The notes under the pieces were generated by a model. The model did not search any database, was not told the DNA's origin, and saw nothing but the letters and a program-made list of their open reading frames with translations. A stretch of 64,000 bases of DNA from Sulfurimonas sp. C5 (GTDB taxonomy: Bacteria; Campylobacterota; Campylobacteria; Campylobacterales; Sulfurimonadaceae), in the NCBI RefSeq assembly GCF_029872055.1, contig NZ_JARXNQ010000004.1:1-64000 (forward strand). Reading direction: 5' to 3'. The first letter of the stretch is position 1, and the number at the start of each line of letters is the position of its first letter. This document shows, one piece after another, positions 1 to 64,000 of the stretch. Both the position numbers and the translations under genes were made by a program.

Positions 1-189
1 TGCATAAGTATTAAGCACATTCTTGCTTCTTGTCATCCCTGCATAAAAAAGTGCAAGACCTGCTGGTGTCATAAGTAATACTAATGCAGCTGATACCATC
101 ATCCACGCTGTATCACCTGTATCTAACTTGTCTTCAGCTAATGCTAAAGTCGGTAATGCGAGTAACATCGCTACTAGCCATCTCTTCAT
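1..189 (-). CDS. amt: Ammonium transporter Amt, N-terminal part (cut by window start)
   Basis: The reverse strand from 189 opens with ATG and reads without a stop to the window edge, giving 63 residues. A basic start and hydrophobic stretch ending near LALA look like a signal peptide, as in many bacterial Amt proteins. The segment [20 protein letters not shown] followed by a motif like [11 protein letters not shown] is the conserved first transmembrane helix of the Amt/MEP/Rh family, which conducts ammonium across the inner membrane. An AAGGATTA ribosome site precedes the start. The gene is divergent from gyrA. Only the first helix is visible, so completeness cannot be judged. Confidence 0.88.
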
Positions 190-220
190 GTTAATCCTTT
201 TATCGAATATTTCTGACACA

Positions 221-226
221 ATTATA
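221..226 (-). promoter_or_regulatory. Candidate -10 box for amt
   Basis: A perfect TATAAT reads on the minus strand about 30 bases upstream of the amt start codon, which would give a short leader. No good -35 match is visible; Campylobacterota sigma-70 promoters generally have a weak -35. The rest of the 190-391 gap is AT-rich and holds the divergent gyrA promoter, with weak boxes near 331-357. Confidence 0.35.
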
Positions 227-391
227 ATATAAACTTTTTCTTCAACTTTCCATAAATTGATTAAAATTTAACCAATTCTTATTTATCTCATCATATCTAT
301 TTAATTTAACTTTTTTTTATAGTTTAAACATTGTCTTAAGAGATTTTTAGGTATCATCTACCAAATTTTAATTTTACAATTAAGGTGTTTT

Positions 392-2872
392 ATGGGTGAT
401 TTGCTAAATAACGAAGAAATTCAAACTATAAATATAGAAGAAACACTTCAAAATAGTTATCTTGACTATTCAATGAGTGTTATCGTCGGTCGTGCTCTGC
501 CAGATGTTAGAGACGGTTTAAAACCAGTTCATAGACGTATCCTATATGCAATGGACAAACTTAACCTCTCTTTTGGTGCGAAATATAAAAAATCTGCGCG
601 TATCGTCGGTGATGTTATCGGTCAGTACCACCCGCATGGTGATACTGCAGTATATGATGCACTTGTTCGTATGGCACAAGACTTCTCAATGAGAATGGAA
701 TTAGTAGACGGTCAAGGAAACTTCGGTTCAGTTGACGGCGACTCTGCAGCGGCAATGCGTTATACAGAAGCACGTATGACAAAATATGCAGGAGAACTTT
801 TAAAAGATCTTGATAAAAACACTGTAAATATGATCGATAACTACGATGCTACTACAAAAGAACCGGACGTAATGCCGACACGTGTACCTAATCTTTTAAT
901 TAATGGTTCAAGCGGTATTGCTGTTGGTATGGCAACAAACATTCCACCTCATAATCCATCAGAGGTGATGCAAGCACTTAAAGCTGTGTTGGCAAATCCA
1001 AGTATTTCATTACCTGAATTAATGGAATATATTCCTGCACCAGACTTTCCTACCGGAGGTATTATCTTCGGTAAGAAAGGTATTGTAGAAGCATATGAAA
1101 CAGGACGCGGGCGTATCAAAATTCGTGCAAAGACACATATTGAGCAAAAAGCTAAAAAAGAGATCATTATTATCGATGAGCTTCCTTACCAAGTAAATAA
1201 AGCACGTTTGATTGAAAACGTTGCAGGACTTGTAAAAGATAAACTGATAGAAGGTATCAGTGAAATCCGTGATGAATCTGACCGTGATGGTATGCGTGTT
1301 GTAATCGAGCTTAAAAAAGATGCAATGAGCGAGATCGTTCTTAACAATCTTTTCAAGCAAACAGCTATGCAGCAAACATTTGGTATCATCATGCTATCTA
1401 TATTAAACCAAGAACCTCGTATCTTTGGTTTAATTGACATTTTAAAACACTTTATCAATCACCGTAAAACAATTATTATCCGTCGTACAATTTTCGATCT
1501 AGAAAAAGCAAAAGCTCGTGCACACATCTTAGAAGGTTTGAAAAAAGCTATCGATATCATTGACGATGTTATCCGTGTAATCCGTGCTTCAAAAACTGAA
1601 GATGAAGCAAAAGATAATCTTGTAAATGAATTTGAATTTTCTGAAATTCAAGCGGCTAGTATCGTTGCAATGAGACTTGGTCGTTTAACTGGTTTAGAGA
1701 TTGAAAAAATCGAAAATGAACTTCAAGAGTTAATGAAGTTAATCGAATATCTAGAGTCTATTCTAAAAAGTGAAGATGTTCTTCACGGTATTATTGATGA
1801 AGAGTTTGATGAAATTTTAGAAACATACACTGTGAAAAGAAAAACTGATATTGAAGATGACTATGATGACATCGATATTGAAGACTTAATCCCTAATGAG
1901 CCAATGGTTGTTACTATTACACACAGAGGTTACATTAAACGTGTACCGTTAGCAAACTATGAAAAACAAAAACGTGGTGGTAAAGGAAAAACTGCCGTAA
2001 CAATTTATGAAGATGACTTTATTGAAAGATTCTTCACTTGTAACACACACGATACATTATTATTCGTAACTGACCGCGGTCAGCTTCACTGGTTAAAAGT
2101 GTACAAAATTCCTGAAGGTTCAAGAACTGCAAAAGGTAAAGCGGTTGTTAACTTGCTACAACTTGTTCAAGATGAGCAAATTCAATCAATTATTCCTACA
2201 ACAGACTTCAGTGAAGACAAATCTTTAGTGTTCTTTACACAAAACGGTATTGTTAAACGTACAAACTTAAGTGAATACAGTAATATCAGAAGTAACGGTG
2301 TAAGAGCTATTGTTCTTGATGATGATGATTCTTTAATTACTGCAAAAATTGCAGAACCTGAAACTAAGTACCTTTTCATTGTTACAAAACTTGCTCAATG
2401 TATTAAATTCGAGATTGAAAAAACTCGTGAACAAGGTAGAAGCACACGTGGTGTTAGAGGTATCAAGTTCAAACATGATGGTGATGAAGTTGTTGATGCA
2501 AATATCATCAGAGATGATGAACAAGAGATCTTGGTTGTTTCAGAAAAAGGTATTGGTAAACGTACAGAAGCTGGAGAATACCGTCTGACAAACCGTGGTG
2601 GTTCAGGTGTAATTGCTATGAAAATGACACCAAAAACAGGTAAACATGTAGTTGGTATACTTATGGTTGATGAGAGTATGGATATGATGGCACTTACAAA
2701 AGCCGGAAAAATGATCCGCGTTGATATGCAGACAATCTCGAAATCAAGCCGTAACACATCAGGTGTATACATTGTTAAAGGTGATGATGTGGCAAGTATC
2801 TCTCGTTGTCCTAAAAAAGAAGAGGATGAGGAAGATGATGGTGAGGAAGAAGCAACACTAGACTTGGAATAG
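392..2872 (+). CDS. gyrA: DNA gyrase subunit A
   Basis: GyrA breaks and rejoins DNA in the A2B2 gyrase that introduces negative supercoils. The 826-residue protein starts with the family's [22 protein letters not shown] region. The catalytic tyrosine is Y124 in RYTEARM. The quinolone-resistance region reads [10 protein letters not shown], with T85 and D89 as in wild-type Campylobacter, so no resistance substitution is seen at these two sites. The GyrA box QKRGGKG lies at 526-532 and opens the DNA-wrapping C-terminal domain. The protein ends in a very acidic tail. An AAGGTG ribosome site precedes the ATG. It is first in a plus-strand run. Confidence 0.98.
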
Positions 2873-2929
2873 TTCTTGCTTAAACTCAACAATAACTCTG
2901 GAGAATTCTTCTCCGACAAGGATATTTTT

Positions 2930-3454
2930 ATGAAATACTCTTTAGTATTACTAGCATTACTAAGCTTAAATGCTTTTTCTTCTGATGAAGCACAAAAACC
3001 TGTTAAAGTTGTAACAACACCTAGTGAGATGACAATTAATGTCAACTACCCTACTGTTGAACAACAGTCTGCAGCACCTGTGCAAGAAGTTACAAAATCT
3101 GAAGACACTGCAGAAGCAGAAGATGAGCCTGTATTAGAAGCTAATAAGAACATGATTATTAGCGTTGTAGGTCAAGGTGTGGCACCAATGAATACTGCTT
3201 CTCCTGCACAGGCGTATGCACTTGCAAAACGTGCAGCTGTAGCAGATGCATACAGACTTATTGCTGAGAAAGTAAAAGGTGTTCGTGTTGATGGTCAAGA
3301 CTTAATCAAAAACATGATGGTAAAACGTTCAACTGTGAGAACATCAGTACAAGCTATGGTAAGAAATGCAAATATCGTTGAAACTAACTTTAAAGAGGGA
3401 TTATGCGAAGTAGAGATGGAGCTTACTCTATCTTACGCACAATTTGCGCAATAA
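2930..3454 (+). CDS. LPP20-family secreted protein
   Basis: The 174-residue protein has a signal peptide (KYSLVLLALLSLNAFS) and a Val/Glu/Ala-rich linker. Its C-terminal domain, about residues 75-174, resembles the Helicobacter LPP20 family: GQGVAP, an alanine-rich AKRAAVADAYRLIAEKVKGV helix, and a VEMEL strand. LPP20 proteins are outer-membrane or surface-associated, but this one has no lipobox cysteine, so it is probably a soluble periplasmic or exported member. I chose ATG 2930 over the upstream ATG 2876 because AAGGA lies 7 bases before it and the signal peptide begins there. The molecular function of the family is not established. Confidence 0.75.
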   Translation: MKYSLVLLALLSLNAFSSDEAQKPVKVVTTPSEMTINVNYPTVEQQSAAPVQEVTKSEDTAEAEDEPVLEANKNMIISVVGQGVAPMNTASPAQAYALAKRAAVADAYRLIAEKVKGVRVDGQDLIKNMMVKRSTVRTSVQAMVRNANIVETNFKEGLCEVEMELTLSYAQFAQ

Positions 3455-3813
3455 TTCTTTTCTGTTCACTTGCTTTAGATGCAAGTGAATATCTAATTTC
3501 ATATAGATATGTTGTAAAAGATGCCATTTTGTATAATGAACATCTCGACATATCTCCTGCCATGCAAAGATGTACAGGTAATCCTCAAAAAAGCCTTTTT
3601 TTAGATCCTCACAATACAGATGATCTCACTAGTGTTATAGATACAAATAAAGAAGAGTTCATAAATTTTTTGCATAAACTAGGTCTACAGGTGAAACACA
3701 GATCAAAAACAACTAACCTTCAAAACTCCTCTACAACGGTACTTACACTGAAAACAACTTGTTTCAAAGTCGATTTTAATGATACTTTTGTTAAAATCAC
3801 CCCTTTAAAATAG
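3403..3813 (+). CDS. Hypothetical secreted protein overlapping the LPP20-like gene
   Basis: The 136-residue protein is not one I recognise. It starts with a basic tip (MRSR) and a hydrophobic segment around residues 9-25 (ILRTICAIILFCSLALDA), typical of a signal peptide. The mature part contains two cysteines (in QRCTGN and TTCFKVD) that could pair. It overlaps the preceding gene by 52 bases in another frame. A GAGGG ribosome-like site lies just before the ATG inside the upstream gene, which supports translational coupling. The start could be wrong, but the signal peptide would be lost with any later start. Confidence 0.55.
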   Translation: MRSRDGAYSILRTICAIILFCSLALDASEYLISYRYVVKDAILYNEHLDISPAMQRCTGNPQKSLFLDPHNTDDLTSVIDTNKEEFINFLHKLGLQVKHRSKTTNLQNSSTTVLTLKTTCFKVDFNDTFVKITPLK

Positions 3814-3836
3814 CTCTTAAACAGCAGGAAACTTTT

Positions 3837-4979
3837 ATGAAGATAGCAATAGTTGAAGATGATATCAATATGAGAAAATCGTTAGAGATTGCTATGGGCG
3901 ATTACAAAGAGTTTGAAATCAAAACTTTTAAAAATGCAAAAGATGCTCTTAAAGGTTTAGACGACAGCTTTGATCTCGTTATAACAGATATCAATATGCC
4001 TGGTATCGACGGCATAGAGTTTATTAAAGAGCTTGGCGGTAAATTTGAAGTTATCATTATGACCGGCAATGCAACTTTATCTCGTGCCATAGAGTCTATT
4101 CAACTCGGTGTAAAAGATTTCTTACTCAAACCTTTTGATATAGATACTCTGGTTGAAGCTATCAAAAGAGAAGAGAAAGTACAAACGGCTAAAAAAACCG
4201 TTGCAAAAAAACAAAAAAGTGACACAAGTGACTTTCTGGGAGAATCTGAAGCACTCACAAGCATCCTGAAACTTGCTGATAAAGCAAGTAAAACAGATGC
4301 AAGTATTTTACTTTTAGGTGAAAGCGGTGTCGGAAAAGAAGTATTTGCTTCTTATGTTCATAAAAATTCTCCTAGAGCGAAAAAACCTTTTGTAGCAATC
4401 AATATGGCTGCTATTCCGGACAACCTTATAGAGAGTGAACTGTTTGGCTTTGAAAAAGGTGCTTTTACTGATGCAATCGAAGCAAAAGCAGGACAGTTTG
4501 AACTAGCAAACGGCGGAACGCTGTTTTTAGACGAGATTGGTGAGATGCCTTACGGTGTACAAGCTAAACTTTTACGTGCCCTTCAGGAGCAGGAAGTACG
4601 CCGCCTAGGTTCATCGAAACCCATAAAAATAGATATTCGTGTAGTTTCTGCTACAAATGCAAATTTAGATCAGAAAATCAAAGCGGGAGAGTTTAGAGAT
4701 GATCTGTATTACAGACTCAATACAATCCCTTTAAATATTCCGCCGCTTAGAGAAAGAAAAGATGAAATACTCTCAATTGCAGAGATAACCTGTGAATCAA
4801 ACTGTAAAAAATACGGTTTTGAAAACAAAGTATTTTCGCAAGAAGCAAAGAATGAGTTGTTAGAATATAACTGGCCTGGTAATATTCGTGAGCTTATTTC
4901 TGTAATTGAGAGAGCGGTTATTTTAAGTGAAACAAACGAAATACAAAAAGAAGACTTATATTTAGATACAAGAAAGTAG
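3837..4979 (+). CDS. flgR: Sigma-54 activator response regulator without DNA-binding domain (FlgR-like)
   Basis: The 380-residue protein has a receiver domain (phosphoacceptor D51, K98) and a sigma-54 AAA+ domain with Walker A GESGVGKE at 161-168 and Walker [10 protein letters not shown] at 228-236. The sigma-54 contact loop reads GAFTDA (208-213) rather than the usual GAFTGA. The protein ends soon after the AAA+ lid, with no Fis-type helix-turn-helix. Helicobacter pylori FlgR, which activates middle flagellar genes with RpoN, is similarly short. The flagellar role here is inferred from that resemblance; no flagellar gene is nearby. It lies 8 bases before asd. Confidence 0.8.
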
Positions 4980-4987
4980 GAGACTTT

Positions 4988-6016
4988 ATGAAAAAATACA
5001 ATTTAGCGGTAGTTGGCGCAAACGGTGCCGTTGGTGAAGAAGTTTTAAGAATCTTAGAGGAAATTGATTTTCCATTAAATAAACTAGTTCCTTTAGCAAG
5101 TAGCAGAAGTGCTGGTAAAACTGTTGAATTTAATGGTCAAGATCTAGTAATCAAAGAATTAACAAATGAAATATTTGAACAAGAAGAAATTGAAATCGCA
5201 ATTTTCAGTGCGGGTGGAAGTGTAAGTGAAGCATTCGCTCCTGCAGCTGTAAAAGCTGGAGCTGTTGTAATCGATAATACTTCTCATTTTAGAATGGATC
5301 CAAATGTTCCATTAGTAGTTCCGGAAGTAAATCCTGAAGATATTGCTAAATGGGAAAAAACAGGAATCATTGCTAACCCTAACTGTTCAACTATTCAAAT
5401 GGTTCAAGCACTTAAACCACTTGATGAAGCATATGATCTTGTACGTGTTGATGTATCAACTTACCAAGCAACAAGCGGTGCAGGTAAATCTGCTATGGAA
5501 GAGCTTGTAAAACAGATGCAAGATTTCTTTGCTTTCAAACTTGACGAGAGTGAGCACAAAGCATTTACACATCAAATCGCTTTAAACGTAATCCCTCAAA
5601 TTGATAAATTTTTGGACAATGGTTACACAAAAGAAGAGATGAAAATGGTGAACGAAACAACAAAAATCATGCACAAAGAGATAGCTCTTAGTGCTACTTG
5701 TGTTCGTGTACCTGTACTTCGTGGACATTCGGAAACTGTCACTATGACATTTGACTCTGAAGTAAATGCACAAGAAGCTAGAGAGATCCTTTCTAAAGCT
5801 CCAAATATCGTTATTTTAGACGATCCAGAAGCTTCTGTATACCCTATGCCTAAAGATTGTGTAGACAGAAATGAAACTTTTGTCGGACGTATCAGAGAAG
5901 ACGTATATTCTAACAACATGCTTCATATGTTTGTTGTTGCTGACAACTTAAGAGTAGGTGCTGCAACAAATGCAGTTAGAATTGCTCAAAAATTTATTGA
6001 AATGCAAGAGGCGTAA
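4988..6016 (+). CDS. asd: Aspartate-semialdehyde dehydrogenase
   Basis: Asd reduces aspartyl phosphate with NADPH to aspartate semialdehyde, the branch point to lysine/diaminopimelate, methionine and threonine. The 342-residue length is normal. The NADP-binding loop GANGAVGEEVL is at 10-20, the catalytic cysteine C133 is in NPNCSTIQMV, and RVPVLRGHSE holds the substrate-binding histidine region. AGGAG precedes the ATG. The gene follows the FlgR-like gene by 8 bases and is followed by yqhA after 2 bases, so the three are probably cotranscribed. Confidence 0.97.
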   Translation: MKKYNLAVVGANGAVGEEVLRILEEIDFPLNKLVPLASSRSAGKTVEFNGQDLVIKELTNEIFEQEEIEIAIFSAGGSVSEAFAPAAVKAGAVVIDNTSHFRMDPNVPLVVPEVNPEDIAKWEKTGIIANPNCSTIQMVQALKPLDEAYDLVRVDVSTYQATSGAGKSAMEELVKQMQDFFAFKLDESEHKAFTHQIALNVIPQIDKFLDNGYTKEEMKMVNETTKIMHKEIALSATCVRVPVLRGHSETVTMTFDSEVNAQEAREILSKAPNIVILDDPEASVYPMPKDCVDRNETFVGRIREDVYSNNMLHMFVVADNLRVGAATNAVRIAQKFIEMQEA

Positions 6017-6018
6017 AA

Positions 6019-6534
6019 ATGTTTGAAAAAATATTTGAAAACGGGCTTTGGGGTTCAAGATTTATAGTATTACTTGCTGTAATCTTCGGTCTGTTAGGTG
6101 CTGTAGTTTTATTTGCCGTAGCATCATTTGATATTTACGAAACTGTAAAACTAGTAATTGATACATATGTAAATCATCATCATCCTGAACATTTCCATGA
6201 ACTTGTTGTAGGTGGAATCATCGGTGCAGTTGACCTTTACCTGATAGGTGTTGTAATGCTGTTATTTTCTTTTGGTTTATATGAACTGTTTATTTCAGAT
6301 ATCGATGTAGCTCGTGAGGAAGATGAAGAGAATAAAATTCTTTCTATTCACTCTCTAGATCAGCTAAAAGATAAAATTTCTAAAGTTATCGTAATGGTTC
6401 TTGTTGTTGGATTCTTCCAAAAAGTTGGGCTTACAAGTTACACTTCACCACTTGAACTGTTATATTTAGCACTATCTATCACTGCTGTTGCTGTTGGTTT
6501 ATACTTTTTAAGTAAAGTTGGACACAAACATTAG
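6019..6534 (+). CDS. yqhA: YqhA family (UPF0114) inner-membrane protein
   Basis: The 171-residue protein has a hydrophobic helix at about 14-38, another at 62-92 (GGIIGAVDLYLIGVVMLLFSFGLYELF) and two more near 120-165. The GAVDLYLIG and FGLYELFIS motifs are typical of the UPF0114/YqhA family. A histidine cluster (NHHHPEHFHE) sits in the first loop and could bind metal, which is inference. Family function is unknown. It starts 2 bases after asd, so it relies on coupled translation. Confidence 0.85.
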   Translation: MFEKIFENGLWGSRFIVLLAVIFGLLGAVVLFAVASFDIYETVKLVIDTYVNHHHPEHFHELVVGGIIGAVDLYLIGVVMLLFSFGLYELFISDIDVAREEDEENKILSIHSLDQLKDKISKVIVMVLVVGFFQKVGLTSYTSPLELLYLALSITAVAVGLYFLSKVGHKH

Positions 6535-6573
6535 TATTACTAATAAGAAGTAATTTTATAAATAAGGAAAAAA

Positions 6574-7608
6574 ATGAGTAAGATATTTGTAGATGCATGT
6601 TTTGGAAAAGAAACACCATACACTCCGGTTTGGATGATGAGACAAGCTGGTCGTTATCTACCAGAATATATGGAAGTGAGAGCAAAAGCAGGAAACTTCT
6701 TAAATCTATGTCACAATCCGGAGATGGCATGTGAAGTTACACTTCAGCCTGTAGATATCTTAGATGTTGATGCAGCTATTTTATTTAGCGACATTTTAGT
6801 TATTCCTGATGAAATGGGAATGGACTTATCTTTTGTAAAAGGCGAAGGTCCTAAGTTTTCTGATCCAATTAAAACAGAAGCTGATTTAGACAGACTAATC
6901 GGTGGTGAAGAAGCAGCATCTAAACTTACTTATGTTTATGAAACTATTGAACTTATTAAACAAAAACTTTCCGATGATAAAGCGCTTATCGGCTTTACAG
7001 GTGCACCATGGACACTGGCTACATATATGATCGAAGGTCAAGGGACTAAAACATACAACATTTGTAAAAAAATGATGTACTCAAATCCTGATCTTTTACA
7101 TAAAATCCTTAGAAAAGTTACAGATGTTGTAAAAATCTATATGGAAAAACAAATTGAAGCAGGTGTAGATGTTGTTCAAGTATTTGACAGCTGGGCAGCT
7201 GCAATTGAACCGGGAATGTACGATGAATTCTCTTGGAAATATATGGTTGAAATCTCTGAATACTTAAAAGAAAAATATCCACATATCCCTGTTATCCTTT
7301 TCCCTAAAGGAATTCCAGCTTTTCTAGACAAAGTATATGGAAACTTTGATGTATTCGGTGTTGACTGGTCAACACCTATGGCATTTGCTAAAGCAAGACT
7401 TGGTGATAAATATGTTCTTCAAGGAAATATGGAGCCATGCCGTCTTTATTCAAAAGAAGCTACAACTAAATGTGTAGAAGTTATTCAAGAGACTATGCAA
7501 GGTAAACGTCACATTTTCAATTTAGGACATGGTATTCTTCCTGATGTTCCTGTTGAAAATGCAAAACACTTTATCAGTGAATGTCACCGTGTCAGCGGAA
7601 AAAAATAA
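6574..7608 (+). CDS. hemE: Uroporphyrinogen decarboxylase
   Basis: HemE removes four carboxyl groups from uroporphyrinogen III to give coproporphyrinogen III in cytosolic heme synthesis. The 344-residue protein shows the first family signature [15 protein letters not shown] (about 18-32), the catalytic aspartate D73 in LFSDILV, and the second signature [24 protein letters not shown] ribosome site precedes the ATG. The next gene begins inside its 3' end. Confidence 0.97.
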
Positions 7609-8539
7609 TATCATCTTCGGTCCTATAAACTCACGCCGTTTCGGTATGAGTTTGGGCATCGACCTCTCCCCTGCAACAAAACAATGTAATTTTGACTGTC
7701 TTTATTGTGAACTAGCTCCTGCAGCTACTGTAGATAAACAAACTACTGTAACACCTGTACAAGAGATTATCTCTGAGCTCAAAAAACATTTACATGATAA
7801 AATAGATGTTATTACTTTAACTGCTAACGGGGAACCAACACTCTACCCTCACCTTGATAGTTTAATTGATGAGATAAACAAAATCAAAGGGTCTACGCAG
7901 ACTCTTATTTTGACAAATAGTGCAATGCTTACAAATGAGAAAGTATATAACTCACTCCTGAAGCTCGATCAAGTAAAACTCTCTTTGGATGCTGTCACAC
8001 CTGCAATCTTTAAAAAGATAGACAGACCGCATCATGATATCAATGTAGAAGATATTGTTTCAAAAGTACAACAATTTTCTAAAGACTATAAAGGGAAACT
8101 CTTTATTGAGATCTTATTCGTACTGGGTTTAAACGATACAAAAGAGGAAGTTGAAAAACTAAATGACGTACTTCTCTCAGTAAATACAGCGAGAATCGAT
8201 CTTGGAACTATTGACAGACCACCTGCTTATCCTGTAAGTGGCATAAGCTACAAAGAGCTTTATGAACTTTCACAGCTTTTTGACTCTTCTCTTCCAATAC
8301 ATATAGCTTCGCGTGTGCATGCAGAAGCAAACAATGCCTCGTACAGTGATGAAGAGATCATAAATACTTTAGATAAACGTCCTCTGACACCACAGGATAT
8401 TGAACTTTTATTTGATGAAGAGAGTAAAAAAAGACTTCTAAATCTTGTAGAAAATAAACAGATTATGATCAAAAAACTAGATAATTTAGAATTCTATATA
8501 CCTAGTGTAAATGATCACAGAAAAAAGAGTAAGCACTAA
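7589..8539 (+). CDS. Radical SAM protein
   Basis: The protein belongs to the radical SAM superfamily. With the GTG start at 7589 it has 316 residues, and the cluster-binding cysteines are C33, C37 and C40 in CNFDCLYC. The region [18 protein letters not shown] before the cluster is shared by a family of small radical SAM proteins in Campylobacterota whose reaction is not known. The reading frame is open further upstream to an ATG at 7529, but that would overlap hemE by 80 bases with an atypical N-terminus, so I prefer GTG 7589 (20-base overlap). The start is uncertain; the family assignment is firm. Confidence 0.85.
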
Positions 8540-8560
8540 TCTTTAGAGTTTACTCTTTTT
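8522..8560. terminator. Bidirectional terminator shared by two stop codons
   Basis: AAAAAGAGTAA (8522-8532) and TTACTCTTTTT (8550-8560) form a perfect 11-base inverted repeat with a 17-base loop. It ends in T-runs on both strands and lies across the overlapping stop codons of the convergent radical SAM and PDC-sensor genes. Confidence 0.7.
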
Positions 8561-9411
8561 GTAAAAAATATAAACCCACCCAGTGCAAAAATAAGTATTG
8601 ATACACCGCCGATGAGATACACCGCATAAATCATTTGAGAATAATCATGCAGGGCGATTTTAAATACAACCATTAACGCTTCAATTAGCAGAGCAATAAT
8701 AATCGTAATAGAGAACTTCGTAAATACTTTGTACTCTAATTTAGAGTTTTTCGAATAACTCTTAAAGACAACTTCTTGTTCTAAAATTGTTTTTGAAAGA
8801 TCGAAGATCGCAAGTCCCAACGTTAAAGCAATTATCGGTTTAAAAATCGCTTCTATAGAGATTCCGCCATCTTTAAATAATAGTGAATGACCTAATTCGT
8901 AAATACTGTATCCAAGTGTAAAAACTGCTAGTACAATCATCAGATTTGCCGTTACAAAATAAAAAGCCTTGCTTACAAAGTTAAACTCTTTATGTAATTC
9001 GATAAGCCCCAGTCTCTCTAGCAGTGCACTTACAGTAAAGTCCATAAAATACACTCTATCGTCTTCCTCTTTTACAACAGTCACACAAGTTTTTCCCGTT
9101 GCACTGCTAATGTAAGGTTTTGAGATCGATATATTGCTGTTGTTAAACTTGATTTTTTTCAATAAATAGCTTCTATCTCTTCCCCTTGGCAAGGAACTTG
9201 TTTTATCCCTGTAAATATTATCAGAGATTTGTGCCAAAGTATTTTTGTCGCAAACATATACTAACTCTAATGAAGGAAAAACTCTGAAAAGAGAGTCAAA
9301 GCCATTGTCTTCTCTACGTGAGAGTTCTCCTAAGTTATATATGGTTTCCGATAAAAATTTTTCTATCTCATCGACATGACTATTGTATGTCTCCATAAAC
9401 TCTTGCATCAT
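8536..9411 (-). CDS. PDC/Cache-like sensor with four transmembrane helices
   Basis: The 291-residue protein begins with a soluble domain (1-140) that looks like a PDC/Cache small-molecule sensor: an RDRSYLLKKI segment is followed by SKPYISSATGKTCVTVV, the usual core strands and SKPY...TG pattern. Four hydrophobic helices follow at about 148-171, 186-208, 232-252 and 260-284. No helix or signal peptide precedes the PDC-like domain, so its side of the membrane is unclear. There is no kinase, MCP or GGDEF output. Its stop codon overlaps that of the convergent radical SAM gene. The CZB-like gene upstream ends 22 bases before it and is probably its operon partner. Confidence 0.65.
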   Translation of the reverse strand: MMQEFMETYNSHVDEIEKFLSETIYNLGELSRREDNGFDSLFRVFPSLELVYVCDKNTLAQISDNIYRDKTSSLPRGRDRSYLLKKIKFNNSNISISKPYISSATGKTCVTVVKEEDDRVYFMDFTVSALLERLGLIELHKEFNFVSKAFYFVTANLMIVLAVFTLGYSIYELGHSLLFKDGGISIEAIFKPIIALTLGLAIFDLSKTILEQEVVFKSYSKNSKLEYKVFTKFSITIIIALLIEALMVVFKIALHDYSQMIYAVYLIGGVSILIFALGGFIFFTKRVNSKD

Positions 9412-9433
9412 AATCCTTTTACCTTTCTTTTAA

Positions 9434-9982
9434 CTAATGCGATCGCGGACCATGATGATAATCATCTCCGCTTTCATTTTCCATGACCGTGCGTTTTTGA
9501 GCTTCTTCCTCTTCATATTCAAAAACTCTTACCATCTCGTGCTTAACATCACTGAGTGCGAACAATTGTCTCTCTAACACGCCAAATTTGTTTTTAAACT
9601 GATCAGACAAGACTACAATGTCTTCATAGCAACGTGTTGCTAGTTCTATTTCATATTTACTAGCACTATTTTTAAAACCCAAAAAAGTTTTTAAAGAGCT
9701 TTTTGCTTCACCAAAATAGATCGAATAAATCTTTGCAAAAATATTATACATATTTTCTAAAAGTTCTTCCATCTCTTCTAAAACATTTTTACTGTTAAAC
9801 TGTGCGAACTGTTTTGCTTCATTGTAGAACCACTGTCCAAGTTCTGTGTCCTGAACAATAGGAGTAAGTTGTTTTTTATCGACATTTAAGCCTGAAACCA
9901 GAAGTTTTATATTGTTGAGCCATTTTAAATGAGCTGTACGTGCTCTATAAAGTCTATACATATTTTTTTCTTTGGTATTCAC
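9434..9982 (-). CDS. Degenerate CZB-like cytoplasmic protein
   Basis: The 182-residue protein is all-helical with no membrane segment. Residues 14-55 resemble the chemoreceptor zinc-binding (CZB) domain: AHLKWLNNIKLLVSG supplies the first histidine (H18) and tryptophan, and TELGQWFYNEAKQF matches the CxLGxW motif. However, the zinc cysteine is T46 and the later histidine pair is absent, so three of four usual ligands are missing. The C-terminus is acidic and ends DDYHHGPRSH. It lies 22 bases upstream of the PDC sensor gene, suggesting a soluble partner. The CZB relation is a pattern-based inference. Confidence 0.55.
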   Translation of the reverse strand: MNTKEKNMYRLYRARTAHLKWLNNIKLLVSGLNVDKKQLTPIVQDTELGQWFYNEAKQFAQFNSKNVLEEMEELLENMYNIFAKIYSIYFGEAKSSLKTFLGFKNSASKYEIELATRCYEDIVVLSDQFKNKFGVLERQLFALSDVKHEMVRVFEYEEEEAQKRTVMENESGDDYHHGPRSH

Positions 9983-10171
9983 GGAAAATCCTTCAATATG
10001 TTTTTGAATTATAGATCGAAATAATTTCTTTTTGTTCTTTTGAGTGGTTATTTTTTAATCACTAATTTTTCAAATAAATAAATATTCTATAAATTCTTTT
10101 TACTAATTATTTTTCTCAATACTCTCTCTTTAATAAGCTGATAAAATCTATAAAAATTCAAGGATATTCTG

Positions 10172-11053
10172 ATGAAACATTTTCTACTTTTTCTTATTTT
10201 CACGCTCAGCATATTTGCACATGATGCTTTAGTCTCTCCACAGTGGCTGGCTAATAATCTTCACAATAATAACATCCGTATTGTTGAAGTATCTGATGAG
10301 CAAAACTTTGAACTGCAACATATTAAAGGTGCCGTGCATACTTCGATCTCTCAATGGAGAATAAAGAACGGTACATATCTCACAATACGCTCTACAAAAG
10401 AGATTGAAGAAGAGATCCGTAAACTCGGTATAGACGCAGATAAACACGTAGTTCTCTATGCTCCGATAATCACTCCCAAAGACTATCTAAAAGCTACCTA
10501 TATATACTGGGCACTGAACTATTTTGGTGTAACAAAAGTTTCTGTACTTGACGGCGGTTTAAACAATTGGATTTCTCAAGGTTTTCCTACGACACAAGAA
10601 ACAAACAGTGTTCAAAAAACCGACTTTCATGCGAATATAGACAGTTCCAAAATTGCCAATCTAGATTATGTTAAAAGTCATTTAGGAAAAATTCCGATGC
10701 TTGACGCAAGACCGAGTGATAAATACCTTGGAATCACTCCAACGGCAACTGTTAAAAGGGATGGTCACATAGCAGGAGCCATGAGTTACTCTTGGAACTA
10801 TTCGGTTACAACAGACTATATACTTAAGTCAAAAAAAGAGCTCAATGCACTATTTAAAAACGGATATAAACTAAACAAAAATAAAGAGTTACTAGTCTAT
10901 TGTACAGGTGGACTTGAAACATCGTTCAACTACTTTGTCCTCTCAGGCGTGTTGGGTTATAAGCAAGTAAGACTTTACGATGCTTCTATGAAACAATGGG
11001 GTAATTTAGATAATACCCCTATGAACAAATACCGCTACGAAACTTTTGAATAA
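10172..11053 (+). CDS. Periplasmic sulfurtransferase with two rhodanese domains
   Basis: The 293-residue protein has a signal peptide (KHFLLFLIFTLSIFA) and two rhodanese folds, at about 18-140 and 160-285. Only the second has the active-site cysteine, C244 in VYCTGGLETS; the matching position of the first domain is in VLYAPIITPKD, without cysteine, as usual for tandem rhodaneses. It would move sulfane sulfur in the periplasm, for example thiosulfate or polysulfide sulfur, which suits a sulfur-oxidising lifestyle; the substrate is not shown by sequence. AAGGA precedes the start. Its end overlaps the convergent EAL gene by 19 bases. Confidence 0.88.
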   Translation: MKHFLLFLIFTLSIFAHDALVSPQWLANNLHNNNIRIVEVSDEQNFELQHIKGAVHTSISQWRIKNGTYLTIRSTKEIEEEIRKLGIDADKHVVLYAPIITPKDYLKATYIYWALNYFGVTKVSVLDGGLNNWISQGFPTTQETNSVQKTDFHANIDSSKIANLDYVKSHLGKIPMLDARPSDKYLGITPTATVKRDGHIAGAMSYSWNYSVTTDYILKSKKELNALFKNGYKLNKNKELLVYCTGGLETSFNYFVLSGVLGYKQVRLYDASMKQWGNLDNTPMNKYRYETFE

Positions 11054-11766
11054 TCTAAGTTCCACTTTTCTATAAAGTGGGCTTTAAAATAATACCCCTG
11101 TACAAAATCTACACCCAACTCTTTTGCGATCTCAAGATCAGAAGCATCCTCGATTCCCTCTAATAGACATAAACGTTTAGAGGCTTTTAAAAACTTTACA
11201 ATCCCTTTTGCCACCTCTATATATGCCGGATTTGTTCTAATTTTTTGAATTACGTCCATATCGAGCTTTATTGTATTTGCCCTATGAAACAAAGAGGTAA
11301 AAAACAGTGTATCTGGCTTTAGAAAATCATCATATGCGTATGTAATATCATGTTCATCCATCCAATCCATAAACTCTTCGATCAAGTAAAGATTTTCATT
11401 ATGTGAATTCTCAATGATTTCGATCTCTATATTTTTATGTGTCGTAAATAGTCTCATCCAATACTCTACATGGTCATTTTCTAAAACGACATGGGGATCT
11501 AAATTTAGAAACAGTCTGTGTCCTTTTGGTCTGTTATCGAGTTGAAAACGTTTTAAGATAGACTCAAAATGAAAAAATGTCTCACTGTTGTCATGAATAG
11601 CATTAAAAAACTCATTAGGAGGTATATATTTATCTTCATGACGAAATCTGCTTAAAGCTTCATACCCGTACACTTTCATCGTTTGAAGCTCTACTATAGG
11701 CTCATAACAAGCACCGTATGTTTCATCCACTATGATTGAAAGCGGTACACTTAAATTCAATTTCAT
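11035..11766 (-). CDS. Stand-alone EAL-domain cyclic-di-GMP phosphodiesterase
   Basis: The 243-residue protein is a single EAL domain with no membrane or sensor segment. The expected catalytic elements can be traced: E36 in YEALSRF, N in FLNLDP, E in EIEIIEN, the aspartate pair in YAYDDF, K in IKLDMD, E in LLEGIE and Q in VQGYYF. It is therefore probably active in hydrolysing c-di-GMP to pGpG, although the DDFG loop ends DDFL. GGAG lies before the ATG. Its upstream region has Fur-box-like palindromes (see 11775-11845), suggesting metal or redox control. Confidence 0.85.
   Translation of the reverse strand: MKLNLSVPLSIIVDETYGACYEPIVELQTMKVYGYEALSRFRHEDKYIPPNEFFNAIHDNSETFFHFESILKRFQLDNRPKGHRLFLNLDPHVVLENDHVEYWMRLFTTHKNIEIEIIENSHNENLYLIEEFMDWMDEHDITYAYDDFLKPDTLFFTSLFHRANTIKLDMDVIQKIRTNPAYIEVAKGIVKFLKASKRLCLLEGIEDASDLEIAKELGVDFVQGYYFKAHFIEKWNLDYSKVS
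11062..11080 (+). terminator. Weak stem-loop after the rhodanese gene
   Basis: CCACTTT and AAAGTGG form a 7-base stem with a 5-base loop just downstream of the rhodanese stop codon, followed by GCTTTAAAAT. It lies inside the 3' end of the convergent EAL gene, and the T-run is poor. Confidence 0.3.
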
Positions 11767-11774
11767 AAAAACTC

Positions 11775-11808
11775 CATTTTGATAACAAATATCAAAATGA
11801 TATCATTT
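11775..11808. promoter_or_regulatory. Two overlapping palindromes just upstream of the EAL gene
   Basis: CATTTTGATA (11775-11784) and TATCAAAATG (11790-11799) are perfect inverted repeats with a 5-base spacer. The right arm overlaps AAATGATATCATTT (11795-11808), a perfect 14-base palindrome. The core TGATAACAAATATCA (11780-11794) matches the Fur 7-1-7 pattern at 12 of 15 positions. The array lies between the predicted transcription start and the ribosome site of the EAL gene, where a repressor would block expression. Confidence 0.5.
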
Positions 11809-11823
11809 GAAACTTACATTTTT

Positions 11824-11829
11824 ATTATA
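11824..11829 (-). promoter_or_regulatory. -10 box of the EAL gene
   Basis: TATAAT reads on the minus strand about 58 bases upstream of the EAL start codon. The Fur-box-like sequence at 11831-11845 lies immediately upstream, within the -35/-10 spacer, and the palindromes at 11775-11808 lie downstream of the likely start site. Confidence 0.45.
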
Positions 11830-11830
11830 T

Positions 11831-11845
11831 TGATAATCAGTATCA
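11831..11845. promoter_or_regulatory. Fur-box-like operator in the EAL promoter
   Basis: TGATAATCAGTATCA is a 7-1-7 inverted repeat with one mismatch. Aligned to the classical 19-base Fur box, I count about 16 matching positions including the 5' flank. It overlaps the promoter spacer of the EAL gene. Binding by Fur is inferred, not shown. Confidence 0.5.
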
Positions 11846-11934
11846 TATTTATATTTACATTAAAGCAAACGACTATGTGTTTTTAGGTAAAAAGTTTGTT
11901 ATTGGAAAATTAGTTTTTCTGAAATTTATTAAGT

Positions 11935-11950
11935 GTGGCTCCGGATACTG
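11935..11950. repeat. Distal copy of tRNA-Asn 3' end (att-like direct repeat)
   Basis: GTGGCTCCGGATACTG repeats exactly at 13298-13313, where it is the CCA end, acceptor strand and part of the T-arm of tRNA-Asn in the same orientation. Downstream of this copy a short stretch resembling the anticodon arm (TAACAGT at 11968-11974) follows at shorter spacing than in the tRNA. This is the arrangement left by an element that integrated at a tRNA 3' end. Confidence 0.7.
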
Positions 11951-12156
11951 AAGGGGCTAGAAATTACTAACAGTAACTGCACAAGACTGAAAACAAGGAC
12001 TTTGCAACTTTATCTAATTTCTTTCCTTTCTTTAAAATTATTCATTTTTGGGCACAATTTGGACACTATACAATCAAAATATTGTTACGAACTAATATTT
12101 TTTTAAAATTTTGTTAAAATAATATCTTATAAAATAGTTGAAATTTGTAGAAGAAT

Positions 12157-12648
12157 ATGAAAAAAATTAAACAAGTAACTAAAATCATAGCATTAATGAT
12201 GATAGTATTAACTATGTCATTCGCTAATGATGTATCTAATCCTAAAAAAGAAAATGTACCCGGATATATGTATGATATATTTACTTGTACTCATATTGAT
12301 GGTATTACTTTAAAAAATGATAAAGTTGTCGACATCACTCAAGACAAACATTGGGATATATTTAAACTTACAATAACTCCTAAGTATTTTAAATGGAGAG
12401 AGCTTGAAGAATTCACAGACAACATTGATAAAAGTAATAGTCATTTTGAAAAATATTACACTAGGTTTGAAACTTTAGATAGAAAATATACACATACTTT
12501 TACTATGTATAAGTACAAAAATCAAGGGCTCTATTCAATGATTTCTAAGTTCAATGGTGAATTATTTATTAATACCTATGATTGTATTAAATCTACAGAA
12601 TTTCAACAACAAGATAAACAAGATTGGTATGACTCGGACAAAAGATAA
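12157..12648 (+). CDS. Orphan secreted protein in the tRNA-flanked mini-island
   Basis: I do not recognise this 163-residue protein. It has a clear signal peptide (residues 1-23, basic MKKIKQVTK then IIALMMIVLTMSFA). The mature part is rich in Lys, Asp, Tyr and Phe and has two cysteines, C44 in FTCTHID and C143 in TYDCIKS, which could form a disulfide. Its codons are very AT-rich. It is the first of two genes between tRNA-Asn 3'-end repeats, so it was probably acquired; the next gene starts 100 bases later. A periplasmic location is inferred. Confidence 0.65.
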   Translation: MKKIKQVTKIIALMMIVLTMSFANDVSNPKKENVPGYMYDIFTCTHIDGITLKNDKVVDITQDKHWDIFKLTITPKYFKWRELEEFTDNIDKSNSHFEKYYTRFETLDRKYTHTFTMYKYKNQGLYSMISKFNGELFINTYDCIKSTEFQQQDKQDWYDSDKR

Positions 12649-12748
12649 AAATTTTAAATACAAAAAAATTGTTTATTATAATGAAATCAACTCTTTGTAG
12701 TATTATTCTATAGGTGTTAACTAATAAGTTCCGATGTGAAGGTTAAAA

Positions 12749-13153
12749 ATGAGAGAGTATATCATTGAATTTTTTTCTATATTGAGAAATTTTTTAAGTT
12801 TTATAGCTGTTATAGTATTGTTCGGTATGATATTTGTTTTTATATGGGGGTTATATTCATTACTTGTGTTTGCATTTGCTTTAGGTCATGGCTTTGAGTT
12901 AATAGACTTACTAACGTTTTTAATAGTAGAAGGTAGTTTGTTGGTAAGTGGAGGAATTATTGGACTAATAATCGAGTCACTAGAAACAATAGAAAGTAAG
13001 CTTGAAAAAGTAGAATACACAAATGAGAAGATTAAAAATGAAATACACGATTCGGATGGCAATATAAAAGCTGTAATAATATCTCTTGTAAGCCTGATTT
13101 TAATTTTATTTGCTGGCTCGTGGATCTATCATTTTCTTTTTTCAAGTATTTGA
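12749..13153 (+). CDS. Orphan membrane protein in the tRNA-flanked mini-island
   Basis: This 134-residue protein is not one I recognise. It has three hydrophobic segments, about 14-45, 52-76 and 106-130. The second runs into a charged helix (LETIESKLEKVEYTNEKIKNE, 78-98) with a coiled-coil look. A GAAGG ribosome site lies before the ATG. It shares the mini-island with the secreted orphan gene upstream and ends about 145 bases before tRNA-Asn. No toxin, immunity or transport family can be assigned with confidence. Confidence 0.6.
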   Translation: MREYIIEFFSILRNFLSFIAVIVLFGMIFVFIWGLYSLLVFAFALGHGFELIDLLTFLIVEGSLLVSGGIIGLIIESLETIESKLEKVEYTNEKIKNEIHDSDGNIKAVIISLVSLILILFAGSWIYHFLFSSI

Positions 13154-13297
13154 GAATATTCTAACAAACGGAGTGTAAAATACTCAAACAAAAGAAGACT
13201 CCAATTCAAATTTAAACTGAGACAAATTTGCGTCAAAAATTAATATTTTTTTAGGTGTTCAAAGTAGTTTGAAAGTGCTTAAAATAAGGGGTTTGAA

Positions 13298-13313
13298 GTG
13301 GCTCCGGATACTG
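13298..13313. repeat. Proximal copy of tRNA-Asn 3' end (att-like direct repeat)
   Basis: The 16 bases GTGGCTCCGGATACTG are identical to 11935-11950. They cover the encoded CCA and acceptor end of the intact tRNA-Asn gene, 1,363 bases from the other copy. Confidence 0.7.
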
Positions 13314-13373
13314 GATTCGAACCAGTGGCCAAGTGATTAACAGTCACCTACTCTACCGCTGAGCTAATCCGGA
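13299..13373 (-). tRNA. tRNA-Asn (GTT anticodon)
   Basis: The minus strand folds as a tRNA: acceptor TCCGGAT pairs with ATCCGGA, the discriminator is G, and CCA is encoded. The D-arm contains AGCTCAGCGGTAGAG, the anticodon loop reads CTGTTAATC (anticodon GTT), and the T-arm holds GGTTCGAATCC. Length is 75 with CCA. Its 3' end is duplicated at 11935, marking it as an integration site. Confidence 0.95.
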
Positions 13374-13397
13374 ATGTTTGTTTTTGAAGTTTTTAGA

Positions 13398-13474
13398 TGG
13401 TGTCAAAGGGGGGACTTGAACCCCCGACCCCCGGCTTATGAGACCAGTGCTCTAACCAGCTGAGCTACCTTGAC
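13398..13474 (-). tRNA. tRNA with CAT anticodon (elongator Met, or Ile2)
   Basis: The minus strand gives a 77-base tRNA with encoded CCA. Acceptor GTCAAGG pairs with CTTTGAC with one G-T pair; the D-arm has AGCTCAGCTGGTTAGAGC, the anticodon loop is CTCATAA and the T-arm holds GGTTCAAGTCC. Anticodon CAT fits elongator methionine or the lysidine-modified isoleucine tRNA; sequence reading alone does not separate them. It lies 24 bases upstream of tRNA-Asn and is probably cotranscribed with it. Confidence 0.9.
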
Positions 13475-13550
13475 TTACCTTTAAGAGGCTGGAATTATAT
13501 GAAATTTTATCTTAGAGTTTTCTAAAGTACATATATTTTTTTTCAATTTG

Positions 13551-13575
13551 TTACAAAAACATTAGAGTTTTGTAA
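13551..13575. promoter_or_regulatory. CIRCE-shaped inverted repeat upstream of groES
   Basis: TTACAAAA (13551-13558) and TTTTGTAA (13568-13575) are perfect inverted repeats separated by exactly 9 bases. The spacing is that of the HrcA operator CIRCE, but the sequence is not. TTAGAGTTTT occurs inside it (13562-13571) and also at 13512-13521, 50 bases upstream. It lies 60-85 bases before the groES start and is a candidate heat-shock operator. Confidence 0.45.
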
Positions 13576-13635
13576 GCGAAGTTCTTGTAAACTTTCGCCC
13601 ATAACTATTAAAAAAAAATTATTAAGGAGTTTCTA

Positions 13636-13896
13636 ATGAATTTTAAACCACTAGGTGAAAGAATTCTTGTAAAAAGTGTAGAAGAGTCTAACACTACAGC
13701 TAGCGGTATCATTATCCCTGATAACGCAAAAGAAAAACCAAATCGCGCAGAAGTTATCGCGATTGGTGATGAAGTAAAAAATGTTAAAGCTGGAGATACA
13801 GTAGTATTTGGAAAATACTCAGGTACTGGTCTAGCTTTAGAAGGTCAAGAATACATCGTTTTAGAAATCGCAGATGTTCTTGGTGTAATTTCATAA
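13636..13896 (+). CDS. groES: Co-chaperonin GroES
   Basis: GroES caps the GroEL chamber during ATP-driven protein folding in the cytosol. The 86-residue protein has the family start NFKPLGERILVK, the mobile loop ESNTTASGIIIPDNAKEKP (about 16-34), and the C-terminal EYIVLEIADVLGVI. It is slightly short for the family (about 95) but complete. AAGGAG lies 6 bases before the ATG. It is followed by groEL after 37 bases. Regulation may use the inverted repeat at 13551-13575. Confidence 0.98.
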   Translation: MNFKPLGERILVKSVEESNTTASGIIIPDNAKEKPNRAEVIAIGDEVKNVKAGDTVVFGKYSGTGLALEGQEYIVLEIADVLGVIS

Positions 13897-13933
13897 TTTT
13901 CAAACTACAATATATATTTAAAAAGGAGCAATA

Positions 13934-15574
13934 ATGTCAAAAGAGATAATTTTTTCAGATAATGCACGTAACGCTTTAGCTCGCGGTGTTGAGAAACTAA
14001 CAGATGCAGTAAAAGTAACTATGGGACCACGCGGTCGTAACGTACTTATTCAAAAGTCTTACGGAAGCCCTGTGATCACAAAAGACGGTGTATCTGTTGC
14101 GCGTGAAGTTGAATTAAAAGACAAACTAGAAGATATGGGTGCTCAACTTGTTAAAGAAGTAGCAAGCAATACTGCTGACGAGGCTGGTGACGGTACAACT
14201 ACGGCAACTGTTTTAGCAAACTCTATCTTTAGAGAGGGTCTAAGAAACGTAACTGCAGGTGCAAATCCTGTTGAGATCAAACGCGGTATGGACAAAGCGT
14301 GTGCAGCTATCTTAGAAAAACTCAAAGAGAGTTCAAAAACTATTAAAGACAAAAATGAGATCGCTCAAGTTGCTACTATTTCTGCTAACTCTGACAAAGA
14401 GATCGGTGATATGATTGCTGAAGCTATGGAAAAAGTTGGACAAGACGGTGTTATCACTGTTGAAGAAGCTAAAGGTATAGTAGATGAGTTAGACGTTGTT
14501 GAAGGTATGCAATTTGATCGTGGTTACCTTTCACCTTACTTCATTACAAATACAGAAAAAATGACTGCTGAGATCGAAAATCCTTGGATCTTATTAGTAG
14601 ATACAAAAATCACATCACTAAAAGATCTTTTACCGGTACTAGAGCAAGTTCAAAAAACTTCCCGTCCACTTCTTATTATTGCTGAAGATGTAGAGGGTGA
14701 AGCACTTTCAACATTAGTTGTAAACAAACTTCGCGGTGTACTTAACATCTCTGCAGTAAAAGCTCCGGGATTCGGTGACAGAAGAAAAGCGATGCTTCAA
14801 GATATCGCTATCCTTACAGCGGGAACTGTAATCTCTGAAGAGACTGGTCATACACTTGAAGGTGCAAACATCCAAATGCTTGGTCAAGCTTCTCGTGTAG
14901 TAATCGACAAAGACAATACGGTAATCGTAAACGGTGCAGGAAGCCAAGAGGCAGTTCAAGCTAGAATTACTGAAATTAGAACACTTATCGGTAACACAAC
15001 AAGTGAATACGATAAAGAAAAACTTCAAGAGCGTCTTGCAAAACTAGCAGGCGGTGTAGCAGTTATCAAAGTTGGTGCTGCAACTGAAACTGAAATGAAA
15101 GAGAAAAAAGACAGAGTTGATGATGCTCTTTCAGCAACTAAAGCTGCTGTTGAAGAAGGTATCGTTATCGGTGGTGGTGCAGCTCTTGTTCGTGCAGCTG
15201 CAAAAGTTTCTCTTGATCTTGAAGGTGATCAAAAAATCGGTGCTGAGATCATCTTAAGAGCTGTAAAAGCTCCTGTAAAACAGATCTCTATCAATGCTGG
15301 ATACGATGCAGGTGTTGTTGTAAACACTATTGAGAATGCGGATAATGAAAACTTAGGTTTCAATGCTGCAACTGGTGAGTATGTAGATATGTTTGAAGCT
15401 GGTATCATCGATCCTCTAAAAGTTGAAAGAGTTGCTTTAACAAATGCAACTTCAGCAGCTTCATTACTTCTTACAACTGAAGCAGCTATTTTTGAAGTTC
15501 CTAAAGAGGAATTAGCAGGTCCTGACGTAAATGCAGGAATGCCTCCGCAAATGGGTATGCCAGGCATGATGTAA
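13934..15574 (+). CDS. groEL: Chaperonin GroEL
   Basis: GroEL forms the double heptameric folding chamber. The 546-residue protein carries [16 protein letters not shown], the nucleotide-binding [10 protein letters not shown], the apical domain, and the usual Gly-Met-rich tail ([12 protein letters not shown]). An AAAGGAG ribosome site precedes the ATG. It forms an operon with groES, and a strong hairpin terminator follows directly. No second chaperonin copy is in the window. Confidence 0.99.
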
Positions 15575-15578
15575 GAAA

Positions 15579-15603
15579 ATAAAACGGGAACTTCCCGTTT
15601 TAT
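15579..15603. terminator. Bidirectional terminator after groEL
   Basis: ATAAAACGGGAA and its complement CTTCCCGTTTTAT form a 10-11 base-pair stem with a tiny loop, flanked by A- and T-runs. It fills the space between the groEL stop codon and the stop of the convergent diguanylate cyclase. Confidence 0.8.
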
Positions 15604-16893
15604 CTATAGACAAATTTGATTTTTACCTCTTTTTTTTGCTTCGTAAAGTTTCCAGTCTACATTTTCTAAAATTGTTTTCATTTCAAGGTTTTCTTTGTAT
15701 CTTACCTCTTCTACACCAATACTCATGCCAACACTAAATGTAACCTCATCGTTAAACACAAATTGATAAGAAGTAAATCCTACTTTAATTTTTTCACTTA
15801 CCATTTTTGCCTGTTCTTTTGTTGCATCTTTTAAAATAACAGCAAATTCGTCTCCCCCTATTCTAAAGCCGAAATCTGAAAGTCGAATATTGGTTTTAAT
15901 GATCTCACCCACTTTTTCAATCACTTTATCACCGCTGTAATGCCCAAAGTTATCGTTTACATGTTTGAAATTATCCAAGTCAATATAGACAACACTCATA
16001 GTGTAATCATGATTTCTTTGAATTAGTGCTATCTCTTTTTGTAAAATTTCTTCAAAAAGATCTTTTCTAAACAACTGTGTTAATGTATCTATTTTCATGT
16101 CTTCAATAACTTTATTAGCAAACTCTATAGTTACTGCGTTGTTCATCATCAATGTTAATTTATATATATTTAGTAAAGAGGTATATAAAGGAAGTATCTC
16201 TAAATATTCTTCCCGTTTTAAAAAGTAAAACAGATTCTGAGTATTTAGCAATATCCTTTTTTCCAGTTCTTCAAAGAAAACTCTTTTTTCTGTTGTTAAA
16301 AAGTTTAACTCTTCTAACCACTCTTCAATTAAAAAACGTTTTGCATTTTCCTCTTCGAAATCACCGTTATTTTCAATACAGTTTAACAACTCTTTTAGCC
16401 ATTTTATTTTTTGTAAAATTATTGCTCGCGGCAAAGAATGTGTTTGATCAAGGACGATATGTTCAAAGAAATTTTCGATATCTTTCTTGTCTTCACTCAG
16501 CATTCTGTTTAAATACCCTTTTGCTGTAAATGCTTTCATGATTTTAAAATATTCAAAAATTTCATCCATCAGTTTTTGAGTATTTTGACACTGTTGCGAA
16601 TTAAGCAGAAAGTGCTCTTCTAAAATATCGGTACCTTTAATAAAGTCTATATAAGGAATAAGCCTGTCATAATGAAACTCTCCCATCTTTATATATACAT
16701 CTTTAATAGATTCTATATCTAATCCTAATGATGAAACAAAGTGTACTTTTTGTTTTTGAATCAACATTTGAATCTGTTCATCACTCTCAAAGAAGATTGC
16801 CAATCTGCGATCGTGTAACATTGTCTCATAAAATGATTCAAACGCATTATCTATAAATGGCACTAATTGTTTTAGTTCTGTAAATCTTTTCAA
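15604..16893 (-). CDS. Diguanylate cyclase with globin-like N-terminal sensor
   Basis: The 429-residue soluble protein ends in a GGDEF domain (about 265-429) with an intact RIGGDEFAV active site and DIDNF-like DLDNFKHVNDNFGH, so it probably makes c-di-GMP. The N-terminus resembles a globin-coupled sensor: FYETMLHD, a QKVHF segment, and MGEFHYDRLIPYIDF, where H74 would be the proximal heme ligand in the GxxHxxxxIP pattern. A helical middle region (about 100-260) links the two, as in DosC. Oxygen or other gas sensing is inferred. It faces away from the membrane-bound cyclase gene next door. Confidence 0.8.
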   Translation of the reverse strand: MKRFTELKQLVPFIDNAFESFYETMLHDRRLAIFFESDEQIQMLIQKQKVHFVSSLGLDIESIKDVYIKMGEFHYDRLIPYIDFIKGTDILEEHFLLNSQQCQNTQKLMDEIFEYFKIMKAFTAKGYLNRMLSEDKKDIENFFEHIVLDQTHSLPRAIILQKIKWLKELLNCIENNGDFEEENAKRFLIEEWLEELNFLTTEKRVFFEELEKRILLNTQNLFYFLKREEYLEILPLYTSLLNIYKLTLMMNNAVTIEFANKVIEDMKIDTLTQLFRKDLFEEILQKEIALIQRNHDYTMSVVYIDLDNFKHVNDNFGHYSGDKVIEKVGEIIKTNIRLSDFGFRIGGDEFAVILKDATKEQAKMVSEKIKVGFTSYQFVFNDEVTFSVGMSIGVEEVRYKENLEMKTILENVDWKLYEAKKRGKNQICL

Positions 16894-16997
16894 ACTTCTC
16901 CTTTTTGGTTACCCTTTTATTACAATTTATCCAAATTTTTATTAAGAAAATATTATCCGTATTGATTTGAATTATTTTTTGTTATAATACTAACACT

Positions 16998-18722
16998 ATG
17001 AGAATATTATTTTTACTACTAATCTTTTTACTTCCCCTATCTGCGAATATCGTTGTCAGTCACAATGAAGAATGTGCTAAAAACTTCTCAATAGAATATT
17101 ATTACGACGATACCAATACACTTTCAATAGAAGATATTCAAACAAAAACCTTTGTGTCCACAAGCAATAATTTTACATTTGGTTATTTACGGGGAACTAC
17201 ATGGTTTAAAATCACAATCGATAATAATTCCTCTGAAGAAAACTTTATCATAAGCTTTTATGAAACACTTTGGAAGACATTTAATTTTTATCAGTTAAAA
17301 GATCATCAATGGGATATTCAATATAACGGACTAGATGTACCGCTTAATCAAAGAGATGTTAAGTCCATCTATCCAACATTTAAGTTACATGTTCCGTCTC
17401 ATACAAGTAAAACTGTTTATATTCAAGGAAATACTCTTGCTGGACAGATAGGACAATTCTTAATATGTACGCAAGAATCTTATTTTAGTGAATCAAGATT
17501 TGAGATAGTTGACTTATATATGATCTTTGCCTTTAGTTTATTTAGTATTTTAATTCTCAATCTCTACAGCTATTTTTTAACAGATGAAAAAGTGTATCTT
17601 TATTATGTGTTATATACATTTACATTTATTATCTTTAGTGCTATGCAGAGTGGTTTTTATCTTTTTTTTGGATTCGAAGGATGGAATGAAGGCTTACATG
17701 TAGTAGGTACATTTGTGCTTATAACATTGATACTATTTTCAGACACTTTTTTACATCTTGAAGAGCATCTAAAGTTTGCTCATAAATTTTTTCAAGTCTC
17801 TATAGGAGTATTTTTAGTTTTTGCAATACTGATATTTAACAACATACCTTATACAAGTTTACTCTTTAATATTTATTCAATCATCTTCTTTGCCATGCTG
17901 TTTTATGCAAGTATCAAGGCCTATATACACGGATACATCGGTGCAAAATATTACCTTATAGCGCTTGTGATCTATTCGGCTACGATGGGTATTATGATCC
18001 TTACATTTAATGCTCTCATAGACTATACACTTGTAAATCGCCACCTATTTGTTTTAGGTGCCTTTATAGAGATCATCTTCTTTACTTTGATTTTGGCAAA
18101 TAAGTACAGAACAATTACCTTGGAAAAGCTTTCAATCCAAGATGAACTCCTGAAAGAAAAAAATAAAAATGAAGAAGAGTTGAAACTTGCTGTTGAAGAG
18201 AGAACTGAAGAATTAGAAGGTGCAAAAAAAGCACTAGAAAATTTAGTAGGTACTGATAATCTGACGAAAATTAAAAACCGTAGAGCCTATAAAGAAAAAA
18301 TTGAGGAACTTCTTTCTAAATACAACAGACATCATCACCCTTTTTGTATGATTATTTTTGATATTGATGACTTTAAAACTATAAACGATACTTACGGACA
18401 TCAAATGGGTGATATTGTTCTTATGGAAATTACAGAACTTGTTTCGCGCCATACTCGTATAAACGATTATTTTTTTAGAATCGGTGGGGAAGAATTCGCA
18501 TTATTACTTGAAAACACATCATTAGAAAAAGCAAAAAAATTGGCTCAACATATAGTGGAACTAATCGGAATTAGACTCAAATTAATCAAAGGTCGACAGA
18601 TAACTGTAAGTATGGGATTAACGGAAGTTGTAGAAGGTGACAATGAAGACTCAATCTATAAACGTACAGATAGCCTACTCTACAAATCAAAACAAAACGG
18701 TAAAAATCAAGTTTCATATTAA
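16998..18722 (+). CDS. Membrane diguanylate cyclase with 7TMR-DISM sensor
   Basis: The 574-residue protein has a signal peptide, an extracytoplasmic beta-rich domain like 7TMR-DISMED2 (about 25-165, including TTWFKITIDN), seven hydrophobic helices (about 172-370), a coiled coil (375-415) and a GGDEF domain. The active site is RIGGEEFALLL, a functional GGEEF variant, with FDIDDFKTINDTYGH upstream. It should make c-di-GMP in response to an external, probably carbohydrate-like, ligand; the ligand is unknown. No clear ribosome site is seen before the ATG. Confidence 0.9.
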   Translation: MRILFLLLIFLLPLSANIVVSHNEECAKNFSIEYYYDDTNTLSIEDIQTKTFVSTSNNFTFGYLRGTTWFKITIDNNSSEENFIISFYETLWKTFNFYQLKDHQWDIQYNGLDVPLNQRDVKSIYPTFKLHVPSHTSKTVYIQGNTLAGQIGQFLICTQESYFSESRFEIVDLYMIFAFSLFSILILNLYSYFLTDEKVYLYYVLYTFTFIIFSAMQSGFYLFFGFEGWNEGLHVVGTFVLITLILFSDTFLHLEEHLKFAHKFFQVSIGVFLVFAILIFNNIPYTSLLFNIYSIIFFAMLFYASIKAYIHGYIGAKYYLIALVIYSATMGIMILTFNALIDYTLVNRHLFVLGAFIEIIFFTLILANKYRTITLEKLSIQDELLKEKNKNEEELKLAVEERTEELEGAKKALENLVGTDNLTKIKNRRAYKEKIEELLSKYNRHHHPFCMIIFDIDDFKTINDTYGHQMGDIVLMEITELVSRHTRINDYFFRIGGEEFALLLENTSLEKAKKLAQHIVELIGIRLKLIKGRQITVSMGLTEVVEGDNEDSIYKRTDSLLYKSKQNGKNQVSY

Positions 18723-18768
18723 AATATAATTGTTATGCTACAATACACCAAAAATTAGGAGCCATATT

Positions 18769-19317
18769 ATGAAAAAAAATATTCTGTTTGCACTAGGATT
18801 ATCAACTTCTCTTTTTGCTGCTACATGTAACTATACTGTTGATTCTAGTTCACTGCAATGGACTGCTTTTAAAACACCTGCAAAAGTTGGAGTAAAAGGG
18901 ACTTTTGACAATGTAAAACTTGACTTTAAAATATCAGATTCTAAAGAAGCACTTTTAAAATCAAGTAGTATAAATATCGTAACTGCGAATGTAAACTCAA
19001 ATAATCAAGGGCGTGATGCGAAACTTGTAAACAGTTTCTTTATGGTACAAGGGATAAGAACAATTAAGGCAAAAGTAATTAAAGTAGACAAAACTTCCGC
19101 AGATATTGAAATAGCTATGAATAACATTAAAAAAATAATTACGATGAATCTAATTACTACTAAAAATACTATTAAGCTACAAGGTGAAATTGATCTTGCT
19201 GACTTTAAAATGCTTCCATCATTAAATGCAATCACAAAAGCATGTTATGAACTTCACCAGGGAAAAACTTGGCAAGATGTTGCACTAGAGTTTAATATAA
19301 CAACTAGCTGTAAGTAA
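18769..19317 (+). CDS. YceI-family secreted lipid-binding protein
   Basis: The 182-residue protein has a signal peptide (KKNILFALGLSTSLFAA) and a lipocalin-like YceI fold with the typical start CNYTVDSSSLQWTAFKTPAKVGVKGTF. YceI proteins bind isoprenoid or other amphipathic lipids in the periplasm, and the ligand here is unknown. I chose ATG 18769 over the earlier in-frame ATG 18730 because TAGGAG lies before it and the signal peptide starts there. Its stop codon overlaps the next gene's ATG by one base. Confidence 0.85.
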   Translation: MKKNILFALGLSTSLFAATCNYTVDSSSLQWTAFKTPAKVGVKGTFDNVKLDFKISDSKEALLKSSSINIVTANVNSNNQGRDAKLVNSFFMVQGIRTIKAKVIKVDKTSADIEIAMNNIKKIITMNLITTKNTIKLQGEIDLADFKMLPSLNAITKACYELHQGKTWQDVALEFNITTSCK

Positions 19318-19556
19318 TGGAATTTAAAAACAATCCTTTTGAAAGCGGACATATAAAAAACTACATTTTACTTTATGTAAGTGTAGTTGTCATTATGATT
19401 TTGTTTTTTATAGCAGGTGAGCTTTTTATAGAACCAAAAGAGATCGAAAAAAAAGTTTTTGAAGTACAGGAAAAAACTTCAGAAGTAAAAACACAAGATT
19501 CTAAAGAAAAAGAGGAGTTCAAACCTCGTTTTAAGCTTTTAGAGCAGCCTTTTTAA
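19317..19556 (+). CDS. Small single-pass membrane protein
   Basis: The 79-residue protein is not one I recognise. It has a short cytoplasmic start, one membrane helix at about 16-39 (YILLYVSVVVIMILFFIAGEL), and a charged Lys/Glu-rich periplasmic tail ending in FKPRFKLLEQPF. It starts at the last base of the YceI gene stop codon, so translation is coupled. Its end overlaps the convergent PilZ gene by 26 bases. The shape recalls the N-terminus of TonB-like proteins, but no TonB C-terminal domain follows. Confidence 0.55.
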   Translation: MEFKNNPFESGHIKNYILLYVSVVVIMILFFIAGELFIEPKEIEKKVFEVQEKTSEVKTQDSKEKEEFKPRFKLLEQPF

Positions 19557-21033
19557 TCTCCCTAATAATACTTTTTTGCCTTTCGAATATATACTCCATG
19601 AGTATATATTCGCTATCATGGCTTTCATAAAAATCACAAACAATCTTCGCAATTTTTTTCTCTTCGTTGACAAATACTTTTTGTACTTTTGCTTTACGGA
19701 TAACACTGTTTATTACATGATTTTTAATAAGACTCAGCTCAAAATTAAGTAAAACATCTTTTCCTTCAAGTTTATCTAGAACCTTACTATAAGGAAGTTT
19801 TACGGCAATTGAAACTAAAGAGATATCTATAATACTTCCTTTAACACTAGTGCCCTCTGCCGATATTGCAATATTTGTATCCCGTTCACATGTTACACGA
19901 CCGTGTTTACGTGCATTAATACTCGCTTTAATCAGTGTCGGTTTTTCAAAAGTCGCTATACCTTTTTGAATATTTATATGTTTTAAAATAAGCTCTATCG
20001 TTTGTGTATACCCTGGTATCTCTAAGATTGTCTTTTTCTCTAAAGCCACTACTTCCGTTTGTAGATTTTTCAGCTCCAGCTGTATAAACTTCTCATCTAT
20101 TTTTACAACCGATGCTTTAGAATTGATTACAAGTCCTTTGTAAATATTTAAAAGCTTTAACTCTACCTGATTAAACTTCAGAGTATTGAGCATCTGTTGC
20201 AATATATATTCATCGCTCTTGTTTTGTTCCATATTTTCAATAAAACAAATTTGATCGTTTATTATGAGATCATCTGAGACCTTATTCTTTTCTATACCGT
20301 ACAACATCTCCAATATATCTTCAAATTCCATCTCTGCCAAATCAACAGCATAGACTTGTGATAGCAGTACCGTTTCATTGCTTATAGAATATTGATTCAG
20401 TTGTTCATTGAGTTTTTTAGCTTGTTCCTTAATGAGCTCAAATGATTGGTTTTCATACAAAGCTATATAAAACTCCCCATTGTATTGTGCCAACTGTAAA
20501 CTCGTGTCTAAACTTTTTTTCACCACTTGAAGAGTCTCTTTGAGATTTCGAAGATCCAGATTTTTAAATGCTATTGTGATTAAAGCCAGATTTTTTTCTT
20601 GATTGAGTAATTTATCTTTTAACATTTCAAGAAATCCAAGACGTGTTTCTATAATCTTTACACTCTCTTTTTGCACCTGTTTTGTTTGTTGATCTAAAAA
20701 TTCCTGATACTCTTCATCAATTTTGCGAATTACTTTGTTGACATCTTGTTTTTGTGTAAGTATAGACTTTGACTGCAGCAGTACTGCAAGCTGTACATGC
20801 ATCATTGTATGCTTTTGCGGTACATAAAAGTAGATAAGACTCTTTTTGTGTTCGAGAGTCTCTTTTAAGCGGAGTGAAAGTTCTTTTGTCAGTTCTGGCA
20901 GGTCAATTATATAAACTTCAGAATGAGGGATACTCTGCGTAGAGAGATCTATACAAACATTTTCAAAACTATTAACAATTTCATCGTAATAATTTAAAGA
21001 GATGTGTTGATTGTATAGATAACATAATTTCAA
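19531..21033 (-). CDS. PilZ-domain protein with degenerate GGDEF-like middle domain
   Basis: The 500-residue soluble protein has three parts. Residues 125-250 follow the GGDEF fold (ETRLGFLEMLKDKL, LALITIAFKNLD, YNGEFYIALYEN), but the active site is NGEF and cannot be catalytic. Residues 295-370 look like a YcgR-type N-terminal barrel. The C-terminal PilZ domain has RKHGR (375-379) and DISLVSIAV (403-411), close to the c-di-GMP-binding RxxxR and DxSxxG motifs. It is probably a c-di-GMP effector. It is last in a seven-gene operon, 13 bases after exbD. Confidence 0.7.
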   Translation of the reverse strand: MKLCYLYNQHISLNYYDEIVNSFENVCIDLSTQSIPHSEVYIIDLPELTKELSLRLKETLEHKKSLIYFYVPQKHTMMHVQLAVLLQSKSILTQKQDVNKVIRKIDEEYQEFLDQQTKQVQKESVKIIETRLGFLEMLKDKLLNQEKNLALITIAFKNLDLRNLKETLQVVKKSLDTSLQLAQYNGEFYIALYENQSFELIKEQAKKLNEQLNQYSISNETVLLSQVYAVDLAEMEFEDILEMLYGIEKNKVSDDLIINDQICFIENMEQNKSDEYILQQMLNTLKFNQVELKLLNIYKGLVINSKASVVKIDEKFIQLELKNLQTEVVALEKKTILEIPGYTQTIELILKHINIQKGIATFEKPTLIKASINARKHGRVTCERDTNIAISAEGTSVKGSIIDISLVSIAVKLPYSKVLDKLEGKDVLLNFELSLIKNHVINSVIRKAKVQKVFVNEEKKIAKIVCDFYESHDSEYILMEYIFERQKSIIREIKKAALKA

Positions 21034-21046
21034 AATTATCCCTTTG

Positions 21047-21442
21047 TCAATCGTTCTTTGTTACTATATAAAGCTGTTCATGCCCTAGTTTTTTCAAAAT
21101 ATCCATGACACTTACAAAGTCTTGAAAACGAGACTCTTTATCGCTTCTGAGAATAACTGTTTGTTTTTGAGAAACTTCTGCAAGTTTTGCTTCTAGAGCA
21201 GCAAGGTCAACTTTTTCTTTTTCAAAAAAAAGCTCCCCTTTTGCATTGACATATACGGTAACTTCCTTTTTTTCCTCTTTGTTATCTGAAGCAGAGGCTT
21301 TTGGAAGATTAACAGGGATCACACCTTGTTTGATGAATGTGGCCGTCGTGAGAACCATCACTAACAACACAAGCATAATATCGATAAACGGAATAACGTT
21401 TATCTGGTCAAATCTTTTTTGTGTTTTTCTACACTTTGACAT
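21047..21442 (-). CDS. exbD: ExbD/TolR family biopolymer transport protein
   Basis: The 131-residue protein has a basic cytoplasmic start, one membrane helix with the conserved aspartate (FDQINVIPFIDIMLVLLVMVL), and a periplasmic domain typical of ExbD/TolR. With ExbB it forms the proton-driven stator that energises TonB or Tol systems. I chose ATG 21442, one base after the exbB stop, over ATG 21475 inside exbB, because the family's conserved region starts soon after. No tonB gene is in the window. Confidence 0.88.
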   Translation of the reverse strand: MSKCRKTQKRFDQINVIPFIDIMLVLLVMVLTTATFIKQGVIPVNLPKASASDNKEEKKEVTVYVNAKGELFFEKEKVDLAALEAKLAEVSQKQTVILRSDKESRFQDFVSVMDILKKLGHEQLYIVTKND

Positions 21443-21443
21443 T

Positions 21444-21896
21444 TTACGACTTTTGCTTATCAGTGAAAATGTCATATTTTGTTAATATTTTTTCCACTTT
21501 TCTTAATGTGATCGTATAGGCAATAATAGCAGGAATAGCTACTATAAGTCCCATTGCTGTCGCTTTAAGTGCAAGAGCAAGTCCTGTCATGATTTTTTTT
21601 GCATCTACAGCACCTACATCACCCAGTGTATAAAATGTCAGCATAATTCCAAAAACTGTTCCTAATAGACCGACATAAGGAGCATTTGCCCCAATTGCAC
21701 TAATTACGTTAATGTTATTTGTAAGTTCTAATTCTAATTCATCTCTGTGACTATAATCTTCCATTCTGACAGTTTTATAAAACATCATTCTTTCTATGAA
21801 TAACCATACTGTCACGATACTCATAAGGATAAGAGTCCCCATTACCCCATAATCTATTGCTTGTTCGGCATATGCCATTAAACCTGTTAATTCCAT
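21444..21896 (-). CDS. exbB: ExbB/TolQ family proton channel
   Basis: The 150-residue protein has three membrane helices and the MotA/TolQ/ExbB core GANAPYVGLLGTVFGIMLTFYTLG, followed by ALKATAMGLIVAIPAIIAYT. It is the short ExbB form common in Campylobacterota. With ExbD it converts proton-motive force into motion for TonB-like partners. It begins 15 bases after the histidine kinase gene and is followed at once by exbD, an unusual operon setting. Confidence 0.9.
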   Translation of the reverse strand: MELTGLMAYAEQAIDYGVMGTLILMSIVTVWLFIERMMFYKTVRMEDYSHRDELELELTNNINVISAIGANAPYVGLLGTVFGIMLTFYTLGDVGAVDAKKIMTGLALALKATAMGLIVAIPAIIAYTITLRKVEKILTKYDIFTDKQKS

Positions 21897-21911
21897 TATT
21901 ATCCTAAATTA

Positions 21912-22733
21912 TTAAAATTTTAAAGATACTTTTGTACCTTCATTGACTTCAGATGTAACACTCAGTTCTATCTTGTTTTCATCACAAAACCGCTTTACCA
22001 TTGAAAGCCCTATTCCAAAGCCCTGCATATGTTTATTTGTTTGATAAAAATTATCATAAATATGAAGCAGTTCTACCTCATCCATACCAATACCGTAATC
22101 TTGAATAGTGAGTATTTTATTATGTAGTTTTATATCGATATCTTGTGAATTTGGCGAATATTTTACACCATTATCAATTAAATTGTCAATTACTTTGGCA
22201 AGACCTACTTTATCTATTTCCAAAGAGAATGTTTCAAGTTGTAAATTAAAATTTATATGTGGATATATTCTTTGTAAAAAGACGATTCTATCTTCAAGCA
22301 GTTTTTTAAGATCACTTAACTCTTTAATATTTTGTTTAGACTGCATTTTAATAAGATAATCAAGCTCGTTATATCTTTGCTTTAACATCTCACAGGCTGA
22401 TTCGATCCTCTCAATGCGCTTTAATGCTTTTTCATCTTCTAGCTTCTTTTTGAGCATCTGTGTATTGGTTGTAATTGTACTTATTGGAAGATTGAGTTCA
22501 TGCAGTGTTTCTTTTGAAAGGTTTTGAAGATTTGTTACATACTCGGCTAATGGATCAATTGCAAGTTTTGAAATAAAAACACCTGATAAAATTATGATAC
22601 AAAGTAAAATAACACCGAAAATAAAGAGCTGTGAAACTCCCAATACATCTAAAAAGTAGTATGAAATTACCAAAAAAGCAATAACTGTAAGAAAATAAAA
22701 AATAAAGATGCTAATTCTTAAATTAACAAACAA
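21912..22733 (-). CDS. Two-component sensor histidine kinase
   Basis: The 273-residue membrane kinase has two helices near the N-terminus (about 6-27 and 37-57) with almost no periplasmic loop, so it probably senses a membrane or internal signal. The H-box is ETLHELNLPIST with H78. The N-box is VIDNLIDNGVKYSPN, and G-boxes DYGIGMDE and GFGIGLSMVK follow. It overlaps the response regulator gene by 11 bases, showing they are partners, and precedes exbB. The signal is unknown. Confidence 0.92.
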   Translation of the reverse strand: MFVNLRISIFIFYFLTVIAFLVISYYFLDVLGVSQLFIFGVILLCIIILSGVFISKLAIDPLAEYVTNLQNLSKETLHELNLPISTITTNTQMLKKKLEDEKALKRIERIESACEMLKQRYNELDYLIKMQSKQNIKELSDLKKLLEDRIVFLQRIYPHINFNLQLETFSLEIDKVGLAKVIDNLIDNGVKYSPNSQDIDIKLHNKILTIQDYGIGMDEVELLHIYDNFYQTNKHMQGFGIGLSMVKRFCDENKIELSVTSEVNEGTKVSLKF

Positions 22734-23379
22734 GTTTATACCCTATCCCTCTGATATTTTCTACATTTAACTCAGGTAAAAGTTGCTTGATACGATTTAT
22801 ATATACCCGTATAGCTCCTTCACTTCCACCTTCACTTAAATTATAGAGTTCATCGATAATCATCTCTTTTGAAACAATGCTATTTGCATTTTTTATGAGT
22901 AGTGACAAGACCTCAAATTCTCTTTTTGAGAGTTCTAACTCTTGCGATTGATAAGTAATAACCTTTCGTGCTTGGTCTATACACAAACCGCATCTGCACA
23001 GCTCCTCTTTTTTCTTAAAACGTCTGAGCAGTGCATTAATACGCAATAATAATTCATCGTTATCAAATGGTTTTACGATGTAATCATCTCCACCACTGAT
23101 AAATCCCTCTTGCATCTTCTCTTTCTCTTTATGAGATGTTACAAAAATAGCCGGTGTTTCATCTTCCGCTTCACGAAGCTCTTTTAAAAGTGTTACGCCA
23201 TCTATTAAAGGGACATTAATATCTAAAAGATAAAGATCGAAATGTTGATTGAATGTTGCATCTAAAGCAGCTTGTCCGTTTGGACATAAAGTAACATTGA
23301 ACTCTTCATCTTCAAGCATATCTACAAGAGTCTCCCCAAAAAGAGGATCATCTTCCAGAAGCAGTATTTTATTCAACAT
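22723..23379 (-). CDS. OmpR-family response regulator
   Basis: The 218-residue protein has a receiver domain (phosphoacceptor D53 in [10 protein letters not shown] in VKPFDNDE) and a winged-helix DNA-binding domain ending IRGIGYKL. I chose ATG 23379, giving [11 protein letters not shown], the usual receiver start; it overlaps the end of pyrC by 11 bases. An earlier ATG at 23412 lies in pyrC and gives no conserved sequence. It is the partner of the kinase gene that follows. Confidence 0.92.
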
Positions 23380-24376
23380 TCTCAATTGCCCAGCTGATAG
23401 TCTCACCAGCATACATAGGTACTACACCAGAATAGTTTTCAGGGACTACAAAAGGACGATTTTCAAGTGTCACTTCTTTGAATTCAGGGCATATTCCGTA
23501 AATACTTTGTGCATTATCACTGACAAATGCTTGTAAGTTATCTAGTTTTCCGTATTGATCGAAAACTTCGCATAAAAGTTGCAATGCAATAGGAGCTGTA
23601 AATACACCTGCTGCACAGCCACATGACTCTTTTTTATTCTGTGGATGAGGAGCAGAGTCACTTCCAAACATTACTTTTGGATGTGCTTCAAGCGCTACAT
23701 TTAAAAGTGCATCTAAATCTTCTGGACGTTTTGCAATTGGTTTACAGAAAAGATGTGGTTTCATCATTCCACCCACAACATCGTCTAACGTTATTAAAAG
23801 ATGGTGAACCGTAATAGTTGCATAAAGATTTGGATACTTATCAAGCATCTCAACTGCAGCTTTTGTCGTAATATGCTCCATAATAATTTTTAGATCAGGG
23901 AAATTTTGCGCTAAAAGCTCATATATTGACATAAATTCAGCTTCACGGTCCATAACAAATCCGTCAGTTTCACCATGAACACATAAAGGGATATCCAAAT
24001 CACTCATAGCTTCAAGTGTTTCTCTCATCTCCTCTATATCAAAAGAGCTAACTCCTCCTTCAGAATTTGTAGTGATCCCTGCAGGATAGAGCTTGATTGC
24101 AGTAATTTCATCCATAACCTCTTCTAAAAAGTCTCTTGTATAGTTTTGATAAAAAAGTGTCATATATGGTTCAAAAAAATCATTCGGTACGGAAGCCATA
24201 ATACGTTCTTTATATGCACGAACACCTTCTAAGGTAGTTACTGGAGGTACAAGATTTGGCATAACAATAGCACCACTAAAACTGTATGCTGAAAGAGGAG
24301 CAATATTTTCAAGCATTACACCGTCACGAAGGTGTAAATGCATATCTAAAGGCATTAAAAGAGTATGTGTTTTCAT
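23369..24376 (-). CDS. pyrC: Dihydroorotase
   Basis: PyrC closes N-carbamoyl-aspartate to dihydroorotate in pyrimidine synthesis. The 335-residue protein is the E. coli PyrC type. Metal ligands H13 and H15 lie in [10 protein letters not shown], the carbamylated lysine is in AIKLYPAG, and HGE and MEHITT hold further ligands. Its start overlaps the phosphohexomutase stop by 4 bases (ATGA) and its end overlaps the response regulator gene. The pyrimidine link to the signalling genes downstream is positional only. Confidence 0.96.
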
Positions 24377-25743
24377 AGGCTGTCCTTTGCTGTTTGTATA
24401 AGTTGATTTACTGCTGATTCATAAAGAGCAGCATCCTCTTTAGAAGTTGATTCAAAACGAGTAACAAGTACAGGTGTAGTATTTGATGCACGTACTAAAC
24501 CCCAACCATTTTCAAAGTTGATGCGTACACCGTCAACATCAATAATATTTTTAATTTTTGGAAAAGATGCCGGAGGGTTTTGTAAAAGCTCTTTAACTTT
24601 GTCCATAATTTGAAATTTTTGTGCTTCTGTAGTTTCTACTTTTATCTCTTCTGTAGAAAACACTTGTGGAAGACGTGCAAGTTCAGCATCTAAATCAATG
24701 CCGTCTTGTACAAGTTCCAACATTCTAAAAGTTGCATAAATAGCATCGTCATAACCGAAATATCGATTTTTGAAAAAGACATGTCCGCTTACTTCACATG
24801 CAAGGTCAGCATTTACCTCTTTCATTTTTACTTTTAAGTTTGAGTGTCCTGTTTTATACATTACTGTTTTCCCGCCACGGCGTTCAAGTTCATCATACAT
24901 TACTTGTGAACATTTCACTTCACCGACAACCGTCGGTTTATCCATCTTCATAGAATATAAAAGAGCCATCATGTCTCCTTTTATATTGTTTTTATGTGTA
25001 AGTACGGCTATTCTATCCGCATCACCGTCGTATGCAAAAGCAATATCACCCTCTTTTGCTAAAAGTTCTTTCACATCGTTTAAGTTTTTTTCAACCGAAG
25101 GATCAGGGTGATGATTTGGGAATGTTCCATCAGGATCAACATATAAGCCTGTTGTATTTAATTCCAGTTTTTCAAAGATTTCTGGAAGGACAATACCTGC
25201 AACTCCATTACCGCAATCGTAAACAATACGTTCTTTCATGCCTTTGAGATGTGCAAATTGTTCAACCATAAAGTCTATATATCTGCTTTTTGCATCTATC
25301 TCAGTCACTTGACGTTCAACTTCTGAAACACTCTGCATTGCTTCACATTCACGCCCGAGTGCATAAATATCTTCTCCGAAAAATGGTGCTTTATCGATAG
25401 TAATTTTAAACCCGTTATATTCACTTGGATTGTGTGAACCTGTAATCATTACAGAAGCTGAAGGAGTAATACCATTCCAATCTTGGTAGTTTGTAAAATA
25501 GTTCACCGGTGTTGGTACAAGCCCCATATTTAAAACTTTCTTTCCACCTGCATTGAGTCCACTTACAAGGTATTCAAAAAGGATTGGTGAATGACTTCTA
25601 GCATCATAACCAACTGCTACATATTCACCGCTAATTTTTGATGAAAGAGCATAACCTATTTTCGTTACACTCTCTTTATTTAATTCTTTCTCATAAATAC
25701 CACGTATATCGTACTCTCTATATATGCTCACAATACTCTCCAA
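24373..25743 (-). CDS. Phosphomannomutase/phosphoglucomutase
   Basis: The 456-residue protein is an alpha-D-phosphohexomutase of the AlgC/ManB type, interconverting 1- and 6-phosphosugars for surface polysaccharide. The start motif [14 protein letters not shown], the phosphoserine S103 in [13 protein letters not shown], the metal loop DGDADRIAV and the sugar loop CEVSGHVFF are present. The late phosphate-binding [14 protein letters not shown] is also seen. It is first in a seven-gene operon. A real preference for mannose or glucose cannot be read from the sequence. Confidence 0.93.
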
Positions 25744-25888
25744 ATACTCAAATAAATTAAAGATAATAATACTATGAAAAAGATTTTATCTTGATTAAAA
25801 TCCCATTGATATGTGTTAAGAAAGCCTAAAAAAGATAAGAAAGTTTATTTGAGTTCAAAAATTAACTACATACTATAGATTTTTTAGA

Positions 25889-25931
25889 TATAATCTTGTC
25901 CATAAGTGAAAGATGAGGGTATATCATCTTT
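25889..25931 (+). promoter_or_regulatory. Promoter -10 and leader hairpin of the cold-shock gene
   Basis: TATAAT lies at 25889-25894, which predicts a leader of about 110 bases before the csp ATG. In it AAAGATGA (25909-25916) and TCATCTTT (25924-25931) form an 8-base-pair stem around a GGGTATA loop. Long structured leaders control temperature-dependent translation of many cold-shock genes; that role here is inferred. Confidence 0.45.
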
Positions 25932-26010
25932 AGTGTAATTTTCTCTTTGTGTGTTAACTTCTCTAAAGAATCTCCATTATTTTACAAAATTTCAAAAATA
26001 AGGCTGCTAT

Positions 26011-26229
26011 ATGGCACAACTGTTAAACGGATCGGTAAAATGGTTCAATGATGAAAAAGGTTATGGTTTTATCCAACAAGATAATGGAGACAAAGATTTA
26101 TTTGTACACTTCCGTCAAGTAAACAATCCACAAGGTGGAAGAGTTTCTCTTCAAGAAGGACAAAAAGTTACTTTCGAAATCGGTGAGGGACAAAAAGGTC
26201 CTCAAGCTGAGAACGTAACACCACTATAA
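26011..26229 (+). CDS. Cold-shock protein (CspA family)
   Basis: The 72-residue protein is a single cold-shock domain, a nucleic-acid-binding beta barrel acting as an RNA chaperone. The RNP1 motif KGYGFIQ and RNP2-like DLFVHF are present after the conserved start [15 protein letters not shown]. Length is normal for the family (about 70). AAGG lies before the ATG. It has its own promoter and a strong terminator, so it is monocistronic. Whether it is cold-induced cannot be told. Confidence 0.96.
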
Positions 26230-26235
26230 TTCTTC

Positions 26236-26260
26236 ATATATAGGCTTTATGCCTATATAT
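26236..26260. terminator. Terminator between csp and ackA
   Basis: ATATATAGGC and GCCTATATAT form a perfect 10-base-pair stem with loop TTTAT, followed by CTTTTAAAAC. The ackA stop codon (26253-26255) lies inside the right arm, so it can serve both convergent genes. Confidence 0.7.
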
Positions 26261-27293
26261 CTTTTAAAACATTCCAAGACTCATTCGCAATTTCCAACTC
26301 TTCATCCGTATGAATAACAAAGCTTTCATATCGACCAATTAAGTCATTATCCAAAATTTTCTTTCTGATAATATCGGCATGTTCCCCTATACCACCGCTA
26401 AATACTATGGCATCAACTTTTCCTTCTAGCAGTACGAGATAAGAACCTATATACTTTTGAATTCTTCGTACCATCATATCAACTGCAAGTTTTGCACGAG
26501 GATCATCTCTGTTTAAAATATCTCGCAAGTCATTGTCACCGCAGATACCGAGAAGTCCTGACTTCTTGTTTAAGATCGTATCTACTTCATCAATACTGAG
26601 CCCAAGTGTCTTTTGCATATAAAGAACTATCTCCGCATCAATATCTCCACTGCGTGACCCCATAATCAAACCTTCTAATGGAGTGAACCCCATAGAGATA
26701 TCAATACTTTTACCGTTTTTAATTGCACAGATACTCTCTCCATTACCTAAATGAAGTGTTATTATATTTATATCTTCTATATTTTTTTCCAAGAATTTTG
26801 CGGCTTCATTCAGAAGGTATTTATGGGATGTTCCATGAAATCCATAACGTCTTATATGATGTGTTTCATAAAGGTCGTATGGGAGTGCGTAAAGATATGC
26901 TTTTTTCTCCAAAGATGTATGAAATGCAGTATCAAATATTGCTACTTGAGGGATATGTGGCACAATTGTTTGCATCAGTTTAATCCCTTCCAAATTCGCA
27001 GGGTTATGCAATGGTGCCAAAGGGATTAGCTTCTTTATAGTTTGTACAACCTCATCATTAATCAGCACCCCTTCCGAAAATTTTTCACCTCCGTGCACAA
27101 CCCTATGCCCTACTGCATCTATAGCATTAAAATTAAGATCTAAAAAATAAAATGCCTGACTATGAGCTTGAATAACTGAGTTTTTTTCTCCAATATGTTC
27201 TATATGCTTTACATATAAAACTTTACCGCTTGGTAACTCTATCACTTTTACTTTTAGAGATGAACTTCCCGCATTAACAATTAGTATATTCAT
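26253..27293 (-). CDS. ackA: Acetate kinase (short form)
   Basis: AckA transfers phosphate between acetyl phosphate and ADP. The 346-residue protein keeps the family motifs: NAGSSSLK (7-14), GHRVVHGGE (62-70), FDTAFH, HLGNGESICA, MGFTPLEGL and FSGGIGEHA. It is about 50 residues shorter than typical AckA, mostly in the region after the first strand and near the C-terminus. It overlaps the 3' end of pta by 20 bases, so the two enzymes are made together. Confidence 0.93.
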   Translation of the reverse strand: MNILIVNAGSSSLKVKVIELPSGKVLYVKHIEHIGEKNSVIQAHSQAFYFLDLNFNAIDAVGHRVVHGGEKFSEGVLINDEVVQTIKKLIPLAPLHNPANLEGIKLMQTIVPHIPQVAIFDTAFHTSLEKKAYLYALPYDLYETHHIRRYGFHGTSHKYLLNEAAKFLEKNIEDINIITLHLGNGESICAIKNGKSIDISMGFTPLEGLIMGSRSGDIDAEIVLYMQKTLGLSIDEVDTILNKKSGLLGICGDNDLRDILNRDDPRAKLAVDMMVRRIQKYIGSYLVLLEGKVDAIVFSGGIGEHADIIRKKILDNDLIGRYESFVIHTDEELEIANESWNVLKDI

Positions 27294-29370
27294 TTTGTCC
27301 TGCCTGTATCGCTGTAATTGCGATTGTATTGACTATATCTGCTACTAAACAACCTCTACTCAAATCATTTACAGGCTTTTTCAGTCCCTGAATAATAGGT
27401 CCAATGGCGATTACCCCACTACTTCTTTGTACTGCTTTGTAAGTATTGTTTCCCGTATTTAAATCGGGGAATATAAAGATAGTTGCTTCGCCTGCAACTT
27501 TTGAATTAGGCAATTTTTTTTGTGCGACCTCTTTATTAATGGCAGCATCATATTGGATAGGTCCTTCAATAAGTAGTTCAGGTGCTTTTTGTTGTACAAT
27601 CGTTGTCGCCGCTTTTACTTTTTCTACCTCGGTACCCCTGCCGCTTTCACCCGTTGAATACGAAAGCATTGCAATTTTCGGTTCTATGTCAAACAATTTT
27701 GCAGTTTGTGCCGAAGCTATGGCAATATCTGCAAGTGTTTCAGCATCCGGTTCTTGATTGATTGCACAATCTCCATATACTAATACTTTTGTGTCAAAAC
27801 ACATCAAAAATACCGAAGAGACTACTGAAATATTTTCAGGCGTTTTAATAATTTGAAGTGCCGGGCGCATAGTATCTGCCGTAGCGTGAACTGCACCGCT
27901 GACCATACCATCCGCATGTCCGCACTCAACCATCATTGTTGCAAAATAATTTTTATGCGTCATTGCATCTTCAGCAGCACCAAACGTTAACCCTTTTTCT
28001 TTCCTCATTTCATAAAATTTCTGAATAAAACCTGTCATTAATTCAGAATTCATATGATCTATAACAGTAGCTTTAGAAAGGTCAAGTCCAAGTCTTAAGT
28101 AATGCTCCTGAACCTCTTTTTCATTGCCCAGTAAAATAACCTCTGCAACATTACGGCGTAAAATAATCTCTGCCGCTCTTAAAATCCTTTCATCCTCACT
28201 CTCAGGCAAAACAATTCTTTTTTTATCTGCACTTGCCATTGCGAAGAGTTTATACTCAAACATCTGAGGTGTCATCAGTTCACTAAAGTTTTGTGCAATT
28301 TTCTCTTCAATTAAATTAAGATCGACACTTTTATAAAACTCACCAAGTGCTAAAGCTATCTTTCTTTCAGACGAGACACGAAATCTCGGATGAATATGTA
28401 AAATATTTTTTGCCGTATTGTAGGTATCTGTTGCAACAGAGAGAATAGGAATTTTAAAACTTTGCAACCCGTCAATCAATTTTTCGATATTTGGATGAAT
28501 TGACATATCAAAAGGAAAAACTATTCCGCTGATATTTGGATAAGCAGATGAATGCAATGCTCCTAGTAGTCCTAAAATAATCTCCGATCTGTCTGCAGGT
28601 ACAATTACCAAATCATCTTCTTGTATATGTTCTAAAAAATTATCAAGTGAAAGTGCTGCTACGCGAACTTCTTTGAAAGTTCTTGAGTAATCATGTTCAT
28701 TTACAAATACCTCTTTGGCATTGAGTCCCTCTATTAAGTCTTGTATTGTTGAAAGCCCTAACTCTTTATTCTCTTGAACCAAAAAAGTAGTATAAGGACT
28801 CTGCTGTGTTAATTTTAAAAGCTCTTCAAAGTCCTCTTTTTTGACTCTGTTTATGAAAGTTGCAAAATGATTTGATGCTTTTGAAGTGATATTCTCATTT
28901 TCAATAAGTATATCTTCATAAATATCTTTTGGTTCTTTTTCCTTGGCTCCCATAATATTGATGTAACCCGAACCAAAATTTTTTGCAATCTCTAAATTTA
29001 AATCATACGATATTGTTGAGCTTAAGGCATCTTTATTAATCCCTTCACACAAAATAAAGTCATAATGTTTTTCTAAATGTTTAAACTTTTCTATGAGTTG
29101 ATTTAATAACTCTGTTTCTTTTTTTTGCGATAACATCTGCTCTACATAAGAGACGTCAAACCCTACACATTCATGATAATCTATATCTAGTTTATATCTG
29201 TCTAATATAAATTCTATATTGTAGTCCATTTTAGGACTATCATAAATCACCGGTCGAAAAAATGCGACTTTATGCAAACGCCTTTTTAAAACTTCCATCA
29301 TTCCCATAGAGATAAAAAGGGAACCTACATTTTTTTCATTTGAAGCTATATAGAGTGATTTTATTTGCAT
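27274..29370 (-). CDS. pta: Phosphate acetyltransferase
   Basis: Pta interconverts acetyl-CoA and acetyl phosphate. The 698-residue protein is the long form: an N-terminal P-loop-like/BioD-type domain (about 1-220), a DRTGG domain (about 225-340) and the catalytic PTA domain (about 375-698, with VLPESEDERILRAAEI, GMVSGAVH and FPDLNTGN). It forms an operon with ackA, which starts 20 bases before its stop. Short-chain acid dissimilation or acetate assimilation are both possible. Confidence 0.95.
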   Translation of the reverse strand: MQIKSLYIASNEKNVGSLFISMGMMEVLKRRLHKVAFFRPVIYDSPKMDYNIEFILDRYKLDIDYHECVGFDVSYVEQMLSQKKETELLNQLIEKFKHLEKHYDFILCEGINKDALSSTISYDLNLEIAKNFGSGYINIMGAKEKEPKDIYEDILIENENITSKASNHFATFINRVKKEDFEELLKLTQQSPYTTFLVQENKELGLSTIQDLIEGLNAKEVFVNEHDYSRTFKEVRVAALSLDNFLEHIQEDDLVIVPADRSEIILGLLGALHSSAYPNISGIVFPFDMSIHPNIEKLIDGLQSFKIPILSVATDTYNTAKNILHIHPRFRVSSERKIALALGEFYKSVDLNLIEEKIAQNFSELMTPQMFEYKLFAMASADKKRIVLPESEDERILRAAEIILRRNVAEVILLGNEKEVQEHYLRLGLDLSKATVIDHMNSELMTGFIQKFYEMRKEKGLTFGAAEDAMTHKNYFATMMVECGHADGMVSGAVHATADTMRPALQIIKTPENISVVSSVFLMCFDTKVLVYGDCAINQEPDAETLADIAIASAQTAKLFDIEPKIAMLSYSTGESGRGTEVEKVKAATTIVQQKAPELLIEGPIQYDAAINKEVAQKKLPNSKVAGEATIFIFPDLNTGNNTYKAVQRSSGVIAIGPIIQGLKKPVNDLSRGCLVADIVNTIAITAIQAGQNEYTNC

Positions 29371-29447
29371 ACCTTTTTATCCCTCGTCGAATTTTAAAAC
29401 AGAGTTTTGCCGCTTATTGTATAATTCTATCTAAAAACGGAAACATT

Positions 29448-29885
29448 ATGTGTATATGTGGTAACGAAAAAGATTTTAACGAGTGTTGCGGACCTATTAT
29501 AAGTAAAGAAACACTTCCTAAAAGTGCCGAAGAATTAATGCGTAGCCGCTATTCTGCCTATGTTCAGGCAAACGGTGAATATTTAGTATATTCGGCAGTC
29601 AAAGAGAACCAGTACCAAGAAGATATAGCTTTAATCGAAGAGTTCTCAAACTCTGTAGAATGGTTAAAACTTGATGTATTGGAAGTAACGCCAAATACGG
29701 TAGAGTTTAAAGCCTATTATCGTGATAAAGATGGTATCCAAGTACTGCATGAAAAAAGTAATTTTGTTCAAGAAGACGGTGTTTGGAAATATAAAGACGG
29801 TGAACTCTACAATACAAAAATAGAGAGGAATGAAAGCTGTCCTTGCGGAAGTGGAAAAAAATATAAAAAATGCTGCGCTAAATAG
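29448..29885 (+). CDS. YchJ-family protein with SEC-C zinc motifs
   Basis: The 145-residue protein starts with CICGNEKDFNECCGPII and ends with CPCGSGKKYKKCC, two cysteine sets of the SEC-C zinc-binding type. A central SnoaL-like alpha/beta domain holds LMRSRYSAYV. This arrangement is the YchJ family, of unknown function. I chose ATG 29448 because the conserved start follows immediately and the upstream in-frame extension from 29340 lies over the pta promoter. It converges on the acetyltransferase gene with an 8-base overlap. Confidence 0.88.
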   Translation: MCICGNEKDFNECCGPIISKETLPKSAEELMRSRYSAYVQANGEYLVYSAVKENQYQEDIALIEEFSNSVEWLKLDVLEVTPNTVEFKAYYRDKDGIQVLHEKSNFVQEDGVWKYKDGELYNTKIERNESCPCGSGKKYKKCCAK

Positions 29886-30294
29886 CTTTTACAAACACAA
29901 AGCTTTTTTTCTCAAATCCGTTATTTTCATAAAACCTGTGTGCATTTTCTCTCGCAAATCCTGAAGAGAGTACAAGGTTCTCACATGCTGCCATCTTTGC
30001 ATAATCGTGCAGATATTCAATCATCATCTTCCCGTATCCCTGACTTTGAAAGCTGTTTTGTGTCACTAGTTCATATACAAAAAGATGGCGTTTATGATAA
30101 AGGTTTGTACTTACGGCGACACCTGCATAGGTTATCAGCTTATCCTTTTCAAAAATTCCAATCATGGTGTAGTTAATATCGCGCATCTCATAGATCAGAT
30201 CTTCAAATTCATTATAAGTGAGTGCAGATCTTAGTTCTTTGACTACATCCCACGCAATATCCAGTTCTTTTAAAGTAAGTTCTCTTATTTGCAT
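29878..30294 (-). CDS. GNAT-family N-acetyltransferase
   Basis: The 138-residue protein is a single GNAT domain. The acetyl-CoA-binding region reads ELVTQNSFQSQGYGKMMIEYL (about 74-94), matching the Q/RxxGxG/A pattern, and the last strand has HRFYENNGFEKKSF. It acetylates an unknown amine. It stands alone between convergent ychJ and a divergent tiny lipoprotein gene. Confidence 0.88.
   Translation of the reverse strand: MQIRELTLKELDIAWDVVKELRSALTYNEFEDLIYEMRDINYTMIGIFEKDKLITYAGVAVSTNLYHKRHLFVYELVTQNSFQSQGYGKMMIEYLHDYAKMAACENLVLSSGFARENAHRFYENNGFEKKSFVFVKAI
29884..29910 (+). terminator. Terminator candidate after the ychJ-like gene
   Basis: AGCTTT (29884-29889) pairs with AAAGCT (29899-29904) around a 9-base loop, and a run of T follows to 29910. 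The stem is short. It lies in the end of the convergent acetyltransferase gene. Confidence 0.4.
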
Positions 30295-30348
30295 TGGGGT
30301 ATTTTAACACTATTTTGGTATAATTGCGAAAAATTTGAAGGCATACTA

Positions 30349-30486
30349 ATGAAACCTATCATTCTAGCAATTTTCACACTACTTATTTTAAACGGATGTT
30401 CTGCAAAAGAGTTTAATGAGGGTGTTGATAGCATTACAAATGATATTAGCAATGCTTTTAATAGTTCGAAAGACAATTCAAACTAA
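30349..30486 (+). CDS. Very small lipoprotein
   Basis: The 45-residue protein has a lipoprotein signal peptide (KPIILAIFTLLILNG) with a lipobox LNGC, giving a mature peptide of only about 29 residues after the cysteine. It resembles entericidin-size small lipoproteins only in general shape. I chose ATG 30349 because it gives a clean signal peptide; an earlier in-frame ATG exists at 30289. It precedes the ABC-F gene by 25 bases. Function is unknown. Confidence 0.6.
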   Translation: MKPIILAIFTLLILNGCSAKEFNEGVDSITNDISNAFNSSKDNSN

Positions 30487-30511
30487 ACTTCAACGAATAG
30501 GCAATTAAATC

Positions 30512-32116
30512 ATGGTAACTGTACAAAACTTAACAATGAGATATGGAAACAGAGTTCTGTTTCAAGACATTAACTTAAAACTTGACCGCAATAAACGTTA
30601 CGGTCTTATTGGTGCAAACGGTGCCGGAAAAACTACTTTTTTAAAAATTTTATCTGGACAAATCAAAGAGTATGAAGGGGAAGTGATCATCCCTAAAGCA
30701 AATAAAGTCGGTGTACTTGGACAAAACCAGTATGCATTTGAAGATTATACGATTATGGATGCTGTTTTATACGGAAACAAAAGACTTTATGATGCGATCA
30801 AAGAAAAAGAAGAGATCTATATGACTGGTGATTTTGAAGACGATGCGGTAAATAATCGTCTTGCAGAACTGGAGACTATCTGTGTAGAGGAAGACCCTAC
30901 GTATGAGTACGATGTAAACATTTCAAAGATCTTAGAAAATGTGGGTATCCCTGCGGATCAACATAATGAACTAATGTCTACACTTGATAGTGCTGACAAA
31001 TTCAAAGTTCTTCTTGCGCAAGTTCTTTATCCGAAACCTGATGTTCTTTTCCTCGATGAGCCTACGAATAACCTTGACATTGAGACTATCAGCTGGTTAG
31101 AGCATGAATTACAACGCCACGAAGGGACAATGGTAGTTATCTCTCACGATAGACACTTCCTAAATGCAGTTGTAACAAATATTTTAGACGTTGACTACCA
31201 AAAAATTCGTGAATTTACTGGTAATTACGATGACTGGTATATTGCTGCAAATGTTTTAGCAAAACAACAAGAGCTAGATAACGCTAAAAAACTTAAAGAA
31301 AAAGAGCAATTAGAAGCATTCGTTCGCCGTTTCTCTGCAAATGCATCAAAAGCAAAACAAGCAACTTCAAGACAAAAGCAACTTGAAAAACTTCAAATTG
31401 ACGACATCAAACCATCGTCTCGCCGTGATCCTTCTATCGTTTTCAAAGCAAAACGTGTAATGGGTGACGAAGCATTAAATGTTATTGATGTTTCACACTC
31501 TTACGGAGATAACGAAGTTCTAAGAAACGTATCTTTTAAAGTAAATCCGGGTGAAAAGATAGCACTTATCGGTGGAAACGGTGTTGGTAAAACAACACTA
31601 ATGAAAATCCTTATGGAAGAGATGAAACCAAGTACGAGCGGTGAAATTCAATGGGGTGCTACAATTGAGAACTCTTATTTCCCTCAAGACACTGCAGATA
31701 TCATCAAAAGTGACGGTACACTTTACGACTGGTTACGTGCATTTGATCCAAAACGTGAAATCGCAGAGATCAGAAACTGTCTAGGGCGTATGCTTTTCTC
31801 AGGTGAACAACAAGAGAAATCTGTTTCATCTATCTCAGGTGGGGAAAAACACCGTATGATGCTTTCAAAAATGATGCTAGAGGGTGGAAACTTCTTACTT
31901 TTAGATGAACCTACCAACCACCTTGACCTTGAAGCGATTGTAGCACTTGGTGAAGCATTACATGAATTTAACGGCAACGTGATCTGTGTATCTCATGACC
32001 GTGAGTTACTTGATGCATTTGCTACTCGTATTATTGAGCTTCATGATGATGGTTCATACATAGACTTCGAAGGCTCTTACGAAGAATTTGCAGAGATGAA
32101 AGAGGCGCAAAAATAA
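30512..32116 (+). CDS. ABC-F family ATPase (YbiT-like)
   Basis: The 534-residue protein has two ABC ATPase domains and no membrane helices, as in ABC-F ribosome-associated factors. Walker A motifs are GANGAGKT (34-41) and GGNGVGKT (about 350). The first aspartate-rich site reads LDEPTNNLD and the second LDEPTNHLD; the second signature is SISGGEKHRM. The linker (about 240-310) is Lys/Gln-rich, as in the P-site tRNA-interaction motif. Its stop codon overlaps the next ATG by one base. Confidence 0.93.
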   Translation: MVTVQNLTMRYGNRVLFQDINLKLDRNKRYGLIGANGAGKTTFLKILSGQIKEYEGEVIIPKANKVGVLGQNQYAFEDYTIMDAVLYGNKRLYDAIKEKEEIYMTGDFEDDAVNNRLAELETICVEEDPTYEYDVNISKILENVGIPADQHNELMSTLDSADKFKVLLAQVLYPKPDVLFLDEPTNNLDIETISWLEHELQRHEGTMVVISHDRHFLNAVVTNILDVDYQKIREFTGNYDDWYIAANVLAKQQELDNAKKLKEKEQLEAFVRRFSANASKAKQATSRQKQLEKLQIDDIKPSSRRDPSIVFKAKRVMGDEALNVIDVSHSYGDNEVLRNVSFKVNPGEKIALIGGNGVGKTTLMKILMEEMKPSTSGEIQWGATIENSYFPQDTADIIKSDGTLYDWLRAFDPKREIAEIRNCLGRMLFSGEQQEKSVSSISGGEKHRMMLSKMMLEGGNFLLLDEPTNHLDLEAIVALGEALHEFNGNVICVSHDRELLDAFATRIIELHDDGSYIDFEGSYEEFAEMKEAQK

Positions 32117-32973
32117 TGGAGTATAAAGAGTTTTTAGGGCTTGGTATTGCCGGAAACTTTGCACTTCACTTAGCACAAGCAGGTGAACTAGAAGATTTTA
32201 AAGACGTAATCACAGAAGATGAAGCAGCTCCTAAAGGGATGTTTCCTTTTTATCTTCCTTGTGAAAAGTCTGTTGCATCTTCATTAGAATATAAACCTAA
32301 AGATATGCTTTTTACATATCCTCTTTCAAGTAATACTATTACGCTACCAAAAGAGGATGTAAATGTTCAGGCTGAACCTGAAGTTGGTCTTGTTTGTGAA
32401 ATTGAATATGAAGGTACTCAAATCACGAACATAATACCGACACATTTTGGTGCATATAACGATTGCTCGATTCGTGTTGCAGGAGCTTCAAAAATCAGTG
32501 ACAAAAAAAACTGGGGGATCAACTCTAAGGGTGTAAGTAAAAAACTTTTTAAAATTGATAAATTTAGTGATGGTGGAGTCATGGACAACTTCAGCATTGC
32601 AAGTTTTTTACGCCGTAATGATGAAGTACATGCTTATGGTGAAGATGTTACATTAAACGGTTACAGCTATTTTTATGAAAAACTGACTGAGTGGATTAAA
32701 AACCAAATCAATACTCAAAAAGAGTTCGGACCATTAGAGCCGATTTCTGAGTATATCAATGCATGTGGAAAACCGACAAAAGCATTAATCAGCATCGGTG
32801 CTACACGTTATACAAACTATGGCGAAACAACATTTTTACAAGAAAATGATGAAGTTATTGTTGTAGTTTATGACAATACAAAAATATCATCTTCTAAAGT
32901 TGTAGATGCAGTGAAAAACAGTACATATGATTCAACTATAATGAGTGTTCTCTCTCAAAAAGTAGAAAAATAA
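32116..32973 (+). CDS. DUF5718-like protein, possibly of the FAH-like fold
   Basis: The 285-residue protein starts EYKEFLGLGIAGNFALHLAQAGE, which I recall as the DUF5718 family of Campylobacterota; function is unknown. The AEPEVGLVCEIEYEG and later DVTLNGYSYFYEKL segments have the rhythm of fumarylacetoacetate-hydrolase-like proteins, a weak suggestion. It is cotranslated with the ABC-F gene (one-base stop/start overlap) and with the SUI1-like gene (one-base overlap), so its role may relate to translation. The DUF number is from memory. Confidence 0.6.
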   Translation: MEYKEFLGLGIAGNFALHLAQAGELEDFKDVITEDEAAPKGMFPFYLPCEKSVASSLEYKPKDMLFTYPLSSNTITLPKEDVNVQAEPEVGLVCEIEYEGTQITNIIPTHFGAYNDCSIRVAGASKISDKKNWGINSKGVSKKLFKIDKFSDGGVMDNFSIASFLRRNDEVHAYGEDVTLNGYSYFYEKLTEWIKNQINTQKEFGPLEPISEYINACGKPTKALISIGATRYTNYGETTFLQENDEVIVVVYDNTKISSSKVVDAVKNSTYDSTIMSVLSQKVEK

Positions 32974-33314
32974 TGTCCAGAGGAAAAAAGTTAGATCTGT
33001 TTATAGGTGCAAATATTGAAGATGGCTGGAATGAAATAGAAGAGAAAAAAAACACTTCTAAAAAAACTGTCTTAAGTCTGAATAAACATCAACTTTTTTT
33101 CTCAAAAGAGAAGCGTAGAGGCAAAGTTGTAACGCTTGTAGGAGAGTTTCAACTTGAAAAAAACAATGCCGAGGAACTTCTCAAAAAACTCAAAAAAAAG
33201 CTTGGCTGCGGTGGAAGTTTTAAAGATGGCTTTATGGAATTCCAAGGGGAACTCAAAGAAAAACTTCGGCCTCTCTTAGTTGATGAAGGTTTTAACTTCA
33301 AAGCCAAGCACTAA
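32973..33314 (+). CDS. SUI1/eIF1-like translation factor (YciH-type)
   Basis: The 113-residue protein ends with the SUI1 fold: RRGKVVTLVGEFQL, an LLKKLKKKLGCGGSFKDG loop and FQGELKEKLRPLLVDEGF. Bacterial YciH and archaeal aIF1 share this pattern and influence start-site selection. The first 45 residues are a charged linker. It is the last gene of a coupled set with the ABC-F ATPase and the DUF5718-like gene. It converges on the Na/phosphate cotransporter with a 4-base overlap. Confidence 0.87.
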   Translation: MSRGKKLDLFIGANIEDGWNEIEEKKNTSKKTVLSLNKHQLFFSKEKRRGKVVTLVGEFQLEKNNAEELLKKLKKKLGCGGSFKDGFMEFQGELKEKLRPLLVDEGFNFKAKH

Positions 33315-34981
33315 AGTTCTTTTTCCTCTTCAACTTGTTCTTCCATTTCAAATACAATTTCTAAGACTCTAGCAGCATCAACAAACGAACTTATAGCCAA
33401 AAGTACAGAACGGTTAGAATTTAAAAAGGCAACAACAGCCTTTTCATCTAGTGAGTCCTTCTCAAAATTTCTTGTCAGCTTGTTTACAAAACTTTTATTC
33501 TCTTTGAGAATCTCCTCATGATTTTTATGGATTACCTCTGCCGAAGTTTTTTTATCTCCGTATAAAAGAGCATTTTGCATAGCTTTTACAAGATTTTCAC
33601 GGATTAAATTAAAGTAGTATTGCATCTTCTCATCATCACTTTGAAAAAACTCATCCACATTATTTTTGATATCTTTTAATATTCTTGCAGTATAAACAGA
33701 CTCTCTGGAAGCTGTATACAAAGTATCTAAGGCTTGTGATTGTTCTTCTGTTAATGGAAGTTCACTAATTTTATTGAGGTATTTGATTGTCTCAAATTCT
33801 ACACTTTTTAATGTATCATATCTTTTATTGTAATCAAAATCATACTCTTTTGTAGCATCATGAACGATTTGATAAGGCAGTTTTTCCATCTTCAAAACTT
33901 CACTTGGTTTGATATTTACAATCATACAACTAAATTTAATCGTATTTATAAATAGATGGGAAATCTCATTTCTAATGGCTATTAATGCACTCTCTGCAAC
34001 TGTTGGTTCAACCATATGGATATATTTAGTTGCCACTTCTTTTTTTACGATAAACAATTTATTTAAAAATGCTGCTATTTTATTAATAAATGGACTTAAA
34101 AGAATAACTCCCAAAATATTAAACATGGTATGAAAAAGTGCCAATGCAGTAACAGAGTCATTTTTAAAATGAAGGAACTCTAGAATAAAATAAGTAAGCT
34201 GCGAAAGAAAAATAAATGCTATTGCTGCTGTGAATATATTAAAAAGCAGGTGAGCTGCAGCCACTCTTTTCTTATATGACACCCCGCCAATTGCTCCAAG
34301 TATAGCTGTTGCAGTTGTACCAATATTTGTCCCAATGGCCATAGCTGCAGCCATATCGAAAGTAAGAATATGACTACTTAGAGCACTTAAGATGATTGCT
34401 GTTGCCGCCGAACTTGATTGAATCAAGGCAGTAATTATAAGCCCTAAAAGTAGAAAAATAAAAAGCGGGAAGTTTTTATAAGAAGCCAGATCTATTCCCA
34501 GAGCAAACCCTTCAATAGCTGTCTTGAGAATATCTAATCCCATAAACAATAGGCCAAAACCGACAAATATCTTTGCTGTAGCACTCAGTTTTCTGTTTTT
34601 TACAAACATAAGAACAATACCGCCTAGACCTATCATAGGCAATGCAAATACTTCAATTTTTACTTTAAATCCAAGTATTGCTACCAACCAGGCTGTTGCA
34701 GTAGTTCCGATATTCGCACCGAAAATAATTCCTATCGCACCGTTTAAAGTGATCAACGAAGCACTTACAAAAGAAAGAGTCATTAACGTTACAACTGAAG
34801 AACTTTGCAATAATGCCGTGGCCAATCCACCTGTTACAATCGCTTTCATGTTTGTCTGGGTTGATTGTTTTAACCATCTTTTAAACTTTATTCCAGCGAA
34901 TTCCTTAAGTGCCAGCTCCATATATCCCATTCCAAATAGGAACATACCAAGCCCGCTAAGTGCTATTATGATATTGTACAT
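33311..34981 (-). CDS. Na+/phosphate cotransporter
   Basis: The 556-residue protein has two Na/Pi cotransporter repeats, each with a QSSS motif (ALLQSSSVVTL in the first, LIQSSSAATAI in the second), and about eight membrane helices in residues 1-310. The C-terminal third is helical and PhoU-like, as in the NptA/YjbB group. It should move phosphate with sodium across the inner membrane; the direction is not clear from sequence. It starts 3 bases after the end of the GGDEF gene, so they may be cotranscribed. Confidence 0.92.
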   Translation of the reverse strand: MYNIIIALSGLGMFLFGMGYMELALKEFAGIKFKRWLKQSTQTNMKAIVTGGLATALLQSSSVVTLMTLSFVSASLITLNGAIGIIFGANIGTTATAWLVAILGFKVKIEVFALPMIGLGGIVLMFVKNRKLSATAKIFVGFGLLFMGLDILKTAIEGFALGIDLASYKNFPLFIFLLLGLIITALIQSSSAATAIILSALSSHILTFDMAAAMAIGTNIGTTATAILGAIGGVSYKKRVAAAHLLFNIFTAAIAFIFLSQLTYFILEFLHFKNDSVTALALFHTMFNILGVILLSPFINKIAAFLNKLFIVKKEVATKYIHMVEPTVAESALIAIRNEISHLFINTIKFSCMIVNIKPSEVLKMEKLPYQIVHDATKEYDFDYNKRYDTLKSVEFETIKYLNKISELPLTEEQSQALDTLYTASRESVYTARILKDIKNNVDEFFQSDDEKMQYYFNLIRENLVKAMQNALLYGDKKTSAEVIHKNHEEILKENKSFVNKLTRNFEKDSLDEKAVVAFLNSNRSVLLAISSFVDAARVLEIVFEMEEQVEEEKEL

Positions 34982-34984
34982 GTT

Positions 34985-36232
34985 TTATGCGCTTATAGTT
35001 TTTGCAAGAGTTACATTTGTTGTAATTTGATATCTATCACGTCCGCCCTCTTTTGCTTTATAGAGCATCTCGTCTGCCCGAGAGATCATAATCTCATCAT
35101 CTAAAGCATCATCGGCAATACAACATACTACACCGACAGAAACCGTGACAAATTCATTTGCTTTTGATTTCTCATGTTTCAACTCTCTATCTTTAACAGA
35201 TTGACATAGTGTTCTTGCCAAGTTTGCACTGTCTGTTTCATTTGTTTCACTTAGCAAGACTCCAAACTCTTCACCTCCAAGGCGAAATACATAATCACTT
35301 GGACGTTTAAGTGTATCTTTTAAGACTTTTGCTACGCTTTTAAGAGCAAAGTCTCCCTCAACGTGTCCATAAGTATCATTATACTGTTTAAAGTAGTCAA
35401 TATCCAACATCATGAATGTTATATATGTCTTATTCCTTTTGGCACGCTTAAGTTCTCTCTCATATATATGATTAAAATATCTTCTGTTATATAATCCTGT
35501 TAAACTGTCTGTATATGAAGCATTCTCAAGTTTTTTATTCGCTTTACGAAGCTTTTTTGCTATATCGTGAAGTTTAGTGTGGTCTTGTTGAATACTTTTA
35601 AAGACATACATGGAAATTACCAAGACGGCAATAATAACAAAAATAAGTGTCAAGCCAACATTTAGGGCTATATCATCATATTTATTCAAAAACTTTTTTC
35701 TTTCATACTGTGCTACATTGACTTCATAATTGATAAGTTTTTTTAGTACACCATGCATCTTGAAAATTTTATCTTCTACTCTATTAAGAGCAATGTTTTT
35801 AGGATTACCGCCGCTTTTTAAAAACCCTATTATTTTATTAAAGGCTTTATTTGTAGATGTAAGCTCCATATCTACATACTCAACATATGCTACTTCCTCT
35901 TCATTCTTGTAATGTGAGATATAGCTTTCCCATTTTTTGTTGATATATTGTAAAGATTTTTCTATTTTTTGTGTAGTTTGCAGTGTAGATATCTCTTGTC
36001 TGCTTGCCTTATAGATAGGATCGGAGATCCCGCTATGATAAGTTTGCAGAATTTCATTGAGTTCCGTTACAGGCACTAATGAACCAAAATATAAGGAATC
36101 CATATTTTTTTTCATTGCATTAATGTAGCTTGCTCCGACGATACCGACAAATACGAGCCCCAATGTAATCAAAACAAATAGGAAAAACAGTTTACTTCTG
36201 AGTTTTAAAGCTTCAATAAATCTCAAAATCAC
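34985..36232 (-). CDS. Membrane diguanylate cyclase with four-helix-bundle sensor
   Basis: The 415-residue protein has a membrane helix at about 14-36, a helical extracytoplasmic domain (40-185) like the MCP four-helix bundle, a second helix (about 190-212), and a GGDEF domain (about 245-405). The active site is RLGGEEFGVLLSE and MLDIDYFKQYNDTYGH precedes it, so it is likely active. It makes c-di-GMP in response to an unknown periplasmic cue. The Na/phosphate transporter gene follows in the same direction. Confidence 0.92.
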   Translation of the reverse strand: MILRFIEALKLRSKLFFLFVLITLGLVFVGIVGASYINAMKKNMDSLYFGSLVPVTELNEILQTYHSGISDPIYKASRQEISTLQTTQKIEKSLQYINKKWESYISHYKNEEEVAYVEYVDMELTSTNKAFNKIIGFLKSGGNPKNIALNRVEDKIFKMHGVLKKLINYEVNVAQYERKKFLNKYDDIALNVGLTLIFVIIAVLVISMYVFKSIQQDHTKLHDIAKKLRKANKKLENASYTDSLTGLYNRRYFNHIYERELKRAKRNKTYITFMMLDIDYFKQYNDTYGHVEGDFALKSVAKVLKDTLKRPSDYVFRLGGEEFGVLLSETNETDSANLARTLCQSVKDRELKHEKSKANEFVTVSVGVVCCIADDALDDEIMISRADEMLYKAKEGGRDRYQITTNVTLAKTISA

Positions 36233-36312
36233 TCCTTATTCTCTAAAATCTATTAAGCATCTTTTGTACCACTAAATGGTATAATTTTTCTAAAAAAGAA
36301 AAAGTTTGGACC

Positions 36313-36747
36313 ATGGAAGCAAAATCAATTAGAGCAGATAAATATTTAGATACTTTTGAGATTCAAGAACATTTAAAAAATGTAGAATACATCATAATGG
36401 CGACACCTGCCCCTGAGAAATATAGAGCTACACCTATTCATTTTACAATCTTTTTAAATACACCAGAAGCTTTGCCTGAAGAGGTGAAACAACCTGTATT
36501 AGATAAGTTTTGCACTGATTATAAGATCAAAAATCCAACAGAGGTATTAAGCCAGTTAACAGCTGTAGGGTTTGCTGTCTCAAATGCGCAAGACACACCG
36601 ATGCCAATGCCATTATTTAAACAACAAGATAGAGCAAGTGTGCCTCATGCACCAATGCATGTTATTGATTTTTTAGCAGATTCTGATGAATTTTACGAAG
36701 CGAAAGTAAAAAATCTAACGGGCTGGAGCTACTCTTACAACTCATAA
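36313..36747 (+). CDS. Orphan cytosolic protein
   Basis: I do not recognise this 144-residue soluble protein. It has no signal peptide or membrane helix. It shows an alternating strand pattern with PAPEKYRATPIHFTIFLN and two tyrosines near the C-terminus. No catalytic motif is visible. It is monocistronic between a divergent diguanylate cyclase and the convergent pepP gene, with a 6-base overlap at its end. A phage or toxin link is not supported. Confidence 0.6.
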   Translation: MEAKSIRADKYLDTFEIQEHLKNVEYIIMATPAPEKYRATPIHFTIFLNTPEALPEEVKQPVLDKFCTDYKIKNPTEVLSQLTAVGFAVSNAQDTPMPMPLFKQQDRASVPHAPMHVIDFLADSDEFYEAKVKNLTGWSYSYNS

Positions 36748-36759
36748 AGAGCTGTAAGA
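36733..36759. terminator. Weak bidirectional hairpin at the end of the orphan gene and pepP
   Basis: TCTTACA (36733-36739) pairs with TGTAAGA (36753-36759) with a 13-base loop across the stop codons of the two convergent genes. There is only a short T-run after it. Confidence 0.35.
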
Positions 36760-38022
36760 TTCTATATCTTTTATCTCTTTGAGAATCTCTTTGGATAGGT
36801 TTTCATATCCCTCTTTAGTAACCAAAATATCATCCTCAATTCTTATCCCGATACCTCTATATTTTTTAGGAATTTTCTTATCGTCTTCCGGAAGATAAAT
36901 ACCCGGTTCAATCGTTAAAATCATACCTGCTTTAAGAGGAATCTCTTTATTTTTCTGATTTTTATACGGGTTTTGATCATGTACGTCTAAGCCCATATAG
37001 TGTCCTATTCCATGCGGAAAATATTTTTTATGTACTTTATCTTTTAGAAGTTTTTTGACACTCCCTTTTAAAATACCTAGTTTAACCATCCCCTCACACA
37101 ACATCTTTTCAGCTTCATTTTGCAATTCGCTTCTAAGTATGTTGGGCTTCATCATTGAAATGATTTTTTTCTCCACATCAAGCACCATTTGATAGAGCTC
37201 TTTTTGTGCTTTCGTAAATTTACCGCTGACAGGAATCGTTCTGGTAATATCACTGGAGTAATATTCATATTCACAGCCTGCATCAATTAGTATCAAATCA
37301 CCCTTATTTAAAGCCATATTATTATCAATATAATGAAGTGTATTCGCATTGTCTCCGGAAGCTACAATTGAAGTATATGCATCACTGTATGCACCATTTT
37401 TCTTGAAAATGTACTCTATCTCGGCTTGCAGTTCATATTCAAATGAGAGTTTTTGACTCATTTGAATCGCTTTGTGATGTGCTTCTTTTGTAATTTCAAG
37501 TGCTTTTTGAATTAACTTTATTTCGTTTGTCGACTTAATTAAACGCATAGTTTCAACAGTTTTTGCAGCATCTTTATAATAAAGTATATTTTTTGCAAGT
37601 AGCTTTACTTGATCTAATAATTTATTTTTTACTTTGAAATCATAATAGAGCTTATTTTTTTCTTCTAAGAACTCTTGCAGTTTTGGAGCAAAATGTTCGA
37701 TCTCAAATACATCATCTACATCAAAGAGTTCTTTTGCTTTTTCTGCACCGAGTCTTTTACCTGTCCAAAGTTCCTTAACAGGATCTTTTTTCTCTACAAA
37801 AAGATATATTTTATATGTTGTGTTTTTCTTAACAAATACTAATGTGGAATTATCCTCTTTAAATCCTGTTAAATAATAAAAATTGCTATCTTGTCTATAA
37901 GGATATTCCGTATCGTTTGAACGTACTTTTTGTTCAGCTGCACAAAATATTGCTACTGAATCACTTTGCAGTTTTTTTGCAAACTTTTCTCTTCGTCCTT
38001 TATACTCTTTTTCTTTAATCAT
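36742..38022 (-). CDS. pepP: Xaa-Pro aminopeptidase (aminopeptidase P)
   Basis: PepP removes an N-terminal residue before proline, using two Mn ions. The 426-residue protein has the M24 metallopeptidase fold: metal ligands in LIDAGCEYEYYSSDITRTIP, HGIGHYMGLDVHD, LTIEPGIYLP and GIRIEDDILVT. Its N-terminal domain has YPYRQDSNFYYLTGF, typical of this group. It is the last gene in the long chemotaxis and lipid-transport operon, with 4-base overlap with the lipoprotein gene upstream. Confidence 0.95.
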   Translation of the reverse strand: MIKEKEYKGRREKFAKKLQSDSVAIFCAAEQKVRSNDTEYPYRQDSNFYYLTGFKEDNSTLVFVKKNTTYKIYLFVEKKDPVKELWTGKRLGAEKAKELFDVDDVFEIEHFAPKLQEFLEEKNKLYYDFKVKNKLLDQVKLLAKNILYYKDAAKTVETMRLIKSTNEIKLIQKALEITKEAHHKAIQMSQKLSFEYELQAEIEYIFKKNGAYSDAYTSIVASGDNANTLHYIDNNMALNKGDLILIDAGCEYEYYSSDITRTIPVSGKFTKAQKELYQMVLDVEKKIISMMKPNILRSELQNEAEKMLCEGMVKLGILKGSVKKLLKDKVHKKYFPHGIGHYMGLDVHDQNPYKNQKNKEIPLKAGMILTIEPGIYLPEDDKKIPKKYRGIGIRIEDDILVTKEGYENLSKEILKEIKDIESYSSL

Positions 38023-38609
38023 TGAGAATTTTCACCTAACCAATCTACAGTTTCTTCTAAAGTTTGTGCAAGTATACTATTTAGGGCTTTAACACCCCCT
38101 TGAGCATCCAGGCTGTCTGTCTGCATTGTTTTTGTAATAATCTTTGATGCTATCAGTTTTCTTGTCTTTCTCTCTATCAAGTTATATGAAATATTCAATG
38201 TCACGGATGAGCTATTTTGTAATTCGTTAAATGACTGAATAAATTCATTAAGGCTAAACTCTAAAACAAGGTCACCTTTTTTAGAAGATTTATAGCCATA
38301 TACACCATGAAATAAATTCGAAGCTTCTAAAATATTTACCAGCTTATTTGCTATCGCTCTATTTGGACTCTCTGACCATGCCGATTGTGTAAATGCATAC
38401 TCTTTATATTCTCCGATTCTATAACGCATATTGTTTGTTGCCAAAGAAGTGTTTACAAAAATCGGCATAACCTTGATTGAACGTTTTTGAGAGTTCGTGC
38501 TCTTGTTTGAGATTGTAACATCGGGATCTATTCTATAATCTGTTACCGTAGGTGTCGTAACACTACAACCGCTTAATATAAAAACAAGTACAATTAAAAT
38601 AGTTTTCAT
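38019..38609 (-). CDS. Mla-type ABC transport auxiliary lipoprotein
   Basis: The 196-residue protein has a lipoprotein signal peptide with lipobox LSGC near residue 15. The mature domain has TDYRIDPD and IKVMPIFVNTSL, typical of the PqiC/YmbA-like auxiliary lipoproteins in intermembrane lipid transport operons. It likely bridges the MlaD ring and the outer membrane. It follows mlaD after 3 bases and overlaps pepP by 4 bases. Confidence 0.8.
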   Translation of the reverse strand: MKTILIVLVFILSGCSVTTPTVTDYRIDPDVTISNKSTNSQKRSIKVMPIFVNTSLATNNMRYRIGEYKEYAFTQSAWSESPNRAIANKLVNILEASNLFHGVYGYKSSKKGDLVLEFSLNEFIQSFNELQNSSSVTLNISYNLIERKTRKLIASKIITKTMQTDSLDAQGGVKALNSILAQTLEETVDWLGENSQ

Positions 38610-38612
38610 CTT

Positions 38613-39551
38613 TTATTCTCCCGGTGCTTTTTTAGTTGCTTCACGCTTAAATAAGAAATCAGAAGGACTTCTTTCATACTCTTTTATGGCATTGTCAAAT
38701 TTTAAAAGTGACTCTTGAAGTTCTAGAAGTGTACTGTTAAAACTAGGAATAACTTCAGAAGAGATCTCTTTAAAATTAAATTGACCGTCTTTCATAGCTG
38801 TTTTAAATTCTGTCATGGTAGAATCAATTTTTAAATAACTTTGTTTAATAGAACGTAAAGAAGCTGAAACATTATCTTCCCACTTTGCCGTTTTATCTAC
38901 CAAATAACTTACTTTATCAGTTGCGATATCTAAATTTGCCATCGTATTTTGAAAATGTTTGATTGTTTTAGCATCCAACGCTTTGTCAAGTTTTCCAACT
39001 ACACTACTTGTTGCACTAATAAGTTTCATGAACTCTTCTTGGTTCTCATCACTTAAAAGTTTCTCTGTCTGGTAAAGTGTTTCTGTTAGCCTGTCTGAAA
39101 CATCTCCAAAAGATTTTTGGACATTTTGAAATATAGAAGGTGCTGTAGCGATAACGTAATAATCTTTCCCAGCTATCTTTACAACCTCTTGAATATGATT
39201 ATCGCCGACTGTCAAATTGACATATGTTAAACCTGTAATTCCCTGAGCCGTTAAAACAGCAACTATGTTATCCTTTATAGGAGTACTTTTTTTAATAGTT
39301 ACCTGTACTTCAACTTGTTCGGAATTATTTGGATTGATTCTAAGATTTGAAACCTTTCCGACACTGATACCGCGAAATTTGACAGGTGCATCAAGGTTCA
39401 AACCAAATACAGATTCATCAAAGTAAATTACATAGTGTTGTACTTCTTCCTCTTGTGTGGGCTTTAACATCCAATACGAAAACACTAAAACGGCCATCAA
39501 GCCCAATAATACAATAAACCCAACCAGTGTATAATTTACTTTATTATTCAT
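38613..39551 (-). CDS. mlaD: MlaD-family MCE domain protein
   Basis: The 312-residue protein has one membrane helix (about 9-28) and an MCE domain (about 38-120, with VFGLNLDAPVKFRGISVGKVSNLRI), followed by a long helical tail. MlaD hexamers form the periplasmic ring of the phospholipid ABC transporter. The tail with regular helices is longer than in E. coli MlaD (183 residues), as in many Campylobacterota. It overlaps mlaF by 4 bases. Confidence 0.9.
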   Translation of the reverse strand: MNNKVNYTLVGFIVLLGLMAVLVFSYWMLKPTQEEEVQHYVIYFDESVFGLNLDAPVKFRGISVGKVSNLRINPNNSEQVEVQVTIKKSTPIKDNIVAVLTAQGITGLTYVNLTVGDNHIQEVVKIAGKDYYVIATAPSIFQNVQKSFGDVSDRLTETLYQTEKLLSDENQEEFMKLISATSSVVGKLDKALDAKTIKHFQNTMANLDIATDKVSYLVDKTAKWEDNVSASLRSIKQSYLKIDSTMTEFKTAMKDGQFNFKEISSEVIPSFNSTLLELQESLLKFDNAIKEYERSPSDFLFKREATKKAPGE

Positions 39552-40279
39552 AACTTCTCTTTAAAAAATGTTTTTACAAATTGATTCTCAAGCGGTATTT
39601 CGTCAAGAGAACCTTCATAGGCTACTTTTTTGTTGTCTAATATAGCTATTCTATCCAAAGTATCATAAATTGAACGCAAATCGTGAGAAACCATTATTAT
39701 TGTTAAATTTAACATTTTACGGAGATCTAAAATAAGACGGTCAAATTCCCGTGCAGATATAGGGTCAAGTCCACTTGTCGGTTCATCTAAAAATAATAGT
39801 TTAGGATCTAATGCAAGTGCACGTGCTAACCCTGCTTTTTTTCTCATCCCTCCGCTTATTTGTGAAGGGTATAATTTGCCGTCTTCAGCTTTAAGTCCTA
39901 CCAATTTTATTTTGAATTCTACTATCTCATCAATCATTGTTTTAGATAATTCTGTATATTCTACTAACGGAAGTGCAATATTTTCCGCAATTGTTAACGA
40001 TGAGAATAAAGCACCGAATTGAAATAATACACCCCATTTACGTTTTAGTGAAAGTATCTCTTTTGTTGAAAGGTGTTCAATCTGTTTGCCTAAAACTTTT
40101 ATAGAACCGTCATGAAACTCTTGAAGCATAACTATCTCACGCAGCAAAGTTGTTTTCCCACATCCACTTGGACCTAAAATCCCGTAAATTTCACCTTCAT
40201 TTATACTCAGGCTTATATCATCATGGACAACTTTATCACCAAAAGCAGTTGTGAGATTTTTTACTTCAATAACTTTCAT
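39548..40279 (-). CDS. mlaF: Phospholipid ABC transporter ATPase
   Basis: The 243-residue ABC ATPase has Walker A GPSGCGKTT (about 35-43), the signature ISGGMRKKAGLARAL, Walker B LLFLDEPTSGLD and a switch histidine in MVSHDL. ISGGMRKR-like signatures are typical of MlaF. It energises lipid movement through MlaE and MlaD. It starts at the last base of the mlaE stop. Confidence 0.94.
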   Translation of the reverse strand: MKVIEVKNLTTAFGDKVVHDDISLSINEGEIYGILGPSGCGKTTLLREIVMLQEFHDGSIKVLGKQIEHLSTKEILSLKRKWGVLFQFGALFSSLTIAENIALPLVEYTELSKTMIDEIVEFKIKLVGLKAEDGKLYPSQISGGMRKKAGLARALALDPKLLFLDEPTSGLDPISAREFDRLILDLRKMLNLTIIMVSHDLRSIYDTLDRIAILDNKKVAYEGSLDEIPLENQFVKTFFKEKL

Positions 40280-41397
40280 TATATCCCCAACTTTGTAAAA
40301 GCTATTGAGAAAAGAGCATCACACACAATAACCGCAAAGATAGATTCAACAACACTTTTCGTCGTGTTAAAACCTATACTTTGTGTGTCGTCTTTTACAA
40401 CTAAACCTCTATAAATAGCTATAGTTGCAATCAAAAATGCGAAAAACGGTCCTTTAACTATCCCTACAAAAAAATGCTTAGCAGCAATCACTTCGTGAAA
40501 ACGTTCTATAAACAATTCAGTTGTAATTTTAAGATCGAGGTTTGCAATAAGTATCCCGCCAAACATCCCTGTCATATCAGCGACAAAAATAAGTAAAGGC
40601 ATTGTAATGCTGAGTGCAATGATGCGCGGCAGTACTAAAAATGCAAAAGGCTCAAAGCCCATTGTTTTCATCGCATCTATCTCTTGGGTGATTTTCATGG
40701 CACCAATTTGTGCCGTATATGCAGAACCGCTGCGCCCCGCTATTACTATTGCCGTCATCATAGGAGCAAGTTCTCTTAAAATCGAGAGTCCCAGCATATC
40801 AACTATAAATATATTTGCCCCATATATTTTTAATTGATACGCTGATTGATACGCAACAACAAGTCCTACAAGAAAACTTGTCAGGGCAATAATTCCGATT
40901 GCCTTTAATGCACTTTCATTTATCTCAAAAAAGATCTCTTTATAACGAATTTTATGGGGTGCTTTGAAATAAATTAAAAAAGCAACAAAAACTTTTCCCA
41001 AAAAATGCATAAAACGTAAAGATGATTGATAATAGTTATAGGCTGTTTTGCCTATTTTTTCATAAAGTTTCGGTTGGATTTGGACTTTTGGCTTCTTTAT
41101 TCCGGAGCGTTTTGATTTAACTAAGTTGAGTGTAGATTGGAATGTGTCGTTTTGAATATTTACTTCATATGCAAGAGATTGTTTTTCCAGCTTTTGAAAG
41201 ATTGTATCTAAAAAAAGGGCTGCACCGCTATCTAAAAATGTAATTTCTCTCAGGTCAAATTCAATGTCTTTAAATTGGGTAAAATCCAATGTTTGAATTT
41301 TCTTTTCAATTTGAGGAAGTTTATATACGGTAAATTCTCCTTTTATCTTTAGAAGAATTCCACCGTCATAAAGTTCTATTTGGAGTAAATTATCCAT
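40279..41397 (-). CDS. mlaE: MlaE-family permease with N-terminal STAS domain
   Basis: The 372-residue protein has an N-terminal STAS domain (about 1-95, with DIEFDLREITFLDSGAALFLD) fused to the MlaE permease (about 130-370), which has REIFFEINESALKAIGIIAL, RELAPMMTAIVIAGRSGSAYTAQIG and five membrane helices. In E. coli the STAS protein MlaB is separate; fusion is a known variant. It follows cheW by 13 bases, so lipid transport is cotranscribed with chemotaxis. Confidence 0.93.
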   Translation of the reverse strand: MDNLLQIELYDGGILLKIKGEFTVYKLPQIEKKIQTLDFTQFKDIEFDLREITFLDSGAALFLDTIFQKLEKQSLAYEVNIQNDTFQSTLNLVKSKRSGIKKPKVQIQPKLYEKIGKTAYNYYQSSLRFMHFLGKVFVAFLIYFKAPHKIRYKEIFFEINESALKAIGIIALTSFLVGLVVAYQSAYQLKIYGANIFIVDMLGLSILRELAPMMTAIVIAGRSGSAYTAQIGAMKITQEIDAMKTMGFEPFAFLVLPRIIALSITMPLLIFVADMTGMFGGILIANLDLKITTELFIERFHEVIAAKHFFVGIVKGPFFAFLIATIAIYRGLVVKDDTQSIGFNTTKSVVESIFAVIVCDALFSIAFTKLGI

Positions 41398-41410
41398 TGT
41401 AAGAGTATCT

Positions 41411-41902
41411 TTAAAAATCTCTCTCTAGTAGTTTGTTTACTTTTAAAAGAGTAATAATTTTATCTTCTTGTTTTCCTACGCCGTCAATAATAGTCTCTTC
41501 ATCATTAATCGTATCTGGTGCCGGTCCAATATTTTCTTTTTTAATTCTAATCGCCATTGTCAGTCTGTCAATTACAAAACCTGCAACATCATCACCGTGA
41601 CGCATCACAATAAAACGTGTATCTTCACCGTGTTTTTTAGACTCTAAACCGAATTTTGTACGTAAATCGATAAGTGGAATAACTGCTCCACGGAGATTAA
41701 AAACACCAAGAACATATTTTGGTACTTGCGGTACCCTTGTCCAAGTAAACGGCTTAATAATCTCTTGAATAGAGAGAATAGGCACTGCGTACTCTTCATC
41801 CCCTATCATGAAACCGACTAATTGAACTACATCGTCAAGCTGTCCGCCGACATCTTGCTGTTTTGATTGTTTATTTATAATCTCTTTTAATTTATCAGCC
41901 AT
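41411..41902 (-). CDS. cheW: Chemotaxis adaptor protein CheW
   Basis: CheW couples chemoreceptors to CheA. The 163-residue protein has a CheW domain with VGFMIGDEEYAVPILSIQEIIKP, GVFNLRGAVIPLIDLRTKFGL and FVIDRLTMAIRI. It overlaps cheA by 8 bases and precedes mlaE by 13 bases. A Q-rich N-terminal extension of about 25 residues is unremarkable. Confidence 0.96.
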   Translation of the reverse strand: MADKLKEIINKQSKQQDVGGQLDDVVQLVGFMIGDEEYAVPILSIQEIIKPFTWTRVPQVPKYVLGVFNLRGAVIPLIDLRTKFGLESKKHGEDTRFIVMRHGDDVAGFVIDRLTMAIRIKKENIGPAPDTINDEETIIDGVGKQEDKIITLLKVNKLLERDF

Positions 41903-44306
41903 TTAAGAACTCCGATTTAAAGTTTATATTTCTCTGTACTACGCTTGCTAAATAATCAGAAGAGTAAGGTTTTGTAATATATTCAACCATACCTGATTCA
42001 ACACCGCGCATACGGTCAGATTTTCCTGTACGTGAAGTTACTGCAATCAGAGGCAGATTTTTATATCTGTTATATTTTTTAATCTCAGTTGCTAATGAGT
42101 ATCCGTCCATTCTCGGCATCTCTATATCAACCAGCATTGCATCAAAATTATGCTCACCCGCTTTTAAGATATTAAGTGCTTCTTGACCGTCAGCTGCTTC
42201 AATAATTGTAATTCCCATCGGCTCTAAAGCTTTTCTCATAACAGTTCTATCTGTTTTAGAATCATCAACGACCATTACAACATAATCACTTGCAGAGTTT
42301 TTCTCATTAAGAGCACTTCCACCTTGTGCTGCCTGTGTTAATGCTGTTGCCTTTACATTTTTTGCCATTTCCATAAGAGCTACAACATCTACAATAAGTG
42401 TTACTCCACCGTCACCTCTGATAGTTGCTCCAGCAATTCCGTCAATTCCTTTGAGGTATTCACCTAGTGATTTAATAACAATCTCTTCTTGCCCTACAAG
42501 AGTATCAACGATAAGTCCAAGTTTGCTTGTACCCAGACCAAGTACAACCACATACGCGTGTTCACTTGCATCAAGTATACGTTCAACTTCAAAAATATCA
42601 CCGATATGTACAAGTGAAAGGACATCATCACGAAGTCTCATAACACTTTTACCCTCAACCGTATAGATCTCATCCGTAGAGATTCTTACAGTCTCAAGTA
42701 CTGAAGCAAGAGGGATAGCGTAATGTTCTTCCTGAACACCAACTAACAGTGCTTGAATAATAGCAAGAGTAAGAGGAATCTTTAACTTCATAGAAGTTCC
42801 TTTTCCTATCTCACTATCAATATCAATAATACCGTTTAGTTTTTCAATGTTTGTTTTTACAACATCCATTCCTACACCACGACCTGAAACGTTCGTAACT
42901 TGTGCTGCAGTTGAGAAACCAGGTTTAAAGATAAGCCCATAAGCCTCTTTATCACTCATCATATCAGCTTCTTTTTCAGTGATGATACCTTTTTCGAGTG
43001 ATTTGTTTTTCAGCATATCAGGATCTAAACCTTTACCGTCATCATCGATCTGAATAACGATTTGATTCCCTTCATTGTATGCTTTAAGAACAATTGTTCC
43101 TAATTCCTCTTTTCCTTTAGCAACACGATCTTCAGGAGCTTCTATACCATGGTCACAAGAGTTACGGATAATGTGTACTAACGGATCCCCTATCTCTTCT
43201 ACGATTGATTTATCAAGTTCTGTATCTTCACCGGAGATGATAAGTTCAATCTTTTTATTAAGTTCACGAGAAAGGTCACGAATCATTCTTGGAAACTTGT
43301 TAAATACTTTTCCAACAGGAAGCATACGTGTTTTCATAACTGCGATTTGCAAATCAGTAGTTACAAGAGACACGATAGAAACTACTTGATTTAATTCCTC
43401 TAAGAACTCTTCACCCTCATAACGCTCTTCAACATCATCATTAATCTTGATAAGTCTGTTTTTAGCAAGTACAAGCTCACCGATTAAGTTCATTAAGTGA
43501 TCAAGTCTTTTTACGTCAACACGGATAGTTTGTTCCACTGCCGCTTGAGATTTTTTAGCAGGAGCTCCCGCTTTTGGTTCTGAATCGTCACCTGCACTGC
43601 TAGCACGAGGTGCTTTTGGAGCTGCTGGAGGTGGCGGTGGAGGAGGAGTTGCCGCTTTTGGTTCTTCTTCTGCCTCTTCTTCAGGAGCCACGTCAGGCTC
43701 TAATGAAGGTACTTTTTCACCTGCTGCTATTTTAGCTGCACGTTTTTGTTTATCTTCCTCTTGACGTTGATTGAGAAGTCTTTCAATCTCAGCTTCAACC
43801 TCTTCTGGAGACATATTTTCATAGTCAGGCTCATCTTCTTGCGCTTCAGCAGTCTCAACAACCTCTTCAACTACTTCTTCTTCAACAGGAGCTTCCGCTA
43901 CAGGGGTTTCAACCTCACCTGTTCCACCACTCACTTTATCAAGTCTTGAAACACATTCAGATACGTCAATACCACCGTCATTGCTCGTATCACGAATCTG
44001 TTCTAGAAGTTGTTTCATTAAGTCAACTGATTCTAAAATAACATCCATAATATCAGGAGTAATAACCAGTTCACCATGTCTTGCTTTGTTTAAAACATCT
44101 TCCATATGGTGTGTCAAGTGAGTTAATATATCAAAATTTAAAAACGAAGATGCACCTTTAACAGTATGTGCTACACGGAAAATTCCATTTAAAAGGTCTA
44201 AATCTTCTGGATTTGATTCTAGTTCAACCAAGTCCTCATCTAATTTTTCAACGAGTTCAAACGATTCAACTAAAAAATCCTGCAGTATCTCTTGAAATTC
44301 ATCCAT
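41895..44306 (-). CDS. cheA: Chemotaxis histidine kinase CheA with C-terminal receiver
   Basis: The 803-residue protein has an Hpt domain with H47 in FRVAHTVKGASSFL, a long Pro/Glu-rich linker (about 130-260), the dimerisation and HATPase domains (DHGIEAPEDR, GRGVGMDVVK), a CheW-like domain (about 520-650), and a receiver at the C-terminus (about 675-800, VDIEMPRMDG, ITKPY). CheAY fusions are typical of Campylobacterota. It sits between cheV and cheW. Confidence 0.97.
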   Translation of the reverse strand: MDEFQEILQDFLVESFELVEKLDEDLVELESNPEDLDLLNGIFRVAHTVKGASSFLNFDILTHLTHHMEDVLNKARHGELVITPDIMDVILESVDLMKQLLEQIRDTSNDGGIDVSECVSRLDKVSGGTGEVETPVAEAPVEEEVVEEVVETAEAQEDEPDYENMSPEEVEAEIERLLNQRQEEDKQKRAAKIAAGEKVPSLEPDVAPEEEAEEEPKAATPPPPPPPAAPKAPRASSAGDDSEPKAGAPAKKSQAAVEQTIRVDVKRLDHLMNLIGELVLAKNRLIKINDDVEERYEGEEFLEELNQVVSIVSLVTTDLQIAVMKTRMLPVGKVFNKFPRMIRDLSRELNKKIELIISGEDTELDKSIVEEIGDPLVHIIRNSCDHGIEAPEDRVAKGKEELGTIVLKAYNEGNQIVIQIDDDGKGLDPDMLKNKSLEKGIITEKEADMMSDKEAYGLIFKPGFSTAAQVTNVSGRGVGMDVVKTNIEKLNGIIDIDSEIGKGTSMKLKIPLTLAIIQALLVGVQEEHYAIPLASVLETVRISTDEIYTVEGKSVMRLRDDVLSLVHIGDIFEVERILDASEHAYVVVLGLGTSKLGLIVDTLVGQEEIVIKSLGEYLKGIDGIAGATIRGDGGVTLIVDVVALMEMAKNVKATALTQAAQGGSALNEKNSASDYVVMVVDDSKTDRTVMRKALEPMGITIIEAADGQEALNILKAGEHNFDAMLVDIEMPRMDGYSLATEIKKYNRYKNLPLIAVTSRTGKSDRMRGVESGMVEYITKPYSSDYLASVVQRNINFKSEFLNG

Positions 44307-44317
44307 ATTTTATACTC

Positions 44318-45256
44318 CTATTTCATATGTGCATGCACAATGCGTGCTACTTGATCATAAAATTCTCCGGCTTGGAACTTAACTAAGTAAGCTTCACCTC
44401 CGGCTTCTAAACCGCGATCTTCACTAAAGTGGTCACTAATTGACGAGTTGAACACAATAGGTATTTTATTAAATCTCGGATCATCTTTCATTTGTGCTGC
44501 GAAATGGAATCCATCCATTTTCGGCATCTCAACATCAGAGATAATAATTTTTAAGCGTTCTACTATCTCTTCACCGTAATTATTGTAGAGGTCTTCCAGT
44601 TTTTGTAAGCCCTCTTCACCGTCAACTGCACCAATAACGCTAAAGCCCATTTTTTCCAATGCGTCCGTTACGATTTTTCTTGCCGTAGCACTGTCATCGA
44701 GAACCATAGCTATTCCAGTAAAATGCTCTAGCTCTTTTACCTGCATATCAGTGTCCGGTTCATAAAGACCAAGTTCTTGAACAACACTCTCCAAGTCAAG
44801 AATTAAAAGAACATTTTCATCTTCTATTTTTGTTACACCCGTGATTTTGCTACCGTCCAATGTACTGCTTGCACTTATAAACGTAGCCGGTTCAATGTCA
44901 CTCCAAGAGATTCTTCTGATTCTCTTGGCATCATGTACAATGAAACCGATTAAAACGTTATTGAATTCGGTAATTATAACTCTGGAATTTTGCTGTACAT
45001 TTTCCGGTTCGTTAATACCCATCCATTTAGCTAGGTTTACAACCGGTATTACAACTTCGCGAAGGTCAAATATCCCTTCAATGAAGTCAGGAGTTCCGGG
45101 AAGTTCCGTTAAAAAAGGTACTTTAATAATCTCTCTTACTTTGGCAACATTAATGCCGTAAATACCCTCATACACTTCTCCGTTTTCTTCTTTAAAGATA
45201 CGAAAGTCGACAAGCTCCATCTCATTGGAGCCTATTTTTAAGGAGTTATCACCCAT
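44318..45256 (-). CDS. cheV: Chemotaxis protein CheV
   Basis: CheV is a CheW domain fused to a receiver. The 312-residue protein has the CheW part (about 12-165) with GIFDLREVVIPVVNLAKWMG and a receiver part (about 178-310) with IISDVEMPKMDG and conserved lysine in LVKFQAGEF. It precedes cheA by 11 bases and follows lpxH by 3 bases. CheV phosphorylation is thought to tune adaptation. Confidence 0.95.
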   Translation of the reverse strand: MGDNSLKIGSNEMELVDFRIFKEENGEVYEGIYGINVAKVREIIKVPFLTELPGTPDFIEGIFDLREVVIPVVNLAKWMGINEPENVQQNSRVIITEFNNVLIGFIVHDAKRIRRISWSDIEPATFISASSTLDGSKITGVTKIEDENVLLILDLESVVQELGLYEPDTDMQVKELEHFTGIAMVLDDSATARKIVTDALEKMGFSVIGAVDGEEGLQKLEDLYNNYGEEIVERLKIIISDVEMPKMDGFHFAAQMKDDPRFNKIPIVFNSSISDHFSEDRGLEAGGEAYLVKFQAGEFYDQVARIVHAHMK

Positions 45257-45259
45257 AAT

Positions 45260-45997
45260 TTATATCCCTTTAGAGAACTGTTTCTCTTGCAATATTGTAT
45301 TCTCTTGTAACGATTTTACAATAAAATATCTTTGATTACAAGCAAAAGCAGCCAAGTTAATGTAGTACATACTATCTATTTTTATCGTTTTATTTTGGTG
45401 AAAATGTCCTTCAATAAAATAGTCGCAATCAAACCGTTTATGAAAACGATTTTGTATAAAATCTTCAAACCATGAAAGCTCTTTACAATCATCCTTTTTC
45501 ATCAGATGTTGATCAACAAAACGTAAAATAAAATGATTAAACAGATTATCAATAGGTTTGAGTATCTTTAATACGATTGGATTTCTTATAAGTGCTGTGT
45601 ATAGTTTATACCCTAGTTTCCCGTCAAAATCACCGTGAGCCAGATAAATCTTTTTATCCTGAAATGATGCAGCTACGGGTTGTTGTGAAATAGGATAAAT
45701 TTTAATGTTTTGAAAAACCGCTTTAAGGTTAAAATCATGATTACCCTCGAAATAAATTACTTCTATCTCTTGTGCAATTTTTTCTATCAGTTCAATAATT
45801 TTTTGATTTTCTGTATATGTAAAGTCTATGCTTCCAAAGAGTGCATCAAAAATATCACCCATTAAAAGTAGTTGTGTCGGTTGGAGTTGTTTGGCTTCAA
45901 TCGCATTTATAAACTCTAATAGTTCCGGACGTTTTGAGGAAAAATGTGCATCTGAAATAATAAATGCACCCTCTTTGATCTCTATGTTATGGGACAT
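45260..45997 (-). CDS. lpxH: UDP-2,3-diacylglucosamine diphosphatase-like metallophosphoesterase
   Basis: LpxH splits UDP-2,3-diacylglucosamine to lipid X for lipid A. The 245-residue protein has the calcineurin-like metal motifs ISDAHFSS, MGDIFDALF, GNHDFNL, HGDFDGKLG and GHFHQN. The DGKLGYKLYTALIRNP region is the LpxH-like cap. It overlaps argC by 11 bases and precedes cheV by 3 bases. The enzyme assignment fits family and lipid context but is less sure than the fold. Confidence 0.8.
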   Translation of the reverse strand: MSHNIEIKEGAFIISDAHFSSKRPELLEFINAIEAKQLQPTQLLLMGDIFDALFGSIDFTYTENQKIIELIEKIAQEIEVIYFEGNHDFNLKAVFQNIKIYPISQQPVAASFQDKKIYLAHGDFDGKLGYKLYTALIRNPIVLKILKPIDNLFNHFILRFVDQHLMKKDDCKELSWFEDFIQNRFHKRFDCDYFIEGHFHQNKTIKIDSMYYINLAAFACNQRYFIVKSLQENTILQEKQFSKGI

Positions 45998-46991
45998 ACG
46001 CTATATCTGGAATTCCAGCATCCTCGTCTAGGCCCATCATAATGTTTGCATTTACAACTGCTTGAGATGAAGCTCCACGCATTAAGTTGTCAATTGCTGA
46101 TGAAATAAAAAGCATATTCTCTTTTCTTTTTACGTAGATATCACAGAAGTTTGTACCAGCAACATCTTTCATTGTCGTAGGTTGATTTGAGATACGTACA
46201 TGCGGTGCATTTTTATAGAACTCTTCTAGAACTGCTTGTTCATCAAAATCACCCTCTACTTGGATATAGATAGAGCTTAACATACCACGTGTTATAGGAA
46301 CTAAGTGTGGTACAAAGTGAACCTCTTCAAAATCTACATTTAATTTATCTGCAATTTCCGGAGCATGACGATGCATTAAAGGATTGTATGCAAAAAGATT
46401 ATCGTTTACATTTACAAAGTGTGTCGTATCACTTAGTTTTTTCCCTGCACCGCTTACACCTGTTTTAGCATCAACAATAATTGGAGTATGTGCCACACGG
46501 TACTGCATAAACGGCAGTAATCCCAAGATTGCTGAAGTTGGAAAACATCCAGGATTTGCTACAAGCTTTGCACTCTTTAATTCTTCACGAAAAAGCTCAG
46601 GCAGTCCATATACACTGTGTTCTAAATTTTCAATATCAGTATGCTGTGTATAAAACGCTTCATACGTATATAAGGGTAGACGATAATCTGCCGAGAGATC
46701 CACAACCTTGACACCGTTTGCAATCAGAGGTTTTACATATGCCATAGCTGTTTTATGAGGTAAAGCTAAAAATACAAGTTCACACTCCATACTTGCTTCA
46801 GAAATATTTGCTTTTTTCACTTCTAAATTACATACGTTTTTTAGTGATGGATGCAACTCGTCTGCATTTATCCCACCCTCTGAATTAGCCAGGTATGTAA
46901 GTTTAAAGTTTGGATGTTTTACTAATATTTTTACTAGTTCAAGCCCTGTATAACCACTGGCTCCGATAACACCTACATTAATGTGTTTCAA
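45987..46991 (-). CDS. argC: N-acetyl-gamma-glutamyl-phosphate reductase
   Basis: ArgC makes N-acetylglutamate semialdehyde in arginine synthesis, using NADPH. The 334-residue protein has GASGYTGLELV (10-20) and the active-site cysteine C149 in NPGCFPTSAILG, with HFVPHLVPITRGML later. It overlaps greA by 14 bases and lpxH by 11. The gene order with chemotaxis genes has no metabolic logic I can see. Confidence 0.96.
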   Translation of the reverse strand: MKHINVGVIGASGYTGLELVKILVKHPNFKLTYLANSEGGINADELHPSLKNVCNLEVKKANISEASMECELVFLALPHKTAMAYVKPLIANGVKVVDLSADYRLPLYTYEAFYTQHTDIENLEHSVYGLPELFREELKSAKLVANPGCFPTSAILGLLPFMQYRVAHTPIIVDAKTGVSGAGKKLSDTTHFVNVNDNLFAYNPLMHRHAPEIADKLNVDFEEVHFVPHLVPITRGMLSSIYIQVEGDFDEQAVLEEFYKNAPHVRISNQPTTMKDVAGTNFCDIYVKRKENMLFISSAIDNLMRGASSQAVVNANIMMGLDEDAGIPDIAYVP

Positions 46992-47475
46992 AAACTATCT
47001 CCTGATATTTTACTTCATCGATCTCAAACTCTTTTTCACCGCCTGGAAGACGAACTTTCACCTCATCGCCTTCTTCTTTTCCAAGAAGTTGTTTTGCAAG
47101 TGGAGAGTTAAAAGAAATAAGCCCCATATCCGGATTACTCTCTGCACCGCCAACAATTGTGTATGATACTTCTTCATCACTGTCAAGGTCTGTCATAATA
47201 ACAGTAGAGCCAAAACTTACTCTTGCATGTTCAAGTTCACTAGGATCTACAATTTGAGCATTACCGATAATCTCTTGAAGTTCCGCTAAACGGTTGTCTA
47301 TATTTTTTTGCATCTCTTTTGCAGCATGATATTCTGCATTTTCTTTTAAGTCACCGTGTTCAAGTGCTTCTTCGATCGCTTTTACAACACCTGGACGTTT
47401 TACTTCTTTAAGATCTTTCACTTCAGCTTGAAGTTTTTCATAGCCGAAAATTGTCATTGGCTCTACGTTACTCAT
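46978..47475 (-). CDS. greA: Transcription elongation factor GreA
   Basis: GreA rescues backtracked RNA polymerase by stimulating transcript cleavage. The 165-residue protein has an N-terminal coiled coil (about 10-75, with EHGDLKENAEYHAAKEMQ and the acidic D/E tip) and a C-terminal FKBP-like domain (DSDEEVSYTIVGGAESNPD, GEKEFEIDEV). AAAAGAG precedes the ATG after the gap 47476-47530. It may start the long operon. Confidence 0.97.
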   Translation of the reverse strand: MSNVEPMTIFGYEKLQAEVKDLKEVKRPGVVKAIEEALEHGDLKENAEYHAAKEMQKNIDNRLAELQEIIGNAQIVDPSELEHARVSFGSTVIMTDLDSDEEVSYTIVGGAESNPDMGLISFNSPLAKQLLGKEEGDEVKVRLPGGEKEFEIDEVKYQEIVFETH

Positions 47476-47530
47476 CTCTTTTTGTTCCTAAATAAATAAT
47501 TTTTTGTTTCTTTACATAATTATATCAAAA

Positions 47531-47779
47531 TTAGTGTTTGAAAGTTGAAATATCAAACTCTTCTATATCATCTAACTTTTGCAGCGAGATGATACATCCT
47601 GATTTGCTAATACGCTGTACATCTTTTATATCGGCTAACAACACTTTTACTTCCTTGGTGAAAGGGTCATATACCTGCAGTTTTTCATCTTCCACAAAAA
47701 AGATTCTGCCACCGCCACAGCCATCACCGATAATTCCCTCACATACAAGAGGTGAGCTTAGGTCAAAACCATCCGTCAT
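47531..47779 (-). CDS. Small hypothetical protein with GDGCGGG motif
   Basis: The 82-residue protein is not one I recognise. It is soluble and beta-rich, with a CEGIIGDGCGGGRIFFVED segment at about 13-31, then LQVYDPFTKEVKVLL and a third cysteine in KSGCIISLQ. I chose ATG 47779, which has AGAGGA 8 bases before it; the in-frame ATG at 47800 lies further inside the upstream gene. It overlaps that gene by 17 bases. Function unknown. Confidence 0.6.
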   Translation of the reverse strand: MTDGFDLSSPLVCEGIIGDGCGGGRIFFVEDEKLQVYDPFTKEVKVLLADIKDVQRISKSGCIISLQKLDDIEEFDISTFKH

Positions 47780-48143
47780 CGCTGCAATCCTCTTTTGCAT
47801 CTTTTAAAAATTCTAAATACTCCGTGCCGTTTATATCAATCGCTTTATACTCTTGATATGTGTACTCTTTAAAAAGCTTCTCATTCACACAAGTACATAA
47901 GGTTTGATTTTGATCGTTTGCACAAGCCGATAGTATTTTTTCTTTTTGAGGATTTTCCCAGCCAAAATAAGATTTATAATATGGATAGAGTGTCCAGATT
48001 GCGAACCCTAATGTTATAACTATATTGACAAGGAATTCACCTTTTTTTGTCTCCATATAACGTTTGACATCATAACTTATTAATATTACAAAAAAAATCT
48101 CCAGTGCTATGTTAAACCAGTCACTATCAAAAAAATCAAACAC
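47763..48143 (-). CDS. Hypothetical two-helix membrane protein
   Basis: The 126-residue protein has hydrophobic segments at about 8-24 and 35-56 and a soluble tail with four cysteines (SACANDQNQTLCTCVNEKL, DCSDDGWF). The paired cysteines suggest a periplasmic disulfide-rich tail. It starts at the last base of the tcdA stop codon and overlaps the next gene by 17 bases. I do not recognise a family. Confidence 0.6.
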   Translation of the reverse strand: MFDFFDSDWFNIALEIFFVILISYDVKRYMETKKGEFLVNIVITLGFAIWTLYPYYKSYFGWENPQKEKILSACANDQNQTLCTCVNEKLFKEYTYQEYKAIDINGTEYLEFLKDAKEDCSDDGWF

Positions 48144-48784
48144 TATTTTTTCCTTAACATTTTAATTGCTTCTGCACACATCGTCAAACCAAAAGTGGCA
48201 GTCACACCCATAAAACTGCCCTTTTCTTTAATTTGTGCCTCTTCAGAAGAGAAGATCACTTTATACTTTTTGGTAAACTTTCTTTTTCTCAGTTCATAAC
48301 GGATCTTTGAGCCGAACTTATCCCCGTAACTTTTCCAGATATCTGCTACTTGCACCTGTGTAGGGTCAAGCCTTTTTGCACTTCCAAAAGATGAAATCAG
48401 TTTTTTGTAACACTTTTGAGCCAATGCAAGTTTTGCTTTTGTGTCATCGATTGCATCAAGAACCAAGTCATACTCATCAAAATCAAAGTTTTTCACCCAC
48501 TCCTCATCAATTCTTTGATGAATTATTTTTATCTCCGGATAGTGCTGTTGCAGGGCATCCACTTTCACTTCATGCTCGTGCAGTTCCGACCACATTTGAC
48601 GGTTTTGGTTCGTTTGATCATATGTGTCAAAATCGACAATAGTAATGTCTGTAATTCCATTTCTGTACAAACAATCAAGACAAAAACTTCCAACCCCTCC
48701 TACACCGAGTAAAATAATTTTTCCATTTTGCAGCCTATCGAAATCATTGCCAAAAAGTAGTCTCGTTCTTGTATATCTAGCCAT
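48143..48784 (-). CDS. tcdA: tRNA threonylcarbamoyladenosine dehydratase (TcdA/CsdL)
   Basis: TcdA cyclises the threonylcarbamoyl group on A37 of certain tRNAs. The 213-residue protein is a ThiF/E1-like enzyme: ILLGVGGVGSFCLDCLYRNGI (ATP-binding), IVDFDTYDQTNQNRQ (metal and arginine site) and YDLVLDAIDDTKAK. Its short C-terminus (EAIKMLRKK) is usual for this family. It overlaps surE by 8 bases. Confidence 0.88.
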   Translation of the reverse strand: MARYTRTRLLFGNDFDRLQNGKIILLGVGGVGSFCLDCLYRNGITDITIVDFDTYDQTNQNRQMWSELHEHEVKVDALQQHYPEIKIIHQRIDEEWVKNFDFDEYDLVLDAIDDTKAKLALAQKCYKKLISSFGSAKRLDPTQVQVADIWKSYGDKFGSKIRYELRKRKFTKKYKVIFSSEEAQIKEKGSFMGVTATFGLTMCAEAIKMLRKK

Positions 48785-49571
48785 CGATCCACTCTTGCAG
48801 TTGATTTATACTTTTATAAGCACTCAAATCAAGCATAATAGGTGTAATAGAGATATGTCCCTGTTCAATCGCTTCAAAGTCACTCATAGTACTCACTCCT
48901 TTTCTCGGAGAAAATGAAAGCGGATGGAGACCTAACCAATGATACTCTTCCCCTCTCGGATTTCTATGTACGTGAGAATCGTTTTCATAGTGTCTGTATC
49001 CTGCATATGTGACTTTTATCTCGGCTTCCTCCACATCAGGAGGGATATTAATATTTAAAAACTCCCTCTCAGGTAAAGGAAAAGTCCCGCTTTTAATTTT
49101 CTCTACCAAAGATTTGATAGTTTTTTGTGCCAGTGAAAAATCACCGTCAGGATTCGTAAAGTCCATCACCTGAGAGATTGCAATAGAAGGAATTCCGTGT
49201 AACACACCTTCCATGGCCCCAGCAGCAGTCCCGGAATATGTTATGTCCTCACCCATGTTTGAGCCGCGATTAATTCCACTAATTACAAGATCAGGCTTTG
49301 TTTCTTCAAACATAGTACTCAAAGAGAGATATATACAATCTGTCGGTGTCCCGTCATCAAGTTTATAAAAATCATCATCTACAGAGATAAAACGCAAAGG
49401 TCGTACAAGTGTCAAAGAGTGTCCGCAGGCAGACTTTTCATTTGCAGGTGCAACTACTATCACCTCTACATCAACTATAGTTTGTAAAATATTTTTTAAA
49501 GCCAATAATCCTTTGGCTTCATATCCATCATCGTTCGTTACAAGTATCGTATATCTTTTTTCCATAAACAT
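48777..49571 (-). CDS. surE: 5'/3'-nucleotidase SurE
   Basis: SurE dephosphorylates nucleoside monophosphates during stress survival. The 264-residue protein has the metal site TNDDGYEAKGLLAL (D14, D15), SGINRGSNMGEDITYSGTAAGAM and a C-terminal dimer region. The start could be ATG 49571 or 49565, two codons apart; neither has a clear ribosome site. The modE gene is divergent, so a short shared promoter region lies between 49572 and 49627. Confidence 0.94.
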   Translation of the reverse strand: MFMEKRYTILVTNDDGYEAKGLLALKNILQTIVDVEVIVVAPANEKSACGHSLTLVRPLRFISVDDDFYKLDDGTPTDCIYLSLSTMFEETKPDLVISGINRGSNMGEDITYSGTAAGAMEGVLHGIPSIAISQVMDFTNPDGDFSLAQKTIKSLVEKIKSGTFPLPEREFLNINIPPDVEEAEIKVTYAGYRHYENDSHVHRNPRGEEYHWLGLHPLSFSPRKGVSTMSDFEAIEQGHISITPIMLDLSAYKSINQLQEWIDG

Positions 49572-49627
49572 ATTTTACAAACAATATGGTAAAATTTGCC
49601 TAACTTTAATCCGAAGGGTATGTGTAA

Positions 49628-50404
49628 ATGAAAATTGATGGAAGATTCTGGCTGACAAAAAATGATAAAAGTTTTTTAGGATCCGGAAGAATCGAACTCT
49701 TAGAAAAAATTGCACAAACCGGTTCAATCAATGCAGCTGCCAAAGAGATGAAAATGAGCTATAAAGCTGCTTGGGAACGCATAAACAGTATGAATGAACT
49801 TGCGGATGAACCTATTATTTTAAGAACGATAGGTGGCAAAGGCGGAGGCGGTACAAAGCTGACAGATTATGCTTATGAACTCATCAATACCTATAAAAAA
49901 CTTGATGAACTTCACCGTCAATTTATAAATAGATTTAGTGAAGCGGGAGACAACCCTGAACATCTTGCACAAATTTTAAACCGTCTTTTTTTAACAACAA
50001 GTGCAAGAAATCAACTCCTTGCTACCATTTCACAAATCACAATCAATAAAATCAATGCCGTTATCTCTATGGAGATCGCAGGCGGCGGTACACTGCATTC
50101 TTCAATCACGGCAAAATCTGCCGAGAGCATGAACCTACGTGTTGGCAGTGAAGTTTACGGCATCATCAAATCAAGTGATATTCAGATCACTACACAAAAA
50201 CCTCAAGATACTGCCAAGACAAATGTTATTGAAGGTGTAGTTGAATCGATTATCAGCAATGAAACAGACAGTGAAATCACTTTACAGATCAATGAAAAAT
50301 TTTCCCTCACCTCTTCTACTTCAAATAAAGAATTACAACAACTCAAACAAGGGGATAAAGCATTTGCCGTTATTGATTATGCAAATGTCATTATAGGTCT
50401 TTAG
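49628..50404 (+). CDS. modE: Molybdate-responsive regulator ModE
   Basis: The 258-residue protein has an N-terminal winged helix-turn-helix (about 15-75, with GRIELLEKIAQTGSINAAAKEM) and two molybdate-binding TOBE/Mop domains (about 125-195 with SARNQLLATISQITIN, and 198-258). ModE represses molybdate uptake when molybdate is bound. No mod transport genes are next to it. A GAAGGG site is before the ATG. Confidence 0.93.
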   Translation: MKIDGRFWLTKNDKSFLGSGRIELLEKIAQTGSINAAAKEMKMSYKAAWERINSMNELADEPIILRTIGGKGGGGTKLTDYAYELINTYKKLDELHRQFINRFSEAGDNPEHLAQILNRLFLTTSARNQLLATISQITINKINAVISMEIAGGGTLHSSITAKSAESMNLRVGSEVYGIIKSSDIQITTQKPQDTAKTNVIEGVVESIISNETDSEITLQINEKFSLTSSTSNKELQQLKQGDKAFAVIDYANVIIGL

Positions 50405-50433
50405 TATTGGTATAAATCTTGCTAGTTTAAGGC

Positions 50434-51528
50434 ATGAAAAATATACTATTATCTCTTTTATTTATTACAACATTATTTTCCTCAGAAATCGAAACTGATT
50501 ATAGAGAACTCAATACCAAAATTGATGCTATTTCCTCTACTCTTACGCCAGAAGAGAAAGTCGCCCTATACTATCTCATACTTTCTACCCATGACAAAAT
50601 AACATCGGCTCTGAGTCTTGATGAAACAAAAGTCCAAACTCTTGATACTCTTCAGACAAAAACCTTATCACAGCTTGATGCACTCAATACAAAAATTGAC
50701 ACTAAAGAACTTCAAGAGATCAAAGAGCTTTATAAAAAAATAAACAGTGAGGCAAAAGAGCTCATCGCTGAACAAAAACCTCAAGAAGCAACTGTTATCT
50801 ACAAAGATAAAATTGTATATAAAGAAAAAGTACTCAAGCAGCACTCCTGGGTATATACAATGATTGCAGGAATAGCAGCTTTTTTTGTAGGGTTTATACT
50901 TGCTATGTTTCTTCGCCCTAAAAATGCAATTTCAAAAAGTGTAATACAAACTCCTTCGCAAAAGTACAGCGAAGAAGAGAATAAAGAATTACAAAAACAA
51001 ATTACAATGCTTCAAGAGCAAAACAATGTACATTCAAAAAATTTCGAACTGCAAACTTCAGAGTTAAAAAACACAACTTCTTCATATGAAACGAAACTCT
51101 CAGAGTTACAACAAATGCTCGATCGAGAAAAAGAGAACTTGCAGGAACAAGTCAAAGAGCTCCAAGAACAACTACATATGCAGCAAACAAATAGTGAAAA
51201 CCTGCAAAATGAACTTGAAAATTGTAAAGAACAACTCCAATTACAAGATCAAGATAACTTTGAATTTGAAGAAAGATTAAATAACGTACAACATCAAAGT
51301 CAAGATATTAATTCAATTTTAGACACAATCGCAGATATTGCAGAACAAACAAATTTACTTGCTCTTAATGCAGCAATTGAAGCTGCACGTGCCGGTGAAC
51401 ATGGTCGCGGTTTTGCCGTTGTTGCCGATGAAGTACGTAAATTGGCAGAGCGTACACAAAAGACGTTAAGTGAGGCAAAAGTAGAGATTTCAGCAGTTGT
51501 TGATGGCATTGCAAATCTTAAAACTTGA
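50434..51528 (+). CDS. MCP-like protein with truncated signalling hairpin
   Basis: The 364-residue protein has a signal-like start, a helical periplasmic region (20-135), one membrane helix (139-160), and a long Gln/Glu-rich coiled coil (180-285). At about 290-345 it has the most conserved MCP hairpin tip ([20 protein letters not shown] followed by EVRKLAERT). A normal MCP continues for about 80 residues or more; this one ends about 24 residues after the tip. No HAMP domain is seen. It may still bind CheW or regulate receptors. Promoter not obvious. Confidence 0.75.
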
Positions 51529-51633
51529 CTTTCGATACTTTAATAGTGTAAAATTACGGTATCAAAAGATACGCTTCTTATCTTAAATCTTTCTCATACT
51601 AACAATCCAAAAAAAATCTAAGGTAGACATTTT

Positions 51634-52986
51634 ATGAGTGAAACTACACAATCACAACCCCGTAAAAACAACAAGAACAGTAAAACTAATAATAACAATT
51701 CAAAAAGAACTCATACTCCTGTAAGCGGTTCTAGTGTTGAAGAGTTACGTATAAAAAGTATTGACGAATTAGTTGAACTGGCAACAGAATTAGGTGTTGA
51801 ACAACCAAATGAACTAAAACGTCAAGACGTTATCTTCGAGATCTTAAAAGCACAAACTGCTCAAGGTGGGTATATCCTATTCAGCGGTATTTTAGAGATC
51901 ATGCAAGACGGTTACGGTTTTATCCGTTCAATCGACAAATCATTTAACGAATCAATCAACGATGCATATGTATCAAATACGCAAATCCGTCGTTTCGCAT
52001 TAAGAAACGGTGACGTTGTAACAGGACAAGTTCGTCCTCCAAAAGATCAAGAAAGATACTACGCACTTATCAAAATAGAAGCGGTAAACTCTCTTCCACC
52101 TGAAGAGTCTAAAAAACGTCCTCTATTTGATAACTTAACTCCTCTATATCCACAAGAACAATTAAAACTTGAATATAAAGAAAAAGGTTTTACTGGTCGT
52201 ATGATGGACCTTTTTGCACCTATTGGTAAAGGGCAAAGAAGTCTTATTGTTGCACCTCCAAGAAGCGGTAAAACAGAGCTTTTAAAAGAGATCGCTCACG
52301 GTATTACAAACAACCATCCTGAAGTTGACTTAATGGTACTTCTAGTAGATGAGAGACCTGAAGAGGTTACTGACATGGAGCGCAGCGTTAAAGGTGAAGT
52401 TTACAGTTCAACTTTCGATATGCCTGCGAAAAACCACGTAAAAGTAGCTGAAATGGTAATTGAGAAAGCTAAACGTCGTGTAGAACTTGGACGTGATGTT
52501 GTTATCTTACTTGACTCTATCACTCGTCTTGCTCGTGCATACAATACTGTAACACCTTCAAGCGGTAAGGTACTTTCAGGTGGTGTGGATGCAAATGCTT
52601 TACATAAACCAAAAAGATTCTTCGGTGCTGCACGTAACATTGAAAACGGCGGAAGTTTAACAATCGTTGCTACTGCACTGATTGACACTGGAAGCAGAAT
52701 GGATGAAGTTATCTTTGAAGAGTTCAAAGGGACTGGTAACTCTGAAGTTGTTCTTGATAGAAAAATTGCAGACAGACGTATCTTCCCAGCGATCGATATC
52801 CTTAAATCTGGTACTCGTAAAGATGATCTTCTTATCGGTACTGAAACATTACAAAAAGTATTTATTTTACGTCAAATGTTACATAAACAAGACGATGAAG
52901 TAGAAGCGCTTAAATTTATCTACAATACAATGGGTAAAAAAGCAACGAACGAAGAGTTCTTAGAGAGTATGAATACAGATAAGTAA
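51634..52986 (+). CDS. rho: Transcription termination factor Rho
   Basis: Rho unwinds RNA-DNA hybrids to end transcription. The 450-residue protein has an Asn/Lys-rich low-complexity N-terminus (residues 8-30), an OB-fold RNA-binding domain (about 80-155, GYGFIRS), Walker [12 protein letters not shown], and the helicase core ([28 protein letters not shown]). It has a 105-base leader containing the short GTATC-AAAA-GATAC stem (51559-51572). murI follows after 14 bases. Confidence 0.97.
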
Positions 52987-53000
52987 GGCGGACTAAACTT

Positions 53001-53744
53001 ATGCGCATAGGTGTATTTGACAGCGGTATTGGAGGCTTAACAGTTGTTAAGTCACTTCTAAAGCACCAACTTTTTGAAGAGATAGTCTACTACGGAGACA
53101 CAGCGCGTGTCCCTTACGGTTCAAAAGACAAAAACACAATCATCCGTTACGGTATCGAAGCGGTTGAGATGTTTAAAAATTTCGATCTAGACATGATCGT
53201 TGTTGCTTGTAATACAGTAAGTGCCTACGCATTAAAAGAGATGAACGAAACTGCATCGTGTCCTGTTATCGGTGTTGTGGAAGCAGGAGTTCTTGCTTGT
53301 GCAAATATGCTTGACAACAAAGATGCAAATGTTCTTGTTTTAGGGACAAAAGCAACTATTAACTCACAAGCGTATGAAAACGGACTCACTCAACATTCAT
53401 ATACAAATATCAAATCCCTTGCAACTCCTCTTTTTGTACCTATCGTTGAAGAGGAATTAAACAACAGTACTATTTTAGACGAAACGATGAAACACTATTT
53501 TAAAAATGTTTCCAAGCCTGATGCCGTGATATTAGGATGCACACACTTCCCTCTTATAGCAGATGAATTACAAAACTATTTCGGCGGTGAAACAAAACTG
53601 GTTCACTCAGGAGATGCAATCGTTGAGTATTTACATACGCAATTTGACCTCTCTAAAAAGTACCCGACACCGACACTTAAATTTTTTGCTTCTGAGAATC
53701 CTGAAGCACTCCGCAGTATTGCAAACAAATGGCTTGAACTATGA
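53001..53744 (+). CDS. murI: Glutamate racemase
   Basis: MurI makes D-glutamate for peptidoglycan. The 247-residue protein has the two catalytic cysteines C70 in VACNTVSAYA and C180 in LGCTHFPLI, and the family start GVFDSGIGGLTVV. It overlaps murD by 4 bases, the enzyme that adds D-glutamate to the stem peptide, so the pairing makes metabolic sense. Confidence 0.96.
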   Translation: MRIGVFDSGIGGLTVVKSLLKHQLFEEIVYYGDTARVPYGSKDKNTIIRYGIEAVEMFKNFDLDMIVVACNTVSAYALKEMNETASCPVIGVVEAGVLACANMLDNKDANVLVLGTKATINSQAYENGLTQHSYTNIKSLATPLFVPIVEEELNNSTILDETMKHYFKNVSKPDAVILGCTHFPLIADELQNYFGGETKLVHSGDAIVEYLHTQFDLSKKYPTPTLKFFASENPEALRSIANKWLEL

Positions 53745-54940
53745 AACGAATCTCCCTTTTTGGTTACGGTGTAACCACTAAAGCACTTGGTCACGTACTA
53801 AAAAATGCAGTATTTTATGACGATAACGTTAAAGAACCATATTTTGATGAAAACAACTTCATTGTCCGTCCTTCATCAGAGTTCAATCCTGACTTTTCCG
53901 ATTTGGAAATTCCTTCACCGGGCATGCCCCCGCACCATAAACTCATAGAAAGTGCGAAACACCTTATCAGTGAATATGACTATTTTAAAGATGTAATGAA
54001 TCTCAAAATATGGATCAGTGGAACAAACGGTAAGACTACTACTACACAGATGACACAACACCTTCTGGCGGACAAAGGCGGTATTGCAGGCGGTAATATA
54101 GGGACACCATTGGCTGCACTTGATGCTAAAGCTCCGATCTGGATTTTAGAGACAAGCTCTTTTACGATCCACTATACAAATGAAGCTAGCCCGAATATCT
54201 ATGTACTTTTACCTCTTAGCCCTGATCACCTCTCTTGGCACGGATCAATGCAAGAATATATCGATGCTAAACTCAAGCCTCTAAAGCTTATGAAAAAAGG
54301 CTCGACTGCAATTATCCCCGAAGCGTACAAAGATGCTACAAGTGCTGCTAATATCATTACATACAAAGATGAAGCGGACTTAGCAGAACAATTCGGTATC
54401 AACATAGAAAAAGTAAATTTCAAAGGGGCATTTTTAATGGATGCTCTTTTAGCAATGTCTGTAGATAAAATCGTTTTTGATCGCATTGAATATGAAAAGA
54501 TAAACACCTTTGTATTAGATCCTCACCGTCAGGAAGAGTTTTACGATGCACAAAAACGCCTTTGGGTAAATGACACAAAAGCAACAAATTTAGATGCAAC
54601 TATTGCGGCTGTAAAACGCTACGAAGATCATTTTATACATCTTATTTTGGGCGGAGATGATAAAGGAGTTGATTTGAATGAACTGTTTGTATTTTTACAA
54701 AGAAAAAATTTAAAAATTTATGCAATCGGTTCAAATAAAGAGAGACTGATGACACTGGCGCAAAACTACGGTGTTGCTGCACATAAATGTAAAGATCTTG
54801 TAGATGCCGTAAACATTATAGATCACTCGCTCAAAGAGAGTGAAGTTGCCCTACTTTCCCCTGCTGCAGCAAGTTTGGATGAGTTCCAATCATACGCTCA
54901 CAGAGGAAACCTTTTTAAAGAAAGCGTGGCACAACTCTAA
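53741..54940 (+). CDS. murD: UDP-N-acetylmuramoylalanine--D-glutamate ligase
   Basis: MurD adds D-glutamate to UDP-MurNAc-L-Ala. The 399-residue protein has the ATP-binding GTNGKTTTT (94-102), ETSSFTIHYT and LPLSPDHLSWHGSMQEYIDAK, and a C-terminal domain. It overlaps murI by 4 bases. It is somewhat shorter than E. coli MurD (438 residues), as in other Campylobacterota, mostly at the N-terminal domain. Confidence 0.94.
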   Translation: MKRISLFGYGVTTKALGHVLKNAVFYDDNVKEPYFDENNFIVRPSSEFNPDFSDLEIPSPGMPPHHKLIESAKHLISEYDYFKDVMNLKIWISGTNGKTTTTQMTQHLLADKGGIAGGNIGTPLAALDAKAPIWILETSSFTIHYTNEASPNIYVLLPLSPDHLSWHGSMQEYIDAKLKPLKLMKKGSTAIIPEAYKDATSAANIITYKDEADLAEQFGINIEKVNFKGAFLMDALLAMSVDKIVFDRIEYEKINTFVLDPHRQEEFYDAQKRLWVNDTKATNLDATIAAVKRYEDHFIHLILGGDDKGVDLNELFVFLQRKNLKIYAIGSNKERLMTLAQNYGVAAHKCKDLVDAVNIIDHSLKESEVALLSPAAASLDEFQSYAHRGNLFKESVAQL

Positions 54941-54952
54941 GCCACGTAATAA
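54925..54952 (+). terminator. Weak stem-loop after murD
   Basis: CGTGGC (54925-54930) pairs with GCCACG (54941-54946) around a 10-base loop that contains the murD stop codon; TAATAATCTTTT follows. A modest terminator or attenuator before dnaX is possible. Confidence 0.35.
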
Positions 54953-55007
54953 TCTTTTAACTCTATAAATGCTAAAATCTCTCTAATTACAATAGGGAGT
55001 CCAAAAG

Positions 55008-56807
55008 GTGAAAAACAGCTCTGAAGTATTAGCAAGAAAATACCGTCCAAAAAATTTCGATGAGTTGATCGGGCAAGAGACTATTGCCCAAACACTATCG
55101 CTTGCATTAGACTCTCAAAGACTCTCTCACGCTTACCTCTTTTCAGGTCTTAGAGGAAGCGGGAAAACATCAACGGCACGTATCTTTGCTAAAGCACTCA
55201 TTTGTGAAGAAGGGGTTTCTCACCACCCTTGTGGCAACTGTGAAAACTGTGTTATGTCAGTTGAAAACCGTCATATGGACATTATTGAAATGGATGGTGC
55301 TTCAAGCCGTAAGATCGATGATATCCGTGACTTAATAGAACAAACAAAATACCGCCCTGCCGTAGCAAGATTTAAAATCTTCATTATAGATGAAGTTCAC
55401 ATGCTTACAAAAGAGGCTTTCAATGCCCTGCTGAAAACTCTTGAAGAGCCCCCTGAATATGTAAAGTTTATCTTGGCTACTACAGACCCGTTAAAACTGC
55501 CTGCAACAATACTCAGCCGTACGCAGCACTTTAGATTTAAAAGTATTGCTACACATAAAATCGTAGAGCATTTAGCACACATTTTAAACCTTGAAGGGAT
55601 TGCTTACGAACATGATGCTTTAGAGATTTTAGCACGCAGCGGAAGCGGCTCATTACGTGATACTCTAACACTTTTAGACCAAGCTATTATTTACTCTAAA
55701 GGACACGTTGACGTACCGACTGTTACAGATATGCTAGGACTTGTTGATCCTCAGTTTATCGCTCAGCTTTTCAATGCCGTATTTGCAAAAGATTACGCAA
55801 AACTTGTAGAGCTTACAAAAGTACTCGAAGATTATGACAGTGAGATGGTTGTTGATGAACTCATCGCCTACTTAAAAGAGAAGATGTACAACCACGATGC
55901 ACTCTTTTCAACTCTGGTATTAGACAGATTCTTTAGAATATTAAGTGATTCAAAATACCTTTTCAGCATCAATGCTGATGGTTCATTTGTACTTTCAATG
56001 ATCTTTTTCAAGATGATCGAAGCACTCAAAATCAAAGAGATCGATCAGATGATCGAATCGTTTGAAAAAGAGATTCCGAGTGAGCAACTAGCCGCTGCGA
56101 GAATCAAGATCCAAAGTACGACTCCTGAGATGGCAGCACCAAAACAAGAAGCTGTAGCTGTACAAGCAGAACCTCAAGCTCAAGAAGTGCAACCGCAAGA
56201 GATGCAAATACAAGAAGAAGTTCAAGAGGAAATTGTAGCACCACAGCCTCAAATTGTTGATCCGAATTTAGAAAAATTCAACACACTTGTTGCAGCAATT
56301 GCAGATCGTAATTATGAACTCGGTGAATGTTTCAAACATAACATCACATTTGTCTCTTTTGCAGATGATGTACTGACTTGGGAGAGTTGTGCAGACGATA
56401 ACTGTAAAAAGCTGCTCAAGCATGGTTACTCTGTAATTAAACAGCTTGTACGCGAAACCTTCGGTTTTGAAACTCAAATCAAGGGGATAGCCTGTAGCAA
56501 ACCAATAGAAAAGCCACAAACAGAACCAATTATCCCTGAACCTGTACAACAACAGAAAGTAAAAGAGGAGATGCCTCAACCTACACCAGAGGCAGTACAA
56601 ACTCCTCCGCAGATGCAAGAAGCACCGCAAAGTGGTTCAACAACAGCTGATATGGAGATGGGTGGAAGTGCAAGTTGTGTGACAAACTGTGATGAGCCTT
56701 CACATCAAGATGAAATAAACGGCACAGACATTACAAAAGAACCAATGGTACAAAAAGCAATTGAGCTTTTTGAAGCAAAAAAAGTAACTATCCAGTCAAA
56801 GATTTAA
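55008..56807 (+). CDS. dnaX: DNA polymerase III subunit gamma/tau
   Basis: DnaX is the clamp-loader ATPase. The 599-residue protein starts with GTG. The AAA+ core has Walker A GLRGSGKT (47-54), a zinc module with C66, C75, C78 and C81, and IIDEVHMLTKEAFNALLKTLEEPP. The Pro/Gln/Glu-rich region (about 375-425 and 510-560) and the C-terminal domain continue without a stop, so a long tau-like form is encoded. No programmed-frameshift signal for a gamma form is evident. Confidence 0.95.
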   Translation: MKNSSEVLARKYRPKNFDELIGQETIAQTLSLALDSQRLSHAYLFSGLRGSGKTSTARIFAKALICEEGVSHHPCGNCENCVMSVENRHMDIIEMDGASSRKIDDIRDLIEQTKYRPAVARFKIFIIDEVHMLTKEAFNALLKTLEEPPEYVKFILATTDPLKLPATILSRTQHFRFKSIATHKIVEHLAHILNLEGIAYEHDALEILARSGSGSLRDTLTLLDQAIIYSKGHVDVPTVTDMLGLVDPQFIAQLFNAVFAKDYAKLVELTKVLEDYDSEMVVDELIAYLKEKMYNHDALFSTLVLDRFFRILSDSKYLFSINADGSFVLSMIFFKMIEALKIKEIDQMIESFEKEIPSEQLAAARIKIQSTTPEMAAPKQEAVAVQAEPQAQEVQPQEMQIQEEVQEEIVAPQPQIVDPNLEKFNTLVAAIADRNYELGECFKHNITFVSFADDVLTWESCADDNCKKLLKHGYSVIKQLVRETFGFETQIKGIACSKPIEKPQTEPIIPEPVQQQKVKEEMPQPTPEAVQTPPQMQEAPQSGSTTADMEMGGSASCVTNCDEPSHQDEINGTDITKEPMVQKAIELFEAKKVTIQSKI

Positions 56808-57236
56808 ATCTAAAGACATAATGTAAGCATCACACCCGTCACGGTAAAAGTGAACCTCTTGTTTTATCGTTTGAAATCCAAATTTTTTATAGAGTGCTAA
56901 AGCACTCTTGTTATCTATACGCACCTCTAAAACTATTTTTTCAAATCCCAACATAGCAACTTTATCCAAAGCTGCTATGATAAGTTTTGTAGAGATACCC
57001 TTTCCTCTAAATTCTTCATCAATCCCAATGGAATAAAGTTTTGCAGTTTTTCGTTTGATAAGTACCAAAACATATCCGACTATTTTTTCTTCTACCTCTG
57101 CGACATATAGAAAATTATGTCTTATATGATATCTAAAAGATGCTAGCGAAAGAGGATAGTTTTCCTCTTTAAAGAGCCTGTTTTCTAAAAGAAACAACTC
57201 TTTTGCATCGTTACTTTGCGCATATCTGAGAATCAT
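56796..57236 (-). CDS. rimI: Ribosomal-protein-alanine acetyltransferase RimI-like
   Basis: The 146-residue GNAT protein has LYSIGIDEEFRGKGISTKLI (acetyl-CoA-binding RGKG), LEVRIDNKSALALYKKFGFQ and YRDGCDAYIM, the usual RimI pattern. It would acetylate the N-terminus of ribosomal protein S18. It overlaps the DUF2156 gene by 4 bases and converges on dnaX with a 12-base overlap. The exact substrate is inferred from similarity. Confidence 0.82.
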   Translation of the reverse strand: MILRYAQSNDAKELFLLENRLFKEENYPLSLASFRYHIRHNFLYVAEVEEKIVGYVLVLIKRKTAKLYSIGIDEEFRGKGISTKLIIAALDKVAMLGFEKIVLEVRIDNKSALALYKKFGFQTIKQEVHFYRDGCDAYIMSLDLNL

Positions 57237-58231
57237 TTTTGATAAATTGTATATTTCGGTACAAGTCTATAAGGTCTGTACGACATTTTAACTTTACGAA
57301 GATTTTCAAAGCCCATATCATCACCTACGTTGATATAATTAATTCCGAAATGCTCTTGCAAGTTCTTTGAAAACTCTCTAAAGATGTATTGAGCGCATCC
57401 AAGTATTTCAAAATCTGTTTTTTCAATGATGACCGTTGCCGTATCTGCATTAATTTGCTCACCGACAGTAAAACCTTTGATCTCATCATCTATATAGATA
57501 ACCAGCCCTATCAATCCTAATTGCTCGTAATGTTTCAACATCTGTTTGATTGCGTGTCTCTCTTGATGTATCCCTTCTAAGAAAACTTCTGCTTCCTCTT
57601 TTGGCATATACTTCACCCTGTCAGAGACCCATTTGTTAAATAAATTGAGTATCCCCTCTTTGTGTTTTGTCGTATCAAGTGTCTCTATCATGTGTTCCGG
57701 ATACGACTTTACAAACTTATTGATCTCTGTTCTTTTCGTATGATAGTTATTCCCGTTTAATTTGATCAGACTTTCTACATTATAAACATAATCTACAAGT
57801 TTCTTCTCTACCAGATAGTGTTCGAGCATTTCAAAAATACTCTCCCCCTCATCAGTATCTTTAATAAACTCTTCTAACATTGAAGACTGTACATAATCTA
57901 TACGGGCATAATATGGAGAACTGTTATTTGCATTCATAATACCAAAACATTTTATGATTGCTTTTGTCGTATTTTTTTTCTTTCCTAAAGGTGGAAGTAG
58001 CATAGTCAGTTCCCCACCCGTCATTACGAAAAGACAAAAACATTTATTGATAACTGCATAAAAACCGCTGCTGTTAGCAAGCCAAATATAATTTGCCGCA
58101 AATGTATAATCGCTGATATCCACTTCAACTTTTGCAAGATACTTTTCCATTATCTTTTTTGCTTTGAGAGTGAAAGGTTTTAAAACTTGTTTTTTGACTG
58201 TAAGATTTGCCAAAGTGTACAATTCCTTCAT
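57233..58231 (-). CDS. DUF2156 (phosphatidylglycerol lysyltransferase C-terminal-like) protein
   Basis: The 332-residue protein is soluble, with no membrane helix. It matches the DUF2156 GNAT-like fold of the MprF C-terminal domain: TKRTEINKFVKSYPEHMIETLD, VIYIDDEIKGFTVGEQINADTATVIIEKTD and NVGDDMGFENLRKVKMSYRP. Whether it transfers an amino acid to lipid is unknown because the membrane domain of MprF is missing. It overlaps rimI by 4 bases. Confidence 0.85.
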   Translation of the reverse strand: MKELYTLANLTVKKQVLKPFTLKAKKIMEKYLAKVEVDISDYTFAANYIWLANSSGFYAVINKCFCLFVMTGGELTMLLPPLGKKKNTTKAIIKCFGIMNANNSSPYYARIDYVQSSMLEEFIKDTDEGESIFEMLEHYLVEKKLVDYVYNVESLIKLNGNNYHTKRTEINKFVKSYPEHMIETLDTTKHKEGILNLFNKWVSDRVKYMPKEEAEVFLEGIHQERHAIKQMLKHYEQLGLIGLVIYIDDEIKGFTVGEQINADTATVIIEKTDFEILGCAQYIFREFSKNLQEHFGINYINVGDDMGFENLRKVKMSYRPYRLVPKYTIYQK

Positions 58232-58276
58232 TGAACTATTTTTTCGGAATCATACTCCTTTTTTAATGATTTGCAG

Positions 58277-58624
58277 TTATTTTTTTTTGTAAAGTCTTTT
58301 GACGATATTTTTAAGAAGTACGGAGATTTTTAAGAACTCCAGATTATGGTGTATTTCTAACTCTGCTTCATAGTTTTTATTGTTTAACTCTTCTAGATAG
58401 TTTGTTAATGCATCAATATCTTTGTCGAGTTTAAAGACAAATTTTTTCAAAGAGTAGTAACTCACTACATATAAAATAAATACAAGTTCAAAGTAAGAGA
58501 ACCAAAAATCAGGAGGTAATTGAGTATCTACCAATGTGTAGTACAACACAAGTCCGATAATTGCAAACACTGCAGTAAGTATGAGAAAGAAAAGTAAATA
58601 AATTCTATTTTTGATACTTAACAT
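58277..58624 (-). CDS. Small two-helix membrane protein beside a response regulator
   Basis: The 115-residue protein has membrane helices at about 9-29 and 41-60, then a charged helical tail (65-115) that resembles the HAMP or linker start of a sensor kinase (DIDALTNYLEELNNKN). No H-box or ATPase domain follows, and the next 45 bases carry no continuation. It overlaps the OmpR-type regulator by 7 bases. It may be a reduced or decayed kinase partner, or a distinct small membrane protein. Confidence 0.6.
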   Translation of the reverse strand: MLSIKNRIYLLFFLILTAVFAIIGLVLYYTLVDTQLPPDFWFSYFELVFILYVVSYYSLKKFVFKLDKDIDALTNYLEELNNKNYEAELEIHHNLEFLKISVLLKNIVKRLYKKK

Positions 58625-59292
58625 AACTTGTAACCAACACCTCTGACCGTTTGAATGTAGTCTTTTGTTTTATCAGGATCAATTTTTTCTTTGAGTCTGT
58701 TAATCGCTACGTTTACGGTTTTATACTGATAGTTTTGAGAATCCTGCCATACATTTTCAAGGAGATAATCACGATCAAGTACACTGTTTTTATTTGTAAT
58801 AAATTCACAGAGAAGATCGAATTCGAGTTTTGTCACCTCAACCGGTTTTCCATCAACTTTTAACTCTCTTGTACTTCTGTCAAGTACCATGTCTCTGTAA
58901 GAGAGTTTCCCTTCGGCTACTTTTTTAGAAGTTCTTTTTAAGATAGATTTTACACGGAGAATCAGCTCTTTCATGTTAAAAGGTTTTGTAATGTAGTCAT
59001 CGCCACCGCGGACAAATCCCTCTTCGATATGCTCCTCTTTGTCTTTTGCACTAAGAAAAATAACCGGGACATCTATACCGTCTTCACGAAGTTCTGAGAC
59101 AAACTCACTCCCCTCTACGCCTGGAAGGTTACGATCCATGATCATAAGATCGATCTCCTCCTCTTCAAGTATCTGTGCTACGGTTTTTGTGTTTAAAAAC
59201 CCTATTGTCTCATACCCCTCTTTTTGAAGTGTATATTCCAAGAGTTCGAGTAAATCTTCTTCATCTTCAACGATAACAATATTTGCAGACAT
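58618..59292 (-). CDS. OmpR-family response regulator
   Basis: The 224-residue protein has a receiver domain (D53 in LMIMDRNLPG, K in ITKPFNMKE) and an OmpR winged helix ending IQTVRGVGYKLC. It starts 9 bases after the YmdB-like gene. No cognate kinase is next to it, only the small membrane protein downstream. Target genes are unknown. Confidence 0.93.
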   Translation of the reverse strand: MSANIVIVEDEEDLLELLEYTLQKEGYETIGFLNTKTVAQILEEEEIDLMIMDRNLPGVEGSEFVSELREDGIDVPVIFLSAKDKEEHIEEGFVRGGDDYITKPFNMKELILRVKSILKRTSKKVAEGKLSYRDMVLDRSTRELKVDGKPVEVTKLEFDLLCEFITNKNSVLDRDYLLENVWQDSQNYQYKTVNVAINRLKEKIDPDKTKDYIQTVRGVGYKLC

Positions 59293-59301
59293 TCTTTTCC
59301 T

Positions 59302-60111
59302 TTATTCTTCGATCCACGCATCTGTTTTAAGTACACGGCCGTCATCAAACACTTTGAGTTTGCAGGCTGAGAGACATTTTCCCTCATCCAGCTCCATAAT
59401 GGCAATCTGTAAAATCTTCTTACACTTTTTCGGTATATCGAAATGCCCTTTTAATCCTGTTAAAAACTGCTTTAGGGGTTGTTTCGGATCCATTCCTATA
59501 ACATTGTCACGGCAACCCGTCAGACCCATGTCTGTAAGATATGCCGTGTTGTTTGCAATTTGCAGATCATCACTGCCGACATGTGTATGTGTGCCAATTA
59601 TACCACTTACTTTTCCTTGAAGCAACATCATCATGGCACGCTTTTCACTTGTAGCTTCCGCATGAAAATCTACAAAGATGTTTTTTACACCTGCGTTATG
59701 TAACTCTTCTACTCTCTTTTGTGCACAGCGAAATGCATTGTCCACATACGGCATCCCGTAATGTCCCATGATATTGAGTACTGCCAGTTTTTCATTGCCA
59801 ACTTCATATATCCTGCACCCAGTTCCTATAACATCCTCAGGATAGTTATCGGGACGAAGCATAGTTTCCTCTTCTAAAAGTGGAAGAATGTCTTTTTTGT
59901 CCCAAGTATGATTTCCACCCGTCATCACATTTACACCAAAGGAGAGAAGTTCAGAGTAGTTTTTTGTAGTCAGTCCAAAACCGTGAGATGCGTTTTCATA
60001 GTTTGCGATCACAAAATCCACACCATATTCCTCTTTGATCTGAGGCAGATGTTTTTGGATCATTTCACGTCCGGGACGTCCTATAATATCTCCGATAAAT
60101 GCTATTTTCAT
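59302..60111 (-). CDS. YmdB-type metallophosphoesterase (TIGR00282 family)
   Basis: The 269-residue protein has metal motifs FIGDIIGRPGREM, NYENASHGFG, GGNHTWDKKDI and GTHTHVGSDD, the TIGR00282/YmdB pattern. In Bacillus subtilis YmdB is a 2',3'-cyclic nucleotide phosphodiesterase that affects RNA turnover and biofilm behaviour; the role here is inferred. It is 3 bases after mfd and 9 before the regulator gene. Confidence 0.92.
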   Translation of the reverse strand: MKIAFIGDIIGRPGREMIQKHLPQIKEEYGVDFVIANYENASHGFGLTTKNYSELLSFGVNVMTGGNHTWDKKDILPLLEEETMLRPDNYPEDVIGTGCRIYEVGNEKLAVLNIMGHYGMPYVDNAFRCAQKRVEELHNAGVKNIFVDFHAEATSEKRAMMMLLQGKVSGIIGTHTHVGSDDLQIANNTAYLTDMGLTGCRDNVIGMDPKQPLKQFLTGLKGHFDIPKKCKKILQIAIMELDEGKCLSACKLKVFDDGRVLKTDAWIEE

Positions 60112-60114
60112 AAT

Positions 60115-63096
60115 CTATAATACCTTTGGTTTATTGTTTCGTAAATAATAAAGCGTTGCTTTGATGATATCATCATCATCTTTTGAATCTGATTTAATCA
60201 TCTCTTTAGAGTCATTCAAATAGGTAAACGTAATGTTTTGCCCATAGTTCATAATTGTTTTTATCTTTTTCTCTAAAGCTAAAAGTTTAATAACCATCAT
60301 CTCTATAAACTGTTTTGTCACAACATCAAGCTCACCGAACCTGTCAATGAGCTCCTCTTCGATCTCATATACTTCAACGGGCTCTTCACATTGAGACAGA
60401 CGTCTGTATACATCTAGACGAAGACGATCTTCTTTAATAATCTCATCTGAGAGATATGCCGAAATCGTCAGCTTAATATCTACTTTTGATTTTTTATCTT
60501 CAACAGTGTTGCTGAGCTCTTTGATCGCATCTTCTAACATTCTCAGGTAAAGTGAGTAACCAATGTTTTTAATATGTCCGCTTTGTGCATCACCCACTAA
60601 GTTACCGCCACCTCTGATCTCTAAATCGTGATGTGCTAGCACTGATCCGCTTCCCAAGAACGAATTTGACTCTAATGCTAAAAGACGTTTTTTTGCTTCA
60701 TCCGTCAGATTCTCTTTATTCTCTACAATGAAGTATGCAAACCCTTCTATGTGTCCACGTCCAACACGACCGCGCAACTGGTGCAGGTCTGCAATACCAA
60801 AACGGTCCGCTCCGTCAATTATAATAGTATTAACGCGAGGCATATGGATACCACTCTCGATGATTGAAGTTGCAATCATCATATCGTACTCACCCGCTTC
60901 AAACTTGAGCAGTTCTTTTTCCGTCTCGCTTGCTGATACCTTTGAGTGGAGCATTAATATACGCAGATCAGGTAAGATCGCTTTCATCTCCCCCATCTTA
61001 ATAGGCATATGATCGATTGAATTATGTACATAAAACACCTGTCCACCACGGCGAAGCTCACGTAAAATTACCTCTTTGATCAGCTTTTCATCATACTCTT
61101 TAACAAATGTACGCACACCTTGACGCTCACTAGGAGGCGTTAGAAGCTGGCTCATAGTCTTAATTGAGCTCAGGGCCTGATTTAAAGATCTCGGAATCGG
61201 TGTTGCCGACATAGAGAGCATATGAACATTATGATACAGCTCTTTAATCTTCTCTTTTTGTTTCACACCGAATTTGTGTTCTTCATCTACAATCACGACA
61301 CCCAGATTTTTAAAATCTAGTCCAAAAAGTGCATGTGTTCCAACGACACAATCAAGCTCACCCGAAGCCAAAGCTTTAATGATATTGTTTTTATCTTTTG
61401 TAGATACGAAGCGGTCAAGCTTTGCATAACGGATCTTCATCTCTTTAAAACGCTCATCCAGACTTCTAAAGTGTTGAGCTGAGAGTAATGTAGTAGGTAC
61501 AATGAAAGCAGACTGATAACCCGATTTCCAAGCTGCAAAGATAGTATTAAGCGCTACTTCCGTTTTTCCAAAACCAACATCACCACTAAGAAGTCTGTCC
61601 ATAATCTTGCCAGAAGACATTTGAGAAATTATCTCTGCAACGGCCTGTGTCTGATCATCTGTGTATTCAAAACCGCTTAATGCTTGAAACTCTTTGAGCT
61701 CTTTTTGCTCTACTGAGATTTTTGGAGACTTAATAAGTGCACGTGCTGCGGCAATGTTTACTATCTGTCCCGCTATCTCTAAAAGACGTTTACGAACTTT
61801 CTCTTTTAATTTTCCGAAACTTCCTTTTCCGAGACGATCAAGTACAGGTACACCACCACCGCTTGCAATATAACGATCGATATAGTCAAGGTTTTCAACA
61901 GGTAAAAGGATCTTGTCATCACCCACATATTTGATAACGATAAAATCTTTTACACCTCCGAGAATTTCAGCTTGCTCAATCTTCTCAAATATACCTACAC
62001 CGTATTCTTCGTGAACAACATAATCACCCGCTTTTAGATCATCGAGTAAAATAGAGCTTTTACGGCGACGACGTTTTTTATCCGGCTTGTTCAGAGATAT
62101 TACAACTTCATTAGGAGTGATAATGTTTAAAATATACGGTGCTTCAACAATATTAAGCTTTGCAGTATCATAGATTCCTGCTTGTTTGATCGTCGCTTTG
62201 TTTGCCGCAATGATTGTGATCTTTTTATCTTGATGCACTTTTAGAAGTTGTGCCACATCGGCAACTACCAACTCTTTGATATCATCGTTTTCTTCTAAAA
62301 TATCAAGGTTGAAACATTCTCTTGATATGATCGGATTGTTAATACCGTAGGCATCTTTTAACAGGTCATCCAGATTACGTGAGAGTTTTACGTTTTTACC
62401 CTCTAAAAAGTTTTCTGCCAGTTCATCCAGATGCCATAAACCAAGAGAGGCAATATCGCGTGAGAGTGCGTCGTATTCACTATTTTCAATCTTATTGTTG
62501 AGAGTATTAAATCCCTCTTCATCAAGGGCGAAAAAGGCACAGTTTATCTCAATACTGTCTAACTCTTCACCCGTAGTTCTCTGCGTCTCTAGATCAAAAG
62601 TTTTAATCTGTTCAATCTCTACGTCAAAAAGAGAAATACGTACAGGTTGCGTAGAACCTGGTACAAAGATATCCAGGATATCACCGCGATGAGAGATCTC
62701 ACCTTCAACCTGTACCATATCTACAAACGTGTATCCCCAGTAGAGCATCTTTTCTTTAAATGCACTAAGATCAATCTCTGAACCAAACTCAAGTTTCTGT
62801 GAATCTAAATATTCTTTTTTTGGAAGTGGGAAGAGCAGACTTTTTAGTGGAGCGAGTACTAAAGGCTTCTTTACAGCTGTGTAATAGTTTTTCAATTTGT
62901 ACAGAAGTTCTTGTAATTCCTCTTTATAAGAGCGCAGGTCATCGCCACGCGCTGCTCTAAAGTCCGGAAAAACTATAACTTCTTTGTTAAAAAATCTCGC
63001 TACGCTCTCTAATTCATGAGCTTCTTTGAGATCTTCACAAATTAAAACCTCTAGATCATCCTTCGAAGTTTTAAAATAATTATAAAGTTGTGTCAT
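60115..63096 (-). CDS. mfd: Transcription-repair coupling factor Mfd
   Basis: Mfd removes stalled RNA polymerase and recruits UvrA. The 993-residue protein has a shortened UvrB-like N-terminal region, the CarD-like RNA polymerase-interacting domain (about 345-415, LKAGDYVVHEEYGVGIFEKI), helicase motifs LLSGDVGFGKTEVA and VIVDEEHKFGV, and QLRGRVGRG. It is about 150 residues shorter than E. coli Mfd. It overlaps bactofilin by 17 bases. Confidence 0.97.
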   Translation of the reverse strand: MTQLYNYFKTSKDDLEVLICEDLKEAHELESVARFFNKEVIVFPDFRAARGDDLRSYKEELQELLYKLKNYYTAVKKPLVLAPLKSLLFPLPKKEYLDSQKLEFGSEIDLSAFKEKMLYWGYTFVDMVQVEGEISHRGDILDIFVPGSTQPVRISLFDVEIEQIKTFDLETQRTTGEELDSIEINCAFFALDEEGFNTLNNKIENSEYDALSRDIASLGLWHLDELAENFLEGKNVKLSRNLDDLLKDAYGINNPIISRECFNLDILEENDDIKELVVADVAQLLKVHQDKKITIIAANKATIKQAGIYDTAKLNIVEAPYILNIITPNEVVISLNKPDKKRRRRKSSILLDDLKAGDYVVHEEYGVGIFEKIEQAEILGGVKDFIVIKYVGDDKILLPVENLDYIDRYIASGGGVPVLDRLGKGSFGKLKEKVRKRLLEIAGQIVNIAAARALIKSPKISVEQKELKEFQALSGFEYTDDQTQAVAEIISQMSSGKIMDRLLSGDVGFGKTEVALNTIFAAWKSGYQSAFIVPTTLLSAQHFRSLDERFKEMKIRYAKLDRFVSTKDKNNIIKALASGELDCVVGTHALFGLDFKNLGVVIVDEEHKFGVKQKEKIKELYHNVHMLSMSATPIPRSLNQALSSIKTMSQLLTPPSERQGVRTFVKEYDEKLIKEVILRELRRGGQVFYVHNSIDHMPIKMGEMKAILPDLRILMLHSKVSASETEKELLKFEAGEYDMMIATSIIESGIHMPRVNTIIIDGADRFGIADLHQLRGRVGRGHIEGFAYFIVENKENLTDEAKKRLLALESNSFLGSGSVLAHHDLEIRGGGNLVGDAQSGHIKNIGYSLYLRMLEDAIKELSNTVEDKKSKVDIKLTISAYLSDEIIKEDRLRLDVYRRLSQCEEPVEVYEIEEELIDRFGELDVVTKQFIEMMVIKLLALEKKIKTIMNYGQNITFTYLNDSKEMIKSDSKDDDDIIKATLYYLRNNKPKVL

Positions 63097-63451
63097 TTTT
63101 TATGATCGAATTTCCTTCAAAAATCCCTTTGGCTTCAATAACAAGTTCACCTGATTTAATTTCACCCGTTACACGACCCGCAGCTTTAATTTCTACTCTG
63201 TCTGCGTCAATTGTTCCTTCTACAAAACCTTGAACAATAAGTCTTTCAGTATGGATAGCACCTTTAATATGTCCGTTTTTACCGACATTCACCTCTTTTG
63301 TAGAGTGAATATTTCCTTCTAAAACACCATCAATGTAAAGATTGCAAGAGAGTTCTAACTCCCCTTTTATCTTTGCTCCAGTTGTGATAATTGTTGTGTT
63401 AGAATCGGTTGATACGTTATTCTCGATGTCGCTGTTATTAAAGATTGCCAT
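63080..63451 (-). CDS. Bactofilin (CcmA family)
   Basis: The 123-residue protein is a bactofilin, a self-assembling beta-helix cytoskeletal protein: TIITTGAKIKGELELSCNLYIDGVLEGN, HIKGAIHTERLIVQGFVEGT and a final helix-turn. Helicobacter CcmA shapes the cell with M23 peptidases. It overlaps the M23 gene by 85 bases in another frame and mfd by 17 bases. The start codon ATG 63451 is favoured by the family N-terminus. Confidence 0.9.
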   Translation of the reverse strand: MAIFNNSDIENNVSTDSNTTIITTGAKIKGELELSCNLYIDGVLEGNIHSTKEVNVGKNGHIKGAIHTERLIVQGFVEGTIDADRVEIKAAGRVTGEIKSGELVIEAKGIFEGNSIIKNDTTL

Positions 63452-64000
63452 GGAACCTTTTTCTCCTTTTCAAAAATTTCATTATAGTTTTGCTGTGTCC
63501 ATTTTACAAAATAATATGGATTTAAAACTCTGTGAATAAAACGGATCTCATAATGGAGATGCGGTCCGTTACTCATCCCTGAGTTACCGGTATATCCTAT
63601 AAGCTGCCCTTTTTTTACAAATTGCCCGGATTTTATCACAATTTTATTTAAATGTCCGAAGTAAGATTTAAATCCGTACACATGTTCTAAAATTATCAGG
63701 TTTCCATAGCCGCTGCTTTTATGAAATCCAGCCCATTCTACCAGCCCGTCAGCCGTAGCATAAATAGGTGTGTTCATTGCCGCTTTAAGATCAGTTCCAC
63801 GATGAAACTCTTCTCTGTTTAAAGTTGGATGGATTCTGTAACCGAATTTACTAGTAATACCATTATATTCAACAGGAGAACCGCTAGGAATAAGATTTAA
63901 AAGAGTTAGACGCTGTGATGAGCTTAGTTTGGCCAAACTTACACGCTCTTCTAAGGTTTCGTTATCAATAGGTTTGAGCCCTATCATTTGTTCAATCTCT
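63367..64000 (-). CDS. M23-family peptidase, C-terminal part (cut by window end)
   Basis: The minus strand is open from 64000 down to the stop at 63367. The visible 210 residues form an M23/LytM endopeptidase domain: Zn ligands HRGTD (H and D) and HLHYEI (H), with SGYGNLIILEH between. An ATG at 63987 is in frame, but the sequence above it has no stop, so the true start, probably with a membrane helix or coiled coil, lies beyond the window. Its end overlaps the bactofilin gene by 85 bases. A D,D-endopeptidase on peptidoglycan, like Helicobacter Csd proteins, is expected. Confidence 0.88.
   Translation of the reverse strand, partial: EIEQMIGLKPIDNETLEERVSLAKLSSSQRLTLLNLIPSGSPVEYNGITSKFGYRIHPTLNREEFHRGTDLKAAMNTPIYATADGLVEWAGFHKSSGYGNLIILEHVYGFKSYFGHLNKIVIKSGQFVKKGQLIGYTGNSGMSNGPHLHYEIRFIHRVLNPYYFVKWTQQNYNEIFEKEKKVPWQSLITATSRITYQPILTQQLSQLEQR

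Follow-up and report, generated by a model that had tools for sequence, protein, structure and literature searches.

A stand-alone EAL gene of Sulfurimonas with predicted Fur boxes at its promoter: a probable link between iron and c-di-GMP

Cyclic di-GMP acts as the bacterial "stay put" signal, and for most c-di-GMP enzymes the input signal is not known. Which signal governs the stand-alone EAL gene carried by a 64,000-nucleotide stretch of Sulfurimonas sp. C5 (contig NZ_JARXNQ010000004.1, positions 1 to 64,000; hereafter the window)? A preliminary description of this DNA reported an array of Fur-box-like palindromes around the promoter of the gene and proposed that iron controls it. On sequence grounds, Fur-type iron control of this promoter is supported by its match to a motif learned from feoA genes, by conservation of the boxes in three families, and by the iron genes that surround the orthologues. 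This EAL gene is likely to be a member of the Fur regulon and to be repressed by iron-loaded Fur; iron shortage would then lead to production of the EAL protein and, most likely, to c-di-GMP breakdown.

The features of the gene and of its promoter are collected in Table 1. The -10 element named in the preliminary description is present on the minus strand. The Fur-like 7-1-7 box announced upstream of it is also found, with the core TGATAATCAGTATCA (11831-11845) and a single mismatch to the 7-1-7 box TGATAATNATTATCA. This site, box A, has base 11829 in common with the -10 element, while the rest lies just upstream, in the -10/-35 spacer. The perfect 10-base inverted repeat was retrieved as described (arms 11775-11784 and 11790-11799) and mostly coincides with a second 7-1-7 box that is a new point, box B (core TGATAACAAATATCA, 11780-11794, two mismatches to the same 7-1-7 box). 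Box B is located downstream of the inferred start site and upstream of the ribosome-binding site, at a centre-to-centre distance of 51 bp from box A. If transcription starts about 7 bases past the -10 box, the leader would be about 50 nt long. The 14-base palindrome had also been described correctly, but by itself it stays within chance; it is possibly an extra Fur half-site, without significance alone. The divergent gene at 12157 starts more than 300 bp away, and a connection between it and the EAL promoter was therefore rejected.

Table 1. The EAL gene and the elements of its promoter region (window coordinates)
Feature	Position	Strand	Remarks
EAL gene	11035..11766	-	stand-alone EAL-domain protein, 243 aa, single EAL domain
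Fur box A (predicted), ATTGATAATCAGTATCATA	11829..11847	.	17.2 bits, feoA-derived PWM; third in genome scan
Fur box B (predicted), TTTGATAACAAATATCAAA	11778..11796	.	15.1 bits, feoA-derived PWM; first in genome scan
-10 box TATAAT	11824..11829	-	from sequence
14-bp palindrome AAATGATATCATTT	11795..11808	.	adjoins box B
Ribosome-binding site GGAG	11772..11775	-	5 nt before ATG; from sequence

A Fur motif built from iron genes had been set beforehand as the test of these sites. To keep it independent of the EAL promoter, the DNA upstream of feoA was taken from 29 loci of other Sulfurimonas genomes, and motif finding was performed de novo by palindrome-constrained EM, with no Fur consensus given. 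The resulting motif, AATGATAATaATTATCATT, is palindromic. A position weight matrix (PWM) was assembled from 18 distinct, clear feoA sites chosen by eye, leaving out weak A/T-rich EM matches, of which several fall at about -31 to -38, in feoA upstreams that have no real box. The feoA-derived motif matches both EAL sites, so that the outcome named beforehand as refuting, a differing Fur motif in the genome, did not occur. Over the window, boxes A and B, the best intergenic sites, come directly after a 17.5-bit site at 22040-22058, and all other positions score 10.7 bits or less. The same PWM gives 16.7 bits to the site of the genome's own feo operon and finds no site of at least 15 bits in 2 Mb of order-2 Markov sequence. 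The 17.5-bit site is located inside the 3' part of a sensor kinase-like gene (21912-22733), about 150 bp upstream of an exbB-like gene (21447-21896, minus strand) and an exbD-like gene (21050-21475, minus strand). A whole-genome search with a sequence-only model of the 18 sites, for which 150 of 3,120 first-look candidates were scored, puts box B in first and box A in third place, and its other matches include exbB, feo, ahpC and a perR-like gene. The E-values of the two boxes are weak (0.35-0.45), as they would be for any site of 19 bp, so the ranking is what carries weight. Simply counting mismatches to the 7-1-7 box is a weak test (40 sites, versus 32 for the reversed pattern) and was for this reason replaced by the PWM from independent promoters. 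Not every iron-type gene here has a box: at the genome's TonB receptor genes, none of the stretches scanned with the PWM contains a strong one. A 16.3-bit site is also observed at G000:C3:149863-149881 (L073), between recA and a divergent gene for 68 amino acids with a signal-peptide-like start.

Such arrays might be chance palindromes of AT-rich intergenic DNA, and the frequencies expected were obtained by simulating 20,000 promoters of 390 bp with matching dinucleotide composition. A 14-bp palindrome occurs in 10% of them, as a chance origin would have it, and is thus no evidence alone; a 10-bp inverted repeat (loop 0-10) occurs in 3.3%. One Fur-motif site of at least 15 bits is found in 0.17% of the simulated promoters, and two sites of at least 12 bits in 0 of 20,000, which places boxes A and B beyond chance. 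As the boxes are moreover kept across three families, a chance origin, already refuted for the Fur boxes, has a practically negligible probability.

The EAL family was found in 36 of 399 sampled genomes of the Campylobacterales, and in the tree its members group in a single clade, separate from the other EAL domains (support 100/99). A single-protein search of named genomes gave no match; an alignment search returned four Sulfurimonas loci and one distant match. Within Sulfurimonas, the upstream box is present in all eight intact orthologues (13.6-19.8 bits), and the two closest ones also possess twin boxes, 52 bp apart. In family f9, which we take to be the Arcobacteraceae, the EAL gene usually follows rpoB-rpoC and one small gene, a context unrelated to that of Sulfurimonas, and the box is found in 13 out of 13 cases at -44 to -53, with 9.3-20.1 bits; control upstreams of the same loci reach 9.4 bits at most (n=99). 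In family f20, presumably the Sulfurospirillaceae, the EAL gene usually lies behind a DUF2325 gene, and 10 of the 12 DUF2325-led operon leaders score at least 13 bits. High scores are also encountered in some control upstreams of families f1 and f20, those of f1 belonging to divergent genes that share the EAL box region or to iron-type neighbours. The degenerate member G124 (L160), in which the catalytic residues are not all kept, lacks the box too. The pairing of this EAL gene with a predicted Fur box recurs in relatives of three families.

Several copies of the gene are located in or beside iron-uptake loci. In genome G019, it is the last gene of an operon that also encodes an FTR1 permease, an imelysin-type protein, a di-haem oxidoreductase and a FUR-family regulator. 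It is found near TonB receptor and ABC transporter genes in G025 and divergent from feoAB in NORP9, while flavodoxin, feoAB, exbBD and tonB genes are nearby at other orthologue loci. The G019 gene (L091:83-805) contains an in-frame TAG on a draft contig, dividing it into 136 and 103 codons, which is either real or a sequencing error.

Because two predicted Fur boxes are present at the promoter and the pairing recurs in three families, iron shortage probably switches the EAL gene on. The genome encodes its own Fur (C1:783183), matching the C. jejuni Fur structures 6d57 and 4ets with 176 bits. When iron is plentiful, iron-loaded Fur bound to box A beside the -10 element and to box B in the leader would block RNA polymerase. 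When iron is short, Fur would leave the DNA and the EAL protein would be made; it would then most likely convert c-di-GMP to pGpG and lower its level, driving cells towards motility or dispersal. We infer in this scheme the choice of Fur rather than PerR, repression, phosphodiesterase activity despite the loop 6 discussed below, and the behavioural outcome. Fur boxes of repressed genes lie over the polymerase site, those of activated genes about 100 bp or more upstream (PMC3788343), and the position of box A against the -10 element therefore favours repression. Fur could conversely activate the gene, plentiful iron then lowering c-di-GMP, in line with the direct Fur activation reported for the EAL-encoding vieSAB operon of V. 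cholerae (PMC7641913). However, box A overlaps the -10 element by one base, box B is downstream of the inferred start, and both are far from where activator boxes stand; activation is very improbable.

PerR, which could bind the same boxes, is the main rival regulator; under its control, they would respond to iron and also to peroxide, and the breakdown of c-di-GMP would form part of an oxidative-stress response. A second FUR-family protein is indeed encoded in the genome, closest to structure 6dk4, which we take to be C. jejuni PerR. The PWM learned from feoA scores feo, perR and ahpC sites alike, the latter two at about 16 bits, but the half-site letters of the EAL boxes are closer to feo: TGATA...TATCA is found in both halves of both boxes, like in the feo sites. 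In the perR site ATATAATGATTATCA, by contrast, one half carries a T in place of the G, and the ahpC site has TTATCC at its end. Work on B. subtilis has reportedly distinguished PerR from Fur boxes at that half-site position. Considering also that the orthologues are found among iron-uptake genes, control by PerR is rather unlikely. Translation might instead be controlled by the inverted repeats, acting as an mRNA hairpin beside the ribosome-binding site with no protein on the DNA, as the leader folds better than its shuffled versions (z -2.3; for the G031 orthologue, z -2.7). Yet the fold is weak in the G281 orthologue (z -1.15), box A is outside the transcript, family f9 has a single box (at -44 to -53), and the feo motif is matched in sequence and not by symmetry alone, making this explanation extremely doubtful.

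Whether the putatively Fur-controlled product would break down c-di-GMP depends on the protein itself. Residues 19-227 match PF00563 (E=1.3e-30), and the predicted fold (pLDDT 90.7) has EAL domains as its closest solved structures, the best being Listeria Lmo0131 (PDB 4q6j; 53.5 bits by sequence, fold E 5.7e-16, ~24% identity). The metal and catalytic residues are kept (E36, N88, E116, E119, D146, D147, K167, E203 and Q223) and are invariant in 37 of 38 members of the family. Loop 6 is usually DFG(T/A)GYSS in active EAL domains (PMC2994820); it reads DDFLKPDTL here, does not conform to this consensus and is divergent across the whole family, whereas it is near canonical in Lmo0131 (DDFGKGYSS) and canonical or near-canonical in the paralogues. 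This loop has been described as relevant to EAL activity (PMC11537037), and its replacement is associated with changed or lost phosphodiesterase activity (PMC2994820, PMC11537037). With all catalytic residues kept but a divergent loop 6, hydrolysis of c-di-GMP by this protein is likely. In a less probable scenario, the gene would be controlled by Fur but its product would be no phosphodiesterase, binding c-di-GMP or acting on a partner protein: loop 6 is divergent in every member, and ToxR of P. aeruginosa, a stand-alone EAL protein of low-iron conditions, binds c-di-GMP without cleaving it (PMC9388670). Unlike in ToxR, the metal and catalytic residues are here invariant over deep divergence, which favours selection on catalysis and makes this scenario unlikely, though by no means negligible. 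With its complete catalytic set and divergent loop 6, the protein offers a clean case for learning to what extent activity requires this loop. As the genome holds about 20 other EAL-domain matches, the effect of a phosphodiesterase on total c-di-GMP may be small.

Fur of V. cholerae binds directly to promoters of c-di-GMP genes, activating vieSAB, which encodes the EAL protein VieA, and repressing cdgD (PMC7641913). The likeness to the present system resides in c-di-GMP metabolism genes under Fur, a control that is predicted here. In V. cholerae, vieSAB is activated, the effect is reported as iron-independent and VieA belongs to a multi-gene operon (PMC7641913), whereas here a single EAL gene has boxes placed for repression. 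The preliminary view that an iron-controlled stand-alone EAL protein is unusual can be retained, but the case is not unprecedented, Fur control of the V. cholerae EAL operon being known (PMC7641913). ToxR of P. aeruginosa, an inactive stand-alone EAL protein raised in low iron via PvdS (PMC9388670), resembles the Sulfurimonas protein in its stand-alone EAL architecture and in low-iron expression, which is presumed here. The two differ in that ToxR is catalytically dead and depends on the sigma factor PvdS, while here the predicted Fur box is on the gene itself and the catalytic residues are kept. A third parallel is provided by the C. jejuni DUF2325 gene cj1384c, which carries a Fur repression motif (PMC4491227) and, according to PMC9426514, is under Fur regulation. 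In family f20, homologues of this gene stand first in the EAL operon. To our knowledge, there is no EAL gene at the C. jejuni cj1384c locus.

In the open-access literature searched, we found no description of an EAL family controlled by iron in Campylobacterales, and a dedicated, conserved Fur-controlled family of stand-alone EAL proteins in this order appears to be undescribed. Promoter and neighbourhood point to iron as the input of an entire subfamily of EAL proteins, found in Campylobacterales that oxidise sulfur and in their relatives. The broader proposal, on which we are evenly divided, is that this stand-alone family, with its own loop-6 type and its presence in several families of the order, may link iron to c-di-GMP through Fur as a conserved exit switch under iron starvation. 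Iron as the input would tie iron supply, in a way open to direct testing, to whether cells attach or move.

The orthologue loci exhibit several other features. Directly after the EAL gene, G031 and G281 have two further Fur boxes (L087:5850-6010 and L129:8119-8260), placed before an 18-codon frame, MFEIENKKNIVKLSGKPC, which may represent a small peptide or a small RNA under Fur control. A short FUR-family protein of 107 amino acids (L087:6257-6580), in which the FUR domain match covers the N-terminal half only, adjoins an imelysin/di-haem peroxidase cluster. The proteins of cluster c5 (L144:11927-12370 and relatives), 148-270 amino acids long and with no Pfam match, are encoded beside flavodoxin genes, often with a Fur box; we assume that they are possibly related to C. 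jejuni Cj1383c. In G029 and G011, the gene immediately preceding the EAL gene (L090:4598-4759 and L089:5969-6130) encodes a protein of about 53 amino acids (...KLICPIVKIISMRHPYLTHDKI...), and a similar one belongs to the G019 iron cluster (L091 and L161; G019:C5:8312-8548).
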